Shown: one piece after another, positions 1 to 64,000 of the stretch
Position numbering within the stretch: the first letter of the stretch is position 1
Layout of the letters: each line of letters opens with the position of its first letter
NCBI GenBank assembly: GCA_902606115.1
Contig: CACLFM010000002.1
Span: forward strand, 1-64,000
Direction of reading: 5' to 3'
Source of the DNA: an uncultured Pelagibacteraceae bacterium
GTDB taxonomy: Bacteria > Pseudomonadota > Alphaproteobacteria > Pelagibacterales > Pelagibacteraceae
DNA length: 64,000 nucleotides
Notes under the pieces: model-generated
What the model was told of the DNA's origin: nothing
The model's input: the letters and a program-made list of their open reading frames with translations, nothing else
Databases searched by the model: none
Program-made: the position numbers and the translations under genes

Positions 1-1
1 T

Positions 2-412
2 TTGATTAAAAATTCTAAATTTATAAAGATTAAAAAAGCCAGGAAAGTTAGAAAAATTATTATTTGCTCAGGTAAAATCTATTTTGATTTAATTGAGGCA
101 AGAGAAAAAAATAAAGTCGATGATGTAATTTTTGTAAGAATTGAAGAGCTATACCCTTTCCCTGTTAAATCTTTAACCAAGATTATTAAACCTTATATCT
201 CAAATTCTCAGTTTTTTTGGTGCCAAGAAGAGCCTAAAAATATGGGTGCATGGTCGTCAGTAAGAGATTATATTCAATGGACTTTAGATAATTTAGGAGT
301 TAAAAAGAAATTAGATTATATTGGCAGAAAAGCCGCAGCATCGCCTGCTACTGGATATGCTAATAGACATACTAAACAACAAAAAGAAATTTTAGATAAA
401 GTATTTAAATAG
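2..412 (+). CDS. sucA: 2-oxoglutarate dehydrogenase E1, C-terminal end (partial)
   Basis: This is the last 136 codons of the thiamine-diphosphate E1 subunit of the 2-oxoglutarate dehydrogenase complex, which decarboxylates 2-oxoglutarate and passes the succinyl group to E2 in the TCA cycle. The visible part has the conserved C-terminal E1 segments EELYPFP, WCQEEPKNMGAW and YIGRKAAASPATGY. The gene is cut by the left edge; the TTG at base 2 is simply an in-frame codon and not the real start. The stop TAG is followed at once by the ATG of sucB, so E1, E2 and E3 are almost certainly one operon. Identification is firm, although the catalytic domains lie outside the window. Confidence 0.95.
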   Translation: MIKNSKFIKIKKARKVRKIIICSGKIYFDLIEAREKNKVDDVIFVRIEELYPFPVKSLTKIIKPYISNSQFFWCQEEPKNMGAWSSVRDYIQWTLDNLGVKKKLDYIGRKAAASPATGYANRHTKQQKEILDKVFK

Positions 413-1747
413 ATGCCAGAAAAAATAGTTGTCCCTGTACTTGGAGAGAGTATAACTGAGGCTACAGTCTCCAAATGGCTTAAAAGCAAAGGTGATACTG
501 TTGAAGCAGATGAGCCCATTGTCGAATTAGAAACTGATAAAGTAAACTTAGAAGTGCCCTCACCTTCTGGAGGTATTTTAGGGGAAATAAATTTTGAAGC
601 AGGATCTACTGTAGAGGTTGGTACAACACTAGGATCTATTATGGGTGGTCAATCTGTTGCTAAAACTGATAAAATTGAAAAAATAAAAGCAGAAACAGAA
701 TCACTAACTAATGGTAATGATAATATTATAAAATTAGATGAAGAAAGAGATACTAAACTTTTTGATAACACTATCGAACCAGAAATTATCAAGAATCAAC
801 TTGATGAAGAAGTAAATCAAGAACCCAAGGAAGATCCGTTGATTTTGACTGAGGAAGTAAAAAATGAAGAAAAAGTTAAAATAGGAAAAGAAAAGATTAT
901 TTCACCCGCTGTAAGAAAAATAGTAACTGAGAATAACATAGATATAAACGATATTAAAGGATCTGGAAAAGATGGAATGGTTCTTAAAGGAGATTTATTG
1001 AGTTTAATGAGCGTTAAACCTGCCCCATCAGAGAGAAAATTAAAATTTGGCGAAGAAGAAAAAATTAAGATGTCCAGGTTAAGAATGACAATCGCTAAAA
1101 GATTAAAACAATCTCAAGAAAATGCAGCAATGCTTACTACTTTTAATGAGATAGATATGACAAATATAATGAATATGAGAAAAGAAAATCAGCAAGATTT
1201 TCAATATAAATTTAAAATTAAATTAGGAATGATGTCATTTTTTGTTAAAGCCTGCGTTGTTGGCCTTAAGTTATATCCAGCTGTTAATGCCGAAGTAGAT
1301 GGTGAAAATATAATCTATAAAAATTACTATAATATTAGCTTTGCTGTAGGAACAGAAAAAGGTTTAGTAGTACCAGTTCTTAAGAATGCCGATGAAATGT
1401 CTTTTGCGGATATTGAGATAAATATCAAAAATTTATCAGACAAAGCTAGAGATGGAAAAATTACAATTGAAGATCTACAAGGTGGAACTTTCACAATAAG
1501 CAATGGAGGGGTTTATGGATCCATGTTATCTACTCCAATTTTAAATTTGCCACAATCTGGAGTTTTAGGTATGCATAATATTGTTAGCAGACCATATGTT
1601 GTAAATAATGAAATTACAATTAGACCAATTATGTATTTGGCATTATCTTATGATCACCGAATAATTGATGGAAAAGAAGCGGTCTCTTTTTTGAAAACTG
1701 TTAAAGAAAATTTAGAAGATCCAAGAAGATTATTTTTAAGTTTGTAA
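413..1747 (+). CDS. sucB: Dihydrolipoyl succinyltransferase (E2 of 2-oxoglutarate dehydrogenase)
   Basis: E2 core enzyme of the 2-oxoglutarate dehydrogenase complex; it transfers succinyl from the lipoyl arm to CoA. The 444 residues show one N-terminal lipoyl domain with the lipoylated Lys43 in the motif ETDKVNLE. A long acidic linker (about 85-155) follows, then a peripheral-subunit-binding domain (about 164-198, SPAVRKIV). The catalytic domain ends with YDHRIIDG (His415, Asp419). A single lipoyl domain is usual for SucB. The ATG directly follows the sucA stop with no gap. Its position between an E1 of the OGDH type and lpd favours succinyltransferase over acetyltransferase. Confidence 0.95.
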
Positions 1748-1751
1748 AATT

Positions 1752-3152
1752 ATGTCTGAAAAATTTGATGCAATCGTTATAGGAGGTGGCCCAGGTGGAT
1801 ATGTTTGTGCAATTAGACTTGCTCAATTAGGAAAAAAAACTGCCTGTGTAGAGTACAGAGGAGCTTTAGGTGGTACATGTTTAAATATTGGATGTATCCC
1901 ATCAAAAAATTTATTAAATCTCTCTGAAAATTTTCAAAAAGCAAAAAATTTTTCAAAAATTGGAATTGAGATAAGTGAAATTAAACTAAATCTTGATAAA
2001 ATGATGAAGAATAAGGATAAAGCAGTTACTGTTTTAACCAAAGGCGTAGAATTTTTATTTAAAAAAAATAAGGTTACTTACTTTAAAGGTTTTGGAAGTT
2101 TTATTTCTGATAAAAGAATAAAAATCAAAAATGCTGATGGCAAAGAGACTGAAATTGAGGGAGAAAATTTGATTATAGCAACAGGCTCAGAGCCTTCTAA
2201 AATGCCAAATATTAAATTTGATGAGGAGCAAATAGTATCTTCAACAGGCGCACTATCATTAAAAAAGGTACCTAAAAAAATGATAGTTATTGGTGGTGGC
2301 TATATAGGATTAGAAATGGGCTCAGTTTGGTCAAGATTAGGTGCTGATGTTCATGTAATAGAATATTTAGATCATATAACTCCTGGTATGGACAAAGAAA
2401 TTTCAAATGAATTTATGAAAATTTTAAAAAAACAAGATTTAAAATTTCATATGAACACGAGGGTAGAAAAAATTACTAAAAAAAACGAAAATATTGAGAT
2501 AGAGACCGTAGATAAGAAAGGAGAAAAAAAATCTCATGTTTGTGATGTTGCTTTAATTTCTATAGGGAGAAAGGCATTTACTGAAAACCTTAATCTTGAA
2601 AAAATAAATTTAAAAACAGATCAAAAAGGAAGAGTAAAAGTTGATAAAAATTTTAGAACAGATAAAAAAAATATTTTTGCTATAGGCGATGTAATTCAGG
2701 GGCCAATGTTAGCGCACAAGGCTGAGGAAGAGGGTATAGCTGTTGCAGAAATCATAGCAGGTCAATCTGGACATGTAAATTATGATTTAATTCCTGGAGT
2801 TATCTATACTTCTCCAGAGGTAGCAAGTATAGGAAAAACAGAAGAACAATTAAAAGAACAAAATACAAGTTATAAAATAGGAAAGTTTCCTTTCATGGCA
2901 AACTCTAGAGCTAAAGCAATTGATGAACCTGAGGGTTTTGTTAAAATTTTAGCAGATCATATAACTGATAAAGTTTTAGGAGTTCATATTATAGGTCCAC
3001 ATGCAGGTGAAATGATTGCAGAAATGGCAATTGCAATGGAATTTGGTGCGAGTTCTGAGGATATAGCAAGGACATGCCATGCTCACCCTACATTTTCTGA
3101 AGCAATCAAAGAAGCTGCATTATCTGTCGATAAAAGACAAATTCATTCGTAA
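1752..3152 (+). CDS. lpd: Dihydrolipoamide dehydrogenase (E3)
   Basis: FAD flavoprotein that reoxidises dihydrolipoamide on E2 and makes NADH. It has 466 residues, the usual length. Visible parts are the N-terminal FAD-binding GGGPGGY (11-17), the redox-active disulfide Cys43/Cys48 in GGTCLNIGCIPSK, an NAD-binding glycine motif IGGGYIGLEMG, the second FAD motif AIGDV, and the C-terminal HAHPTFSEA carrying the catalytic His. It starts four bases after the sucB stop and closes the sucA-sucB-lpd operon. It may also serve other 2-oxoacid dehydrogenase complexes or the glycine cleavage system. Confidence 0.95.
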   Translation: MSEKFDAIVIGGGPGGYVCAIRLAQLGKKTACVEYRGALGGTCLNIGCIPSKNLLNLSENFQKAKNFSKIGIEISEIKLNLDKMMKNKDKAVTVLTKGVEFLFKKNKVTYFKGFGSFISDKRIKIKNADGKETEIEGENLIIATGSEPSKMPNIKFDEEQIVSSTGALSLKKVPKKMIVIGGGYIGLEMGSVWSRLGADVHVIEYLDHITPGMDKEISNEFMKILKKQDLKFHMNTRVEKITKKNENIEIETVDKKGEKKSHVCDVALISIGRKAFTENLNLEKINLKTDQKGRVKVDKNFRTDKKNIFAIGDVIQGPMLAHKAEEEGIAVAEIIAGQSGHVNYDLIPGVIYTSPEVASIGKTEEQLKEQNTSYKIGKFPFMANSRAKAIDEPEGFVKILADHITDKVLGVHIIGPHAGEMIAEMAIAMEFGASSEDIARTCHAHPTFSEAIKEAALSVDKRQIHS

Positions 3153-3190
3153 TTAATTTTTGTCTAAATTTTCCTTATGTCAAAACGCGC

Positions 3191-3219
3191 TCTTACTAAT
3201 TAAAAAAAATAACTATAAT
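3191..3219 (+). promoter_or_regulatory. Possible promoter of the PhyH-methyltransferase-EgtD cassette
   Basis: A perfect TATAAT -10 lies at 3214-3219 in the 77-base gap after lpd. The -35 is weak (CTTACT-like, about 3192-3197). Transcription would begin near 3226, only about four bases before the ATG at 3230, so the message would be almost leaderless. It would give the cassette expression independent of the suc operon. The weak -35 keeps confidence low. Confidence 0.4.
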
Positions 3220-3229
3220 AATAGTCTAA

Positions 3230-4225
3230 ATGAAAAACTCAAATATCAATTTAAATTCTAAAATATCTAATGACTCCGATATCAGCAAACCATGGGATAA
3301 GGACAATCAGGCCTGGTGGGACTGGTATATTAGTCTTGCAGATAATGATGTTAAAGAAGATGAAATCATTAATGTTGATCCATTACCAGATATTGCAATA
3401 CCCACAGATGAGGAGGTTATCTCAGAATTAGCTGAGCCCTACATTTTAACTAATGATCAAATTAATTTTTTTAAAAAAAATGGATTTATAAAACTTAAGA
3501 AGGTTTTCTCACCTGGGGCTGTGCTAAAACTTAGAGCTGAGTTAATTAATCTATTAAAAGAAAAATTTAAGGTTGATCCAGATGAAGGAGCACATGATCG
3601 CTTCCTTAGTCTTGAAATAATTTGGCCTGATAACGCACTCCTTCGTGCTTATGTTTTATCACCTCGTCTAGGACAAATCTCAGCTAATCTTCTTGAAGTA
3701 CCAGCTGTTAGACTTTACCATGACAACATACTAGCTAAACAAGCTGGTTGTGGCCGTACCCCATGGCACTTTGACGATCATCATTTTCCTCTAGACACTA
3801 ATGATGTAGTTACCGCTTGGGCGCCGGCACAGCCAACGCCTCTTGAGATGGGACCACTCTCTTTTGCTTACCCACTTGATGTTCACAAGCTAATCAATGC
3901 TGTTAAGTTTGAAAAGACCGGCACTGGATATGACCGTGGGATCTCAGATGTTTTTTCAAAAAATAATGTAAGTGTAAATGAAACTGAATTTGAGCTGGGT
4001 GAAGTTAGCTTTCATCATAATTTAAATTTTCATACAGCTTCACGTAACCGTACTAATCGTAGTCGAGTGGTTCTAGCCAATACTTATTACCGAGATGGAG
4101 CGAGAGTAGTCAATGCTCCTACGATGGTTTCTGGTGACTGGCAGAAATTTATGCCCAATGTTAAACCAGGAAATGTAGCTGCCAGTCCGCTAAATCCAAT
4201 TTGTTGGCCAGTCAAAGACAAATAA
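3230..4225 (+). CDS. Phytanoyl-CoA dioxygenase (PhyH) family Fe(II)/2-oxoglutarate oxygenase
   Basis: Probable non-haem iron, 2-oxoglutarate-dependent hydroxylase of the PhyH superfamily, 331 residues. The iron triad is visible: His180-x-Asp182 in the motif TPWHFDDHHF and His268 in FHTASRN, with Arg277 or Arg279 placed to hold the 2-oxoglutarate carboxylate. The first ~70 residues are a polar, Trp-rich extension (QAWWDWY) before the fold begins. The substrate is unknown; PhyH members hydroxylate fatty acyl-CoAs, ectoine, amino acids and natural products. It is the first gene of an overlapping trio with a methyltransferase and an EgtD-like enzyme, so a small methylated metabolite is an inferred substrate. 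Ten of its 13 Arg codons are CGN, whereas neighbours favour AGA, which suggests acquisition by transfer. Confidence 0.8.
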   Translation: MKNSNINLNSKISNDSDISKPWDKDNQAWWDWYISLADNDVKEDEIINVDPLPDIAIPTDEEVISELAEPYILTNDQINFFKKNGFIKLKKVFSPGAVLKLRAELINLLKEKFKVDPDEGAHDRFLSLEIIWPDNALLRAYVLSPRLGQISANLLEVPAVRLYHDNILAKQAGCGRTPWHFDDHHFPLDTNDVVTAWAPAQPTPLEMGPLSFAYPLDVHKLINAVKFEKTGTGYDRGISDVFSKNNVSVNETEFELGEVSFHHNLNFHTASRNRTNRSRVVLANTYYRDGARVVNAPTMVSGDWQKFMPNVKPGNVAASPLNPICWPVKDK

Positions 4226-5145
4226 TGAAAGACATAAATAATCATAAGGGATTGAATTCACTCTGGACTGATAGCCTTGCTCACAATCTTCATCCTGACG
4301 GCAATGCTTTAGTTGATCACTTAAGAACTATACATCAAAAATATACTGGATTTACTGAAGTGTGCGCAAGTTCTTGTCGTGATAAAGTTGGGCGTAATAG
4401 TTATCAATGGTTAGCTGAAATTGTTCCTGATAAAGAGGGTTTGCGAGTATTAGATCTTGCATGTGGGTCAGGTCCGTTATTAAAAATCTTATATGATCGT
4501 AATAAAAAATTGAATTTAAAAGGTATAGACATGTGTCCTGAGGAACTAGCATTAGCTAAGTCTCGTTTTACAAACAGTGGGGTTAATCTAATTGAGTCAA
4601 AAGCACAAAATTTAATGTCAATAAATGACAGCTCTATAGATATAGTCTTATGTCATTGGGCCTTGACATTGATGGACCCAGTAACTCCTGTATTAAATGA
4701 AGTCAAGCGAGTTTTAACTTCCAAAGGTCGTTTTGTTGCTTTAGTTGATGGACCAATTAATGCAGCACATGGCTATAGAGAAATACACGATTTAATTTAT
4801 AGTTATGTTCAGGAAGAAATACCTAGTTATGGAGAAATTGATTTAGGTGATCCAAGGATACGAGGGTCTGAAAGCTTAAGTAACCTCATACAAAGGGTTT
4901 TTCCGGAGGCAAATGTAACCATTGAAACAAACGTTGTGTCTATGGTGGGACCAGTGACCCAAGTGGCTGAAATTGCAGCCGGATTTTTTTATGCTGCATA
5001 TATTTTAAATCCGAAGAAAAGAAAATTAATGATCACAAGTCTATCTAACCTACTCGAAATACCAAAAGAAACCACTGATGCTCAAAGACAAGGTCGATTT
5101 TCAATGCCAATTAATCGTCTTTTAGTTGTGCCTGATATAAAATGA
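4225..5145 (+). CDS. Class I SAM-dependent methyltransferase
   Basis: Rossmann-type methyltransferase of 306 residues. SAM motif I is VLDLACGSGPLL (about residues 75-86), followed by the acidic end of strand 2 (KGIDMCPEE) and a motif near DIVLCHWALTLMD. The ATG at 4225 overlaps the stop of the dioxygenase gene (TAATG), so I prefer it to an upstream in-frame TTG at 4201. Substrate unknown; a natural-product or small-metabolite O- or N-methyltransferase would fit the context. Its last bases overlap the start of the EgtD-like gene (ATGA), indicating translational coupling. Ten of 16 Arg codons are CGN, again unlike the surrounding genes. Confidence 0.8.
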   Translation: MKDINNHKGLNSLWTDSLAHNLHPDGNALVDHLRTIHQKYTGFTEVCASSCRDKVGRNSYQWLAEIVPDKEGLRVLDLACGSGPLLKILYDRNKKLNLKGIDMCPEELALAKSRFTNSGVNLIESKAQNLMSINDSSIDIVLCHWALTLMDPVTPVLNEVKRVLTSKGRFVALVDGPINAAHGYREIHDLIYSYVQEEIPSYGEIDLGDPRIRGSESLSNLIQRVFPEANVTIETNVVSMVGPVTQVAEIAAGFFYAAYILNPKKRKLMITSLSNLLEIPKETTDAQRQGRFSMPINRLLVVPDIK

Positions 5146-6065
5146 AATCATTTTCACAAGAAGTAAGTCTCGGATTAAGTAAAAAAAATAAGACACTAAG
5201 TTCTAAATGGTTTTATGATTTTCATGGATCAAAACTTTTTGAAAAAATTACTAAGCTGGAAGAATATTACCCAGCACGAACTGAAATAAAAATTTTAAAT
5301 GATAATAAAATTGAAATTGCTAATAAAATAGGCAAGAATGCTGTTTTAATTGAACCAGGCGCGGGAGATATTAAAAAAATTGAAATTTTTCTTAGCAGCT
5401 TAGATAAGCCAAAAAAATATGTACCGCTAGATATCTCTAAAGATTATATAATCAAAATATCTCAAGGTTTTAAGAAAAAATTTCCAAAAGTAGCTATTAC
5501 CCCAAAAGGATATGACTTCTCAGAAAATAATAAACTGCCATTTAAAATCAATTCATCAGAAAATGTAATTATTTTTTTTCCAGGATCAACGATTGGTAAT
5601 TTTGAAAAAAAGGATGCTGTTAAATTTTTAAAAATGCTTAAATTTAAATTTAAAGCAAAAAAAATTATTATTGGCGCCGACTTAGTTAAAAATATTTCAA
5701 CTCTAATTTCTGCTTACGATGATAAAAAAGGTATAACTGCAAAATTTAATAAAAATATTTTAAAAAGAATAAATACAGAACTAGGTGGAGATATAAACCT
5801 AAACAATTATAAACATGTAGCGATTTATAATAAATCAAAAAAAAGAATAGAGATGAGATTAAGGGCTAAAAAAAATAATTCTTTTAATATCAACAATTCA
5901 AAATATTTAATTAAAAAAAATGAAGAGATTCACACTGAGAATTCTCATAAATATACGATAAGATCCTTCAAAAACTTAACAAATGAAGCTGGGTGGAAAA
6001 TCAAGAAAACCTGGGTTGATGACAAAAAACTTTTTAGTGTTCATTTTCTAGATTTAGCTAAATAA
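5142..6065 (+). CDS. egtD: EgtD-like L-histidine N-alpha-methyltransferase
   Basis: A 307-residue member of the EgtD (histidine-specific methyltransferase) family; EgtD converts histidine to hercynine with three SAM. Family landmarks are SKLFEKITKLEEYYPARTE near the N-terminus, EPGAGDIKK (SAM motif I), FFPGSTIGNF, GADLVKN, the AYDD..G.T..FN..IL.RIN.ELGG block, RIEMRLR, and EEIHTENSHKY. The Met of RIEM and the Glu of IHTEN match positions known in mycobacterial EgtD to contact the histidine. No EgtB, EgtC or OvoA sulfoxide synthase is encoded nearby; the partners are a PhyH oxygenase and another methyltransferase. Five of six Arg codons are AGR, matching the genome rather than the two genes before it. 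The family call is firm; substrate His is likely but not proven. Confidence 0.82.
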   Translation: MKSFSQEVSLGLSKKNKTLSSKWFYDFHGSKLFEKITKLEEYYPARTEIKILNDNKIEIANKIGKNAVLIEPGAGDIKKIEIFLSSLDKPKKYVPLDISKDYIIKISQGFKKKFPKVAITPKGYDFSENNKLPFKINSSENVIIFFPGSTIGNFEKKDAVKFLKMLKFKFKAKKIIIGADLVKNISTLISAYDDKKGITAKFNKNILKRINTELGGDINLNNYKHVAIYNKSKKRIEMRLRAKKNNSFNINNSKYLIKKNEEIHTENSHKYTIRSFKNLTNEAGWKIKKTWVDDKKLFSVHFLDLAK

Positions 6066-6383
6066 ATCTAGCTTTTACTTTATTTTATTTATAATTATTT
6101 GTTGCGCCAATATAAGTTTTATACAAATACTCGATTTACATATATTTCATAAGCACTGGGCATAATTAGAATAGAATTTAAATTTTCTTGCTCCTTATAA
6201 GAAGTTAAACTAAAGTTTAAAAATTGCTAAGATCGTTTTAAATATTTTAAGTAGATGATAACTATTCGTAAAATCTTGGCACTTAAGTAAAATGAAAATA
6301 GCACTTTTAGAATTATTGTATATCAATGTAAATAGAGTGACAAATAAATTACTGATGCGCTCTTAATATATTTTATATTATAA
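6066..6383 (+). other. 318-base gap without a convincing gene
   Basis: This is by far the longest non-coding stretch in the window. It holds a small perfect inverted repeat TTAAAC-TAAA-GTTTAA (6205-6220) and one short open frame of 24 codons (ATG 6291 to TAA 6365) with no recognisable product. An AT-rich stretch just before priA could carry its promoter, but I find no good -35/-10 pair. No tRNA-like clover leaf or known riboswitch core was recognised. A decayed gene end or insertion scar beside the cassette is possible. Confidence 0.5.
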
Positions 6384-8345
6384 ATGAATTTTCCTGTTCT
6401 TATTCCGAATATATTTGATTATCCATTTACTTATACTTCAGACATTAATTTAAATGTTGGAGATTATGTTGAGGTACCTTTTGGAAAAAAAAAAATTAAT
6501 GGAGTTGTTTGGAATGAATTTGAAAATAATCAATCAAAAAATTTTATATTAAAAAAAATAATAAAAAAACTAGATGTTAATCCATTAAAATTATCTACCA
6601 TAAATTTCTTGAATTGGTTTTCAAGCTACAACATAGTTCCAAAAGGAATGGCTTTAAAACTTCATTTATTAAGCAATTATGCTATTGAAAATAAATCAAA
6701 TGATAATTTTATTGAATATGAGTCAACAATAAAAAGTTCAATTTACAAATTAAACAATGAGCAACTTAAGTGTTTTTCTGATTTATCGAAAAATAATAAC
6801 AAATTTAATGTTAGTGTTCTTCAAGGAACAACTGGCTCAGGTAAAACATTGGTGTATTTTAATTTAATTAAGGATAAAATTAAAAAAAACAAACAAGCGC
6901 TTATATTATTGCCTGAAATAGGTTTAGTAGGTGAATTTGAAAAAAAATTTATTGATTTTTTTGGTTTCAAACCCGCAGTCTGGCATTCTGGAATAACCCC
7001 AAAAAATAAAAAAAAAATTTGGAATGGCTTAAGCAATGGAAAAATTAAAGCGATTATAGGAGCAAGATCTTCTCTTTTTTTACCTTTTAAAGAGTTGGGA
7101 ATTATAATTGTTGACGAGGAACACGACCAATCTTTTAAACAAGACGAGGGCGTATCATATAATGCAAGAGATATGGCTATATCAAGAGCTTCTTATGAAA
7201 ACATTCCAATAAATCTAATATCTGCAGTTCCATCAATTGAAACTTATAACAACATAATAAAAGGTAAATATTTTTCTAATAGGATTTTAAATAGATACAA
7301 AAATGCAAGATTGCCAGAATATGAGTTAATTGATTTAACTAAAGAAAAAAAAAATACAGGTAATTTACTCTCAGAAAAAATTATAGATAAGGTTGAATAT
7401 CATTTAAAGAAAAATGATCAGGTGCTTTTTTTTGTTAATCGAAGAGGATATTCTCCTTTTGTCATTTGTAAAAAATGTTTAAAGAGCTTTACTTGTCCAA
7501 AGTGTTCTATAAATCTTGTTTATCATAAAAGAATAAACAAAATTTTATGCCATTACTGTGGTTATAAAAATAATTTAGACAAAAGTTGTAAAAAAAATAA
7601 TAAGGAACAATGTGAATTTATTTATAGTGGCTCAGGTGTTGAAAAAATATTAGAAGAGGTAAAAAAAAGATTCCCAGGAAATAAAACTATTATTTTTTCA
7701 AGTGATACAATTAATAAGAAAAATTCACAAGATGAGATAAAAAAAATTATTAATAATGAAACCAAAATTTTGATTGGAACTCAACTTATTTCAAAAGGTT
7801 TTCATTTTCCAAATCTAAATTGTATAGTAATTTTAGATTTAGACTTTGCATTAAGAGGTTTTGATATAAGAAGTGTAGAAAAAACAGTTCAGTTGTATCA
7901 TCAATTATCGGGTAGAGCTGGTAGAGAAGGCAAGCCATCAAAAGTATATTTTCAAACAATTAACAAAAAAAATAATGTTATATCACAAATTACAAATCCC
8001 GACCCAAATGTTTTTTTGAGAAAAGAACTTGAATTAAGAAAAAAATTTAAATTACCGCCCTTTGAAAGATTTGTATCAATTATAATTAGTTGTAAGAGTG
8101 CTGAAATGTCAGAAAAGATTGCATATAATCTTGCAAACTCTCTTAAAATAAAAACACAAGGAAATATTTTAGGTCCTGTTAATGCACCAATTTATAAAAT
8201 AAGAGGTAGATATAGAAATAGAATACTCATTAGATCAAGTAAAAATATTAAAATTCAACAACAAATACTAAATACTATCAAAAATTTTAAACAACCAGCC
8301 GAAATAAAACTTTCAGTTGATGTTGATCCAATAAACTTCAATTAA
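6384..8345 (+). CDS. priA: Primosomal protein N' (replication restart helicase PriA)
   Basis: 3'-to-5' DNA helicase that recognises stalled forks and reloads the replisome. The 653 residues are shorter than the ~730 of E. coli PriA, mainly in the N-terminal DNA-binding part. Visible motifs: Walker A GTTGSGKT, DEEH box (VDEEHDQSF), a zinc-binding Cys cluster (CKKC, CPKC, CHYC and following Cys), and helicase motifs V/VI (GTQLISKGFHFP and QLSGRAGREGK). It stands alone between the cassette and the ATP synthase operon. Long adenine runs, for example 11 A starting at 6485, encode Lys stretches. Confidence 0.93.
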   Translation: MNFPVLIPNIFDYPFTYTSDINLNVGDYVEVPFGKKKINGVVWNEFENNQSKNFILKKIIKKLDVNPLKLSTINFLNWFSSYNIVPKGMALKLHLLSNYAIENKSNDNFIEYESTIKSSIYKLNNEQLKCFSDLSKNNNKFNVSVLQGTTGSGKTLVYFNLIKDKIKKNKQALILLPEIGLVGEFEKKFIDFFGFKPAVWHSGITPKNKKKIWNGLSNGKIKAIIGARSSLFLPFKELGIIIVDEEHDQSFKQDEGVSYNARDMAISRASYENIPINLISAVPSIETYNNIIKGKYFSNRILNRYKNARLPEYELIDLTKEKKNTGNLLSEKIIDKVEYHLKKNDQVLFFVNRRGYSPFVICKKCLKSFTCPKCSINLVYHKRINKILCHYCGYKNNLDKSCKKNNKEQCEFIYSGSGVEKILEEVKKRFPGNKTIIFSSDTINKKNSQDEIKKIINNETKILIGTQLISKGFHFPNLNCIVILDLDFALRGFDIRSVEKTVQLYHQLSGRAGREGKPSKVYFQTINKKNNVISQITNPDPNVFLRKELELRKKFKLPPFERFVSIIISCKSAEMSEKIAYNLANSLKIKTQGNILGPVNAPIYKIRGRYRNRILIRSSKNIKIQQQILNTIKNFKQPAEIKLSVDVDPINFN

Positions 8346-8410
8346 TTAAGAAAAAAACCTATTTTTTCCCACCTCTAGCTTGATCGTATCTAGGCTATAT
8401 GCTAATTAAT

Positions 8411-8439
8411 TCGAAATTTAACCACTAAGTAAATATAAC
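8411..8439 (+). promoter_or_regulatory. Possible promoter of the ATP synthase operon
   Basis: A TATAAC -10-like hexamer lies at 8434-8439 in the 114-base gap before atpH, about 20 bases ahead of its ATG. The matching -35 (TCGAAA/TTCGAA near 8410-8416) is poor. The gap must contain the operon promoter because priA ends at 8345, but the exact site is uncertain. Confidence 0.3.
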
Positions 8440-8459
8440 TAATTTAATAAAAAAAATAA

Positions 8460-8990
8460 ATGACCTTTAACAGTTACTCACAGGCTTTATACGAATTATC
8501 AATAGATTACGATATAATAAACGAAATTGAAGTTCAGGCTAAATCTATTTTGAAAGCTTTGGAAACTATAAAAGAGTTTAATAACGTTATCAAAAATCCC
8601 CTATTTACTCAGAATGACCATATTCAAATAATAGATGCTATTTCAAAAGAGTTTAGCTTTAATCCAACACTAGAAAAATTTTTAAAATTCTTAGTAAGTA
8701 AACGAAGACTTTTTTATTTAGATAAAATTTTAGAAGATTTCGTCTCTTATTGTTCTTTTAAAAAAGGCGAAGTGAAAGCAAAATTAATATCATCAAAAGA
8801 ACTTAAAGATGATGAAATAAATGAAATTAAAAAAGAGTTATTTAATAAATTTGGATCAAAAATTAATCTTGATTATAAAATAGATAAAGATTTAATTTCA
8901 GGATTAATAATTCAAGTAGGAAGTGTTATGATAGATAATTCAATGAAAAACAAGCTTAGGCAAATTAAATCACAAATGATAGAGGTCTAA
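8460..8990 (+). CDS. atpH: ATP synthase F1 delta subunit
   Basis: Delta (OSCP-type) subunit, 176 residues, linking the F1 head to the peripheral stalk of the F-type ATP synthase at the inner membrane. Recognised from the N-terminal helical-bundle start (SQALYELS), LKFLVSKRR, and the C-terminal segment SGLIIQVGSVMIDNSMKNKL, plus its place at the head of atpHAGDC. The stop is directly followed by the ATG of atpA. As is usual in alphaproteobacteria, the Fo genes (a, c, b) are not in this operon. Confidence 0.93.
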   Translation: MTFNSYSQALYELSIDYDIINEIEVQAKSILKALETIKEFNNVIKNPLFTQNDHIQIIDAISKEFSFNPTLEKFLKFLVSKRRLFYLDKILEDFVSYCSFKKGEVKAKLISSKELKDDEINEIKKELFNKFGSKINLDYKIDKDLISGLIIQVGSVMIDNSMKNKLRQIKSQMIEV

Positions 8991-10523
8991 ATGGACATTA
9001 ATCCCTCAGAAGTAACTAAAATATTAAAAGAACAAATTAAAAAGTTTGGAGATAAATCAGAAGTAACTGAAATAGGTCAAGTTTTATCTGTTGGAGATGG
9101 AATTGCCAGAATATATGGACTAGACAATGTTCAAGCTGGAGAAATGGTAGAGTTTTCTGATGGATCCAAGGGCATGGCGTTAAACCTCGAAAATGATAAT
9201 GTCGGTGTTGTTATATTTGGAGACGATAGAGCAGTTAAAGAAGGCGACACTGTTAAAAGAACAGGTGCCATTGTAGATACGCCAGTTGGTAAAGAATTGT
9301 TAGGTAGAGTGGTGGATGGTTTGGGGAATCCTATTGACGGGAAAGGTTCACTAGACAAAGGAGTTAAAAGAACAAGAGTTGAGGTAAAAGCTCCCGGGAT
9401 AATTCCACGTAAGTCTGTTAATGAACCTATGCAAACTGGGTTAAAATCAATTGATAGTTTAGTCCCGATCGGAAGAGGTCAAAGAGAGCTTATAATTGGT
9501 GATAGACAAACTGGAAAAACAGCCGTTGCAATTGATACAATAATTAATCAAAAGAAAATAAATGAATCTGGAGATGAAAAGCAAAAATTATATTGTGTCT
9601 ATGTTGCAATTGGTCAAAAAAGATCAACTGTTAGGCAAATTGAAAAAACTTTAGAAGAGGCAGGCGCAATGGAATATACAACTATAGTTGCTGCGACTGC
9701 ATCAGATGCAGCACCACTTCAATTTTTAGCACCTTACACAGGTTGTGCTATGGGTGAATATTTTAGAGATAATGGAATGCACGCTCTAATTATTTATGAT
9801 GACTTATCAAAACAAGCTGTTGCATACAGACAAATGTCTTTACTTTTAAGAAGGCCTCCGGGAAGAGAAGCTTACCCAGGGGATGTATTTTATCTACACA
9901 GCAGATTGCTAGAGCGAGCTGCTAAACTAAGCGATGATCATGGCGGTGGATCATTGACTGCGCTTCCAATAATTGAAACACAAGGCGGCGATGTATCAGC
10001 ATTTATACCCACAAATGTAATTTCAATTACTGATGGACAAATATTTTTAGAAACAGAATTATTTAATCAAGGAATTAGACCAGCAATTAACGTTGGACTA
10101 TCAGTATCGAGAGTTGGATCTTCAGCTCAAACAAAAGCTATGAAAAGTGTATCTGGGTCAATGAAACTTGAGCTAGCTCAGTATAGAGAAATGGCAGCTT
10201 TTGCTCAATTTGGATCAGATTTAGATGCATCCACACAAAAATTATTAAATAGAGGTGCAAAACTTACAGAGCTTTTAAAACAAAAACAATATTCACCAAT
10301 GACAGTTGCAGAACAAGTGATTTCTGTATTTTGTGGTGTTAAAGGATATTTGGATGATGTTGAACAAAAAGATATTGCAAGATTTGAAACAACTATTATT
10401 GAAAAATGTAGATCAGATAAACCTGACATAATTGATTCTATATCTTCATCAGGCAAACTCGATGAAGAAAGTGAAAAATTATTAAAAGAATTAATTCTAG
10501 GTCTGAAGAAAGGTTTTAATTAA
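8991..10523 (+). CDS. atpA: ATP synthase F1 alpha subunit
   Basis: Non-catalytic nucleotide-binding subunit of F1, 510 residues, the usual length. Shows the beta-barrel N-terminus, Walker A GDRQTGKT, the DDLSKQA region, [21 protein letters not shown] and the C-terminal helical domain. It sits between atpH and atpG with no gap upstream and five bases downstream, so it is translated within the atp operon. Confidence 0.98.
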
Positions 10524-10528
10524 TTAAA

Positions 10529-12824
<2,296 letters not shown>

Positions 12825-13220
12825 ATGGAACAATTTAATTTGGAAATAATAAGTCCTGAAAAATCCTTTTTAATAAAGAATGATGCTGTTGAGGTTGTTA
12901 TCCCTGCCATTGAAGGCTATATGGGCGTACTTAAAGATCATATACCGATAATTTCATTCTTAAAACCTGGAATTATTGATGTTAAATTGAGTAATGAAAG
13001 CTTAAATTTTTATGTTGATGACGGTATCGTTGAGTTTAAAGATAACACTTTATCAATACTGACTAGTAGTATTTTTGATATAAAAGACATTACCAAAAAT
13101 AATGTAGATAAAATTTTAAAAAATGTTGAAGAAGAATTAAAAAAAGAAAATATTAAAGACCAAGATCGATTTATTTTAGAGAAAAAGATAGAGGTTCTGA
13201 ATTCTTTAAGTATTAATTAA
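12825..13220 (+). CDS. atpC: ATP synthase F1 epsilon subunit
   Basis: Epsilon subunit of the rotor, 131 residues, coupling and inhibiting F1. The N-terminal beta-sandwich is visible (LEIISPEKSFLI, PAIEGYMGVLKDH), followed by a C-terminal helical part. Last gene of the atp operon. Its 3' end overlaps the convergent Nudix gene by eight bases. Confidence 0.93.
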   Translation: MEQFNLEIISPEKSFLIKNDAVEVVIPAIEGYMGVLKDHIPIISFLKPGIIDVKLSNESLNFYVDDGIVEFKDNTLSILTSSIFDIKDITKNNVDKILKNVEEELKKENIKDQDRFILEKKIEVLNSLSIN

Positions 13221-13692
13221 TTATAATGTTTTTTACCTCTAACTTTAAATTCTTATATACTTCAGTTTTAAAGTCCACAACATAATTAGTGATTTCGTCT
13301 ATATCTACCCATTTCCATTCTGAAAACTCTGGTTTTTTAGTTTTAATATTAATCTCGTTGTCTTTGCCGATAAATTTCATACAAAACCATTTTTGTTTTT
13401 GTCCTTTATATTTACCTTTCCAAATTATACCAAGAAGATTTTTAGGCAAAAAATAAGTTTGATAACCGTCAATTTCTTTAATTAAATCAACATTTTTTAC
13501 ACTGGTTTCTTCCTCAAGCTCTCTAAGTGCTGCATCTAAAAATTTCTCATTTTCGTCAACTCCACCTTGAGGCATTTGCCAATAATTGTCTGGATTATCT
13601 AATCTTTTCGCCACAAAAACTTTATTGTGTTTATTCAAAAGAATAATGCCAACACCCATTCTTAAGGGTAAATTTTTATATTTTTCTTGCAT
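13213..13692 (-). CDS. rppH: Nudix hydrolase, probable RNA pyrophosphohydrolase
   Basis: Nudix protein of 159 residues, probably RppH/NudH-like (removes pyrophosphate from mRNA 5' ends or cleaves diadenosine polyphosphates). The Nudix box spans GGVDENE through RELEEETSV; the usual Gly near its end is Ser. MPQGGVDE and a central PQGG-type start are typical of the RppH subgroup. I place the start at ATG 13692 (MQEKYKNLPLRMGVG), four bases after the ctpA stop; a longer reading would run 90 bases back into ctpA. It ends the long minus-strand block that starts at rplU, next to ctpA as in many alphaproteobacteria. Confidence 0.78.
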   Translation of the reverse strand: MQEKYKNLPLRMGVGIILLNKHNKVFVAKRLDNPDNYWQMPQGGVDENEKFLDAALRELEEETSVKNVDLIKEIDGYQTYFLPKNLLGIIWKGKYKGQKQKWFCMKFIGKDNEINIKTKKPEFSEWKWVDIDEITNYVVDFKTEVYKNLKLEVKNIIIN

Positions 13693-13696
13693 AAAA

Positions 13697-14833
13697 TTAT
13701 CCGGTAAATAATTTTCTTGCAAATTCAAGCTGATTGTCATTTTCAGAGAGAATTCGAAAATTCTCAGATTTCTCTTCAACGGTAATATCGGGGCTCACCC
13801 CAACTTCTGAAATTGATTTTCCCGATGGTAAATAGTATTTGGATATAGTAAGCCTAATCGCACCTCGGTTTTTTAGAGGTATAATCGATTGAACTGATCC
13901 TTTCCCGTAACTCTGATCACCAATTAAAATAGCACGCTTATGATCTTTTAATGCTCCAGCTACTATTTCTGATGCAGATGCAGAACCTTTATTTATTAAA
14001 ACTATAAGAGCCTTACCATCAATAATGTCCCCCTCTCTTGCAAACCATTTTTGATTTTCATTTTTTTTTCTTCCTTTAGTGGAAACTATTTCACCATCAT
14101 CTAAAAAAAAATCAGATATCTTAATTGCTTGACCAAGTAAACCACCTGGATTATTTCTTAAATCTAAAATATATCCTTCAATTTTTTTGTTTTTTTTAAA
14201 TTGTTTTATTTCTTTTTTTATCTGGTCATCACTATTTTCATTAAATGATGTAAGACGTATGTATCCAATTTTTTCATCAAATACTTCAGATTTAACAGAT
14301 GCCACCTGAATTATTTCTCTAGTTATATTGAACACTAAAGATTTTCTTAATCCAATTCTTCTTATAGTGATTTCTAAAGTTGAGCCAACTGGCCCTCTCA
14401 TTAATTCGACTGCTTCATTAAGAGTTTTTCCTTGAACCTGAGTATTGTTAATTTTGACTATGTAATCACCAGCTTTTATCCCCTCTCTTTCTGCAGGTGA
14501 ATTGTCAATAGGCGATATAACCTTTACAACACCAGCCTCCATACCAACTTCTATACCTAAACCACCAAACTCTCCTTTGGTATCGGTTTGCATCTCCTCT
14601 AAATTTTTAGGAGATAAGTATGAAGAATATGGATCTAACGATTGTAATACACCATTAATCGCAGCATCCATCGTATCTGATTGATTTACTTCTTCCACAT
14701 ATTCTTTATTTATTTTGTCTAAAACTTCTCCAAAAAGATCTATTTTATCATAAACAGTCTCCTCTTGAGCCGTTACCTTTTCAAAAAACAAAATTGAAGC
14801 AATTAACAATGTAAAAATTTTTACTTTATTCAT
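13697..14833 (-). CDS. ctpA: Carboxy-terminal processing protease (S41)
   Basis: Periplasmic S41 peptidase of 378 residues that trims or degrades envelope proteins. An N-terminal signal peptide (KIFTLLIASILFF) is followed by a PDZ domain (about 85-160, GGLGIEVGMEAG to PVGSTLEI) and the catalytic domain, with the nucleophile Ser in NKGSASASEIVAG and the general-base Lys in QSYGKGSVQ. The ATG at 14833 overlaps the rsfS stop (TAATG) and directly precedes the signal peptide, so it is preferred over an earlier in-frame start at 14872. Slightly shorter than many family members. Confidence 0.9.
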   Translation of the reverse strand: MNKVKIFTLLIASILFFEKVTAQEETVYDKIDLFGEVLDKINKEYVEEVNQSDTMDAAINGVLQSLDPYSSYLSPKNLEEMQTDTKGEFGGLGIEVGMEAGVVKVISPIDNSPAEREGIKAGDYIVKINNTQVQGKTLNEAVELMRGPVGSTLEITIRRIGLRKSLVFNITREIIQVASVKSEVFDEKIGYIRLTSFNENSDDQIKKEIKQFKKNKKIEGYILDLRNNPGGLLGQAIKISDFFLDDGEIVSTKGRKKNENQKWFAREGDIIDGKALIVLINKGSASASEIVAGALKDHKRAILIGDQSYGKGSVQSIIPLKNRGAIRLTISKYYLPSGKSISEVGVSPDITVEEKSENFRILSENDNQLEFARKLFTG

Positions 14834-15183
14834 TATATTATTACTCTTTCTTTGGGTATTAATTCTGACCAAATCTTTTCAAGTTCATAGAACTTTCTTT
14901 TTTCAGGATTAAAAATATGAACAATAATATCTATACCATCAACAAGTTTCCACTCAGAACTATCTTTTCCTTCAATTTTGCATTGACCCAATCCGTTTTC
15001 TTTAAACTTATCCATTACTTGTTCTGACAATGACTGTATGTGTCTAGATGAAGTCCCGCTTGCGATTATCATATAATCTGCGATTGATGATTTATTTTTT
15101 AAATCGATTGATACTATATCAAGTGCCTTGTTACTATCTAGGGTTTCAATTATTATTTTTTTTAGATCGGTGTTTTTAACCAT
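14833..15183 (-). CDS. rsfS: Ribosome silencing factor RsfS
   Basis: Small protein (116 residues) of the RsfS/YbeB family that binds ribosomal protein L14 and blocks subunit joining in starvation. Visible family segments are ADYMIIASGTSSRHIQSL and KIEGKDSSEWKLVDGIDIIVHIF. It follows nadD at 16 bases and overlaps ctpA by one base; nadD-rsfS adjacency is conserved in many bacteria. Confidence 0.93.
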   Translation of the reverse strand: MVKNTDLKKIIIETLDSNKALDIVSIDLKNKSSIADYMIIASGTSSRHIQSLSEQVMDKFKENGLGQCKIEGKDSSEWKLVDGIDIIVHIFNPEKRKFYELEKIWSELIPKERVII

Positions 15184-15198
15184 TAGTAATTAATCATA

Positions 15199-15747
15199 TC
15201 AAAAATTTTTGATTTTAGAAGACGAAATGTTTACTTTTTTAAAATTGACGAAAATAAGACCTTTATTTTTAAATGTCCTATATGCGAGAGATTTTTTTGA
15301 CCTTGCTTTAAAATTATTTCTATCAAATACCGCTAATTTACAATTATTTGGTATTTTTTTCCAATTATTCCATTTATGAAAATTTATCAAATTATCTGCT
15401 CCTAATAAAAAATATATTTCTTTTTCTTTATTTCTATTTTTAAAATATTTAATGAGATTTATCGTCTTATTTGAATTAATTTTTTTTTCAAAAAAACCAA
15501 CCTGAATATATTTTTGGTTTTTTGTTATATTTTTTGACCACTTTATTCTTTTATTCAAATCAAAATAACTTTTCCCTTTGAATGGGCTCTTTTTTGTAAT
15601 TGCCCAAACAATTTTTTTTAAGTTAAATTTTTTTTTAGCTACCTGAGATATTTTTAAATGACCTTTATGCGGTGGATCAAATGAACCACCCAGTATGCCA
15701 ATTTTATCTTTGGAGTTATATTTTGATTTATTTTCTGATTTGACCAT
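15199..15747 (-). CDS. nadD: Nicotinate-nucleotide adenylyltransferase
   Basis: Adenylates nicotinate mononucleotide in NAD synthesis. The 182 residues begin with a basic tail, then the nucleotidyltransferase motif GILGGSFDPPHKGHL, and contain FLLGADNLINFHKW. The protein stops right after the ISSSKIKNF motif, which normally is followed by another 15-25 residues; the next in-frame codons after the TGA soon reach another stop. So the C-terminus is short for the family, though the active-site motif is intact. It overlaps the 3' end of proA by 20 bases. Confidence 0.88.
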   Translation of the reverse strand: MVKSENKSKYNSKDKIGILGGSFDPPHKGHLKISQVAKKKFNLKKIVWAITKKSPFKGKSYFDLNKRIKWSKNITKNQKYIQVGFFEKKINSNKTINLIKYFKNRNKEKEIYFLLGADNLINFHKWNNWKKIPNNCKLAVFDRNNFKARSKKSLAYRTFKNKGLIFVNFKKVNISSSKIKNF

Positions 15748-16978
15748 TGCCAGCTACATAATATTTATATGATACTAATTGATTTAAACCCACAGGACCC
15801 CTCGGTGGCAATTTATTTGTGGAAATCCCAACCTCACCACCAAAACCTAGTTCACCTCCATCAGCAAATTGAGTAGATGTATTATGCATAACTATAGAGC
15901 TTTTTACATTTCTTACAAAATAATTAGTAGACTTAATATCCATAGTTATAATCGAGTCAGTGTGCATAGTTCCGAATGTATTAATATGCTTAACCGCTTC
16001 AATAACATTTTTTACAATTTTTACAGAAATCTTTGCATCTAGATATTCTGTGCTCCAATCTTTGTTTGTAGCATTTTTAAGATTACCATTAAAAATTTTT
16101 CTAGTTTTTTCATCAGCGTAAATTAAACAACCATTAAATTTTAAACCATTGAGTATAAAATTTATTTTTTTTTTGGGACAATCTTTATGTATCAACAGAG
16201 TTTCGGTAGCACCACATATACCAACACTCCTCATTTTTGCATTTATCACTATATCTCTTGCCATTCTTGAATTTATATTTTTATCAATAAATGTATGACA
16301 GATTCCCTCTAAATGACCTATTACTGGAACATTGCATAATTCTTTGACAGTTTTAACAAGGTTTTTACCTCCTCTTGGTATAATAACGTCAATGTAATTC
16401 CTCATATCTTTTAAGAGGCTCTTAACAATTCTTCGGTCTTTTTTATTAATAAATTGAACGTAATTAATGTCTATTTTAAAGGCCCTTAGAGACTCTCTAA
16501 ATAAGTTAATAAATATTTGATTTGTAAAAAAAGCCTCAGATCCACCCTTAAGAATAACTGAATTACCAGATTTAAAGCAAAGACAAGATAGATCAACAGT
16601 TACATTTGGTCTACTTTCGTAAATTACTCCAATAACACCTATTGGGATTGATATCTTTTTAATTCTCAAACCGTTTGGTCTTTTCCATTTATTTAGAATT
16701 ACTCCTACCGGGTCCTTTAATTTAGTGATTTCAATAATTGTCTTAATTATAGAATCCAGCTTTGGTTTATTTATTTCAAGTCTTGTTATCAAGTTTTTGT
16801 TAATATTTTTAATTTTAGCAAATTTGATATCTTTATTGTTTTGTCTTAATATTTGACTGGCATTTTTTTTTAGTAGACTGCTAAATTTTAATAAAACTTT
16901 ATTTTTAATTTTTGTATCGACTTTATATAAACTTGCTCTATAAGCCGCACGACCTAATTTTTGTAAATATTTTTTCAT
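15728..16978 (-). CDS. proA: Gamma-glutamyl phosphate reductase
   Basis: Second step of proline synthesis: NADPH-dependent reduction of glutamyl-5-phosphate to the semialdehyde. The 416 residues show the aldehyde-dehydrogenase-type fold with GVIYESRPNVTVD, LKGGSEAFFTN, the catalytic Cys in MRSVGICGATETLL, and FGTMHTDSI. It sits one base after proB, so kinase and reductase are coupled, as expected for their unstable shared intermediate. Confidence 0.96.
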   Translation of the reverse strand: MKKYLQKLGRAAYRASLYKVDTKIKNKVLLKFSSLLKKNASQILRQNNKDIKFAKIKNINKNLITRLEINKPKLDSIIKTIIEITKLKDPVGVILNKWKRPNGLRIKKISIPIGVIGVIYESRPNVTVDLSCLCFKSGNSVILKGGSEAFFTNQIFINLFRESLRAFKIDINYVQFINKKDRRIVKSLLKDMRNYIDVIIPRGGKNLVKTVKELCNVPVIGHLEGICHTFIDKNINSRMARDIVINAKMRSVGICGATETLLIHKDCPKKKINFILNGLKFNGCLIYADEKTRKIFNGNLKNATNKDWSTEYLDAKISVKIVKNVIEAVKHINTFGTMHTDSIITMDIKSTNYFVRNVKSSIVMHNTSTQFADGGELGFGGEVGISTNKLPPRGPVGLNQLVSYKYYVAGNGQIRK

Positions 16979-16979
16979 T

Positions 16980-19343
<2,364 letters not shown>

Positions 19344-19369
19344 AATTTTATTTTATTACTCTATAATAT

Positions 19370-19762
19370 TTATTTTTTGACTTCTTCTTTTATTTTCTTT
19401 TCAACTTTACTAATTTTTTCAGCTTCTGACAACACATTACCATCCTTTGACATTATCTTGTTTACTCTAATTAATGCATATTGTTGTCTATGGCCATTTT
19501 TTCTTCTAGAATTTTTTCTTCTTCTTTTTTTGAATATAAGAACTGTTCTATTTTTTGAGTTCTTTAAGAATTCAGCTTCAACTTTTGCACCTTGAACAAT
19601 CGGTAAACCTAACTCAATATTTTTATCATCACCATAAGCTAGTATTTCTTTAAACTCTACAATTGTATTTGGCTTTTGATCTCCAAATTTTTCAATTTTA
19701 ATTATTTCACCAGCCCTAACTTTATATTGTTTTCCACCAGTTTGTATTATTGCAAAAGACAT
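19370..19762 (-). CDS. rplU: Ribosomal protein L21 (bL21)
   Basis: 50S subunit protein, here 130 residues. The N-terminal half is canonical (FAIIQTGGKQYKV, IKIEKF) and the RNA-binding motif is KRRRKNSRRKNGHRQ. A Lys/Glu-rich tail after the core (about 105-130) makes it longer than the ~103 of E. coli, which is common in alphaproteobacteria. First gene of the minus-strand block with its own promoter. Confidence 0.97.
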   Translation of the reverse strand: MSFAIIQTGGKQYKVRAGEIIKIEKFGDQKPNTIVEFKEILAYGDDKNIELGLPIVQGAKVEAEFLKNSKNRTVLIFKKRRRKNSRRKNGHRQQYALIRVNKIMSKDGNVLSEAEKISKVEKKIKEEVKK

Positions 19763-19785
19763 AAAATATTATTTAAAACCAGTGC

Positions 19786-19813
19786 AATATATAATTAGGC
19801 CTTTTATAGTCAA
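19786..19813 (-). promoter_or_regulatory. Promoter of the rplU-rpmA-obgE block
   Basis: On the minus strand a TTGACT -35 (19813-19808) and a TATATT -10 (19791-19786) are separated by 16 bases, in the 61-base gap between the gloB stop and the rplU ATG. Transcription would start near 19779, leaving a leader of roughly 17 bases. The match to the sigma-70 consensus is five of six at both boxes. Confidence 0.6.
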
Positions 19814-19823
19814 GATGAATTAA

Positions 19824-20540
19824 CTAAAAATTGTCCTTTAAATCCCTCAATTTTGCGAAGGTTTCTATGTTTTCTGCTTTTAAAAATATATTACATTCAA
19901 GTTCATCTTTTAAAACAGATGGAGTTGTTGGTATTCCTGCTTTTATATTTTTTCTAATTTCAAGTATCTTTTTTTTAAGATTTTCATTATCAGGATCATA
20001 ATTTATACAGAATTTAGAATTACTTAATGTGTATTCATGTCCAAAGTAAATTAAAGTATCTTTATCAAAAGTTTTAATTAGTGATAATGATTTATACATA
20101 TCTTCATAAGTACCTTCAAACAACCTACCACAACTCAATGAAAATAAAGTATCTCCTGTAAATAATTTTTTTTCTTCAAAAAAATGATAACATATATGTC
20201 CCAAAGTATGACCTGGTGTATGGTATACTTTAAACTTAAAATTTTTTTCATTAAAAATTTCCTCGTTTTTTAAGCAAATATCAATTCCAGGTATTCTTTT
20301 TGAATCATCCTCAAAACCGATAATTTTACAATTATATTTTTCTTTTAAACCTGAATTACCATCAACATGATCAAAATGATGATGAGTATTTAATATATAT
20401 TTCAATTTTAGTTTCAATTCTTCTAATAATTGATCAATAGGTTTTGACTCACTCGGATCAATAACAATTGCTTCATTATTATTGTGAATTATATAAGAAA
20501 AATTGTCTTTTAAGCAATTTACAATTTCAACTTTTATCAT
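19824..20540 (-). CDS. gloB: Hydroxyacylglutathione hydrolase (glyoxalase II)
   Basis: Metallo-beta-lactamase-fold thioesterase that hydrolyses S-lactoylglutathione to lactate and glutathione in methylglyoxal detoxification. 238 residues; metal-binding motif THHHFDHVDGN, then HTPGHTLGHI, FTGDTLFSLSCGRLFEG and YFGHEYT, all typical of GloB. It overlaps metW by four bases (ATGA), as the last gene of the metX-metW-gloB set; whether the riboswitch also affects it depends on read-through. Confidence 0.93.
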   Translation of the reverse strand: MIKVEIVNCLKDNFSYIIHNNNEAIVIDPSESKPIDQLLEELKLKLKYILNTHHHFDHVDGNSGLKEKYNCKIIGFEDDSKRIPGIDICLKNEEIFNEKNFKFKVYHTPGHTLGHICYHFFEEKKLFTGDTLFSLSCGRLFEGTYEDMYKSLSLIKTFDKDTLIYFGHEYTLSNSKFCINYDPDNENLKKKILEIRKNIKAGIPTTPSVLKDELECNIFLKAENIETFAKLRDLKDNF

Positions 20541-21133
20541 TTCTCTATTAAAAAAATTCCAAGCTCTGATGTTAAATTTTTTAAATTTAAATTAAATTTA
20601 TTTATTGAAGATACTTTATTATTTGTAAGAGCAAAAGATTTAAATAAATTAATTTTTCTTTTATTGCAAAAGTTAACAAAATCTTTAATTGAACACATAT
20701 GTAGATTAGGTGTATTATACCATTCATTGGGCAAAGTTTTTGTAACAGGCATGGTGCCACTAAATAACAAATTTAATCTTACTTTCCAAAAACCAAAATT
20801 TGGAATAGTTACAATAGAAGTCTTTCCTATCCTTAATAAATCACTTATTACTTTTTCAGGATACAAAAAAGCTTGTAAAGTTTGGCTTAAAATCACGTAA
20901 TCAAAACTATTGCTTGGGAATTGCTGCAAATCAATTTCTGCATTACCTTCAATTACAGTAAGTCCTTTTCGAATACACTTTTGAACATTTTCTTTTGATA
21001 TTTCCAAACCTCTGATTTTTTCAGATATATTTTCATAAATAAATTTCATTAATTCACCATCCCCACAACCTACATCTAATACTGATTTATTTTTTTCTAT
21101 TGAGTTTGCAATAATTTTAAATTCTTCCTTCAT
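20537..21133 (-). CDS. metW: Methionine biosynthesis protein MetW
   Basis: 198-residue methyltransferase-fold protein that partners MetX; in proteobacteria MetW is needed for full homoserine acyltransferase activity. SAM-type motif VLDVGCGDGELMKF, followed by GLEISKENVQKC, IEGNAEIDL and DYVILSQTLQAF, the MetW pattern. The gene sits eight bases after metX. The exact chemical role of the methyltransferase fold is not settled. Confidence 0.93.
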   Translation of the reverse strand: MKEEFKIIANSIEKNKSVLDVGCGDGELMKFIYENISEKIRGLEISKENVQKCIRKGLTVIEGNAEIDLQQFPSNSFDYVILSQTLQAFLYPEKVISDLLRIGKTSIVTIPNFGFWKVRLNLLFSGTMPVTKTLPNEWYNTPNLHMCSIKDFVNFCNKRKINLFKSFALTNNKVSSINKFNLNLKNLTSELGIFLIEK

Positions 21134-21141
21134 ATCTAATT

Positions 21142-22251
21142 TTAATGTGAATTATCTACAAAATTTTTCATTGCATTTAAAAAGTCTGGAATATCCAACA
21201 AAAATGAGTCATGTCCTTTGTCAGATTTTACTTCTAAAAATCCTACATCAGCATTGAGTGCGTTTAAAGCAATTACTATTTCTCTATTCTCAGCTGTCGG
21301 ATAAAGCCAATCAGAGGTAAATGAAATTATTAAAAATTTAGTTTTTGAGTTTTTAAACACTTTTGATAAGTTCCCATCAAAGCTTTTAGCTAGATCAAAA
21401 TAGTCCATTGCTCGCGTTATATAAAGATAGCTATTTGCATCAAATCGATCAACAAATATTGATCCTTGATATCTTAGATAACTTTCAATTTGAAAGTCAG
21501 CATCAAAACCAAATTTGATTTTGTCACGTTCTTGAAGTTTTCTACCAAATTTTTCCTGCAGACCTTTTTTAGATAAATAAGTTATATGCGCTGCCATTCT
21601 CGCAACAGATAAACCTTTTGATGGAGACATATTTTCTAACCCATAGTTTCCATTTTTCCAGTTTTCATCAGCCATTATTGCTTGCCTACCTAATTCATTA
21701 AAAGCAATATTTTGAGCTGAATGACTAGCAGAACATGCTATGGGAATAGCTATTTTTGATTTATCAGGATAGCTTGCAACAAATTGTAAAACTTGCATTC
21801 CTCCCATTGAACCACCAGTAACACATAATAATTTATTTATATTAAAGTGATCAAGTAAGTTAATTTGAGCATTAACCATATCATTTATTGTTATTACCGG
21901 AAAATTAATACCAATTTTTTTTCCATTTTTTTCATCAACAGAACTTGGACCATATGACCCCATACAACCACCAATAACATTTGCACAAATTATGAAATAT
22001 TTATTAGTGTCAAGCGCCTTGTCTGGTCCAATAACATATGACCACCAACCATCTTTGTTAGTGACAGGATTTTTACCTGCCGCGAATTGATCCCCTGTAA
22101 GTGCATGGAAAACCATAATCGCATTATCTTTATTTTGGTTTAGACTCCCGTATGTCTCATAAGCTAAAGGATAATTTGAAATGGTAACACCGCAATCTAA
22201 TTTTAGAGGTTTTTCAATAATAATTCTTTTAATATTGTCTAACTTGTTCAT
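21142..22251 (-). CDS. metX: Homoserine O-acyltransferase MetX
   Basis: Alpha/beta-hydrolase-fold enzyme of 369 residues that acylates homoserine (acetyl or succinyl) as the first step of methionine synthesis. Nucleophile elbow Ser in VTGGSMGGMQ, oxyanion-hole region FHALTGDQ, and the catalytic Asp/His in the C-terminal SFTSDWLYP and KGHDSFLLD. Acyl-donor choice cannot be settled by eye. First gene of the metX-metW-gloB unit and preceded by a SAM-II riboswitch, so methionine/SAM feedback control is expected. Confidence 0.95.
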   Translation of the reverse strand: MNKLDNIKRIIIEKPLKLDCGVTISNYPLAYETYGSLNQNKDNAIMVFHALTGDQFAAGKNPVTNKDGWWSYVIGPDKALDTNKYFIICANVIGGCMGSYGPSSVDEKNGKKIGINFPVITINDMVNAQINLLDHFNINKLLCVTGGSMGGMQVLQFVASYPDKSKIAIPIACSASHSAQNIAFNELGRQAIMADENWKNGNYGLENMSPSKGLSVARMAAHITYLSKKGLQEKFGRKLQERDKIKFGFDADFQIESYLRYQGSIFVDRFDANSYLYITRAMDYFDLAKSFDGNLSKVFKNSKTKFLIISFTSDWLYPTAENREIVIALNALNADVGFLEVKSDKGHDSFLLDIPDFLNAMKNFVDNSH

Positions 22252-22280
22252 AATTTCTGATTTGAATTGAGAGAAAAAAA

Positions 22281-22330
22281 ACTTATTTAGCGGTTTTTTT
22301 AAAGCGCTCGCAATTCAGTTAAATCAGCGC
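22281..22330 (-). promoter_or_regulatory. SAM-II riboswitch upstream of metX
   Basis: Read on the minus strand, the segment carries the conserved SAM-II elements in order: GCGCTGATTTAAC, ATTGC, AGCGC closing the P1 stem, an A-rich linker, and GCTAAA at the 3' side. These match the alphaproteobacterial metA/metX aptamer. P1 pairs GCGCU (from 22330) with AGCGC (near 22307-22303). The aptamer begins at the predicted transcription start and ends about 30 bases before the metX ATG. An eight-T run (22279-22272) follows at once, and there is no clear ribosome-binding site. SAM binding would lower metX expression. Confidence 0.92.
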
Positions 22331-22338
22331 AAAAATCT

Positions 22339-22365
22339 TTTATAGCATGTTATCCATTATGTCAA
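22339..22365 (-). promoter_or_regulatory. Promoter of metX
   Basis: On the minus strand, a perfect TTGACA (22365-22360) is followed after 15 bases by TATAAA (22344-22339), preceded by TG one base upstream (extended -10, TGCTATAAA). Predicted start is near 22332, right at the 5' edge of the SAM-II aptamer. The spacing is short, but the extended -10 compensates. Confidence 0.7.
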
Positions 22366-22426
22366 TTACAACTAATCGTTGTTTAATTTTATTTCAATTA
22401 TTTTATTATTATTTATAAATATCATT

Positions 22427-23500
22427 ATGCAAAAAGTAATTTTTAGGAAAATTGGAGTAAAAAGTTATAAACCTGGTAGGTCAGTACTTTTAAACAAAAA
22501 GAAGGTAATAAAATTATCAGCCAATGAATCTGCTTTAGGTTTTTCACCAAGAGTTAAAAAAAAATTATCGAAAATTGGTTTACTATCTAAATATCCAGAC
22601 TCTCAATCTAAAAGTTTAAGAAGGGAAATTTCAAAAAAATTTAATTGTAATTTTGACCAGATAATTTGTGGTTCAGGATCAGATGAAATAATTCAAATGA
22701 TTTGTCAATTATTCTTAACAAAATCTGACGAAGTAATTGTGCCAAAATTCAGTTTCTTAATGTATAGAATTTATTCAGGGATAGTTGGAGCTAAAATTAT
22801 TTATTCAAAAGAGAATAATTTTAAAGTATCAGTCAATGATATTTTAAAAAAAGTAACCCAAAAAACTAAAATTGTATTTTTAGCCAATCCAAACAATCCA
22901 ACAGCCACTTATTTGTCTGCATTAGAATTAAAAGATTTAAGAAAAAAACTTAGATCTAACATCTTATTGGTAGTTGATGACGCTTATGAAGAATATATGC
23001 TAAATAAGGATTATGAGTCTGGTCTCAAATTATTTAAAAATAAAAATAACGTATTTGTTCTAAGAACTTTTTCTAAAATTTACGGGCTAGCATCTTTAAG
23101 GGTTGGATGGGGTTATGGATCTAAGGAAATAGTAAAGGCATTAATGAAAATTAAACCGCCATTTAATGTTACAAAAATAGGTGAGCTATCTGCTTTAGAG
23201 TCATTAAAAGATAAAAAATTTATATCAAAATCAATTAAACATAATAAAAAATGGGCAGAAATACTAAAAAGTAAATTCGAAAAATTTAACATTAATACTA
23301 ATGAGGTATCTGCAAACTTTTTATTACTAAATTTTGATAGATGTAAAATTTCTGCACAAAAATTTAAGAAAAAACTTGAAAGAAAGGGTATTATAGTAAG
23401 AAGCCTCGAAATATATGGTATCAAAAATAGACTAAGAGTAACAATAGGAAATTCTAAAGAAAATAATTTTTTAATTAAAAATTTAAAATCAATGTTTTAA
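22427..23500 (+). CDS. hisC: Histidinol-phosphate/aromatic aminotransferase
   Basis: Fold-type I PLP aminotransferase of 357 residues. Features: SANESALGFSP near the N-terminus, FLANPNNPT, VDDAYEEY, the PLP-binding Lys in RTFSKIYGLASLRVGWGYG, and the C-terminal Arg block RLRVTIG. The family serves histidine synthesis and, in many alphaproteobacteria, tyrosine/phenylalanine transamination; location directly before tyrA favours the aromatic role or both. I use ATG 22427; a longer frame from TTG 22379 would add 16 hydrophobic residues and reach toward the metX promoter. Confidence 0.88.
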   Translation: MQKVIFRKIGVKSYKPGRSVLLNKKKVIKLSANESALGFSPRVKKKLSKIGLLSKYPDSQSKSLRREISKKFNCNFDQIICGSGSDEIIQMICQLFLTKSDEVIVPKFSFLMYRIYSGIVGAKIIYSKENNFKVSVNDILKKVTQKTKIVFLANPNNPTATYLSALELKDLRKKLRSNILLVVDDAYEEYMLNKDYESGLKLFKNKNNVFVLRTFSKIYGLASLRVGWGYGSKEIVKALMKIKPPFNVTKIGELSALESLKDKKFISKSIKHNKKWAEILKSKFEKFNINTNEVSANFLLLNFDRCKISAQKFKKKLERKGIIVRSLEIYGIKNRLRVTIGNSKENNFLIKNLKSMF

Positions 23501-23501
23501 A

Positions 23502-24407
23502 ATGCTTAATAATATATTAATTGTTGGATGCGGACTCATAGGATCATCAATTTTAAGAGGCTCAATAAGTAAAAAAATTTCAAAAAATATATATGTTTTT
23601 GAAAAATCAAAAAGAAATATATCTTTTGTTAAAAAAATTAACAAAAAAATCAAATTTCTTAACGATTTAGATCATCAAGTATCCAATATGGATCTAATTG
23701 TGCTTAGTACTCATATGAGCCAATATAAAAACATAATTAAAAAATTACAAAGATACATTTCCTCAAGAAACATAGTAACTGATACAGGCTCTACTAAACG
23801 CAATATTGAAAAGCTTATTGGTAAAAATAAAAGGTTAAAAGAAATATTTGTGCTAAGCCATCCGATTGCTGGATCAGAGATGAGTGGTCCTAAATTTGGA
23901 AATAAAAACTTATTTAAAGATAAATGGTGTATTATTTTAAAAAGTAAAAACAAATCTAGCAAAAAATTGAAAATAATTGAGAAATTTTGGAAAAAGCTTG
24001 GATCAAAAACAATATTTATGAATTCTGTTGACCATGATAAAATTTTTTCTATAACTAGTCACTTACCACATCTAATTGCATACAACTTAGTTAAAACTGC
24101 AATTGATTTTCAGAAGAAAAATAAAAAAAATATTATAAAATATAGTGCAGGTGGTTTAAGAGATTTTTCGAGAACAGCAGCTTCAAATGAAATCATGTGG
24201 CGTGATATTTTCTTTGAAAATAAAGACAATATTATTGATTCAATAAATATCTTTATCAAGAATCTAAATAATTTTAAGAGACTTATTAAAAAAGAAAGTA
24301 ACAAAAGTATCTTAAATATTTTAAAAGACTCAAAAAAAGTTCGAAGACAAATTATCGAACTGAAGCAGGATGTTTCAAAACCTAATTTTGGAAGAGATAT
24401 ATTTTAA
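23502..24407 (+). CDS. tyrA: Prephenate/arogenate dehydrogenase
   Basis: NAD(P)-dependent TyrA-family enzyme, 301 residues, making 4-hydroxyphenylpyruvate or tyrosine. N-terminal dinucleotide motif VGCGLIGSSI, then TDTGSTK, the substrate motif HPIAGSEMSGP, SITSHLPHLIAYNL and AGGLRDFSRTAAS. There is no fused chorismate mutase or ACT domain. It begins one base after the aminotransferase gene, giving a two-gene aromatic amino acid unit, and overlaps the convergent sulfotransferase gene by four bases. Confidence 0.92.
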   Translation: MLNNILIVGCGLIGSSILRGSISKKISKNIYVFEKSKRNISFVKKINKKIKFLNDLDHQVSNMDLIVLSTHMSQYKNIIKKLQRYISSRNIVTDTGSTKRNIEKLIGKNKRLKEIFVLSHPIAGSEMSGPKFGNKNLFKDKWCIILKSKNKSSKKLKIIEKFWKKLGSKTIFMNSVDHDKIFSITSHLPHLIAYNLVKTAIDFQKKNKKNIIKYSAGGLRDFSRTAASNEIMWRDIFFENKDNIIDSINIFIKNLNNFKRLIKKESNKSILNILKDSKKVRRQIIELKQDVSKPNFGRDIF

Positions 24408-25918
24408 GTAAGGTGCATAAGATCAGTAAGGTAATTTTCGTACCCAGCATATGATTTAAGAGAGGTATTGTAAATCGGCCTCCTAGCTTGATTAAAACTT
24501 ATTGTTTTTATTACTCTTTTGTTTTTATGATGATTAAGACAGTTTTCATCCCAGTCTAAAGAGCAAAATTTTAGTAATTTTTTAATTTCATTTTCTGTAT
24601 TTTTAACGAGATTTTCATACCTTAGATCATAAATTTGATTTGGGAAAAGCTTCTTCCAGAAAAGCATCAAATCTCTATATGATGTATAATATTTAGATAA
24701 ATCATTTAGGTCATTTCCAAAATCTATTTTGGTTGGAAAATAATTTTTATAAATTGACCAGCAATTATCAATAGGATTTCGCACAATATTGATGAATTTG
24801 GAATTTGGCAAAAATTTAAGTATAAATCCTACATAAAAAAAATTTAGTGGAGCTTTGTCTGTAAAAACTTTATTTGATCCATCAATATTGGATACAAAAT
24901 TTAAATATTCTTTATGGCATTTTAACAAGTCATTATTATCTAAATTTTTCTTCATCTTAAAATAATCGTTATATATTTTTTGTATATAAGGTAACTCACC
25001 TCCGCCGATTACATTCTTATGGGATGATAAAATTTGTTCAGTCAAAGATGTACCTGATCTTGGCATACCTATAATAAAAATAAGTTTTCTACTTTGTTTA
25101 TTCAACTTACAATCATCTAAAGATTCAAATTTTTCTTTGATTGTATCAAATCGCTTTTTACTTTTTTCAAAATTATACTTACTAATTTTTTTTGATATAT
25201 CGTTTGCTTTTTTATAATTGATGAACGAATCAACATATTTTTTTTGATCGCTATAAGCCTTTCCTAGTGCAAAATGCAAATGTGCCAATGAACTATCCTC
25301 AAGTTTCATATTAGATAATTTATTTTTTAGATCTAAAAAGTGTTTATGATTTGAATCATATTTTTCCATTTGTGAAATTAATCTATCTGCCTCAGTAAAA
25401 TCAGGTTTAATTTTCAACATCTGAAAATATAATTTTTTAGACTTTTCAAATTTGCCTAAGCTATTATATAAACCTGCCAAGTTGTACATCACTAACAATG
25501 CATCTGACTTTATGGATAAAATTTTTTCATAAATACTTACAGCTTCATCGGTTTGATCTAGATCTTTTTTTAAATTAGCTAAATTATTTAATAAACTTAA
25601 ATTATTATTATCGATTTCTAGGCCTTTTTTGTATTTTACTTCAGCTTTTTTGTATTCATAAATATTCGAGTAAAACATTCCCAAATTATTTAAGAAATCA
25701 CTATTTTTAGGACTTTTTTTTAGTGCCCTGTTCATTATGTCAATAGCTTTATAAGTTTCTCCTTTGTTGTTGTAAGCTAAACATAATAAATTATAAAAAA
25801 CGTCTATATTATTATTTCTTAAGATTAAATTACATTTTTCTATAACCTCATCATATTTTTTTTCCAAAAATATTTTTTTCAAATCCTCAAATTTTTTTTT
25901 TAAATGCAATGTGCTCAT
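24404..25918 (-). CDS. TPR-repeat protein with C-terminal sulfotransferase domain
   Basis: 504 residues. The N-terminal half is a run of about five to six tetratricopeptide repeats (for example KNSDFLNNLGMFY, ALLVMYNLAGLYN, SSLAHLHFALGKAY). The C-terminal half is a PAPS-dependent sulfotransferase domain: the 5'-phosphosulfate loop IIGMPRSGTSLTEQIL and the 3'-phosphate motif RNPIDNCWSIYKNYF are both intact. The closest general family is tyrosylprotein-sulfotransferase-like. Substrate unknown; a surface glycan, lipid or protein is possible, and the TPR part may hold a partner. It starts just after the NlpC/P60 gene, last in the trkH-ampG-P60 block. Confidence 0.88.
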   Translation of the reverse strand: MSTLHLKKKFEDLKKIFLEKKYDEVIEKCNLILRNNNIDVFYNLLCLAYNNKGETYKAIDIMNRALKKSPKNSDFLNNLGMFYSNIYEYKKAEVKYKKGLEIDNNNLSLLNNLANLKKDLDQTDEAVSIYEKILSIKSDALLVMYNLAGLYNSLGKFEKSKKLYFQMLKIKPDFTEADRLISQMEKYDSNHKHFLDLKNKLSNMKLEDSSLAHLHFALGKAYSDQKKYVDSFINYKKANDISKKISKYNFEKSKKRFDTIKEKFESLDDCKLNKQSRKLIFIIGMPRSGTSLTEQILSSHKNVIGGGELPYIQKIYNDYFKMKKNLDNNDLLKCHKEYLNFVSNIDGSNKVFTDKAPLNFFYVGFILKFLPNSKFINIVRNPIDNCWSIYKNYFPTKIDFGNDLNDLSKYYTSYRDLMLFWKKLFPNQIYDLRYENLVKNTENEIKKLLKFCSLDWDENCLNHHKNKRVIKTISFNQARRPIYNTSLKSYAGYENYLTDLMHLT

Positions 25919-26632
25919 TTATCTAATTCCTATAACTTTTAACTTAGCTGTTTTTTCAATCAATTTGAATGTCCTTTTTATATTCATACACAGGACTTTT
26001 TTTTTAGGTCCATAAGCATGTATTAATTGAGTCTTTGATAGACAAACTGCAACATGTCCTATCCAAAAGATAATAGAATTTTTTTTAATTTTTTTTGCTT
26101 TCTTAAAATATTCTATTTGGTCTTTAGTGTCTCTTGGACAATATAAGTTGTTGAATTTAAAAAAAATTTGAACTAATGCAGAGCAATCTAATCCTCTAAA
26201 GGTTGTGCCGCCCCATTTATAAGGTACATTTATAAACATTTTAATATCTTTAAAAATTTGTTGCTTATAACTTATTGGCACAACATTTTTTTTTTTTATC
26301 CAATAATTTCCAAACTTATAAAATTTCTTATCTATTTCGGTCACGGAGATCTTTGAGCAAAATGGAAGTTTAGTACTAATTAAAAATTTCTCCTCTGGTC
26401 TTGAGTACAGATTGGCACTTAAGGATGAAACTTTATGTGTAATTTTAATACTGTCTAAAAATTTTTTTTTTTTTATAAAACCAATATACTTATCGTATGA
26501 AGTCTCAATTTTATACCAGTCTTTTTTTTTGTTTAATATTTGGAACTTTTCACCATAAATCAATTGTGATGACAATTTTGATTTTAAAGAATTTTTTTCG
26601 TAAATATTCACTATAGGATAATTATTTATCAT
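25919..26632 (-). CDS. NlpC/P60 family peptidase with SH3-like domains
   Basis: 237-residue cysteine peptidase that likely cleaves peptidoglycan stem peptides (D-Glu-diaminopimelate bond, dipeptidyl-peptidase VI type). Two SH3-like segments (about 1-120) precede the catalytic domain: Cys in RGLDCSALVQ, His in WIGHVAV, and a second polar His in LIHAYG. I choose ATG 26632, which overlaps the stop of the upstream permease gene (ATGA); no signal peptide is visible from there, so it may act in the cytoplasm on recycled peptides. The coupling to an AmpG-like permease supports a recycling role. Confidence 0.85.
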   Translation of the reverse strand: MINNYPIVNIYEKNSLKSKLSSQLIYGEKFQILNKKKDWYKIETSYDKYIGFIKKKKFLDSIKITHKVSSLSANLYSRPEEKFLISTKLPFCSKISVTEIDKKFYKFGNYWIKKKNVVPISYKQQIFKDIKMFINVPYKWGGTTFRGLDCSALVQIFFKFNNLYCPRDTKDQIEYFKKAKKIKKNSIIFWIGHVAVCLSKTQLIHAYGPKKKVLCMNIKRTFKLIEKTAKLKVIGIR

Positions 26633-28092
26633 TTGATTGGTGCTACTTTTGAAATATATATTATTAAAAATAAAACTGGTATTCCAATTAAAGCAGTAGT
26701 AATGAAGTAGGTTTGATAACCCATTACATCCACCCAAGCCCCAGAATAACCTGCTATAAGTTTAGGCAAAAATAACATTAATGAACTGAAAAGTGCATAT
26801 TGAGTAGCAGTAAATCTTACTGAAGTTAATCCAGATAAGTAAATTACAAACGCAGCTCCAGCAAAACCGCTAGAAATATTATCAGCTGTAATTACAGAAA
26901 TTAAATATCCAATATTAGCCTCTGTAGTTGCTAACCAAGCAAAAAGCAGATTACTTAATGATGCTATAAGAGCACCAATAAAAAGGGTAATCATAGTTCC
27001 AAATCTCATAGCAAAATATCCTCCAAATAATCCCCCCATAATCGTAGCGAAAACTCCAAAAAATTTTGAATAAGTAGCAATTTCACTAATACTATAACCT
27101 TTTTCTAAATAAAAAATATTTGCCATTACCCCCATAACAACATCTGCCATTCTATAAAGTGATATCAAAAGCAAAATCAGCAGAGCAAGCCTCCCGTACC
27201 TATCTATAAAATTTTTGATTGGATTGAAGTAGCTCTTTTTAATTAACGAACTATCTTGAAAATTCAATTTTATTAGTAAAAAAATATATAAACTGCTACA
27301 TAAAAAACAAATAGTTAGTTTTAATATTGTAAAGAAAAAACTTAAAAAGTTTTTGTCTGCAAAAGGATTGTTTATGCTCGAATAAACAAGTATAAAAATA
27401 ATAACTGAAATTAATATATTTACAAAAAATTTAAAATGTACTTTTGACCTATTTGAAAATATCCTTTTTTGTTTAGGTTCATGGGATATGAAATTGGCTA
27501 TGATTCCGATGAACATTAATAATGACATAGTCAAATATACTTTTCTCCAGACATTATAATCATAATCTTCAGCTCCCCAATAAGAAGCTAACCATAAACT
27601 TCCAGCTCCACCAACTAACATACCAATTCTGTAACCAGCTATATAAGTAGATGAAAGTGATCCCTGCAACTTTTGGTCTATTGACTCTATTCTGTAAGCA
27701 TCAATTATTATATCTTGAGTGGCACTAAAAAATGCAACAAGTGTAATATAAACAGCTGTAATATAAATATTATTCTGAGGATCATTTATCGATGTAAGAA
27801 TTAATGAAAAAATTATTAAAAGCTGACTTACAAGTAACCAGCTCCTTCTATGTCCCATATTAGAAAAAAACGGAATGCGAATTTTATCTACTAAAGGTGA
27901 CCATAAAAATTTAAATGCATAAGCAAATCCTGCCCAACTGAAAATTGTGACTGTGCTTCTTTCAATTCCAGCTTTAGTTAACCAAACTGATAAAGTAGAA
28001 AATACTAGCAGAATAGGTAAACCTGATGAGAAGCCTAACATAACCATTTTTAAAGGTTTCTCAGAAAAGAAAAATAAGAAGTTTTTATTCAA
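26629..28092 (-). CDS. ampG: AmpG-like MFS permease (muropeptide uptake)
   Basis: Inner-membrane major-facilitator protein of 487 residues, with about 12-14 hydrophobic segments. The start GFSSGLPILLVFSTLSVWL, FLWSPLVDK, GHRRSWL, SATQDIIIDAYRIE and ADNISSGFAGAAFV are AmpG-type patterns; AmpG imports anhydro-muropeptides for cell-wall recycling. A TTG start directly after the trkH stop is supported by GGAG seven bases upstream; ATG 28047 is the alternative. The overlap with an NlpC/P60 peptidase agrees with the assignment. Some AmpG relatives carry acetyl-CoA or other substrates. Confidence 0.85.
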   Translation of the reverse strand: MNKNFLFFFSEKPLKMVMLGFSSGLPILLVFSTLSVWLTKAGIERSTVTIFSWAGFAYAFKFLWSPLVDKIRIPFFSNMGHRRSWLLVSQLLIIFSLILTSINDPQNNIYITAVYITLVAFFSATQDIIIDAYRIESIDQKLQGSLSSTYIAGYRIGMLVGGAGSLWLASYWGAEDYDYNVWRKVYLTMSLLMFIGIIANFISHEPKQKRIFSNRSKVHFKFFVNILISVIIFILVYSSINNPFADKNFLSFFFTILKLTICFLCSSLYIFLLIKLNFQDSSLIKKSYFNPIKNFIDRYGRLALLILLLISLYRMADVVMGVMANIFYLEKGYSISEIATYSKFFGVFATIMGGLFGGYFAMRFGTMITLFIGALIASLSNLLFAWLATTEANIGYLISVITADNISSGFAGAAFVIYLSGLTSVRFTATQYALFSSLMLFLPKLIAGYSGAWVDVMGYQTYFITTALIGIPVLFLIIYISKVAPIK

Positions 28093-29538
28093 TTATTTTC
28101 TCCAAAAAGAAGGTAAAAAAATTATTAGTATAGCGAATATCTCAAGTCTTCCTAAAATCATTCCTGCTGAAAGCAACCATTTAGACTCGTCTGGAAGTCC
28201 TGAATAATTACTATTAGGTCCAATTTCGCTCCCTAAACCTGGACCTACATTGGACAAAGATGAGGCAGCGCCAGAAATTGATGTAATAAAATCTAAACCT
28301 GTCAAAGTTAGCAATGAAGCTAAAACAAAAAATATTAATATATAAAGATATATAAATGATATTATTGAAGCTATTAGTTTATCTTCGACTTTGTTATAAT
28401 TATATTTTAAATTTATTACTGCCCTGGGGTATATAATTTTTAATAATTGATTTCTTATAAAATGATACAATATATGAACTCTAAATATTTTAATTCCGCA
28501 TGTAGTCGATCCAGCACAACCCCCAATAAACATCAGTATTAAGAAAAAAATTAATGGAAAATTACCCCATTGATCAAATTCTTTAGTTACATATCCGGTC
28601 CCTGTTAAAATTGAAACAACGTTAAAAATTACTGATCTTAAGTGAATTTCAAAAATATTTTGATTAACAATCACAAGGTAAATAAATAATATCAATACAG
28701 AAATTAAAGTTAACTTTAAAAATAGTTTTACTTGTTCATCTTTAAAAATTATTTTTTTGTCATCAGAAATAAATTTTATGTATAAAATGAATGGAATACT
28801 CCCAAGTAAAATAAATATGATAGAGGTAATTTCTATATAAGGATTATTAAAGTATCCGATTGATTGATCATAATTAGAGAAACCTCCTGTTGCGATAGTC
28901 GTCATTGAGTGAGTCAGACTATCAAAAAAGTTCATTCCAAAAATTTTATAAAAAAATGTACAAAAAAAAGTTAACGAAACATATACAGTAATTAATCTCA
29001 ATGAAATTTCCTTTGACTTTGGCAATATTTTTTCTGAAGTATCATAGGATGATATTTTTAATAATTGCATTCCACCAATGTTCATAATTGGCATTAAAGT
29101 AATTGCCATCAAAATAACACCTATTCCACCAAGCCATTGCAGCATTGATCTCCACAAAAGTATGCCTTTTGGTGAACTTTCAATATTATTTAAAATTGTT
29201 GCTCCCGTTGTTGTTATACCTGACATACTTTCAAAAAAAGAGTCAGTAATTGATAAATTTAATTCTGAAAAAAAAAAGGGAAGTGACCCAAATATTGCTA
29301 TACTTAACCACGAAAGCGCAGTAAGTAAAAAAGCCTGTTGTGTATTTATTAGTTTCAAATGATCAATGTTGGATAGAAAAAATAATATACCAAACGTGAC
29401 TGTTATTATGCTTGAAATAATGAAAGTTGAGTCAAATTCTTTATAAATTAATTGGAATACCACAGGAACCATCATAGCAACTCCCAAAATGATTAACAAA
29501 ATACCTAAAGTAAAAAATACTGTTTTATAATTGGACAT
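28093..29538 (-). CDS. trkH: TrkH-family potassium uptake protein
   Basis: Membrane subunit of a Trk/Ktr-type K+ uptake system, 481 residues. The four selectivity-filter loops are seen as GITTTGATIL, TIATGGFSN, LTGTGYVTK and SLSNVGPGLG, with the intervening GCAGSTTCGIK segment. About ten to twelve hydrophobic spans. The regulatory TrkA partner is not in the window. It is first in a minus-strand block with ampG and divergent from lysS. Confidence 0.93.
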   Translation of the reverse strand: MSNYKTVFFTLGILLIILGVAMMVPVVFQLIYKEFDSTFIISSIITVTFGILFFLSNIDHLKLINTQQAFLLTALSWLSIAIFGSLPFFFSELNLSITDSFFESMSGITTTGATILNNIESSPKGILLWRSMLQWLGGIGVILMAITLMPIMNIGGMQLLKISSYDTSEKILPKSKEISLRLITVYVSLTFFCTFFYKIFGMNFFDSLTHSMTTIATGGFSNYDQSIGYFNNPYIEITSIIFILLGSIPFILYIKFISDDKKIIFKDEQVKLFLKLTLISVLILFIYLVIVNQNIFEIHLRSVIFNVVSILTGTGYVTKEFDQWGNFPLIFFLILMFIGGCAGSTTCGIKIFRVHILYHFIRNQLLKIIYPRAVINLKYNYNKVEDKLIASIISFIYLYILIFFVLASLLTLTGLDFITSISGAASSLSNVGPGLGSEIGPNSNYSGLPDESKWLLSAGMILGRLEIFAILIIFLPSFWRK

Positions 29539-29623
29539 TTTTATCGAACATTATTTTATGGAAAATAAATTTCAACATTATATGAATAAAATATGTTCTC
29601 AAAATACAGGATTTTTTAAAACA

Positions 29624-31192
29624 ATGATAAATATAAAAAAAGAAGATATAGAAAAGTCTAACTCATGGCCATTTGTTGAAGCAAAAAAGATCCTAAAAGA
29701 GAGAAAAAAAAATATTGAGAAAAAGGGGAAAGTTATACTTCAAACTGGTTATGGTCCCTCTGGTCTACCTCATATTGGGACTTTTGGAGAAGTTGCAAGA
29801 ACAAGCATGGTAGTCAATGCTCTGAATTATTTAACAAATTTACCAAAAGAAATTATAACATTTTCAGATGATTTAGATGGATTAAGGAAGGTTCCTGATA
29901 ATGTTCCTAATAAAGATATATTAGAAAAAAATTTACATAAACCGCTGACAAATATTCCTGATCCGTTTGGGAAATTTGAAAGTTTTGGTGAGCACAATAA
30001 CGAAATGTTAAAAAAATTTTTAGATGAATTTAATTTTGATTACAATTTTATGAGTTCAACAAATTTGTATAAATCTGGGTTTTTTAATTCATCATTGAAA
30101 AAAATTCTAGATAATTATGAAGGCATAATGAATATAATTATTCCCACATTAGGTAAAGAAAGACAGAAAACATATTCACCTTTTTTACCAATATGTAATG
30201 AGACTGGTAAAGTATTAGAAATACCAATTATAGAGATAAACAAAAAAAACTCTTCTTTGATTTTTGACAATAATGGAAAAAAATTAGAGGCTAGTATTTT
30301 AGATGGAAACTGCAAATTACAGTGGAAAGTCGATTGGGCAATGAGATGGTACACTCTTGATGTTGACTTTGAAATGTACGGTAAAGATCTAATTGAAAGT
30401 GCAATACTATCCTCTAAAATAATTAAACTTTTGGGAAAAAATAAACCATCAGGATTCGCTTATGAATTATTTCTTGATGACAAGGGTGAGAAAATATCGA
30501 AGTCTAAAGGCAATGGAGTAACTATTGAGGAATGGTTGAATTATGCTTCACCTGAAAGTTTATCATTATTTATGTATCAAAATCCAAAAAGAGCTAAAAA
30601 ACTTTATAAAGAAATTGTACCAAAAGCTGTAGATGAGTATTTAGATTTAATTGAAAAAAGTAAAAAACAAAATGCTCGGGAACTTTTATTAAATCCTTTG
30701 TGGCATGTACATAACAGCAAAATACCTTTTGAAGATAATATAATGAGTTTTTCAATGCTATTAAATTTAGTTGAAACAAGTAATGCTTCTTCAGAGGATA
30801 TACTTTGGAAGTTTGTAAAAAATTACAAAAAAAATATAAATAAGGATGATTTTCCGATATTTAACAATTTAATAAAATATTCAATTAAATATTTTAAAGA
30901 TATTGTAAAAAAAAATAAAAAATATAAAAAACCTAACAGCATTGAAATGAAAGCTTTGTTAGATTTAATCTTAACTTTAGAAAATTGTTCTAATGATATG
31001 AAGCCTGAGGACATACAAACAGAAATTTATACAGTGGGGAAAAACAACGGCTACAAGGAAAACCTTCGAGAATGGTTTAAACTAATATATGAAGTTGTCT
31101 TTGGAGTGGAAAATGGTCCAAGGTTAGGATTTTTCATAAGTTTTTTTGGAAGAGAAGAAATGATTTCACTTATTAAAGAAAAAATAAATTAA
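29624..31192 (+). CDS. lysS: Lysyl-tRNA synthetase, class I
   Basis: Class I (archaeal-type) LysRS of 522 residues; charges tRNA-Lys. The HIGH-type motif is GPSGLPHIGTFGE, and the KMSKS-type loop is KISKSKGNG. Class I LysRS is characteristic of alphaproteobacteria among bacteria. I take ATG 29624 (INIKKEDIEKSNSW); the open frame continues back to 29531, but that would overlap the divergent trkH start and remove the promoter space. The stop overlaps the pyrD ATG. Confidence 0.93.
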   Translation: MINIKKEDIEKSNSWPFVEAKKILKERKKNIEKKGKVILQTGYGPSGLPHIGTFGEVARTSMVVNALNYLTNLPKEIITFSDDLDGLRKVPDNVPNKDILEKNLHKPLTNIPDPFGKFESFGEHNNEMLKKFLDEFNFDYNFMSSTNLYKSGFFNSSLKKILDNYEGIMNIIIPTLGKERQKTYSPFLPICNETGKVLEIPIIEINKKNSSLIFDNNGKKLEASILDGNCKLQWKVDWAMRWYTLDVDFEMYGKDLIESAILSSKIIKLLGKNKPSGFAYELFLDDKGEKISKSKGNGVTIEEWLNYASPESLSLFMYQNPKRAKKLYKEIVPKAVDEYLDLIEKSKKQNARELLLNPLWHVHNSKIPFEDNIMSFSMLLNLVETSNASSEDILWKFVKNYKKNINKDDFPIFNNLIKYSIKYFKDIVKKNKKYKKPNSIEMKALLDLILTLENCSNDMKPEDIQTEIYTVGKNNGYKENLREWFKLIYEVVFGVENGPRLGFFISFFGREEMISLIKEKIN

Positions 31193-32229
31193 TGTTTGAA
31201 AAAGTAAGATCTTTAATATTTAAACTAGACCCTGAGTTAGCGCATTCACTAGCTATAAAAGCATTAAAGACCAATTTATTTATTAAACAAAAAATCTCAG
31301 ACGATGTATTATTGAAGTCTGATTTATTTGGTAAAGAAATAAAAAGCCCAATAGGAATTGCTGCTGGTTTCGATAAAGATGCTGAGGTCTATAACTCATT
31401 ATTTAATTTAGGTTTTAGTTTTGTAGAAGTAGGAACTGTTACACCACTAAAACAATATGGAAATAAAAAACCAAGAGTATTCAGATTAGAGGAAGATGAG
31501 GCTTTGATAAATCGTCTTGGTTTTAACAATTCGGGTTGTGACTCTGTAAGCACAAGAATAAAAAAAAATAAACCCCTAGGTGTACTTGGTGTTAATATTG
31601 GACCTAATTGGAATAGTAAAGATAGAGTTAAGGATTACCTCATAGGCTTCAATAAATTTGAAAATTTAGTAGATTATGTGACAATAAATATTTCATCACC
31701 TAACACTGAAAATTTGAGAGACTTTCACGATTTGAATGAATTAGAAAATTTATTAAATAAAATTTTTGCAGAAAAAAAAAAATTAGATAGTAATATACCG
31801 ATTGCTTTAAAGGTCTCACCAGATATTAACTTCAATCAAATTAAGGATATGTCAAAAATTTTAATAAAATATAAAGTTGATGCTTTGATAGTTTCAAACA
31901 CTACCGACCAAAACAGAGATAAATTAATAAATCATCAAAAATTCCAAAAAGGAGGTTTATCTGGAAAACCCCTAAGTGATTTATCGAATAATTTAATAAA
32001 TAGTTTCTTTAAAAATTTAAATGGAGAGATAAAGATAATTGGTGTTGGTGGAGTGAACTCAGGGGAAACTGCATTTAAAAAATTTTTAAGCGGAGCTAAT
32101 TTTGTTCAGCTTTATACTGGTATGGTCTTTAGAGGCCCTAATATTGCAATCAAAATTAGTGAAGAACTAAAGAAAATTTTGAAAGAAAAAAATATAAAAA
32201 GATATTCAGATATTATAGGTAAATTATAA
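31192..32229 (+). CDS. pyrD: Dihydroorotate dehydrogenase (quinone), class 2
   Basis: Membrane-associated FMN enzyme of pyrimidine synthesis that passes electrons to ubiquinone. 345 residues; N-terminal amphipathic part FEKVRSLIFKLDPELAHSLA is typical of class 2, with GIAAGFDKDAE, EVGTVTP, RLGFNNSG, NISSPNTENLR (catalytic Ser region) and GVGGVNSG. It overlaps the lysS stop by one base (TAATG). Confidence 0.95.
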   Translation: MFEKVRSLIFKLDPELAHSLAIKALKTNLFIKQKISDDVLLKSDLFGKEIKSPIGIAAGFDKDAEVYNSLFNLGFSFVEVGTVTPLKQYGNKKPRVFRLEEDEALINRLGFNNSGCDSVSTRIKKNKPLGVLGVNIGPNWNSKDRVKDYLIGFNKFENLVDYVTINISSPNTENLRDFHDLNELENLLNKIFAEKKKLDSNIPIALKVSPDINFNQIKDMSKILIKYKVDALIVSNTTDQNRDKLINHQKFQKGGLSGKPLSDLSNNLINSFFKNLNGEIKIIGVGGVNSGETAFKKFLSGANFVQLYTGMVFRGPNIAIKISEELKKILKEKNIKRYSDIIGKL

Positions 32230-32231
32230 AC

Positions 32232-32260
32232 TTGACTGCGTTTAAAAGTACATTTATACA
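32232..32260 (+). promoter_or_regulatory. Strong sigma-70 promoter of rpmB, near-leaderless
   Basis: TTGACT (32232-32237), a 17-base spacer and TATACA (32255-32260), each five of six to consensus. The rpmB ATG is at 32269, so a start seven bases after the -10 leaves about two bases of leader and no room for a Shine-Dalgarno sequence. Confidence 0.75.
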
Positions 32261-32268
32261 GCTTCATC

Positions 32269-32550
32269 ATGTCAAAGAAGTGTGAATTAACTGGAAAAAG
32301 ACCCCTAAAGGGGCACAAAGTAAGTCACGCAAATAATAAAACTAAAAGAAGGTTCTTACCAAGTATAAAAAAAGTTAGTTTTAAAAGTGAATTATTAAAT
32401 AAAAGTTTAAAAATAAAAGTATCTAATGCAGCAATGAGATCAATAGATAAAAAAGGGAGTTTTGATCAATTCATGAAATCTGTAAAATCAAAAAACTTGT
32501 CTATAAGATTGAAGAAAATTAAAAAAAGTATCATTCAAAAATCTGCATAA
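32269..32550 (+). CDS. rpmB: Ribosomal protein L28 (bL28)
   Basis: 93-residue 50S protein. The start KKCELTGKRPLKGHKVSH and the block KTKRRFLPSI are the L28 signature; the longer C-terminal helix (to about residue 93) is the alphaproteobacterial form, rather than the 78-residue E. coli type. No zinc-binding CxxC is present. Expressed from its own strong promoter immediately upstream; the stop overlaps the start of the next gene (TAATG). Confidence 0.95.
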   Translation: MSKKCELTGKRPLKGHKVSHANNKTKRRFLPSIKKVSFKSELLNKSLKIKVSNAAMRSIDKKGSFDQFMKSVKSKNLSIRLKKIKKSIIQKSA

Positions 32551-33098
32551 TGAACAGAGCGTTCTTAATCTTATCCTCAATAATGGGATTTGTAGTTCTG
32601 ATTTCAAACTTTCTAGTTCAGTTTCCAGTTAAATTTTATGGTTTAGAGGAGATTTTAACTTATGGAGCTTTCACTTATCCAATTGCCTTTTTAATTACTG
32701 ATTTAGCAAATAGATCTTTTGGTAAAATAATAGCTAAAAAAATCGTATACTTTGGGTTCGCGATTGGAATACTATTTACCTTGATATTTTCAACAAATTT
32801 TAATGATTTAATCTCAGTGAGAATAGCAATTGGATCTGGCACAGCATTTATAATAGCACAATTATTAGATGTTCAAGTTTTTGATAAACTAAGAAGTAAA
32901 AATTGGTTTATCGCACCGTTGTTTTCATCTCTAATTGGTTCAACTGTTGATACATTTTTATTTTTTTCTATTTCGTTTTACGGAACAGGAGTACCTTGGG
33001 TAACTCTCTCACTTGGTGATTTAGCAGTGAAAATATTTATTGCCTTAATAATGTTAATACCTTTTCGTTTGTTATTGACAACTTTAAAACCAGTTTGA
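32550..33098 (+). CDS. Queuosine precursor transporter (VUT/YhhQ family)
   Basis: Integral membrane protein of 182 residues with about five to six hydrophobic spans, of the DUF165/YhhQ (VUT) family, which imports preQ0/preQ1 for queuosine tRNA modification. Recognised from YGAFTYPIAFLITDLANR, a small-loop RSFGKIIAKK, and the late SLIGSTVDTFLFFSI. It overlaps rpmB by one base, so it is likely driven by the rpmB promoter. Function is by family only. Confidence 0.8.
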   Translation: MNRAFLILSSIMGFVVLISNFLVQFPVKFYGLEEILTYGAFTYPIAFLITDLANRSFGKIIAKKIVYFGFAIGILFTLIFSTNFNDLISVRIAIGSGTAFIIAQLLDVQVFDKLRSKNWFIAPLFSSLIGSTVDTFLFFSISFYGTGVPWVTLSLGDLAVKIFIALIMLIPFRLLLTTLKPV

Positions 33099-34169
33099 TC
33101 AAATATCTGGTTCTTGCTGTGTCATACAATGTATTGCACCAAAACCCCATATTAATTTACTACAATCAATTGTAATAATTTTTTTGTGCTTAAAAAAATT
33201 TTTAAAAATTTTTAAAACTTTAATATCATTTTTGTCGTTAAAAACTGGGAGTAGTATTGCTTTATTTGCAATAAAAAAGTTAAGATATGTTGCCGGAACT
33301 CTTACTTTGTTAATATATTTAGTCTTTGGCATTGGAATTTTAATTATTCTAAATCTTTCGCCATTTATATCTTTTGCATTTTTTAAAATTTTGAAATTTT
33401 CATTTAATTTTCTGTAATTCTTCTCTTTTTTATTTTTCTCAATACTTGTCATTATAGTATTACTTGAGACAAATCTTGATATATCATCGATATGCCCGTG
33501 AGTGTCATCACCCTCAATACCTTTGTTTAGCCATATAAAGTTTTCGACACCTAGATATTTTTTCAAAAATATTTGGTAGTCTTTTTTACTTAAGCCGGGA
33601 TTTCTCTCTTGTTTTTTACTTAGCAAGCATTCTTTTGTTAATAAAATAGAACCATTTCCATTAACATCAAATGCACCTCCTTCTAGGACAGGGTAATATT
33701 TTTTCTCTCGATTATCTATATATGGAGTTATTTCTTTTACTTTAGTCAGTTTAGAAATTTCAGATGGAATTTTATTATCATTTTTAAAATTTTGATATTT
33801 TGACCACCCATTAAAACTAAAGTTTAAAATCTTTTTTTTACCGTTGAGTTTACTTTTTACATAAATAGGACCTGAATCTCTAATCCATATCCTATCAGTA
33901 TTAATCTTATAAAATTTGACATTAGATTTTTTGTAATTTTTTTCTCTCAAAAGTTTCAAAATTACATTTTTATTTTCTTTTTTTTGAATTATTAAATTAA
34001 CTTTTTGTGAGTTTGATATTTTGGATATTATGTTAGCAATAGTCAAAGGTATATTTGTAAAATACCCCGGCCAGTCATCTCTATTATGTGGCCAAACAAT
34101 CCACACTAATTTCTGTTTTTCAAATTCAGCGGGCATAATAAAGCTATCGTCTTTTATAGCTCTATTCAT
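33099..34169 (-). CDS. aguA: Agmatine deiminase (peptidyl-arginine deiminase family)
   Basis: 356-residue guanidino-group hydrolase; the family member AguA converts agmatine to N-carbamoylputrescine. Visible: MPAEFEKQKLVWIVWPHN, RIWIRDSGPIYV, LEGGAFDVNGNG, the His/Asp motif GHIDDISRF and the catalytic Cys348 in GFGAIHCMTQQ. It overlaps the downstream end of the carbamoylputrescine amidase gene by eight bases, giving both steps from agmatine to putrescine. Last gene of the polyamine operon. Confidence 0.9.
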   Translation of the reverse strand: MNRAIKDDSFIMPAEFEKQKLVWIVWPHNRDDWPGYFTNIPLTIANIISKISNSQKVNLIIQKKENKNVILKLLREKNYKKSNVKFYKINTDRIWIRDSGPIYVKSKLNGKKKILNFSFNGWSKYQNFKNDNKIPSEISKLTKVKEITPYIDNREKKYYPVLEGGAFDVNGNGSILLTKECLLSKKQERNPGLSKKDYQIFLKKYLGVENFIWLNKGIEGDDTHGHIDDISRFVSSNTIMTSIEKNKKEKNYRKLNENFKILKNAKDINGERFRIIKIPMPKTKYINKVRVPATYLNFFIANKAILLPVFNDKNDIKVLKIFKNFFKHKKIITIDCSKLIWGFGAIHCMTQQEPDI

Positions 34170-35043
34170 CTTTAGGATTTTTCAATATACTTTTATAAGC
34201 GTCAATTCTTCTATCTCGCAAAAAAGGCCAATGCTGCCTAGAGCTTTCGACTTTTTTTAAATCTATTTCTGTAATTAACACTCCCTCTTTTTTATTTCCT
34301 AATTTACCTATAACCTTACCACTTGGATCTGATATAAAAGAGTTGCCCCAAAATTCAATTTTAGCTTTACCTTTTGTCTCAACACCTACTCTGTTTGTTG
34401 CCGCAACGTAAATACCATTTGCTATTGAATGTGATCTTTGAATAGTCATCCATGAGTCTAGCTGACTTTTTCCGAATTTTTTCTTTTCTTTTGGATGCCA
34501 TCCTATCGCAGTAGGGTAAAAAATAATATCTGCACCTTTTAAAGTAGTTATCCTCGCTGCTTCTGGAAACCATTGATCCCAACAAATAAGAGATCCGATG
34601 TTACAATGCTTGGTTTTGGTATTTTGAAAACCAAGATCACCAGGTGTAAAATAAAATTTTTCATAATAACCAGGGTCATCTGGAATATGCATTTTTCTGT
34701 ATTTGTTGATTATCTTGCCTTGTTCATCAATTATAATAGTTGTATTGTGATACATGCCAGATATTTTTTTTTCAAATAAAGATAAAATTAAAATAACCGA
34801 AAATTGTTTTGCAGTTTTGGAAAAAATTTTTGTTATTTCACTTGGAATCTTTTCAGCTAATTTAAAGTTATGATGTTTTTCAGATTGACAAAAATATTGA
34901 GATAAGAATAGCTCAGGAACACAAATAATTTTAGCCCCTCTTTTTGATGCAATTTTAATTTTAGAAATAGTATTTTTTACATTTTTGTCTAAGTTCTTTG
35001 AAATCTTTAATTGAATTAAACCAATCTTGGTTTTTTTTGTCAT
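34162..35043 (-). CDS. aguB: N-carbamoylputrescine amidase (nitrilase superfamily)
   Basis: Carbon-nitrogen hydrolase of 293 residues that releases putrescine, CO2 and ammonia from N-carbamoylputrescine. The nitrilase Glu-Lys-Cys triad is seen as the Glu in VPELFLSQYF, the Lys in YRKMHIPDD and the Cys in LICWDQWFPEAAR, the last typical of the plant/bacterial AguB clade. I use ATG 35043 (TKKTKIGLIQLK), one base after the previous gene's stop; a longer frame would overlap that gene by about 70 bases. Pairing with aguA supports the substrate. Confidence 0.9.
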   Translation of the reverse strand: MTKKTKIGLIQLKISKNLDKNVKNTISKIKIASKRGAKIICVPELFLSQYFCQSEKHHNFKLAEKIPSEITKIFSKTAKQFSVILILSLFEKKISGMYHNTTIIIDEQGKIINKYRKMHIPDDPGYYEKFYFTPGDLGFQNTKTKHCNIGSLICWDQWFPEAARITTLKGADIIFYPTAIGWHPKEKKKFGKSQLDSWMTIQRSHSIANGIYVAATNRVGVETKGKAKIEFWGNSFISDPSGKVIGKLGNKKEGVLITEIDLKKVESSRQHWPFLRDRRIDAYKSILKNPKDE

Positions 35044-35044
35044 T

Positions 35045-36082
35045 TTAAAAAAATATTTTCGAAAAGTTTTTTCTTTGTCTTTTTTTCCAAGCACCTCTGT
35101 GAAATGCATCACTAGCTATAAGAGGTAACACACTGGTAGCCTCGGCAAAAACCATTTGTTCTTTAGAAGTATCAACTTTGCCCCAAGAGCTTGCCTCTTT
35201 TAAAGTTGAGCTACTGCATGCTCCGTCTCTAGAGTCCGCAACTGTAACTTGAACAGCATATTTATGCATTTCTACATTTTTACCCAAAAGTTCCGCACAA
35301 ATAACCGTATCTTGAATAAAATTTTTTGGAACCCCTCCACCAATCATCAATAATCCTGATGCTTTTGATTTAATTTTTATCTCCGTTAGCTCTCTAAATT
35401 CTCTTATTGAGTCAATAGTCATATGATTTTTTGGATTTCTTTCTTGATGCATTACTAGACCAAATCCGGCACTTGAATCAGTGAAAGCAGGACAGAATAT
35501 TGGTACATTATTGTCATATGACATTTCAATTAACGACTCTTTCTTCTTTGAATTTTTTTTCAAATATTTGCCTAATTCATAGATAAATTCTCTTGATGTG
35601 TAGGGCCTTGGATCAAGTTTATCTGCAATTTCTCCAATTACTTTATCACAATGCTGAAGTTCTTCCTCATCAATGTAAGTATCATATATTCTATCAATAT
35701 AGTTATTTCTTAATTCAGCATCGTCTTGAAATTGAGATCCTTGATAATGCTTAAAACCTAAAGCTTCAAAGAAATCCATGTCAATAATCGACGCTCCAGT
35801 TGCAACTATTGCATCGACCATATTATATTTAACTAAATCCCTATAAATATGCATACATCCAGCTGCAGATGTTGATCCTGCAAGAGTCAAAAAAATTGTA
35901 CAATCTTTTTCATAAAGCATTTCATTATAAATTTTTGCAGCATTAGCAGTCTCTCGAGAAACAAAAGACATTTTTTCCATTGAAGAAATTATTGGTCTAG
36001 CATCAAACTTTGTAATATCGATATGCTCAATTGGTTTATTAAGAAAATCTTTTTTACTGTTGTGACCAAGGTTTTTTTTCAC
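35045..36082 (-). CDS. Deoxyhypusine-synthase-like enzyme, probable homospermidine-type synthase
   Basis: 345-residue member of the deoxyhypusine synthase family, an NAD-dependent aminobutyl transferase. Bacteria lack eIF5A, so a free polyamine should be the acceptor; homologues make sym-homospermidine from putrescine or, possibly, a bis-guanidino analogue from agmatine. Family signs: TLAGSTSAAG, DAIVATGASIIDMDF, NVPIFCPAFTDSSAG, GGGVPKNF and the active-site Lys302 in EASSWGKV, equivalent to the imine-forming Lys of human DHS. It lies six bases after the decarboxylase gene and one base before aguB, inside a polyamine operon, which supports the polyamine role. Confidence 0.85.
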   Translation of the reverse strand: MKKNLGHNSKKDFLNKPIEHIDITKFDARPIISSMEKMSFVSRETANAAKIYNEMLYEKDCTIFLTLAGSTSAAGCMHIYRDLVKYNMVDAIVATGASIIDMDFFEALGFKHYQGSQFQDDAELRNNYIDRIYDTYIDEEELQHCDKVIGEIADKLDPRPYTSREFIYELGKYLKKNSKKKESLIEMSYDNNVPIFCPAFTDSSAGFGLVMHQERNPKNHMTIDSIREFRELTEIKIKSKASGLLMIGGGVPKNFIQDTVICAELLGKNVEMHKYAVQVTVADSRDGACSSSTLKEASSWGKVDTSKEQMVFAEATSVLPLIASDAFHRGAWKKRQRKNFSKIFF

Positions 36083-36088
36083 AGGATT

Positions 36089-37267
36089 TTAAGCTACTAG
36101 AAAACTTTTACTTTTATCTTTTTCATACATTGTCATGATAGGCTCATCCTCAACCTCAAAAATTTTATCAGAGTAAAAACCATTAAACTGAGTTCTAAAT
36201 GTAAGCCCGTAAGCACCTAACTGTCCTAATTCTATATAATCATTTTCTTTTATATTGTTCGGAAGCAAAAATGGTCCTTTCATGTAATCCATACTGTCAC
36301 AAGTAGGTCCATAAAAATCATAGGCAGTCATTTTTTTTGAAATCATTCTACCATTGGTAATTAATCTAGATGGATAAACAATATTTGGAACTCCTCCATC
36401 AAAGAGCGTTCCATAGGTCCCATCATTAATATGAAGTTTTTGTTTTTTTCTTAAATTTACTCTTACAATAGTTGATCCTGATTCTGCAACTAACGCTCTT
36501 CCTGGCTCACATATAATTTCTGGAAGTTTAGTTAGTTTGAGGTCATTTAATCCTTTTTTAATTTCTTCAAAATAATTGTCTAAAGATTGAGGTATTAAAT
36601 CTGGGTATATGGTTGGAAAACCACCTCCAATATTTATTACATGAGGAATTATTTTTGTTTTTTTTATTAAATTTCCTATTTCTGCAATACCTTTAGTATA
36701 AGAAATAGGGTGCATACATTGAGAACCTACATGAAAACTTAATCCTAACTTTTTAGTATATTGATTTGTTAGCCTGATTAGTCCACTTGCTTCACTGCTA
36801 TTAACACCAAATTTTTTTGAAAGATCAATTTCTGCATGCTCATTAGATACAGCGATCCTCACAAATAATTCTAAGTCTTTAGCATGATTTGTAGCTTCTA
36901 AAATTTTTACTAATTCATCTTTTGTATCCAAAGAAAATGCTTTAATACCGAATTTAAAATAAGCTTCATTTATAGCTTCTCTACTTTTCACCGTATGCAT
37001 GTATGAACATTGTAAAGAATTATCTATTTTCTTTATTTCCTGGATTTCTTTTATTGATGCAACATCGAAGTTCTTTATTCCACTTTCAATTAATGTTTTA
37101 ATTACCTCATTGTTTGGATTAGTCTTTACAGCGTATAAAATTTTTCCTGGAAATTTCTCTACAAAGAATTTTGAAGCTTTTTTTATGGAGTTTTTCCTGA
37201 TGCAGTATACTGGATCAGATGGCTTTAAATTATTAATAAGCTCATAAACTGTTTTAAATTTTTTCAC
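36089..37267 (-). CDS. Fold-III PLP decarboxylase, ornithine/arginine decarboxylase-like
   Basis: 392-residue alanine-racemase-fold decarboxylase of the short ornithine decarboxylase group. The PLP Lys48 lies in LYAVKTNPN, a glycine-rich PLP phosphate loop in GGGFPTIYPD, and the active-site Cys323 in FYGPTCDSMD. The position of the substrate-contacting Asp332 of human ODC appears replaced within VYPSR, so ornithine, lysine or arginine cannot be told apart by eye. The GTG start is supported by AAGGAG six bases upstream. First gene of the polyamine operon; since the two last genes act on the arginine route, arginine is a real alternative to ornithine. Confidence 0.85.
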   Translation of the reverse strand: MKKFKTVYELINNLKPSDPVYCIRKNSIKKASKFFVEKFPGKILYAVKTNPNNEVIKTLIESGIKNFDVASIKEIQEIKKIDNSLQCSYMHTVKSREAINEAYFKFGIKAFSLDTKDELVKILEATNHAKDLELFVRIAVSNEHAEIDLSKKFGVNSSEASGLIRLTNQYTKKLGLSFHVGSQCMHPISYTKGIAEIGNLIKKTKIIPHVINIGGGFPTIYPDLIPQSLDNYFEEIKKGLNDLKLTKLPEIICEPGRALVAESGSTIVRVNLRKKQKLHINDGTYGTLFDGGVPNIVYPSRLITNGRMISKKMTAYDFYGPTCDSMDYMKGPFLLPNNIKENDYIELGQLGAYGLTFRTQFNGFYSDKIFEVEDEPIMTMYEKDKSKSFLVA

Positions 37268-37303
37268 ATTTAGCTCCTTAAAAAAAATTTAACAAAAAAA
37301 AAA

Positions 37304-37320
37304 TGCATAACTTATATGCA
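37304..37320. repeat. Inverted repeat between the divergent decarboxylase and regA genes
   Basis: TGCATA (37304-37309) and TATGCA (37315-37320) form a perfect six-base inverted repeat with a five-base centre. It sits about 40 bases upstream of the decarboxylase GTG in the shared divergent region. It could be an operator, but such AT-rich dyads also arise by chance. Confidence 0.3.
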
Positions 37321-37423
37321 AATTTTGTATCTCGTTTTTTACCTATTAAGAAAGGTCTGTAAAGAAAATTATGAGGTTTTTTCTAATTTTTTAGACTATT
37401 GAAATTTAAATATTTATGACCAT

Positions 37424-37996
37424 ATGTATCTCAATATGGAGACCGAAAAACTTAAAAATATAAACGAATTTGAGGACAAATCTCTTCTAATAGTTGATGA
37501 TGATAATCCTTTTAGAGAAAGGCTCGCAAGAGCTATGGAGAAAAAGGGATTTAAGGTATCACAAGCTGAGGGTGTAAAAAAAGGTTTAGATGCTGTTAAA
37601 AATAACAAACCTGCTTTTGCTGTTGTTGATCTAAGACTAGGAGATGGTAATGGGCTAGAGGTTGTAAAAGAAATACAAAGTTCTAACGCAAATAGCCGTG
37701 TAGTGATGCTAACAGGTTATGGTAATATTCCAACTGCCGTTGCAGCTATAAAACAAGGAGCAATTGATTATTTAGCAAAACCAGCTGATGCAGATGATGT
37801 TGAAAAAGCACTTTTAGCTAATCCAAATAAAAAAGCAGATCCACCAGAAAACCCAATGTCAGCTGACAGAGTTAAGTGGGAACATATTCATAGAGTATTC
37901 GAGCTTTGCAATAGAAACGTATCTGAAACAGCTAGAAGATTAAAAATGCACAGAAGAACCTTGCAAAGAATTTTATCAAAAAGATCCCCTAGATAG
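37424..37996 (+). CDS. regA: RegA/PrrA/ActR-type response regulator
   Basis: 190-residue redox-type response regulator. The receiver domain has the acidic pocket DDD (25-27) and phospho-acceptor Asp69 in VVDLRLGDG, with TGYGN and KPAD; the linker contains a proline-rich stretch (PPENP), and the Fis-like helix-turn-helix (NVSETARRLKMHRRTLQRIL) ends the protein, nearly invariant in RegA homologues. The RegB sensor is not adjacent. Start at ATG 37424; ATG 37436 is also possible. Divergent from the polyamine operon and overlapping convergent bioY by eight bases. Confidence 0.92.
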   Translation: MYLNMETEKLKNINEFEDKSLLIVDDDNPFRERLARAMEKKGFKVSQAEGVKKGLDAVKNNKPAFAVVDLRLGDGNGLEVVKEIQSSNANSRVVMLTGYGNIPTAVAAIKQGAIDYLAKPADADDVEKALLANPNKKADPPENPMSADRVKWEHIHRVFELCNRNVSETARRLKMHRRTLQRILSKRSPR

Positions 37997-38540
37997 TTTT
38001 TCTAAATTTTACAAGTTTTGATGCTAGAAAAGTTAAAATTAATATTTTGAACAATTCTGCCAATAAAAAAGGCTTTGCACCTAAGTCGAAAATAGGTTTA
38101 TCCCATCCAATTAAAGCTGCTAACCAAAACAATCCCAAAATATAAATTGTAGAAACTGATAAAAGTATTTTTAAAAAATTACTAAATATGTTCTTTCCAA
38201 ATTTAAAATATCCTGAAAGAAAAACTGCACTTAAAAATCCGATTAAATATCCCATAGTTGGACCAGTAAAATAGATCAATCCTACACCTTTCTCAGGAGA
38301 ATTAGAAAAAACTGGAAGGCCCAGAATTCCCTCAAGCAAATATACTGATATTGTTGCTAAACCAATTTTGTATCCAAAAGTTATTCCTAATAATAAAACT
38401 ACAAAAGTTTGCATCGTCATTGGCACAGGGTAAAACGGGATTTTTATTTTTGCGGATATAGTTAATGCTAAACTACCTAAAATTATAATAAAAAAATTTT
38501 TTAAAATTTTTTGATTTTGATTTAATTCAATTTTTTCCAT
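37989..38540 (-). CDS. bioY: Biotin transporter BioY
   Basis: Substrate-binding S component for biotin uptake, 183 residues with about six hydrophobic spans. Typical BioY pieces: KIPFYPVPMTMQTFVVLL near the N-terminus, LLEGILGLPVFS and GPTMGYLIGF. No adjacent bioM/bioN; the ABC ATPase gene upstream is of a different type. BioY can work alone or with shared ECF modules. It suggests that the cell takes up biotin or a precursor from seawater. Confidence 0.9.
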   Translation of the reverse strand: MEKIELNQNQKILKNFFIIILGSLALTISAKIKIPFYPVPMTMQTFVVLLLGITFGYKIGLATISVYLLEGILGLPVFSNSPEKGVGLIYFTGPTMGYLIGFLSAVFLSGYFKFGKNIFSNFLKILLSVSTIYILGLFWLAALIGWDKPIFDLGAKPFLLAELFKILILTFLASKLVKFRKTI

Positions 38541-38572
38541 GATTAAATTATATATATTTGTACAGAAATAAT

Positions 38573-39490
38573 CTAGTTTTTTATCAACTTTACAAATACA
38601 TCTTCCAAATCGGGATCTCTTGATTGTACATCAAAAATGTCAATTTTTTGACTTCTGACTAAATCAATTATCTCTTGAATGTTGATGATATTTTTTTCAT
38701 AAGATACGATTAACTCTTTTTCGTTATTTTTAATTATTTTTATTTGACTTTTTACGTTATCAATTAATTTTACTTTTTTAGAAACAGAAAATTTAACTAT
38801 TTTAGTTTGTATCTTATTTAACATATTTTCAGTAGTATCTAACGCTATTAAATTTCCCTTGTTAATTATTCCTATACGGTCACACATATTCTCTGCTTCA
38901 GACAAGTAATGAGTAGTCAATATAATGGTTACTCCAATATTCCTTAAAGATTTTACACTATCTAATAATCTTTTTCTCAACTCAACGTCCACACCTGCGG
39001 TTGGCTCATCCAAGATAACAATTGGAGGTTTATGGACCAACGCTTTTGCGATTAAAAGTCTTCTTTGCATTCCTCCAGATAAATTTCTGGTATAATTATT
39101 TGCCTTTTCTTTAAGCGCCACAAGCTCTAGTATAGTGTCCGTAATCCTGTCTTTTTTTTTAACACCATATAGCCCGGCTTGGAGTTCTAGTAATTTTTTA
39201 GGTGTGAAAAAAGGGTCAACATTTACCTCTTGTGGAACTATCCCTAAAGAAGCTCTAACTTGTCTAGGATTTTTATCTAAATTAAAGCCCCAAACATTTA
39301 CATCACCCGAAGACTTAGTGGTTAGACCGGCTAAAATATTTATGAATGTACTTTTTCCAGCACCATTGGGGCCTAGCAACCCAAAGATCTCCCCTTCATT
39401 CACCTCTAAGTTTAAATTTTTAAGAGCATGAATATTTTTGTCGAAGATTTTGTTTAAGTTTTTTACAGAAAGGACAATTTTATTATTCAT
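38573..39490 (-). CDS. ABC transporter ATP-binding protein (ABC-2/DrrA type)
   Basis: 305-residue ATPase with Walker A GPNGAGKST, signature LSGGMQRR, Walker B VILDEPTAGVD and the H-loop TTHYLSEAENMCDRIG. The C-terminal ~80 residues form the extra domain seen in DrrA/NodI/CcmA-type exporters. No permease gene is adjacent in the window, so its partner is unknown. It is divergent from polA, with a 50-base gap. Confidence 0.88.
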   Translation of the reverse strand: MNNKIVLSVKNLNKIFDKNIHALKNLNLEVNEGEIFGLLGPNGAGKSTFINILAGLTTKSSGDVNVWGFNLDKNPRQVRASLGIVPQEVNVDPFFTPKKLLELQAGLYGVKKKDRITDTILELVALKEKANNYTRNLSGGMQRRLLIAKALVHKPPIVILDEPTAGVDVELRKRLLDSVKSLRNIGVTIILTTHYLSEAENMCDRIGIINKGNLIALDTTENMLNKIQTKIVKFSVSKKVKLIDNVKSQIKIIKNNEKELIVSYEKNIINIQEIIDLVRSQKIDIFDVQSRDPDLEDVFVKLIKN

Positions 39491-39540
39491 TTAAATTTAT
39501 AGTTTTATAACATTAAGATAAGTTAAAATAAAATTTATAT

Positions 39541-42315
39541 ATGAATAAAATTTCAAAAAATGAAAATTATTATTTAATTGATGGATCTGGATATATTTTC
39601 AGAGCTTATTATGCATTACCGCCATTATCTAGAAAATCTGATGGTTTGCCAACAGGTGCTGTTGCAGGATTTTGCAATATGTTATTTAAATTGTTAGAAG
39701 ATGCAAAATCTTTAGATAATAAATTTAAACCTACCCATTTTGCGGTAATATTTGACTCTGCAAGAAAAAATTTTAGAAATGAAATTTATTCTGAATACAA
39801 AGCAAATAGGGCAGATGCTCCTGATGACTTAATTCCACAGTTTAATTATATAAGAAAATCTGTAGAGGCTTTTAATTTACCATCTATAGAACTAATTAAT
39901 TATGAAGCTGATGACTTAATTGCAACATACAGTGAACAAATATTAAAAAAAGGAGCTGATGTTACTATTGTTTCATCTGACAAAGATTTGATGCAGTTGT
40001 ACAGAAAAAATATACGAATTTACGATCCAATGAAAAATAAATTTATTAATGAAGAAGATATTCAAAAAAAGTTTGGTGTAAATGCAAATAAAGTTATAGA
40101 CGTTCAATCTTTAGCGGGTGATAGTAGTGATAATGTTCCGGGGGTACCTGGTATAGGTATTAAAACTGCGGCAGAATTAATAAATGAGTATGGTTCTTTA
40201 GAGAATCTTCTGTCAAATTCAAAAAAAATTAAACAAAATAAACGAAGAGAAAAACTCATCGAAAATAAAGAAAAAGCAATAATCAGTAAAAAATTAGTTA
40301 CCTTAAAAAAAGATGTGCCAATCAAAGTACCATTTAGTGACTTTAAGTTAAAACAAATTGATAAAGAAAAATTATATAATTTTTTAAGAAATATGGAATT
40401 TAATAGATTATTAAGTTCGGTAATATCAACTTATGGGGAGATTGACTTTAAAGATGATAAAACTCTAACTTCTAAACACAAAATAGAGAGTAAGATTAAT
40501 AAAAATAATTATAATTTAGTTAAAAGTGATAATGAATTTAGTAAATTATTATCTAAAATTGAACAATTAAGTGAAATATCAATTGATACGGAAACAAGTT
40601 CTCTGGATCCACACCAAGCAGATCTTATTGGTATATCTATTTCATTAAAAATAGGAGAAGCATACTACATTCCCTTAAATCATAAAAATTTCAAAAATTT
40701 AAATGAAAAACAGGTTTTAAAAAAATTACAACACATTTTAGAAGACAGAAGTATAAAAAAAATAGGTCAAAATATTAAATTTGATTACATTGTATTTTAT
40801 CATAGAGGCATTGATTTAGAATCAATAGAAGATACAATGCTTATGTCTTATGTTTTAGATGCTGGAAAAAATAGACATAATATGGATATTTTATCAGAAA
40901 TACATTTGGGTCACAAGACTACTTCATTCAAAGATCTAGTCGGCATCGGCAAAAAACAGATAAATTTTAGTGAGGTTGAGGTTGAAGCTGCAAAAGATTA
41001 TGCAGCAGAAGATGCTGACATTACTTTTAGACTATATAAAAAATTTTTAATTACCTTAAAAAATGAAAAATTGATGAATATTTACGAAACTTTTGAAAAA
41101 CCATTAATTAAAATTTTAGCACACATGGAAATGTGTGGAATTAAACTAGACAAAAAATTTTTAAATGAATTATCAACAAATTTTCAAAAAAAAATTTCTG
41201 GTCTAGAAAAAAAAATTTATAAAGTATCTAAAAAAGAGTTCAAAATTGGATCAACCAAACAACTTGGAGAAGTTTTATATAATGATCTAAAAATATCTGC
41301 CTTAAAGAAAACAAAAAAAGGAAGTTTTGCTACAGCTGCGAGTGTTCTTGAGGATCTTGCGTACAAAGGTCATGATTTACCAAAACTTGTTTTGGAATGG
41401 AGGCAACTTACTAAATTAAAAAATACTTATTCTGATTCTCTTCCAGAATATGTGAATCCACATACAGGCAGAGTGCACACCAGCTTCTTATTAGCCGCAA
41501 CTACAACAGGTAGGCTCGCATCAAGTGACCCAAATTTACAAAATATTCCTATAAAATCTAACGATGGCAGAGAAATTAGAAAAGCTTTTGTTGCAGATAA
41601 TAAATTTAATCTGCTTTCAGCAGACTATAACCAAATCGAAATGAGAATATTAGCTGATTTAGCAGATGTTAAAGAGCTTAAAAAAGCTTTTAATAATCAA
41701 GAAGACATTCATTCAATTACCGCAAGTCAGGTTTTCAATGTAAAAATAAAAGATGTTACTGGTGATCTTAGACGTAAGGCTAAAGCAATTAATTTTGGGA
41801 TAATATACGGCATTTCACAATACGGTCTTGCGAAGCAAATTTCAGTATCAACGAATGAGGCAGATCAGTTTCTTAAATCTTATTTTAAAAAATTTCCTGA
41901 GATAAAAGATTATATGTCTACCACAATTAATTTTTGTAGAAAAAGTGGATATGTTAATAATATTTTTGGAAGAAGAACACATATTACAGGAATTAACGAC
42001 AAAAACTTTAATGTTAGAAATTTTCAAGAGAGAGCTGCTATAAATGCTCCAATCCAAGGTTCTGCCTCAGAATTAATGAGAATGGCAATGATTAATATTT
42101 TTGAGAAAATAAAAGACCAAGAAATAAAGGATTGTAAATTGCTTTTACAAATTCATGATGAGTTAATTTTCGAAGTAAAAAAAGATAATATTAAAAGTAC
42201 CAAAAAATCTATAGAAAGCGGCATGAGAAGTATTCAGAAAAGTGATTTGCATTCATTTTCAATTCCGATACTTGTAGATGTTAATATTGGTGAAAATTGG
42301 GGATTGTTACAATAA
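39541..42315 (+). CDS. polA: DNA polymerase I
   Basis: Repair and Okazaki-fragment polymerase of 924 residues. All three domains look active: the 5' nuclease (YLIDGSGYIFRAYYALP, YEADDLIATY, SSDKDLMQL, GDSSDNVPGVPGIG); the 3'-5' exonuclease with DTETSSLDP, NIKFDY and YAAEDAD; and the family A polymerase (DPNLQNIPI, SADYNQIEMRIL, RRKAKAINFGIIYG, QIHDELIFEV). It stands between the ABC ATPase and chvI. Confidence 0.97.
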   Translation: MNKISKNENYYLIDGSGYIFRAYYALPPLSRKSDGLPTGAVAGFCNMLFKLLEDAKSLDNKFKPTHFAVIFDSARKNFRNEIYSEYKANRADAPDDLIPQFNYIRKSVEAFNLPSIELINYEADDLIATYSEQILKKGADVTIVSSDKDLMQLYRKNIRIYDPMKNKFINEEDIQKKFGVNANKVIDVQSLAGDSSDNVPGVPGIGIKTAAELINEYGSLENLLSNSKKIKQNKRREKLIENKEKAIISKKLVTLKKDVPIKVPFSDFKLKQIDKEKLYNFLRNMEFNRLLSSVISTYGEIDFKDDKTLTSKHKIESKINKNNYNLVKSDNEFSKLLSKIEQLSEISIDTETSSLDPHQADLIGISISLKIGEAYYIPLNHKNFKNLNEKQVLKKLQHILEDRSIKKIGQNIKFDYIVFYHRGIDLESIEDTMLMSYVLDAGKNRHNMDILSEIHLGHKTTSFKDLVGIGKKQINFSEVEVEAAKDYAAEDADITFRLYKKFLITLKNEKLMNIYETFEKPLIKILAHMEMCGIKLDKKFLNELSTNFQKKISGLEKKIYKVSKKEFKIGSTKQLGEVLYNDLKISALKKTKKGSFATAASVLEDLAYKGHDLPKLVLEWRQLTKLKNTYSDSLPEYVNPHTGRVHTSFLLAATTTGRLASSDPNLQNIPIKSNDGREIRKAFVADNKFNLLSADYNQIEMRILADLADVKELKKAFNNQEDIHSITASQVFNVKIKDVTGDLRRKAKAINFGIIYGISQYGLAKQISVSTNEADQFLKSYFKKFPEIKDYMSTTINFCRKSGYVNNIFGRRTHITGINDKNFNVRNFQERAAINAPIQGSASELMRMAMINIFEKIKDQEIKDCKLLLQIHDELIFEVKKDNIKSTKKSIESGMRSIQKSDLHSFSIPILVDVNIGENWGLLQ

Positions 42316-42324
42316 GATAAACTA

Positions 42325-42353
42325 TTGCCCAATTTATAACAATTTAGTATTTT
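42325..42353 (+). promoter_or_regulatory. Possible promoter of chvI-chvG
   Basis: TTGCCC (42325-42330), a 17-base spacer and TATTTT (42348-42353) lie in the short gap after polA. The implied start near 42360 would leave only about four bases before the chvI ATG at 42364. Both boxes match four of six. Confidence 0.45.
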
Positions 42354-42363
42354 TAATTACTGC

Positions 42364-43062
42364 ATGACTCAAACAATAGCATTAGTAGATGATGATAGAA
42401 ATATACTTACAAGTATAAGCATAGCCTTAGAGAAAGAAGGATTTAAAGTTCAAACATATTTGGATGGTGAAAGTGCACTGATTGGCTTGTCTAGAACCCC
42501 ACCTGATCTTGCTATAATTGATATCAAAATGCCAAAAATGGATGGAGAAGAATTACTAAAAAAACTTAGAAAAAAAACATCATTACCAGTTATTTTTTTA
42601 ACATCGAAAGATGAAGAAGTAGATGAACTTTTAGGACTTAAACTTGGTGCGGATGATTTTGTAAAAAAATCAGGAGGTTTTTCAGTAAAAGTTCTTATAG
42701 AGAGAATTCGTGTTCAATTAAGAAAAAAAAATGTAAATATTGAGGATACAAAAAATATAATCAATCATGGAAAACTTAAACTTGACCCATCACAATTAGA
42801 GTGTGAATGGGATGGAAAACAGCTGCCTGATAAATTAACAACTACTGAATTTTTAATAGTTCAAGAATTGGCAAAAAGACCGGGAATTATAAAAGAGAGA
42901 GCTCAATTGATGGATATTGCTTACAGAGAGGATACAGATATAGAGGATAGAACAATTGATAGCCACGTTAAAAGAATAAGAAAAAAATTTAAGAGAGTTG
43001 ACGAAAATTTTTCAGCTATAGAGACAAGGTATGGTAGTGGCTATAGGTGGAATATTAATTGA
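42364..43062 (+). CDS. chvI: OmpR-family response regulator (ChvI-like)
   Basis: 232-residue regulator with a receiver domain (acidic DDD 9-11, phospho-acceptor Asp53 in [11 protein letters not shown], Lys in [10 protein letters not shown]) and a C-terminal winged helix ([30 protein letters not shown]). The block around [21 protein letters not shown] resembles alphaproteobacterial ChvI. It overlaps the sensor kinase gene by one base (TGATG), so the pair is coupled. ChvI/ChvG respond to envelope or acid stress in other alphaproteobacteria. Confidence 0.88.
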
Positions 43063-44600
43063 TGCTATCATCAATTATAAAAAATCTGTCAATACTAAAA
43101 AAATTTTTATTTATTAATTTTATAATTTTTTTATTTATTGGTACACTTACAATAATTTATTTAAATTACGTTCAACCAAATTTAATCAAAAAAAAAACTT
43201 CAATCCATATCCAGATTATAAATAATACTACTCAAAATCTTAATAGATTAAATATAAACTTTAATAAAGAAGATATAAAAAATTTTTTATTTTCAAAAAG
43301 ATTCTTATTTCAAAGTGTAGATAGAGTAGTATTTTTAGATGAGGATTATCAAATAATCGCAGACACCAATACCATAGATTTAGATCCCAGATCATTTAGT
43401 CAAAGAATAGATATCGTGGAATTTGATATTACTACAAATAATAATGAAACTGACGCACAAGAGAAAAAAATAAATGAAAAGAAAAAAACAGAATTAATCG
43501 AAAAAATTTCAGATTATGCTGTTTCAGAAAATTTTGGAAAACCCTTTACATTTACAACTGAAACTTATCAGCAATTCAAATTATCAACAGTAAAAAATTT
43601 ACTAATAAATGATATTCCATCTGGTTACTTAATGATTTCAGAAAATGCAAATGACATAAAAACTGCAATAAATGAAAGAAAAACTTTTGTAATACGAACA
43701 GCTATATTTGTTGGGATTGTAATTTTTATATTTTCTTTAGTTTTAAATAGATATTTTTTAAAACCTATTAAGAATTTAGTGAATTTTACACAAAATATAA
43801 AAGAAAGAAGTAAAAAGAAAATTGATTTAACAAGTTTAATCAAAAGAAATGATGAATTGGGAATGTTAACTCATTCTTTAGATGAAATGACAAATGAATT
43901 AGAAAAAAGGGTAAATACCGCAGAAAATTTTTCTACTGATTTAGTTCATGAGATTAGAAATCCTTTAGCATCGTTAAAAAGTGCTTCAGAAATTTTAAGT
44001 GAAACAAGTAGCGATATCGAGAAAGAGAAATTAGTAAAAATTTTATCACATGATGTTGAGAGAATAGAAAGACTAATAACAGACTACTCACAAATGCTTA
44101 AAGATGAAGTTGCTATTAATCAAGAGCAAATGAAGAAAATAGATTTAGAGGAAGTTATTAAATCAGTTGTTGATGACTTTAATGGGATACATTATTCAAA
44201 AAGAGGTATTAAAATAAATTTTAAAATTAAAAAAAATGGTGATAAATATTTCATTAAGGGTATTGAAAACAGAATAGAACAAGTATTAGCAAATCTTTTA
44301 GAAAATTCTATTTCCTTTAGCGAGGACAATAAAAAAATAATTGTTGAACTAAAAAAAAATAGAAATAACAAAATCCAGCTGTCAGTCGTCGATGAGGGCA
44401 GAGGATTTAAGGAAAAAAATACAGAAAAAATTTTCAAAAGATTTTACAGTAATAGACCAGAAAAATTTGGTGAGCATTCCGGATTAGGCTTGAATATTGT
44501 GAAAAATCTTGTGGATTTACACGGTGGGATTGTTTATGCGTCAAATAATAAGGCAAAAAACGGAGCTAGAGTAGATATTTATTTTCCAACTATAAATTGA
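43062..44600 (+). CDS. chvG: Sensor histidine kinase (ChvG-like)
   Basis: 512-residue membrane kinase. Two transmembrane segments (about 18-38 and 212-230) flank a periplasmic sensor region containing the phrase DEDYQIIADTNTIDLDPRSF typical of ChvG. A HAMP domain, the phospho-acceptor His in LVHEIRNPLASLKSA, and the ATP-binding boxes (NLLENSISFS, VVDEGRGF, GLGLNIVKNLVDLHGG) follow. The ATG at 43062 overlaps the chvI stop; a TTG one codon earlier is less likely. Confidence 0.88.
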   Translation: MLSSIIKNLSILKKFLFINFIIFLFIGTLTIIYLNYVQPNLIKKKTSIHIQIINNTTQNLNRLNINFNKEDIKNFLFSKRFLFQSVDRVVFLDEDYQIIADTNTIDLDPRSFSQRIDIVEFDITTNNNETDAQEKKINEKKKTELIEKISDYAVSENFGKPFTFTTETYQQFKLSTVKNLLINDIPSGYLMISENANDIKTAINERKTFVIRTAIFVGIVIFIFSLVLNRYFLKPIKNLVNFTQNIKERSKKKIDLTSLIKRNDELGMLTHSLDEMTNELEKRVNTAENFSTDLVHEIRNPLASLKSASEILSETSSDIEKEKLVKILSHDVERIERLITDYSQMLKDEVAINQEQMKKIDLEEVIKSVVDDFNGIHYSKRGIKINFKIKKNGDKYFIKGIENRIEQVLANLLENSISFSEDNKKIIVELKKNRNNKIQLSVVDEGRGFKEKNTEKIFKRFYSNRPEKFGEHSGLGLNIVKNLVDLHGGIVYASNNKAKNGARVDIYFPTIN

Positions 44601-44625
44601 CTAGTTGAATATATTTAAAATTAAT
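44597..44625 (+). promoter_or_regulatory. Possible promoter of ahcY
   Basis: TTGACT (44597-44602), which includes the chvG stop codon, is followed after 17 bases by ATTAAT (44620-44625). The implied start near 44632 gives a leader of about 15 bases. The -10 is only four of six, so this is a moderate prediction. Confidence 0.45.
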
Positions 44626-44646
44626 GTACAAGCAGAAAAAAAAACT

Positions 44647-45933
44647 ATGACTGATTTTAAAGTAAAAGATATTAATCTAGCAGATTTTGGAAGAAAAGAG
44701 ATTTCACTTGCTGAGACTGAGATGCCAGGTCTAATGGCACTAAGAAAAGAGTATAAAGGTAAAAGCCCATTAAAAGGAGCTAGAATTTTAGGATGTTTGC
44801 ACATGACAATCCAAACTGCAGTACTTATAGAAACTTTAGTCGACCTTGGTGCTGAATGTAGATGGTCGTCTTGTAACATATTTTCAACCCAAGATCATGC
44901 TGCGGCTGCTATAGCAAAATCTGGCATACCAGTTTTTGCATGGAAAGGTGAGACTGAAGAAGAATATTGGTGGTGCGTGAGACAAACTATTGAAGGAAAA
45001 AAAGACTGGAAACCAAATATGATATTAGATGACGGTGGAGATTTAACTGCCTTAATGCATAAAGATTATAAGAATCTTATGAAAGATATAAAAGGTTTAT
45101 CAGAGGAAACTACCACAGGGGTTTTAGCCCTTAAAAAGATGGAAGGCGAAAGAACACTGTTAGTGCCCGCTTTTAATGTTAACGATTCGGTCACAAAATC
45201 TAAGTTTGACAACTTATACGGTTGTAGGGAAAGTTTAGTTGATGGAATTAAAAGAGCCACAGATGTAATGATGTCTGGAAAAGTTGCAATTGTCGCTGGA
45301 TTTGGAGATGTTGGGAAGGGAAGCGCTGCATCATTAAGACAAGGAGGTGCAAGAGTAATGATTACAGAAACTGACCCAATTTGTGCATTACAAGCAGCTA
45401 TGGAAGGTTATGAGGTAGTCCTAATGGATGATATGATTAAGCATGCAGACATTGTGGTAACTGCAACAGGAAATAAAGATATAATTACAGCAGATCACAT
45501 GAGAGATATGAAAGATAGAGCTATACTTTGTAACATTGGTCACTTTGATAATGAAATTCAAGTTGAGGCACTTAAAAATTACAAATGGGACGAAATTAAA
45601 CCACAAGTGCATGAAATTGAGCTTCCAAGTAAAAAAAGAATAATATTACTTGCTGAAGGAAGATTGGTAAATTTAGGCTGTGCAACAGGACATCCAAGTT
45701 TTGTTATGAGTGCATCTTTTACAAATCAGGTTATAGCTCAAATAGAATTATGGAATAATTCAGACAAGTATGACAAAAAAGTTTATGTTTTACCAAAACA
45801 CCTAGACGAAAAAGTTGCTATGTTACATTTAGAAAAAGTAGGAGCTAAGTTAACTCAATTATCTAAAGACCAAGCAGATTACATTAGTGTAAAACAAGAA
45901 GGACCTTACAAACCAGATGCCTATCGCTACTAA
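44647..45933 (+). CDS. ahcY: S-adenosylhomocysteinase
   Basis: NAD-dependent hydrolase of 428 residues that splits S-adenosylhomocysteine to adenosine and homocysteine, relieving inhibition of methyltransferases. Visible: [31 protein letters not shown], the NAD-binding [21 protein letters not shown], and the C-terminal KPDAYRY, which is nearly universal. I use ATG 44647 ([17 protein letters not shown]); the open frame goes back to a TTG at 44605 next to the promoter. Its 3' end overlaps tsaE by 17 bases. Confidence 0.97.
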
Positions 45934-46387
45934 CGGTAGCTCAATAGAAGTTTCGAATTTAAAAGTTTTAAAAAATTTTTCTTATAAAGTTGCAAAATAC
46001 ATAACCACTGGTGACTCAGTTTTCTTGTATGGGCAGCTTGGTGTTGGAAAAACTACATTTACAAGATTTTTAATTAATTACTTGCAAAAAAAAACAAAGT
46101 CAAAAGTAACAGATATTCCTAGTCCTACATTTACAATAATGTATGAATATATTGTCAAAAAAAAAACGATTCATCATTATGATTTTTATAGAATTCAAAA
46201 TCATAAAGAAATTAACAATGTAGGAATTTTTGAAGACAAAGAGGTAATTACTTTAGTAGAATGGCCAGAGAAAATAAAATTCAAACCAAAAAATCGTATT
46301 GAACTAAAATTTAATTATTCAAAAAACTTTAGCCGTAGAAAAATAAAGATTAGAGTTTACGGTAATTGTAAAAAGTATGAAATTTAA
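45917..46387 (+). CDS. tsaE: tRNA threonylcarbamoyladenosine synthesis ATPase TsaE
   Basis: 156-residue P-loop ATPase that works with TsaB/TsaD in t6A modification of ANN-decoding tRNAs. Walker [13 protein letters not shown], then [18 protein letters not shown] and a WPEK motif, as in the YjeE/TsaE family. It overlaps ahcY upstream and the kinase gene downstream by 11 bases. TsaE followed by the AmgK/MurU-type genes is an order seen in many alphaproteobacteria. Confidence 0.93.
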
Positions 46388-47291
46388 GAAAATCAAAGGC
46401 GATGCATCAGACAGAGAATTTTTTAGATCAAGAAATTCAATATTAATATTTTCAAAAAAAAATAAATTTAAAAATCTTTTGGTATACGATAGTATTAATA
46501 AAATTTTAAATAATCATGAGATACTTTCGCCTAAACTTTTAAAGAATAATTACAAAAAAAATTCAATAGAGATTACTGATTTAGGAAAAATAAGTGTAAA
46601 AAATATTTTGAATAAAAAAAATCAATACAACTTTTACAAAAAAATTGTAGACATATTAATTAAGTTTAAAAAAATAAAAAATACTAAAATTAAAAATTTT
46701 AATGGAAAATATTACTCTATGAAAAAGTACAATTACAGAGATTTATATGAAGAGGCAGATTTATTTAATACATGGTATGCACCGCATTACGATAAAAAAT
46801 TAACCAAACCCAACAAAAGAAAAATGATTAGAAAAATTATTAAAAATTTAATAAGTAAAATAAAATTATCTAATAATATATTTGTTCACAGAGATTTTCA
46901 CGTATCTAATATGATGTATAAAAATAATAAAATATATTTAATTGATAGCCAAGACGCTGTTATTGGTAATCCGGCATATGATTTAGCCTCATTAATTGAT
47001 GATGTAAGGTACAAATCATCATATTTATTAAAAGAAAAAGTTTATTCATATTTTTTGCAAAAGAGCAAAAAAATAGATGAAAAATCTTTCCGAAATGATT
47101 TTATAATACTGTCTGTTTTAAGAAATTTGAAAATTTTAGGAATATTCACAAGACTTGCAAAAAGAGATAAGAAAAAGAATTATTTAAAATTAATACCTTA
47201 TACATGGAGACTAATTAAGCTTAGAACAAATGGTAATGTCATTTTTGATGAATTAATTTCGTGCATAAATAACAAAAGTAAAAAAAGATGA
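46377..47291 (+). CDS. amgK: Aminoglycoside-phosphotransferase-fold sugar kinase (AmgK-like)
   Basis: 304-residue APH-fold kinase. GDASDREFFR at the start is typical of AmgK, which phosphorylates anomeric C1 of MurNAc/GlcNAc during cell-wall recycling. Catalytic loop FVHRDFHVSNMMY and the metal-binding DSQDAVIGNPAYDLASL are intact. It overlaps the nucleotidyltransferase gene downstream by four bases, matching the amgK-murU pair of the MurU recycling route. Family assignment is good; the sugar is inferred. Confidence 0.82.
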   Translation: MKFKKIKGDASDREFFRSRNSILIFSKKNKFKNLLVYDSINKILNNHEILSPKLLKNNYKKNSIEITDLGKISVKNILNKKNQYNFYKKIVDILIKFKKIKNTKIKNFNGKYYSMKKYNYRDLYEEADLFNTWYAPHYDKKLTKPNKRKMIRKIIKNLISKIKLSNNIFVHRDFHVSNMMYKNNKIYLIDSQDAVIGNPAYDLASLIDDVRYKSSYLLKEKVYSYFLQKSKKIDEKSFRNDFIILSVLRNLKILGIFTRLAKRDKKKNYLKLIPYTWRLIKLRTNGNVIFDELISCINNKSKKR

Positions 47292-47980
47292 GAAAATTAA
47301 AGACGGCTATTATAATGTGTGCTGGTTTTGGTAAAAGATTAAAGCCACTTACTAATAAAGTTCCAAAACCTCTTTTAAAAATAGATAATAAATCACTTTT
47401 AGAAAATACAATAGACTTATTATTTAAGCTAAAGATAAAAAAAATTTTATTAAATTCCCATCATTTGAGCCAACAGATAAAACAATTTGTTTTAGAAAAA
47501 AAGTTGTCAAAAAAAATTAAAGTTTTTGAAGAAAAAAGAAAAATTCTTAACACAGGAGGTGGTATCTCAAACATTATAAATTCTACGAAGGATATAGATT
47601 ATTTAATTTTAAACCCAGATACAATTTGGACCAAAAACCATTTAACTGAAATAATTAAAATGAAAAATTTATATTTTTCTAAAAAAGCTTTAAATATGCT
47701 CCTCGTAGTAAAAAAAAAAAAAAGTTTTGATCAAAGGCTAAATGGAGATTTTTCAATGAAAAAAAATATTCTTAAATATAATTCTAGAAAAGAATACATA
47801 TTTACAGGCTGTCAAATAATTAACAGAAATCTCTTTAGCAATCTAAAAAAAAAGATTTTCCCAATTTCTATGATCTGGGATAAGTTACTCATTAGTAAAA
47901 GTCTATACGGCTATGAAAGCAAAACTAAATTTAAACATATAACAGATATTAAAATTTATAAAAAATTAACTAGTAAATAA
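47288..47980 (+). CDS. murU: MurU-like nucleotidyltransferase
   Basis: 230-residue sugar-1-phosphate nucleotidyltransferase. The N-terminal IIMCAGFGKRLKPLTNKVPKPLL is the pyrophosphorylase signature, followed by NSHHLSQQI, LNTGGGI and LNPDTIW. With the adjacent AmgK-like kinase it probably makes UDP-MurNAc (or UDP-GlcNAc) from recycled sugars. A run of 14 adenines (47710-47723) inside the gene encodes KKKK and could be prone to slippage. Convergent with gpmA, overlapping by 15 bases. Confidence 0.8.
   Translation: MRKLKTAIIMCAGFGKRLKPLTNKVPKPLLKIDNKSLLENTIDLLFKLKIKKILLNSHHLSQQIKQFVLEKKLSKKIKVFEEKRKILNTGGGISNIINSTKDIDYLILNPDTIWTKNHLTEIIKMKNLYFSKKALNMLLVVKKKKSFDQRLNGDFSMKKNILKYNSRKEYIFTGCQIINRNLFSNLKKKIFPISMIWDKLLISKSLYGYESKTKFKHITDIKIYKKLTSK
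47710..47723 (+). repeat. 14-adenine homopolymer inside murU
   Basis: Fourteen consecutive A bases, the longest single-base run I found in the window, lie within the murU-like reading frame at VVKKKKS. Runs of this length are slippage-prone in replication and transcription. The frame is intact as sequenced. Confidence 0.9.
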
Positions 47981-48688
47981 TAATTTTTTAGCCCTTGTCT
48001 CATCAAGATATCTTACTTTAATTATTTTTAAACTTGTGTTAAAATTTATTACCAGGGGGTTGCCAGTAGGAATCTCTAAATTTGAAATATCCTCATTGCT
48101 TATTTTAAACAAATACTTACATAAAGCTCTAATAGAATTTCCATGTGCAGCAACCAATATATCTTTGTTTGATTTTAAAAGTTTTAATATCTTACTTTCA
48201 AAATAAGGTATAACACGATTATATGTATCTTCTAAAGACTCAGAGCTAGGGATATTTTCTTTTGGAACATTTTTGTATTTTTTAATATTCAAAGGATGAT
48301 ATATACTATTTTTATCTAAATTTTCAGGCTTTAAACTCCATGATCTTCTGAATTCATGTATTTTTTTTTCTCCTATTTTTTTTTTCATTTCCTCTTTATT
48401 CAAGCCAGTTAAAGCTCCATAATGTCTCTCATTCAGCTGCCAGGCTTCTTCAAAATTTATATTTTCAATTCCTATAGTTTTTTGAATTAATTTTAATGTA
48501 TTGATAGCTCTTTTTTGAAATGAAGAAAAATAATAATCAAATTTGAGATTTTCACCAATAATGAGTTCACCAGCGGTTTTAGCTTCTTTTTTACCTTGAT
48601 CAGATAAATCTATATCGACCCATCCAGTAAACTTATTTTGACTATTCCATTCACTCTGTCCATGTCTTATTAATACAAGGTGTACCAT
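47966..48688 (-). CDS. gpmA: 2,3-bisphosphoglycerate-dependent phosphoglycerate mutase
   Basis: Glycolytic/gluconeogenic mutase interconverting 3- and 2-phosphoglycerate, 240 residues. Phospho-His in LIRHGQSEWN, with NKFTGWVDIDLS, LNERHYGALTGLNK, RRSW and a second catalytic His in VAAHGNSIRAL. Single gene divergent from the VanZ-like gene. Confidence 0.94.
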   Translation of the reverse strand: MVHLVLIRHGQSEWNSQNKFTGWVDIDLSDQGKKEAKTAGELIIGENLKFDYYFSSFQKRAINTLKLIQKTIGIENINFEEAWQLNERHYGALTGLNKEEMKKKIGEKKIHEFRRSWSLKPENLDKNSIYHPLNIKKYKNVPKENIPSSESLEDTYNRVIPYFESKILKLLKSNKDILVAAHGNSIRALCKYLFKISNEDISNLEIPTGNPLVINFNTSLKIIKVRYLDETRAKKLLFTS

Positions 48689-48735
48689 TTATACATATTT
48701 GATAACTTAAAATTACAATTAAATAAATATTAATA

Positions 48736-49128
48736 ATGCAAAAAATTAGAAAATATTTTAAATTATTTTTTAAAATTTCTAATTTTACTATAATAATTCT
48801 ATATTTATATCCCGGAAGTATTCTTGGATGGATAGTATACGGAAGTTTAAAATCGCAACCACAATTAACAAGAGATTTTTTCTCTATATCTTCTAATCAT
48901 TTTTACACATTTCTAATTTTATCGTTATTCGCTATTATAAGTTATTCAAATATCTCAAAAAAACTTAATTACATCTTTTTATATTTACTTTTTATTTCAG
49001 TAAGTCTTGAGCTAACTCACCTTGTAATACCAAACAGGAGTTTTCAATATGAAGATTTGATTGGCAACATGACTGGTGTTATAATTTCTTATATTTTAAT
49101 AAAATTTTATGAATTCATTCGAAGATAG
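48736..49128 (+). CDS. VanZ-like small membrane protein
   Basis: 130 residues with about four hydrophobic spans (starting near 14-35, 55-72, 76-92 and 105-125). The C-terminal half has the VanZ-like pattern LELTHLVIPNRSFQYEDLIGNMTG, in which Glu, Arg and Asp are spaced as in the family. Function unknown beyond family; VanZ members are linked to envelope or glycopeptide tolerance. It overlaps the next gene by 20 bases. Confidence 0.65.
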   Translation: MQKIRKYFKLFFKISNFTIIILYLYPGSILGWIVYGSLKSQPQLTRDFFSISSNHFYTFLILSLFAIISYSNISKKLNYIFLYLLFISVSLELTHLVIPNRSFQYEDLIGNMTGVIISYILIKFYEFIRR

Positions 49129-49417
49129 AAAAAAAATTTTTGAGAACAAATTTGCTCATGATGAAGAACTTAAATTTAAAGTAAATTCAAAAAGAAATAA
49201 ATATTTAGGTGAATGGGCATCAGAAGTTTTAGGAAAAAAAGATGAAGAAAAAAATCAATATATACTAGAAGTAATCAAATCTGATTTTAGTGAACCAGGA
49301 GATGAGGATATAATTAAAAAATTATACCAGGATTTAAAAGATAAAAATATTTCTGAAAATGATGTTAGAGAAAAATTAAATGAATTACTTCAAGTTGCAA
49401 AAAAAGATTTTTTATAG
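49109..49417 (+). CDS. ATPase inhibitor zeta-type protein (DUF1476)
   Basis: 102-residue soluble protein of the DUF1476 family, the alphaproteobacterial zeta subunit that blocks reverse rotation of F1F0-ATP synthase. Recognised from SFEDRKKIFENKFAHDEEL, NKYLGEWASE, and FSEPGDEDIIKK; mostly helical. Its targets are encoded by the atp operon at 8460-13220. It overlaps the VanZ-like gene upstream (20 bases) and the nuclease gene downstream (38 bases). Confidence 0.88.
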   Translation: MNSFEDRKKIFENKFAHDEELKFKVNSKRNKYLGEWASEVLGKKDEEKNQYILEVIKSDFSEPGDEDIIKKLYQDLKDKNISENDVREKLNELLQVAKKDFL

Positions 49418-49898
49418 TTTAATTATTTTTTCATTTTTAATTTCAAAACCTATTCATTCATTAGAAGTAGAGGGGATTGCAAAGGTAGTTGATGGGGACA
49501 CAATTATTATTGATGAAAAAAAAATTCGTTTATTTGGAATAGACGCTCCTGAGCTAGACCAACATTGTAAAAAACCCTGGATACAATTTAATTTTATTAA
49601 TTTAAATAAAAATTACAATTGTGGTTTGGTAGCAAAAGAAAAACTAAAAAAAATTATTTCTAAAAATGAAATAAAGTGCAAAGGTGAAAAATATGATCGA
49701 TATAAAAGATTAATTGCCATTTGTTACAAAAAAGGAAAAGATTTAAATAAATGGCTTGTTAGAAATGGATTAGCAATTAATTATACTAAATACTCAAAAA
49801 AATATTTAAGATCTGAAAATCAAGCTAAAAGAGAAAAAGTGGGTTTATGGTCAGGAGAATTTGATGAACCATGGGAATGGAGAAAAAAAAATAAATAA
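49380..49898 (+). CDS. Thermonuclease-family secreted nuclease
   Basis: 172-residue SNase-type nuclease. A hydrophobic signal peptide (FYSLIIFSFLISKPIHS) is followed by the OB-fold nuclease domain with VVDGDTIIID, IRLFGIDAPELDQ (catalytic Arg, Asp), and the second Arg in KYDRYKRLIAI. C-terminal EPWEWRKK is common in this family. Probably acts in the periplasm on DNA/RNA. The ATG overlaps the zeta gene by 38 bases; TTG 49395 is an alternative start. Confidence 0.85.
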   Translation: MNYFKLQKKIFYSLIIFSFLISKPIHSLEVEGIAKVVDGDTIIIDEKKIRLFGIDAPELDQHCKKPWIQFNFINLNKNYNCGLVAKEKLKKIISKNEIKCKGEKYDRYKRLIAICYKKGKDLNKWLVRNGLAINYTKYSKKYLRSENQAKREKVGLWSGEFDEPWEWRKKNK

Positions 49899-49912
49899 AC
49901 TATAATTGTTAA

Positions 49913-50509
49913 GTGATTCTTATCAAAAAAATTTGGTTAATTCTTTTTCTTTTTTTAATAAATTGTTCCTCAATTCCTAAAAATACTGCTGATGGTTGTT
50001 CAATATTTTCAGAAAGATACTTATGGTACAAACATTCTAAAAAAACTGAACAAAAATGGGGGACTCCAATTTATATTCAATTAGCAATAATTAAAATGGA
50101 ATCTGATTTTGATTGGCTTGCAAAACCTGAGAGAAATAAAATTTTTAAAATCATTCCTTACAAAAGACCTTCATCATCTTTTGGTTATTCACAAGCTGTC
50201 AAAGGAACTTGGAAACAATATAAAGAAGAGACCAATAATCCTCTAGCAATTAGAAGCAGATTTAAAGATAGTGTAGATTTTATCGGGTGGTATACGAATA
50301 AGTCTTCAAAAATATTAAAAATTTCAAAACAGGACGTTTTTAAACAATACATTGCTTACCATGAGGGTTGGGGAAATTATAAACACTATAAAAATAATAA
50401 AAAAGTAATTAATTTAGCAACTAAAGTAAAGGGGTACTCTGAAATTTATAAAAAACAATTAATAAAGTGCAAAAAAAAATTAAATAAAAAAAAATTTATA
50501 ATCTATTAA
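49913..50509 (+). CDS. Lipoprotein with lytic-transglycosylase-like domain
   Basis: 198 residues from a GTG start. A lipoprotein signal (LILFLFLINCSS, lipid Cys about residue 18) precedes an SLT-like region: a possible catalytic Glu in IIKMESDFDW, FGYSQAVKGTW (the GYSQ variant of GLxQ) and the C-terminal YIAYHEGWGNY. So it is probably an outer-membrane-anchored peptidoglycan lytic enzyme of the transglycosylase SLT superfamily. No activity is certain. Convergent with the RND gene, overlapping four bases. Confidence 0.7.
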   Translation: MILIKKIWLILFLFLINCSSIPKNTADGCSIFSERYLWYKHSKKTEQKWGTPIYIQLAIIKMESDFDWLAKPERNKIFKIIPYKRPSSSFGYSQAVKGTWKQYKEETNNPLAIRSRFKDSVDFIGWYTNKSSKILKISKQDVFKQYIAYHEGWGNYKHYKNNKKVINLATKVKGYSEIYKKQLIKCKKKLNKKKFIIY

Positions 50510-53500
50510 TTTAATTCTTTATTTAATTTTTCCTCGATATAATTAATACTTTTCGTATTTTTTCCAATTATCAAGTAAATCACAGGGATAACGTACAAGG
50601 TAAAAAATGTAGAAAAAAACATACCCGCAAATATTGTTATACCAACAGTAAGCCTGCTCGCCTCACCGGGACCACTGCTAATTATTAAAGGCAAAACCCC
50701 TAAAATAGTAGAGGAAGATGTCATTAATATTGGTCTTAATCTAATACTCGCAGACTCCATTACGGCAGTTTTAATATTTTTTCCTTCGGCTCTTAATTGA
50801 TTAGCAAACTCAACAATTAATATTCCATTCTTTGTTGCTAAACCAATTAGAATAATTAAAGCTATTTGACTATAAACATTTATTGAACTTCCCACTAATA
50901 ATAACCCAATTAAACCACCTAAAATTGCAAGCGGCACTGTCAACATAATAGTTAATGGATGTTTAAAACTTTCAAATTGTGCAGCCATAACTAAATATGC
51001 AGTTATTAATGCTAAAACAAAAATTAAATAAATTTGATAACTAATTTCTTTAATTTGCTCACTTTCACCTTTAAATTCAACTCTAGCTGCTGGTGTATTT
51101 TTCTTTACTACATTTTCTAAAAAATTAAGCGCAGACACTAATGTGTAATCACCTACAATGTTTGCAGATATAGTCACAGCTTTTTGTCTATTATACCTTG
51201 ATAAAAATGGGGCAGTACCTTCTTCATCTATTGAAACTAGATTAGATAGTGAAATAAGCTTATTAGTGTTCATAGATCTAACATAAACTTTATTTAAGCT
51301 TGAGGGTTCATTTCTATTACTAATATCACCTTGTAGTATTATAGAATATTCTTTTCCATCCTTAGTAAAGTTAGTAACATTTCTTGACCCAAAAATTGTT
51401 TCAATAGTTTTTCCAATCTCTACAGTAGAGATACCCAAATCAGATGTTTTTTTTTGATTTATTTTTACATTTAAAATTGGTTTATTAAGCTCAAAATCAT
51501 CCTCTATATTAGCAAGATTTTTATTTTTTCTTGCTTCTGTCTTAATTATTTCTTTCCATCTTATTAATTCTTCATAAGTATTACCTTGAATCACAAATTG
51601 AATTGGTTTTTCAACTCCACCAGTTCTAATTCCTTGTGGCATGATAGGGAAGGCTAAAACACCAGGCACTTTAGAAATTTCCTTAAAAGACTCCATCATA
51701 ATTTTTTGACCTCCTTTATCTCTTTTCTCCCAACTTTCTAGCAAAGCAATTATGAAAGCAGAATTTACTTGTTTACTACTTTTTCCAAACCCCGGAACTC
51801 TCAATATTATTCTTCGATATTCACCTTTACCAATTTTTGGTAAAAGAAAACCCTCAATTTCTTGTGCTTTGGCTGATGTAAAATCAAAGCCAGAACTTTG
51901 TGGTGCTTTTACAATCACAAAAAAAGCTCCTCTATCTTCTTTTGGTATTAACTGTTTTGGAGCATAAAGAAATGCAGCAATAGTAAGTATTAAGACAAAC
52001 AACAAAAAAAACATAACTATTTTTTTTTTTTCAATCCAGTATGCTAACGAAATTTTGTAAAAAGCTCTAAAATCTTTTAGTTTTTTTTCAAAACTATTAG
52101 TTAATTTATTTTTTTTGTCATTATTGCTAAGAACTTTACTTGCTAACATTGGGCTTAGAGACAGAGCTACAAAGCTAGAAATTATTACTGAGAAACTTAA
52201 CGTAACCGCAGTTTCCATATAAAGAACACTTGTTAATCCCTTAACAAAAATTAGAGGAATAAAAACAGCTACAAGAACTAAAGTAGTTGCGATTATAGCA
52301 AATGAAACTTGTTTCGATCCTTTATAAGCAGCTACTAATGGCGTTTCCCCCATCTCAATTCTTCTCACTATATTTTCTAACATTACAATTGCATCATCAA
52401 CTACAATTCCAATTGCTAACACTAAAGCCATTAATGTAAAAAGATTTATAGAAAAACCAAAAAAATAAATTGCCAAGAAAGTAGAAATTAGTGAAACAGG
52501 TAAAGCCACAAGAGGTACTATTAAAGATCTGAAATTTCCTAAAAAAGAATAAATTATAAATGACACAAGTATTAAGGCAACAAAAAGAGTTTTGTAAACT
52601 TCCCTAATTGCACTTGATATGTAATTGCTTCTATCGAAAGAGACTTCTAATTTAGTTCCATCTGGTAAACTAGGCTCGATTTGTTTTATTTTATTCTTAA
52701 TTCTATTAGCAACAGAGATAGTATTTGCATCTGAGTTTTGATAAATACCAATCCCAACAACTTGCCTACCATTTCCTTTAAATAATGTTCTTGTGGACAC
52801 AGGTCCAAATTCTATTCTAGCTACATCTTCAAGTTTTGTTATAGATCCATCAACTGATTTTTTTAAAGGTAATTTTTTAAGAGCATCTAAAGTTTCATAT
52901 GCATTCTCTAATTTTATAGTTAGATCAATATCTTTAGACTCTATTTTGCCAGCGGGAAATTCTACATTCTCTTGTCTTAGAGCATTTTCAATATCTTGAG
53001 TTGTAAGATCTCTGGCTGCTAGAGACAGTGGATCTAACCAGACCCTTAAAGAAAGTTCCCTTTCTCCTCCCAATCTTACTCTTCCCACGCCGTCTACTGT
53101 TGAAAAATAATCAGTTAAATATCTGTCTGCATAATCAGTTAACTCGAGATCTGACATAAAGTCAGAGCTGAAACTCAACCACATGGTTGTTCTAAAACCA
53201 GCAGATTGTTTAAATATTTCTGGTGCGTCTGACTCATTTGGTAAATTATCTAATACTCTAGCAATGGAACTTCTGACATCATTTGCAACATCATCAATAT
53301 TAAGATCATCTTTAAATGTTAGGTCAATTCTCGACCTTTCGTCTTCGCTTATCGACTCTATAGATACTATTCCAGCTGTACCACCAACAAAGTCCTCAAT
53401 TTTTTGAGTAATTTGTTTATCAATAACATTTGCAGATGCGCCTTTATAATCTGTCTGGATTGAAACTACAGGTCTATCAATGTCTGGTATTTCGTTAGTT

Positions 53501-53598
53501 GGGATCTCAAAAAAAACTAGACTACCAAATATTACTAAAACTAAACTCATCACCGAGGCAATAACAGGTCTTTTAATTGATAAGTCAGTTAGAAACAT
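50506..53598 (-). CDS. RND-family efflux pump, inner-membrane subunit
   Basis: 1030-residue AcrB/MdtB-type pump with 12 membrane spans. The N-terminus FLTDLSIKRPVIASVMSL, periplasmic loops (YADRYLTDYFSTVDGVGRV), the proton-relay Asp pair in AIGIVVDDAIVMLENI, and the late GLATKNGILIVEFANQL are characteristic. Substrates unknown; drugs, lipids or toxic metabolites are possible. It lies one base after the adaptor gene, forming a two-gene pump without an outer-membrane TolC gene in the window. Confidence 0.94.
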   Translation of the reverse strand: MFLTDLSIKRPVIASVMSLVLVIFGSLVFFEIPTNEIPDIDRPVVSIQTDYKGASANVIDKQITQKIEDFVGGTAGIVSIESISEDERSRIDLTFKDDLNIDDVANDVRSSIARVLDNLPNESDAPEIFKQSAGFRTTMWLSFSSDFMSDLELTDYADRYLTDYFSTVDGVGRVRLGGERELSLRVWLDPLSLAARDLTTQDIENALRQENVEFPAGKIESKDIDLTIKLENAYETLDALKKLPLKKSVDGSITKLEDVARIEFGPVSTRTLFKGNGRQVVGIGIYQNSDANTISVANRIKNKIKQIEPSLPDGTKLEVSFDRSNYISSAIREVYKTLFVALILVSFIIYSFLGNFRSLIVPLVALPVSLISTFLAIYFFGFSINLFTLMALVLAIGIVVDDAIVMLENIVRRIEMGETPLVAAYKGSKQVSFAIIATTLVLVAVFIPLIFVKGLTSVLYMETAVTLSFSVIISSFVALSLSPMLASKVLSNNDKKNKLTNSFEKKLKDFRAFYKISLAYWIEKKKIVMFFLLFVLILTIAAFLYAPKQLIPKEDRGAFFVIVKAPQSSGFDFTSAKAQEIEGFLLPKIGKGEYRRIILRVPGFGKSSKQVNSAFIIALLESWEKRDKGGQKIMMESFKEISKVPGVLAFPIMPQGIRTGGVEKPIQFVIQGNTYEELIRWKEIIKTEARKNKNLANIEDDFELNKPILNVKINQKKTSDLGISTVEIGKTIETIFGSRNVTNFTKDGKEYSIILQGDISNRNEPSSLNKVYVRSMNTNKLISLSNLVSIDEEGTAPFLSRYNRQKAVTISANIVGDYTLVSALNFLENVVKKNTPAARVEFKGESEQIKEISYQIYLIFVLALITAYLVMAAQFESFKHPLTIMLTVPLAILGGLIGLLLVGSSINVYSQIALIILIGLATKNGILIVEFANQLRAEGKNIKTAVMESASIRLRPILMTSSSTILGVLPLIISSGPGEASRLTVGITIFAGMFFSTFFTLYVIPVIYLIIGKNTKSINYIEEKLNKELN

Positions 53599-53599
53599 T

Positions 53600-54463
53600 T
53601 TAATCTAAAATTTTAATTTTTATCTTGTCCCTTACTTTTGAAATACCTTCGGTAACTATCTTATCTCCCAAAGATAAGCCCTCAGTTATGGAAACTTTAC
53701 CAAAATTTCTCTTTCCTATTTTTATTTCAACTTTATTAACTGTATTATCTTCGAGAACTTTATAGACAAAAGCAGTGTCCCCTTGAATTAAAATTGAATT
53801 TTCAGGAATACCTAATTGTTCTTTTTTGTCATAAATAATCTTAATATCTAACAGCATACCAGGTATCAATTTTAATTCTTTATTTTCAACGATAATGTTG
53901 GCAAGAACAGATCTAGTGCTTGGGTCTACTCTTGAGCTTACAGAGTTCACAGTTCCATAAAATCTTCTTTTGAATGAATCTGATTTCACTTCTACTGACA
54001 GTCCTGGCTTTAGTATATTTAAATATATTTCAGGGACTTTAATATTCAAAACTATTGAAGAGGTATCATCTAAAGTTAAAATAAATGATTCTGTACCTAA
54101 AACCCCTTGGGCTATTTCTCTTTTTCCCACTATACCATCGAAAGGTGCAATAATTTTTTCATCAGAAGTTTCTAAAATTAATTCTCCCTCTTCTACAATC
54201 TTACCAATAATAATATTTTCATTAAACATTTTATCTTTTTTAATTCTATAATTTCTATTTTTTAAAGATAATGCCGTACCAAAAGTTTCTATACTATCAT
54301 AAAATATAGACTTGTTCACCGTCTCAACTATGACCCCAGGTGGAGGCATTTTTGAAAATTTTTTTATAAAATGTTTGGTAATAAAATGCCTACCTACTAT
54401 TACTGAAATAATAATAATTACTAAAAAAATTAAAAAAAATTGAATTTTATTTGATTTAATCAT
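53600..54463 (-). CDS. RND efflux periplasmic adaptor (membrane fusion protein)
   Basis: 287 residues, shorter than the usual 350-400. A single N-terminal membrane anchor (FFLIFLVIIIISVIVGRHFI) precedes a lipoyl/barrel-type core (APFDGIVGKREIAQG, NLKPGLSVEVKSD-like, IPENSILIQGDTAFVYKV). The long alpha-helical hairpin looks short or absent. It overlaps sseA by four bases and directly precedes the pump gene. Confidence 0.88.
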   Translation of the reverse strand: MIKSNKIQFFLIFLVIIIISVIVGRHFITKHFIKKFSKMPPPGVIVETVNKSIFYDSIETFGTALSLKNRNYRIKKDKMFNENIIIGKIVEEGELILETSDEKIIAPFDGIVGKREIAQGVLGTESFILTLDDTSSIVLNIKVPEIYLNILKPGLSVEVKSDSFKRRFYGTVNSVSSRVDPSTRSVLANIIVENKELKLIPGMLLDIKIIYDKKEQLGIPENSILIQGDTAFVYKVLEDNTVNKVEIKIGKRNFGKVSITEGLSLGDKIVTEGISKVRDKIKIKILD

Positions 54464-55281
54464 GGTGAGTACTTACCATATTCACTCCAAGATCCATCAT
54501 AAATAATTGGCTGGTATTCATTATTTATAATTTTGTAAGCATATGCTAAAACTGAGGCAGTGACTCCTGATCCACACGTAAACACAAAATTATTATTATT
54601 CGTATTGATTATTCTCTTAAAAATTAATTTTAATTCATGATTAGTTTTAAATTCATTTGTATTTTGATTAATACACTCCCCGAAAGGCAAACATATAGAA
54701 TTTTTTATATTACCTTTTCTCAATCCTTCTCTAGGCTCATTTATATCACCATTAAATCTTTTAAAACTTCTAGCATCAACTACTACAAAATTCTTTGAAT
54801 TGATGTTTTCATTTATTTGGCCCATATTAAAAACGTGTTTATCTGTTTTTTTTGCTTTATAATTTGATATTTCAACTTTAGTTTTTTTATTAGTTAAAGG
54901 TTTGTTTTCGCATTTCCATTTTTTTAATCCTCCATTTAAAATATGTAACTTTTCAATATCGTGCCCAAAATATAAAAATGAAAACCAGCATCTACAAGCT
55001 GAATATAATGCTGAATTATCGTAGATAAGAATTTTGTCATTGTTAGAGACACCCAATTCGGAAATGCTTTTGCTCCATTGTTCTTCTGTTGGAAGCATAT
55101 GTGGAAGATCAGTATCCTTTTTAGATGTTTTGTCTAAATCAAAAAAAACTGAGTTATGAATATGATTTTCCTCATATTCTAAATAAGGATTCCTATCTTC
55201 TAATGGCAGATGCCACGAAGCATCTATTATTTTAAATTCTTTTAAATTTTTTTCTGCAATTTCTGTAGAAATTAAACTCAT
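54460..55281 (-). CDS. sseA: 3-mercaptopyruvate sulfurtransferase
   Basis: 273-residue tandem rhodanese protein. The C-terminal domain carries the active-site Cys loop CGSGVTA, the mercaptopyruvate-type motif (rhodanese proper has CRKGVT), and the substrate Arg in VVDARSFKRFNG. The first domain is inactive, as usual. Probable function is transfer of sulfur from 3-mercaptopyruvate to thiols or cyanide. Coupled to msrA upstream (four-base overlap) and to the RND adaptor downstream. Confidence 0.9.
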   Translation of the reverse strand: MSLISTEIAEKNLKEFKIIDASWHLPLEDRNPYLEYEENHIHNSVFFDLDKTSKKDTDLPHMLPTEEQWSKSISELGVSNNDKILIYDNSALYSACRCWFSFLYFGHDIEKLHILNGGLKKWKCENKPLTNKKTKVEISNYKAKKTDKHVFNMGQINENINSKNFVVVDARSFKRFNGDINEPREGLRKGNIKNSICLPFGECINQNTNEFKTNHELKLIFKRIINTNNNNFVFTCGSGVTASVLAYAYKIINNEYQPIIYDGSWSEYGKYSP

Positions 55282-55724
55282 AAATTTTTCAAAAGATATT
55301 TTTGATGATAATCTTCAGCCTTACAATAATTTAAGACCTCACTTATTTTTGTGATAATTTTGCCTTTAAAATCAAAATTTTTTTCCTCTAAAACTTTCTC
55401 TGCAGTCTTTTTTTGAGCCTCATTTAAATAAAAAATTTCACTTCTATACTGAGTTCCTATATCTGGGCCTTGTCGATCAAGAGTTGTAGGATCATGAAAA
55501 TCAAAGAATAAACTTATTATTTTTTCATATGGTAAAATTTTTTCATTAAACTCAATTTTTACAACTTCAGCATGCCCCGTTAATCCAGTACAAACTTCTT
55601 GATATGTTGTATCTTTGTTTTTGCCGCCACAATATCCTACTTCAGTTTTGGACACACCATCTAATTCACCAAATTTTCTTTCTGGTCCCCAAAAACATCC
55701 TAAACCTAAGATCGCTATTTCCAT
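55278..55724 (-). CDS. msrA: Peptide methionine sulfoxide reductase A
   Basis: 148-residue MsrA that reduces methionine-S-sulfoxide in oxidised proteins. Catalytic Cys in GLGCFWGPERKF, then VGYCGG, GHAEVVKIEF, FFDFHDPTTLDRQGPDIGTQYRS and the C-terminal AEDYHQKY. First gene of a four-gene minus-strand set ending in the RND pump; grouping with a sulfurtransferase suggests an oxidative-stress theme. Confidence 0.94.
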   Translation of the reverse strand: MEIAILGLGCFWGPERKFGELDGVSKTEVGYCGGKNKDTTYQEVCTGLTGHAEVVKIEFNEKILPYEKIISLFFDFHDPTTLDRQGPDIGTQYRSEIFYLNEAQKKTAEKVLEEKNFDFKGKIITKISEVLNYCKAEDYHQKYLLKNL

Positions 55725-55768
55725 TGATTATTAAATTAAAGTATCTAAAAGTATGAAGAGTTAATCAT

Positions 55769-56650
55769 ATGCTCAATAAAAATCAATTAGGTTTTTTGTA
55801 CATGTTTCTATCAGTGTGTGCTTTTTCAATAATGGATTTAATAATAAAATGGACTGCTGACTATCCACTTGGCCAAGTTGTTTTTTTTAGAGGTTTTTTT
55901 GGCATAATTTTTTATTTTTTTATAATACCTAAAAGTAGAATTAAAAATTTTTATCAGACAACAAGAGTTTTTCTGCATTTACTAAGATGTTTGATAGGCT
56001 TAATTGCCATGATAGCAATTTTTATTGCATTGAGAAACTTACCTCTAGCTACTGTAGTTAGTATATCATTCGCAGCACCAATATTTACAACCATATTTTC
56101 GATTTTTTTCCTGAGTGAGAAAGTGGGTTTGTACAGATGGTTAGCTGTAATTATTGGATTTATAGGAATCCTAATTATTACAGAACCTGGATTTGAAGAT
56201 CTAAATATTTATTATATCTTCCCAATAATATTTTGCATTGGTTTGTCATATGTTGCCATTGCAATAAGACAACTTTCTTCAACTGAACCAGTTTGGTTAA
56301 TTTCACTAAACTTTTCAATTGCAATTACCATCGCTGGATTGTGTACTCTGCCTTATGGATGGAAAATACCCTCCTTATTCGATTTTTTTGTTTTATCATT
56401 AGTTGGTTTATTTGGAGGCGTTGCAAATCTTTGGTTAAGTCAATCATATAAATTTTCTGAGGTATCTCTAGTAACTCCATTAAAATATTTAGGATTAGTT
56501 TTTGCAATTTTTTTTGGTTATTTAATTTGGGGTGAAGTTCCATCTTTAAAATCACTATTTGGAGGCTTATTAGTAATACTATCCTCAGTCATAATATTTA
56601 GGCGTGAATTAATATTTAAAAAATTGAACCCCATTCAAAGAAATGAGTAA
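55769..56650 (+). CDS. EamA/DMT-family transporter
   Basis: Integral membrane protein of 293 residues with about ten hydrophobic spans arranged as two EamA repeats (the first with FFRGFFGIIFYF, the second with FGGVANLWLSQSYKFS). Substrate unknown; DMT members export or import metabolites, amino acids or nucleobases. It overlaps the DNA glycosylase gene by eight bases. Divergent from msrA with a 44-base gap. Confidence 0.85.
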   Translation: MLNKNQLGFLYMFLSVCAFSIMDLIIKWTADYPLGQVVFFRGFFGIIFYFFIIPKSRIKNFYQTTRVFLHLLRCLIGLIAMIAIFIALRNLPLATVVSISFAAPIFTTIFSIFFLSEKVGLYRWLAVIIGFIGILIITEPGFEDLNIYYIFPIIFCIGLSYVAIAIRQLSSTEPVWLISLNFSIAITIAGLCTLPYGWKIPSLFDFFVLSLVGLFGGVANLWLSQSYKFSEVSLVTPLKYLGLVFAIFFGYLIWGEVPSLKSLFGGLLVILSSVIIFRRELIFKKLNPIQRNE

Positions 56651-57269
56651 AAAACCGTATTATTGGTCCAGAGCAATAAGAGCTCTATCCAAAAAGGATA
56701 AAGTAATGAAAGGATTAATCCTAAAATATCAAGACAAAACTTTAACGACACGTAAAGATTTATTTTATTCTTTATGCAAAAGTATTATTGGACAACAAAT
56801 AAGTGTTGCGGCTGCTAATTCAGTTTTTAATAAATTTTCAAAAGCATGCAAAGGTAAAATAAGACCTGCTAACGTATCTGCTTTAAATAAGTTAAAATTA
56901 AAAAATTGTGGTTTGAGCAGACAAAAAATAAAAGGTATTCAAGAACTCGCAAAAAAATTTCAAGATAAATCTTTCAACACAAGAAAAATAAAATATATGA
57001 GTGATGAAGAAGCAATTGATTACCTTTCAAATTTACGTCAAATTGGAAGGTGGTCCGCAGAAATGATTCTAATTTTTAACTTAAATAGATCTAATATCTG
57101 GCCTATTCAAGACATTGGTTTATTAAGAGCTATTTCAAATAATTATAAAAAAAAATATCATCCTCCAAAAAATTTCGTGGAAAAATTGAATAAAAGATTT
57201 ACTCCTTACTGTACTGTAGCCACTTGGTATTTGTGGAGGTCAATAGATGATGAACCAATACAGTACTAG
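56643..57269 (+). CDS. DNA-3-methyladenine glycosylase II-like (HhH-GPD)
   Basis: 208-residue base-excision glycosylase of the AlkA/HhH-GPD type. The domain has LCKSIIGQQISVAAANSVFNKF, the helix-hairpin-helix LRQIGRWSAEMIL, and the catalytic Asp in IWPIQDIGLLRAI. No iron-sulfur Cys cluster and no N-terminal AlkA extension. Removes alkylated purines by family analogy. Overlaps the transporter gene, so co-transcribed. Confidence 0.88.
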   Translation: MSKKPYYWSRAIRALSKKDKVMKGLILKYQDKTLTTRKDLFYSLCKSIIGQQISVAAANSVFNKFSKACKGKIRPANVSALNKLKLKNCGLSRQKIKGIQELAKKFQDKSFNTRKIKYMSDEEAIDYLSNLRQIGRWSAEMILIFNLNRSNIWPIQDIGLLRAISNNYKKKYHPPKNFVEKLNKRFTPYCTVATWYLWRSIDDEPIQY

Positions 57270-57345
57270 AAAAATATACTCACTTTTCTAAATTTCTAAT
57301 GTAGTAAATTTTTTGTGTATAGGATAAAATTTACAGATATTTTAA

Positions 57346-57876
57346 ATGTCAAAAAAGCTAATTATTGATTGGGATACATATAACAAGTCTATAGATAAGC
57401 TTGCTTTACAAATTAATGATAGCGGATACAGCCCAAGCTTTATCATATGTATAGCAAGAGGTGGTCTTAGAGTAGGGGATATTCTAAGCAGGATTTTTAA
57501 CGTGAAGTGTGGATATTTGGGTGTTGAGAGTTATTCTGCAAAAAAGGAGAATCAAATTGCTAATACGCAAAATGAATTAACTTTCGCAAGAGATTTATCA
57601 ACTACTTCAAGAAATTATGGTGAAAATATATTAGTAACCGACGACCTGATAGATACCGGTATAACATTGGAAAAGACTTTAAAATGGTTAAAAAATTATA
57701 AAGATTTTAAAGAAAAAAAAATTAATTTTAAATCGGCTGTGCTTTATAAAAAAGAAAAATCTAAATTTAATTCAGATTATATAGTTCATAATCTACAGGA
57801 TAATCCGTGGATTGTATTTCCATATGAATTAAGAGAATTAGTTTCTATAGAGGATTTGAGGAAAGAATTGAAGTAA
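57346..57876 (+). CDS. Purine phosphoribosyltransferase
   Basis: 176-residue type I PRTase. The PRPP-binding motif is LVTDDLIDTGITL, with an earlier IARGGLRVGDIL; the C-terminal FPYELREL-type ending resembles xanthine/hypoxanthine phosphoribosyltransferases. The exact base (xanthine, guanine or hypoxanthine) is not decided by eye. It is convergent with a purine permease gene across a terminator hairpin, which supports a purine-salvage role. Confidence 0.82.
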   Translation: MSKKLIIDWDTYNKSIDKLALQINDSGYSPSFIICIARGGLRVGDILSRIFNVKCGYLGVESYSAKKENQIANTQNELTFARDLSTTSRNYGENILVTDDLIDTGITLEKTLKWLKNYKDFKEKKINFKSAVLYKKEKSKFNSDYIVHNLQDNPWIVFPYELRELVSIEDLRKELK

Positions 57877-57877
57877 A

Positions 57878-57916
57878 GGGGGCTAGCTTATTAACCAGCC
57901 CCTCAATTATTTTTAA
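57878..57916. terminator. Intrinsic terminator between the phosphoribosyltransferase and permease genes
   Basis: GGGGCT (57879-57884) and AGCCCC (57897-57902) form a six-base GC-rich stem with a 12-base loop, extendable by a G-T pair outside. It is followed on the plus strand by an AT-rich stretch including five T. It begins two bases after the phosphoribosyltransferase stop, and the permease stop lies inside the tail, so it could serve both directions. Confidence 0.75.
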
Positions 57917-59223
57917 GCTACCATAAAACTTATTACACTTAAAACTGCTATCAACCAAATAGCAGGAGAAGTTGTAGAAATTTTTCCAGTAAATATTTTA
58001 ATCAATGCGTAAGATATAAATGCAAGAGCAATTCCATTGCTAATACTATAGGTAAGCGGCATTGTTATCATTGCTACTATTGACGGAGCAGACTCTGCTA
58101 TATCATTCCATTCAATATCAGTAATATTTCTAACAAACAAAACAGCCACATATAAAAGTGCTGCTCCATCAATTTCTTTAGGTAAACTTGTTGCTAAAGG
58201 TGAAAAGAATAAACATGATAAAAATAAAATTCCAATTACCAAAGAGGTCATACCAGTTCTTCCACCTGCTTTAACTCCAGCACCAGACTCTACGTAACTT
58301 GTGACAGTTGTCGTACCCATCATTGCACCTGCGACTGTAGCTACACTGTCTGACATCATAGCTTTGTTAATATCCGTAACTCTACCTTTGCTGTCAACTT
58401 TGCCAGCTACATTAGCTACAGATGTTAATGTTCCTGCTGTATCAAAAAAATCGATAAATAATAATGTAAATACCACAGTTGACATACTCGCTGATAATGC
58501 TGCTTTTAAATCGAAATCAAATAAATATGTCATTGGGGGAGGTGAACTTACAACCCCATTAAATTTTGCTAAACCAGTGACCCATGCAATTATACTAAAA
58601 GCAATTATTCCAATTATAATATTGCCTTTTACTTTTAGTTTCTCAAGCACAACCATAGAAACAAATGCCAAACATCCTAATAACACTAAAGGATTTTTCA
58701 AATCACCAAGAGTAACTAAAGTGACCGGATGGTCTCCAACGACTCCCATTATTTCTAGTCCTATTATAGCTAAAAATAATCCTATGCCTGCTCCAATTCC
58801 TAATTTTAAACTTTTTGGAATTGAATTAATTAGCCATGCTCTTAATGGTGTCAGGGATATAATTAAAAATAATACTCCTGCTACAAAAACTGCACCTAGG
58901 GCGGCCTGTGGGGTATAGCCCATACCTGCAACTACGCCAAATGCTACAAAAGCATTTATTCCCATTCCAGGAGCTAGGCCAATTGGCCAAGTTTTTCCAT
59001 AAAATGCCATTATGAAACAAGCAAGAGCAGTTGCTAAAATTGTAGCTGTAAAAACTGCACCAAAATCAAAAAAACCTTTTTCTGGCCCAGCAAATTCCCC
59101 CGATAAAATAAAAGGGTTTAAAAACATTATGTAGGCCATTGTTAGGAATGTTGTTATTCCGGCAATAACCTCAGTTTTAAAATTTGTTTTATACTTTTTA
59201 TATTCAAAATATTTGTCTAACAT
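57913..59223 (-). CDS. NCS2-family purine permease (AzgA/GhxP-like)
   Basis: 436-residue inner-membrane permease with about 13 hydrophobic spans. It starts with FEYKKYKTNFKTEVIAGITTFLTM and has MAYIMFLNP, FYGKTWPIGLAPGMGINAF, FFDTAGTLTSVA and the C-terminal TTTVTSYVESGAGV of the AzgA (adenine/guanine/hypoxanthine) subgroup. A GGAGG site precedes the ATG. Likely purine uptake, matching the convergent salvage PRTase. Confidence 0.9.
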   Translation of the reverse strand: MLDKYFEYKKYKTNFKTEVIAGITTFLTMAYIMFLNPFILSGEFAGPEKGFFDFGAVFTATILATALACFIMAFYGKTWPIGLAPGMGINAFVAFGVVAGMGYTPQAALGAVFVAGVLFLIISLTPLRAWLINSIPKSLKLGIGAGIGLFLAIIGLEIMGVVGDHPVTLVTLGDLKNPLVLLGCLAFVSMVVLEKLKVKGNIIIGIIAFSIIAWVTGLAKFNGVVSSPPPMTYLFDFDLKAALSASMSTVVFTLLFIDFFDTAGTLTSVANVAGKVDSKGRVTDINKAMMSDSVATVAGAMMGTTTVTSYVESGAGVKAGGRTGMTSLVIGILFLSCLFFSPLATSLPKEIDGAALLYVAVLFVRNITDIEWNDIAESAPSIVAMITMPLTYSISNGIALAFISYALIKIFTGKISTTSPAIWLIAVLSVISFMVA

Positions 59224-59347
59224 AAATCCTCCATAACCTAAAAATTATCAGATTAACTAAAAAATTCCTTAATTAAATATTCTTTATTAACAATATTCAA
59301 CTATAAGTTTATTTTTAATATTTACCTTTATGTTATTATTAAATTTT

Positions 59348-59659
59348 ATGAAAAAAATAATTTGTTTATTTTCAGCTCTTTTATTTTTCTTATTATCCAG
59401 TTGCAAAACAGTGCAAAATAAAGCTGACGAAGTAATTCAAAAAGAAGATAAATATCTAATGAAATTTTTAAATAAAAAAAAAGACTTGTTAATTGCTGAA
59501 TTCGGAGCTCCAGATTTAATTTCACCTAATGACGGAGAGCCAACTAGTACAGGTAAGATAATATACGTTTCAAAAAAATATGGAATTAAGTGCCAAAGAA
59601 GTTTTGAAATTGATGAGAGTGATTTTGTTGTAAGTTACTCTTCTAAAGGATGTTTTTAA
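59348..59659 (+). CDS. Small lipoprotein of unknown function
   Basis: 103 residues. A signal sequence with lipobox (FFLLSSC, Cys about 19) is followed by a small soluble domain containing FLNKKKDLLIAEFGAPDLISPNDG and two Cys (GIKCQRSF, KGCF), resembling the small SmpA/BamE-like fold by eye only. Not confidently assigned. I chose ATG 59348 because it begins the signal peptide, six codons after an earlier start. A terminator follows. Confidence 0.75.
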   Translation: MKKIICLFSALLFFLLSSCKTVQNKADEVIQKEDKYLMKFLNKKKDLLIAEFGAPDLISPNDGEPTSTGKIIYVSKKYGIKCQRSFEIDESDFVVSYSSKGCF

Positions 59660-59682
59660 CTTGCGGGGCTTTACCCCACAAG
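59660..59682. terminator. Bidirectional terminator between lipoprotein gene and hsp20
   Basis: CTTGCGGGG (59660-59668) pairs with CCCCACAAG (59674-59682) around a five-base loop, with one C-A mismatch in the middle. It lies between two convergent stops (59659 and 59694). AT-rich tails occur on both sides, so it can serve both genes. Confidence 0.75.
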
Positions 59683-59693
59683 CAAGGTTTAAC

Positions 59694-60140
59694 TTATTTT
59701 ATTTGAATAAGCTTCTTTTTCTTATACTCTGGCACTATTCTTTCACATTCAATAGTTAAAAGTCCGTCTCTTAAATTTGCTTCACCAACTTTAACGTCTT
59801 CAGCAATTTTGAATGATCTAGTAAATTGTCTTTGAGATATTCCTCTATGAATAATCTCTTCATTTACGAATGTACTATTAGACTTTTCAATTGGTTTTGT
59901 TCTTACAGTCAAAAGATTGTCTTCATATTCAACCTCAACATCTTTTTTATTAAATCCTGCAAGAGCTACTTCAATTGAGTAATTGTCTTTACCAGTTTTT
60001 CTAATGTTATATGGTGGATAATTTGAATGAGTTGTCAAACTTCCATTTCCTAACATGTTTTCAAATTGATCAAACATATCATCAAAACCTATAGAAAATG
60101 GTCTTAATGAATTAAAGATCGATAGGTCCTTACTTGTCAT
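59694..60140 (-). CDS. hsp20: Small heat-shock protein (Hsp20/IbpA family)
   Basis: 148-residue alpha-crystallin-type chaperone. The start RPFSIGFDDMFDQFENM is the IbpA pattern; the crystallin domain runs from about 33 to 125 (PPYNIRKTGKDNYSIEVALAGF, GISQRQFTRSF, ADVKV-like). The ATG 60140 is set by a strong AGGAGG site (60150-60145); a longer start at 60179 lacks one. It holds aggregated proteins for refolding. A heat-shock promoter is predicted upstream. Confidence 0.93.
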   Translation of the reverse strand: MTSKDLSIFNSLRPFSIGFDDMFDQFENMLGNGSLTTHSNYPPYNIRKTGKDNYSIEVALAGFNKKDVEVEYEDNLLTVRTKPIEKSNSTFVNEEIIHRGISQRQFTRSFKIAEDVKVGEANLRDGLLTIECERIVPEYKKKKLIQIK

Positions 60141-60198
60141 ATTTCCTCCTTTGTTAGCAAGTTTATTTTGATGTCCCATTAGGCAACATCTGATTTTT

Positions 60199-60225
60199 AT
60201 ATGGTAAGTATTTTTAAATTTTCAA
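60199..60225 (-). promoter_or_regulatory. Sigma-32-like heat-shock promoter of hsp20
   Basis: On the minus strand, TTGAAA (60225-60220) is followed after a 13-base spacer by TACCATAT (60206-60199), resembling the RpoH pattern CTTGAAA and CCCCATnT. The strand and location fit hsp20, about 60 bases upstream of its ATG. The -10 matches six of eight. RpoH is not in the window. Confidence 0.55.
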
Positions 60226-60234
60226 TATGTAATT

Positions 60235-61158
60235 TTAATTATTTTGTTGCAATGCCTTAATATGCTCTTCAGCACTTTCTGCAAGAGCATTTAAATCATA
60301 ACCACCCTCTAATATTGAAACAATTTTTTTATTTAAATATTTATTTGCTGTGACAAGAGTTCTTCTTGTAATTTCATAAAAATCTTTTGATTTGAGCTTG
60401 AATTGAGCGAGCGGATCATCTTGATGAGCATCAAAACCAGCTGAAAAAATTAAAAACTCTGGTTTAAAATTATCTAATTTTTTTAAAACATGATTATAGG
60501 CATCAAAATAATCTTTAGATGACGTACCTGCAGGTAAAGGTATATTAAATATATTATTAAACTTGCCTTTTTCATTTTCAGATCCAGTGCCTGGATAAAA
60601 AGGGTACTGATGAATTGAAATATATAAAACTTTTTTATTTTCGTAAAAAATATCTTGTGTACCGTTACCATGATGAACATCAAAATCTATAATAGCTATC
60701 TTATTATAATTATATTTTTCGATTAAATATTGAGCTCCTATTGCTGCATTATTAAAAATACAAAAACCCATAGATTTATTTTTTTCACAATGATGTCCTG
60801 GTGGTCTTACAGCACAAAATGCATTCTTGAATTTCTCTGATTCTACTCCATCTATTGCCTTAATTATCGAACCAACAGCGTCATATGTTGCTCTTTTACT
60901 TCCAGGAGATATAATTGTGTCACCGTCTAAAAATTTAAGGCCATTAGTTGGAAATGAATTTTCTATATTATCAACATAATTGGACTCATGAACTTTTTTT
61001 AATATTTTATGGTCAAATTTTTCTGATTTAACCCATATTAAATTATCTCTTTTTTTGAGTTTATTAATAACTGCCGCAACTCTCTTTGGTTGTTCAGGAT
61101 GCCCATCTCCAGTAATGTGATCTTCTGAAGTATCGGATATTACTATCGCAGTATTCAC
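60235..61158 (-). CDS. Histone-deacetylase-family amidohydrolase
   Basis: 307-residue zinc hydrolase of the class II HDAC/acetylpolyamine amidohydrolase superfamily. Motifs: GHPEQPKRVAAV, RPPGHHCEKNKSMGFCIFNN, the zinc-binding DFDVHHGNGTQDIFY, SAGFDAHQDDPL and the catalytic Tyr in LEGGYDLNAL. Substrate in the cell could be an acetylated polyamine, acetyl-lysine protein or another amide. A GTG start overlaps the dapE stop (GTGA), so it is coupled to lysine synthesis genes. The polyamine operon at 33-37 kb offers one possible link. Confidence 0.88.
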   Translation of the reverse strand: MNTAIVISDTSEDHITGDGHPEQPKRVAAVINKLKKRDNLIWVKSEKFDHKILKKVHESNYVDNIENSFPTNGLKFLDGDTIISPGSKRATYDAVGSIIKAIDGVESEKFKNAFCAVRPPGHHCEKNKSMGFCIFNNAAIGAQYLIEKYNYNKIAIIDFDVHHGNGTQDIFYENKKVLYISIHQYPFYPGTGSENEKGKFNNIFNIPLPAGTSSKDYFDAYNHVLKKLDNFKPEFLIFSAGFDAHQDDPLAQFKLKSKDFYEITRRTLVTANKYLNKKIVSILEGGYDLNALAESAEEHIKALQQNN

Positions 61159-62312
61159 TTAAAATATTCTTCTAATATGTCTGAATAAATTTTGGTTAAA
61201 TTTTTTAAATCTTTTATAGAAACTGCTTCATCCACTTTATGCATAGTTTTGCCAACTAATCCAAATTCGAGGCAGGGAGATATTTTTCTTATAAATCTTG
61301 CATCAGACGTACCACCAGTTGTTGATAATTTAGGTTTTATTTTAGTATTCTTTTTAATTATATTTTGAATTTTAAAGGTAAAATCATTCGGTTTACATAA
61401 AAACGCCTCACCAGATACTTTATATTTAATATTATATTTGGAATTTTTCTTCCTGCATACTTTAGTAAAAATATCATTTAACTTTTTTTTTAAAGAATTA
61501 GACGAATGATTATTATTAAAACGTATGTTAAAAGTAGCTTCCGCAGAACTTGGTATAATATTATCTATATTATTATTTATATTTATTCTGGTCACTTCCA
61601 AGTTAGTTGGCTGAAAATTTTTAGTGCCATTATCAAACCTAATATTTTTTAATTTGTTTAAAATTTCTACTATCGTAGTAGATGGATTGTTGGCTCTATC
61701 AGGATACGCAACATGTCCCTGAATACCATTAACAATCAATTTTCCAGTTAAACTTCCTCTTCGGCCTATCTTAATCATCTCACCCAATTTATTTGGATTA
61801 GTCGGCTCTCCAACCAAACAAAAGTTTATTTTTTCTTTTTTCTTTTTTAAATAATCAACAACCTTTTTAGTTCCATTTATTGCATCACCCTCTTCATCAC
61901 CGGTAATTAAAAAACTTATTGATCCTTTAAAATTTATGTTTTTGTCTAAAAAAATACTTACAGCAGACACAAAAGACGCAATTGAACTTTTCATATCATT
62001 AGCGCCCCTGCCAATCAGATGTCCTTTTTTAACTTTTGGTTTGAATGGGTTTACAGTCCAGTCATTTATATTGCCTGGAGGTACAACATCTAAATGCCCA
62101 GCGTAACAAAAATTTGGATTTTTATTTCCTAATCTAGCGTATAAATTTTTTACAGGCTTATGTTTTTTGTCTTTGAAAGTAATTATCTTGGTCTTAAAAC
62201 CCAATTTATTTAATTTTTTTTTTAAAAATTTCATTACCCCTGCATCCACAGGTGTTATTGATGGAAATCCTATTAGCTCTTTAGCTAACTTAAGTTCATT
62301 TATTTTTTGCAT
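61155..62312 (-). CDS. dapE: Succinyl-diaminopimelate desuccinylase
   Basis: 385-residue M20 metallopeptidase-type enzyme of the lysine/meso-diaminopimelate pathway, hydrolysing N-succinyl-LL-DAP. Metal ligands in YAGHLDVVPPG, GRGANDMKSSIA and the catalytic Glu pair in ITGDEEGDA; late SGEAFLCKP and STTGGTSDARFI are DapE motifs. Three bases after dapD, and overlaps the HDAC gene. Confidence 0.95.
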   Translation of the reverse strand: MQKINELKLAKELIGFPSITPVDAGVMKFLKKKLNKLGFKTKIITFKDKKHKPVKNLYARLGNKNPNFCYAGHLDVVPPGNINDWTVNPFKPKVKKGHLIGRGANDMKSSIASFVSAVSIFLDKNINFKGSISFLITGDEEGDAINGTKKVVDYLKKKKEKINFCLVGEPTNPNKLGEMIKIGRRGSLTGKLIVNGIQGHVAYPDRANNPSTTIVEILNKLKNIRFDNGTKNFQPTNLEVTRININNNIDNIIPSSAEATFNIRFNNNHSSNSLKKKLNDIFTKVCRKKNSKYNIKYKVSGEAFLCKPNDFTFKIQNIIKKNTKIKPKLSTTGGTSDARFIRKISPCLEFGLVGKTMHKVDEAVSIKDLKNLTKIYSDILEEYFK

Positions 62313-62315
62313 TTT

Positions 62316-63143
62316 TTATTCTCTTAAAAGATCGTTTACCGAAGTTTTAGATCTCGTTTTTTCATCAACTTGTTTTATTATTACAGCACAATACAAAGAT
62401 GCTGCTGTAGCATTATTTTTATCTGGTAAAGTTCCTGGCACTACAACTGAATAAGGTGGTACTTTACCATATGTTATTTTTCCTGATTTACGATCGACTA
62501 TTTTAGTTGATTGCCCTATGTACATTCCCATACTTAAGACAGACCCTTCACCAACTATTACTCCTTCAACTACTTCAGACATTGCGCCTAAAAAAACATT
62601 ATCTTCAATAATTGTAGGTAGCGCTTGAGCTGGTTCTAAAACACCCCCGACTCCTGAACCTGCGGATATATGACAATTTTTTCCAATCTGACAACAACTA
62701 CCTGCTCTTGCAAATGTGTCTATCATTGTGCCCTCATCAATGTAAGCACCTATGTTTACGTAACACGGCATCAAAACAGCATTTTTTCCCACAAACGAAC
62801 CTTTTCTCACTGGAGAATTAGGAACCATTCTAAAGCCAGCTTTTTCATGATCCTCTTTAGACCAACCTGCAGTTTTACCTTTTAATAAATGAGCTTTATC
62901 ATACCAACTACTATAAGGACCATTTAAATTTTCCATTGGGTAAATTCTAAAACTTAACATTATAGCTTTTTTAATATGCTGGTGAGCAATCCATTGACCA
63001 TTTACTTTTTCTGCAGCCCTAACTTTCCCACTGTCCAAGTCTGAAATTATTTGATTAATTACGTCTTTAAGCTTTTGATTAGAATTAGGGTTAACCTGAT
63101 CCTTAATTTCCCAGGCATCATTAATAATTTTTTCTAAAGACAT
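62316..63143 (-). CDS. dapD: Tetrahydrodipicolinate N-succinyltransferase
   Basis: 275-residue trimeric left-handed beta-helix acyltransferase using succinyl-CoA; the step before the aminotransferase and DapE in the DAP pathway. N-terminal helix region KVRAAEKVNGQWIAHQHIKKA, and hexapeptide repeats (MPCYVNIGAYIDEGTMIDTF, SAGSGVGGVLEPAQALP, VEGVIVGEGSVLSMGMYIG). Three-base gaps to both neighbours. Confidence 0.96.
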   Translation of the reverse strand: MSLEKIINDAWEIKDQVNPNSNQKLKDVINQIISDLDSGKVRAAEKVNGQWIAHQHIKKAIMLSFRIYPMENLNGPYSSWYDKAHLLKGKTAGWSKEDHEKAGFRMVPNSPVRKGSFVGKNAVLMPCYVNIGAYIDEGTMIDTFARAGSCCQIGKNCHISAGSGVGGVLEPAQALPTIIEDNVFLGAMSEVVEGVIVGEGSVLSMGMYIGQSTKIVDRKSGKITYGKVPPYSVVVPGTLPDKNNATAASLYCAVIIKQVDEKTRSKTSVNDLLRE

Positions 63144-63146
63144 AAT

Positions 63147-63839
63147 TTATTTGTTTTTTAATAGCCTTATTTCTTTAAGAAATAAAGACAGATTTTCAAT
63201 CTTATAAGAAATATAATCTTTATTCGAGTCCATCTTGCCAAAATGTTCATCATTAATCAGCCAAACAGTATAACATCCTCTTTCATGCCCAATGCTTAAA
63301 TTTTTTGCAATATCTTCAATATAAATAGTTTCTTCTGGATTTATCTTAAATTTATTAAGCATTAGATCAAAAGTCTTTGCTTCAGGTTTAGGCACATAAC
63401 CAGCATCTTGTATATCAAACACTTTATTTCTTCCAAAAAGATCATATATTCCAAGATGTGTTAATATATTTTCAGCGTGCTCGGCACTCCCATTAGTGAA
63501 AATAAACTTTTCCATGTCTAAGTTTATCAACTCTTCCCTCATAATTTTATCTTCTTTCATAAAAGAGAGATCAATTGTGTGTACATATTTTAAAAATTCT
63601 TGTGGTTGTATGTCGTGATGTATCATCAGCCCATTTAAACTTGTATTATACTTATAAAAATAATCGGTTTGCAATGTTTTAGCCTCATCTCGACTAATTT
63701 TTAATCTATCAGAAATAAATTGTGTCATACGATTTGATACTTGACCAAATACTTTTTCTAATGAATAATTGTTATGTTTTCCATAACATACTCCATCAAG
63801 ATCTAATAATAGATAATTCATTTCTTTTAAATTTTTCAT
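63147..63839 (-). CDS. Pyrimidine 5'-nucleotidase-like HAD hydrolase
   Basis: 230-residue haloacid-dehalogenase phosphatase of the SDT1/Phm8-like group, annotated in many alphaproteobacteria as pyrimidine 5'-nucleotidase. HAD motif I is [12 protein letters not shown] (the usual DxDxT/V, here DLDGV), motif [11 protein letters not shown], motif III Lys in [11 protein letters not shown], and motif [12 protein letters not shown]. Its ATG overlaps the argB stop (ATGA), and dapD follows. A nucleotide-phosphate role is by family. Confidence 0.85.
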
Positions 63840-64000
63840 TTTCTTATTAATGTTCCTGATCCTTTATCTGAAAAAATTTCAAATAATATTGAATGTTTTT
63901 TTCTACCATCAATTATTGCAACTGCAGTTACTCCATTGTTAACAGCATCTAAACATGTATTAATTTTAGGTATCATTCCCTCTGTTATTGTTTCGTCCTT
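63836..64000 (-). CDS. argB: Acetylglutamate kinase, C-terminal end (partial)
   Basis: The last 54 codons of an amino-acid-kinase protein run off the right edge. The reading frame on the minus strand gives [34 protein letters not shown] and DKGSGTLI, the ArgB C-terminal signature. The TGA overlaps the nucleotidase start (ATGA). This indicates an argB-nucleotidase-dapD-dapE-deacetylase transcription unit. The start and ATP-binding half lie outside the window. Confidence 0.9.

Follow-up and report, generated by a model that had tools for sequence, protein, structure and literature searches.

A conserved PhyH-methyltransferase-EgtD cassette in SAR11 bacteria may direct hercynine toward decorated histidine betaines

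Hercynine has been known chiefly as a precursor of ergothioneine, and a locus that joins the gene for its synthesis to those for an oxygenase and a second methyltransferase raises the question of what else might be made from it. We examined such a three-gene cassette in a window of 64,000 nucleotides (the whole stretch of DNA that was analysed) from a SAR11 genome (G000) of 1.02 Mb in 33 contigs that is 86% complete. On the forward strand, the cassette comprises an open reading frame for a PhyH-family (PF05721) Fe(II)/2-oxoglutarate oxygenase (positions 3230 to 4225, 331 aa), one for a class I SAM-dependent methyltransferase (MT; 4225 to 5145, 306 aa), and one for EgtD, the L-histidine N-alpha-methyltransferase (5142 to 6065, 307 aa). 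Outside it, on the same strand, lie lpd (dihydrolipoamide dehydrogenase, 1752 to 3152) on the left and priA (primosomal helicase, 6384 to 8345) on the right. An earlier note on this DNA had described the three genes as overlapping or abutting, and this was correct: the PhyH stop and the MT start share a TAATG, with the MT ATG at 4225, and the MT end at 5145 overlaps the EgtD start in an ATGA, with the EgtD ATG at 5142. We propose, with a rough probability of 0.45 and on the basis of sequence and gene context, that the product of the cassette is a decorated histidine betaine: EgtD would supply hercynine, PhyH would hydroxylate it, and MT would methylate it further.

The first of these steps is well supported by the family and the predicted pocket residues of the third cassette protein. 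This protein scored 329.8 bits against PF10017 and 350 bits against the TIGR03438 EgtD equivalog, which has a curated cut-off of 290.9, and its nearest solved relative is mycobacterial EgtD. The residues of EgtD that contact histidine are Y39, F47, Y56, T163, N166, Y206, T213, E282, and S284 (PMC8593015). All ten contact residues checked in the window protein were identical to those of M. smegmatis EgtD, so that the gene previously called EgtD-like can be regarded as a true EgtD by both its score and its pocket. The tenth of these residues is M252.

The oxygenase scored 45.9 bits against PF05721 (cut-off 22), and its H180-x-D182...H268 motif and R279, the 2-oxoglutarate-binding arginine, were invariant in ten diverse relatives. 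It is 68-93% identical to relatives in SAR11, Rhodobacteraceae, Burkholderiales, and Thioalkalivibrio, and its tryptophan-rich N-terminal extension (PWDKDNQAWWDWY) is kept in the close ones. By profile, the nearest solved proteins were SnoK (3.9e-27), SnoN (1.6e-20), MysH (7.7e-16), and EctD (1.3e-8), together with PHYH, all of which have small-molecule substrates; single-sequence matches to solved relatives ran from 4.8e-10 down to 0.65. An identity as EctD, which would point to hydroxyectoine, was rejected because the single-sequence match had an E value of just 0.65 over 36 residues, and no EctD model appeared among the NCBIfam matches listed. Structure prediction for PhyH failed (pLDDT 34).

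For MT, the Methyltransf_11 score was 59.7 bits against a cut-off of 21.2, and the domains recognised are generic SAM methyltransferase ones. Its glycine-rich SAM motif, DxACGSG, and D102 were invariant in relatives, and the earlier description of intact active-site motifs in both PhyH and MT therefore stands. An AlphaFold2 model (pLDDT 88) has the fold of a small-molecule methyltransferase, and its best matches, OxaG, TmtA, GtmA, and RoqN, are ordinary enzymes of this kind with tied scores. Because the fold is generic and the matches are tied, the model does not reveal the acceptor, and N-, O-, and S-methylation would all be possible. An OvoA-type C-terminal methyltransferase, considered as a possible identity of MT, was not among the best 25 NCBIfam matches. 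A second methyltransferase, MTx, was seen in these data solely outside SAR11, and its profile matches to NTMT1 (alpha-N-terminal; 7e-5) and HNMT (histamine N-methyltransferase; 1.6e-3) were weak.

A scan of genome contigs returned 157 PhyH relatives, the best 80 of which were analysed as loci; the counts that follow refer to these best 80 of 157. MT adjoined PhyH or was one gene away in all 80. The order PhyH-MT-EgtD recurred in 47 loci, all from SAR11 and nearly all with the same start/stop overlaps, and the trio is thus conserved as a unit in relatives, a point that the earlier note had raised. In 16 SAR11 loci the trio lies between lpd and priA as in the window (setting A); the lpd flank is kept in all 16, and the priA flank in all except one that ends at a contig edge. 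Another 19 SAR11 loci, some truncated by contig ends, carry the trio directly downstream of EgtB (setting B), mostly in the arrangement GshA-GshB-DMT-MFS-EgtB, with GshA and GshB present where the contig extends far enough, and 12 more trio loci occupy other chromosomal sites. PhyH-MT stands alone in 19 SAR11 loci (setting C), mostly downstream of lysS-trk-MFS-NlpC, and occurs in five further loci in a GshB-DMT-MFS region that has neither EgtB nor EgtD. Three loci (L057, L069, and L085) have the order EgtD-PhyH-MT, and in L085, from a Burkholderiales single cell, EgtB follows MT. In six Rhodobacteraceae or Thioalkalivibrio loci the order is PhyH-MTx-MT, with EgtD adjacent in L084 and L087. The core outside SAR11 is PhyH with two methyltransferases, and EgtD usually lies elsewhere.

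Several neighbouring genes were recorded alongside these arrangements. The window itself contains, at 24404-31192, the lysS-trk-MFS-NlpC/SH3 site at which other SAR11 genomes carry PhyH-MT alone; PhyH-MT is absent there, and a TPR-sulfotransferase gene is found in its place. In four of the GshB-DMT-MFS loci with PhyH-MT (L036, L044, L045, and L050), EgtB is replaced by small genes similar to those for methionine sulfoxide reductase B and superoxide dismutase. TRAP transporter genes (DctPQM) adjoin the cassette in several SAR11 loci (among L026, L028, L032-L034, L049, L058, and L089) and follow PhyH-MTx-MT in Rhodosalinus. A conserved MFS transporter lies within or beside the PhyH-MT-MTx cluster of other Alphaproteobacteria (L169, L171, and L172), accompanied in L171 and L172 by a sodium-solute symporter.

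The dN/dS values of PhyH, MT, and EgtD were 0.08-0.19 in all comparisons, and all three genes are under purifying selection. Together with the recurrence of the layout in independent single-cell genomes, this indicates that the trio is neither a chance association nor an assembly artefact; contamination or misassembly was ruled out because dozens of such genomes have the same arrangement. A viral origin was rejected as well, since PhyH relatives were absent from the viral contigs searched, and plasmid relatives of PhyH were only 26-44% identical, with unrelated neighbourhoods in the three that were viewed. Between the window and close relatives, dS of the cassette agreed with that of its flanks. 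Against distant lineages with the same layout, dS was 0.5-0.8 for PhyH, MT, and EgtD versus 1.1-2.1 for the flanking sucB, lpd, and priA, which shows joint exchange of the three genes among SAR11 lineages at one and the same site. Their deeper histories differ: between SAR11 and the Rhodobacteraceae or Burkholderiales types, identity is 74-85% for PhyH and only 36-39% for EgtD, so that PhyH-MT has partnered with different EgtDs, a point that speaks against the proposed pathway.

The association of PhyH with EgtD extends beyond gene order. In a sample of 347 genomes of the order, PhyH, called at E below 1e-60, was present in 18 and EgtD in 44, and the co-occurrence that the earlier note had left as a question was complete, with 18 of 18 PhyH genomes EgtD-positive (hypergeometric 2e-18 for 18/18 against 44/347, a value that ignores relatedness). 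The same held in a class-wide sample for non-SAR11 Alphaproteobacteria with a 46-56% identical PhyH, five of five of which had EgtD against a background of 114/384 (p 0.002); these five genomes span four families. Among the 38 genomes checked through their PhyH loci, 33 had EgtD, including 17 of the 19 with the separate layout of setting C. In the 11 setting-C genomes whose surroundings were read, EgtD is encoded elsewhere, downstream of genes for a betaine-type ABC transporter (an OpuAC-domain binding protein and a permease), with two genes intervening in two cases, and is followed by an iron-type ABC transporter. Rhodosalinus (G095) stands out as an exception to this association: it has PhyH-MTx-MT, and neither EgtD nor EgtB was found in its genome; the TRAP transporter genes behind this cluster make uptake of a substrate conceivable. 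In one locus (L147, 2704-4350), the neighbours of EgtD are genes for an HD-domain protein and for an oxygenase of the gamma-butyrobetaine-hydroxylase-like kind, a pair that resembles TmpA/TmpB of phosphonate breakdown.

Whether hercynine goes on to ergothioneine in these cells was examined with an EgtB profile built from SAR11 and Burkholderiales EgtBs, which themselves score 525 and 474 bits against an equivalog cut-off of 360. The profile had no match in the window genome at its 86% completeness and none in 12 further trio genomes (including G061-G064). In the lpd-priA type, the other 16 genomes gave a single match, in G113, that spans just 62 residues at E 1e-4. OvoA and SenA, as homologues of EgtB, would probably have matched this profile too, and neither was found in the window genome or in the 28 other trio genomes. 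An EgtB or OvoA gene elsewhere in the genome, which the earlier note had named as something that would refute its reading, was thus not found. Two further routes for sulfurising hercynine use EanB and MES, as set out in the relevant passages of PMC9516567. In the assembled part of the window genome MES appears to be absent, because the sole PF00384 protein is a 678-aa NuoG followed by NuoH and no molybdopterin-PLP cysteine desulfurase fusion of the MES type was found. Its rhodaneses lie in reading frames of 125 aa and, for a two-domain sulfurtransferase, 284 aa; neither has the size presumed for EanB. Without EgtB, OvoA, or SenA, hercynine would not be consumed by that route, and in genomes of the lpd-priA type it is probably not turned into ergothioneine. 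EgtB was present in just 2 of the 19 setting-C genomes and in most of the non-SAR11 PhyH genomes checked. The interpretation offered in the earlier note, of PhyH and a second methyltransferase working on hercynine, is therefore supported in part: EgtD, the conserved SAR11 unit, and the lack of EgtB and OvoA all held, but the note had missed the SAR11 group with EgtB in the operon, the separate PhyH-MT pairs, and MTx.

On the proposed route, EgtD would form hercynine by threefold methylation of L-histidine at its alpha-amino group, PhyH would hydroxylate this betaine, with the beta carbon as the most plausible site, and MT would place a methyl group on the new hydroxyl or on an imidazole nitrogen. 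A role for PhyH and MT in modifying hercynine is suggested by their location beside EgtD, their joint exchange, and their co-occurrence with it. Hydroxylation of the side chain has a chemical precedent, since beta-hydroxyergothioneine is known from the mushroom Lyophyllum connatum, according to the passage of PMC11993508 that cites Kimura et al. 2005. The product would be a betaine lacking sulfur, with possible roles as an osmolyte, an antioxidant, or a secreted compound. Where EgtB is encoded, PhyH and MT could work on hercynine in parallel to ergothioneine synthesis, or on ergothioneine itself. Cells carry these genes as a cassette that has passed between lineages. A wider form of this proposal is slightly more tentative: in SAR11 and some other Proteobacteria of marine and saline habitats, hercynine would be the starting point for a family of sulfur-free betaines that carry a hydroxyl and additional methyl groups. 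Apart from accumulating or being converted to ergothioneine, hercynine would then have a third fate, encoded on a cassette exchanged between lineages.

Other explanations were weighed against this one. PhyH and MT might make an unrelated metabolite, with EgtD travelling along as a fellow stress or osmolyte gene of the flexible pool and hercynine as its end product. The Rhodosalinus cluster in a genome lacking EgtD is consistent with this, as are the PhyH-MTx-MT core with a mostly distant EgtD outside SAR11, a 44% identical Streptomyces PhyH in an unrelated neighbourhood, and the setting-C EgtD, whose place after betaine-type transporter genes fits hercynine as a solute on its own. Such an arrangement sits poorly, however, with the 18/18 and 5/5 co-occurrence, with the overlapping reading frames of MT and EgtD, and with the joint exchange of all three genes, and we consider it unlikely. 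Somewhat more doubtful is ergothioneine as the substrate of PhyH and MT, to be converted for example into a beta-hydroxylated and S- or N-methylated derivative, with genomes that have no EgtB importing ergothioneine or forming the ring thione by an unknown enzyme. Some PhyH genomes do encode EgtB, so ergothioneine could be a substrate in them; EgtB directly upstream of the trio in setting B, its position after MT in the Burkholderiales locus, and its presence in most non-SAR11 PhyH genomes all speak for this, and the best fold matches of MT include the S-methyltransferases TmtA and GtmA, though these are tied with others. Yet the 29 trio genomes and 17 further genomes without EgtB retain PhyH-MT, and nearly all of them retain EgtD too, which would not be needed if ergothioneine were imported; the window genome also offers no MES-type fusion and no rhodanese of the expected length.

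The order of the reactions might instead be reversed, with PhyH and/or MT modifying free histidine and EgtD then trimethylating the modified product. EgtDs of the separate-layout SAR11 genomes (setting C) carry M252G and T163S, and those of the Burkholderiales type carry M252L and T163S; such changes, located within or beside the histidine pocket, might admit a larger substrate, and for some of these enzymes a modified histidine may be the substrate. The canonical pocket is kept, however, in the window EgtD and in every SAR11 trio EgtD that was checked, just as in EgtDs partnered with EgtB, which makes this order improbable. That the cassette belongs to conventional ergothioneine synthesis, with an EgtB missed in an incomplete genome, gains something from the sister SAR11 group that has EgtB beside the trio. 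It is nevertheless very hard to credit, as EgtB is absent from 17 genomes of the lpd-priA type (apart from the short G113 match) and from 12 further trio genomes, far too many for assembly gaps.

Among these readings, we favour the decorated histidine betaine. We know of no gene that has been assigned to beta-hydroxyergothioneine, and the short genes of the cassette encode two candidate new activities, a betaine oxygenase with a partner methyltransferase. SAR11 are the most abundant bacteria of the ocean, and their cassette hints at a small molecule of the sea that has yet to be described. Should this product exist, it might act as an osmolyte, antioxidant, or exchange compound that is unannotated in metabolomics. 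The claim that no pathway with this gene set had been described agrees with our search, which covered open-licence papers and found none. About 80 genomes have a histidine methyltransferase with no discernible sulfurising enzyme, of which MES explains 55, according to the pertinent passages of PMC9516567. Some EgtD-bearing genomes thus stay unexplained there, and the cassette is a concrete candidate for their chemistry; those same passages mention neither SAR11 nor a PhyH-methyltransferase partner.

Compared with known systems, the cassette shares its first enzyme, EgtD, and the intermediate hercynine with the EgtD-EgtB, EanA-EanB, and EgtD-MES pathways to ergothioneine, and in one SAR11 group EgtB stands in the same gene row as the trio. 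It differs from them in that PhyH and a second methyltransferase occupy the row in place of the sulfurising enzymes. With SnoK, SnoN, MysH, and EctD, the cassette oxygenase has the HxD...H site in common, but its sequence is distant, its gene neighbours are different, and it has an N-terminal extension of its own. Beta-hydroxyergothioneine, as characterised in the passage on L. connatum, is a side-chain-hydroxylated histidine betaine like the proposed product, but it is fungal and contains sulfur, whereas the product of the cassette would be sulfur-free.
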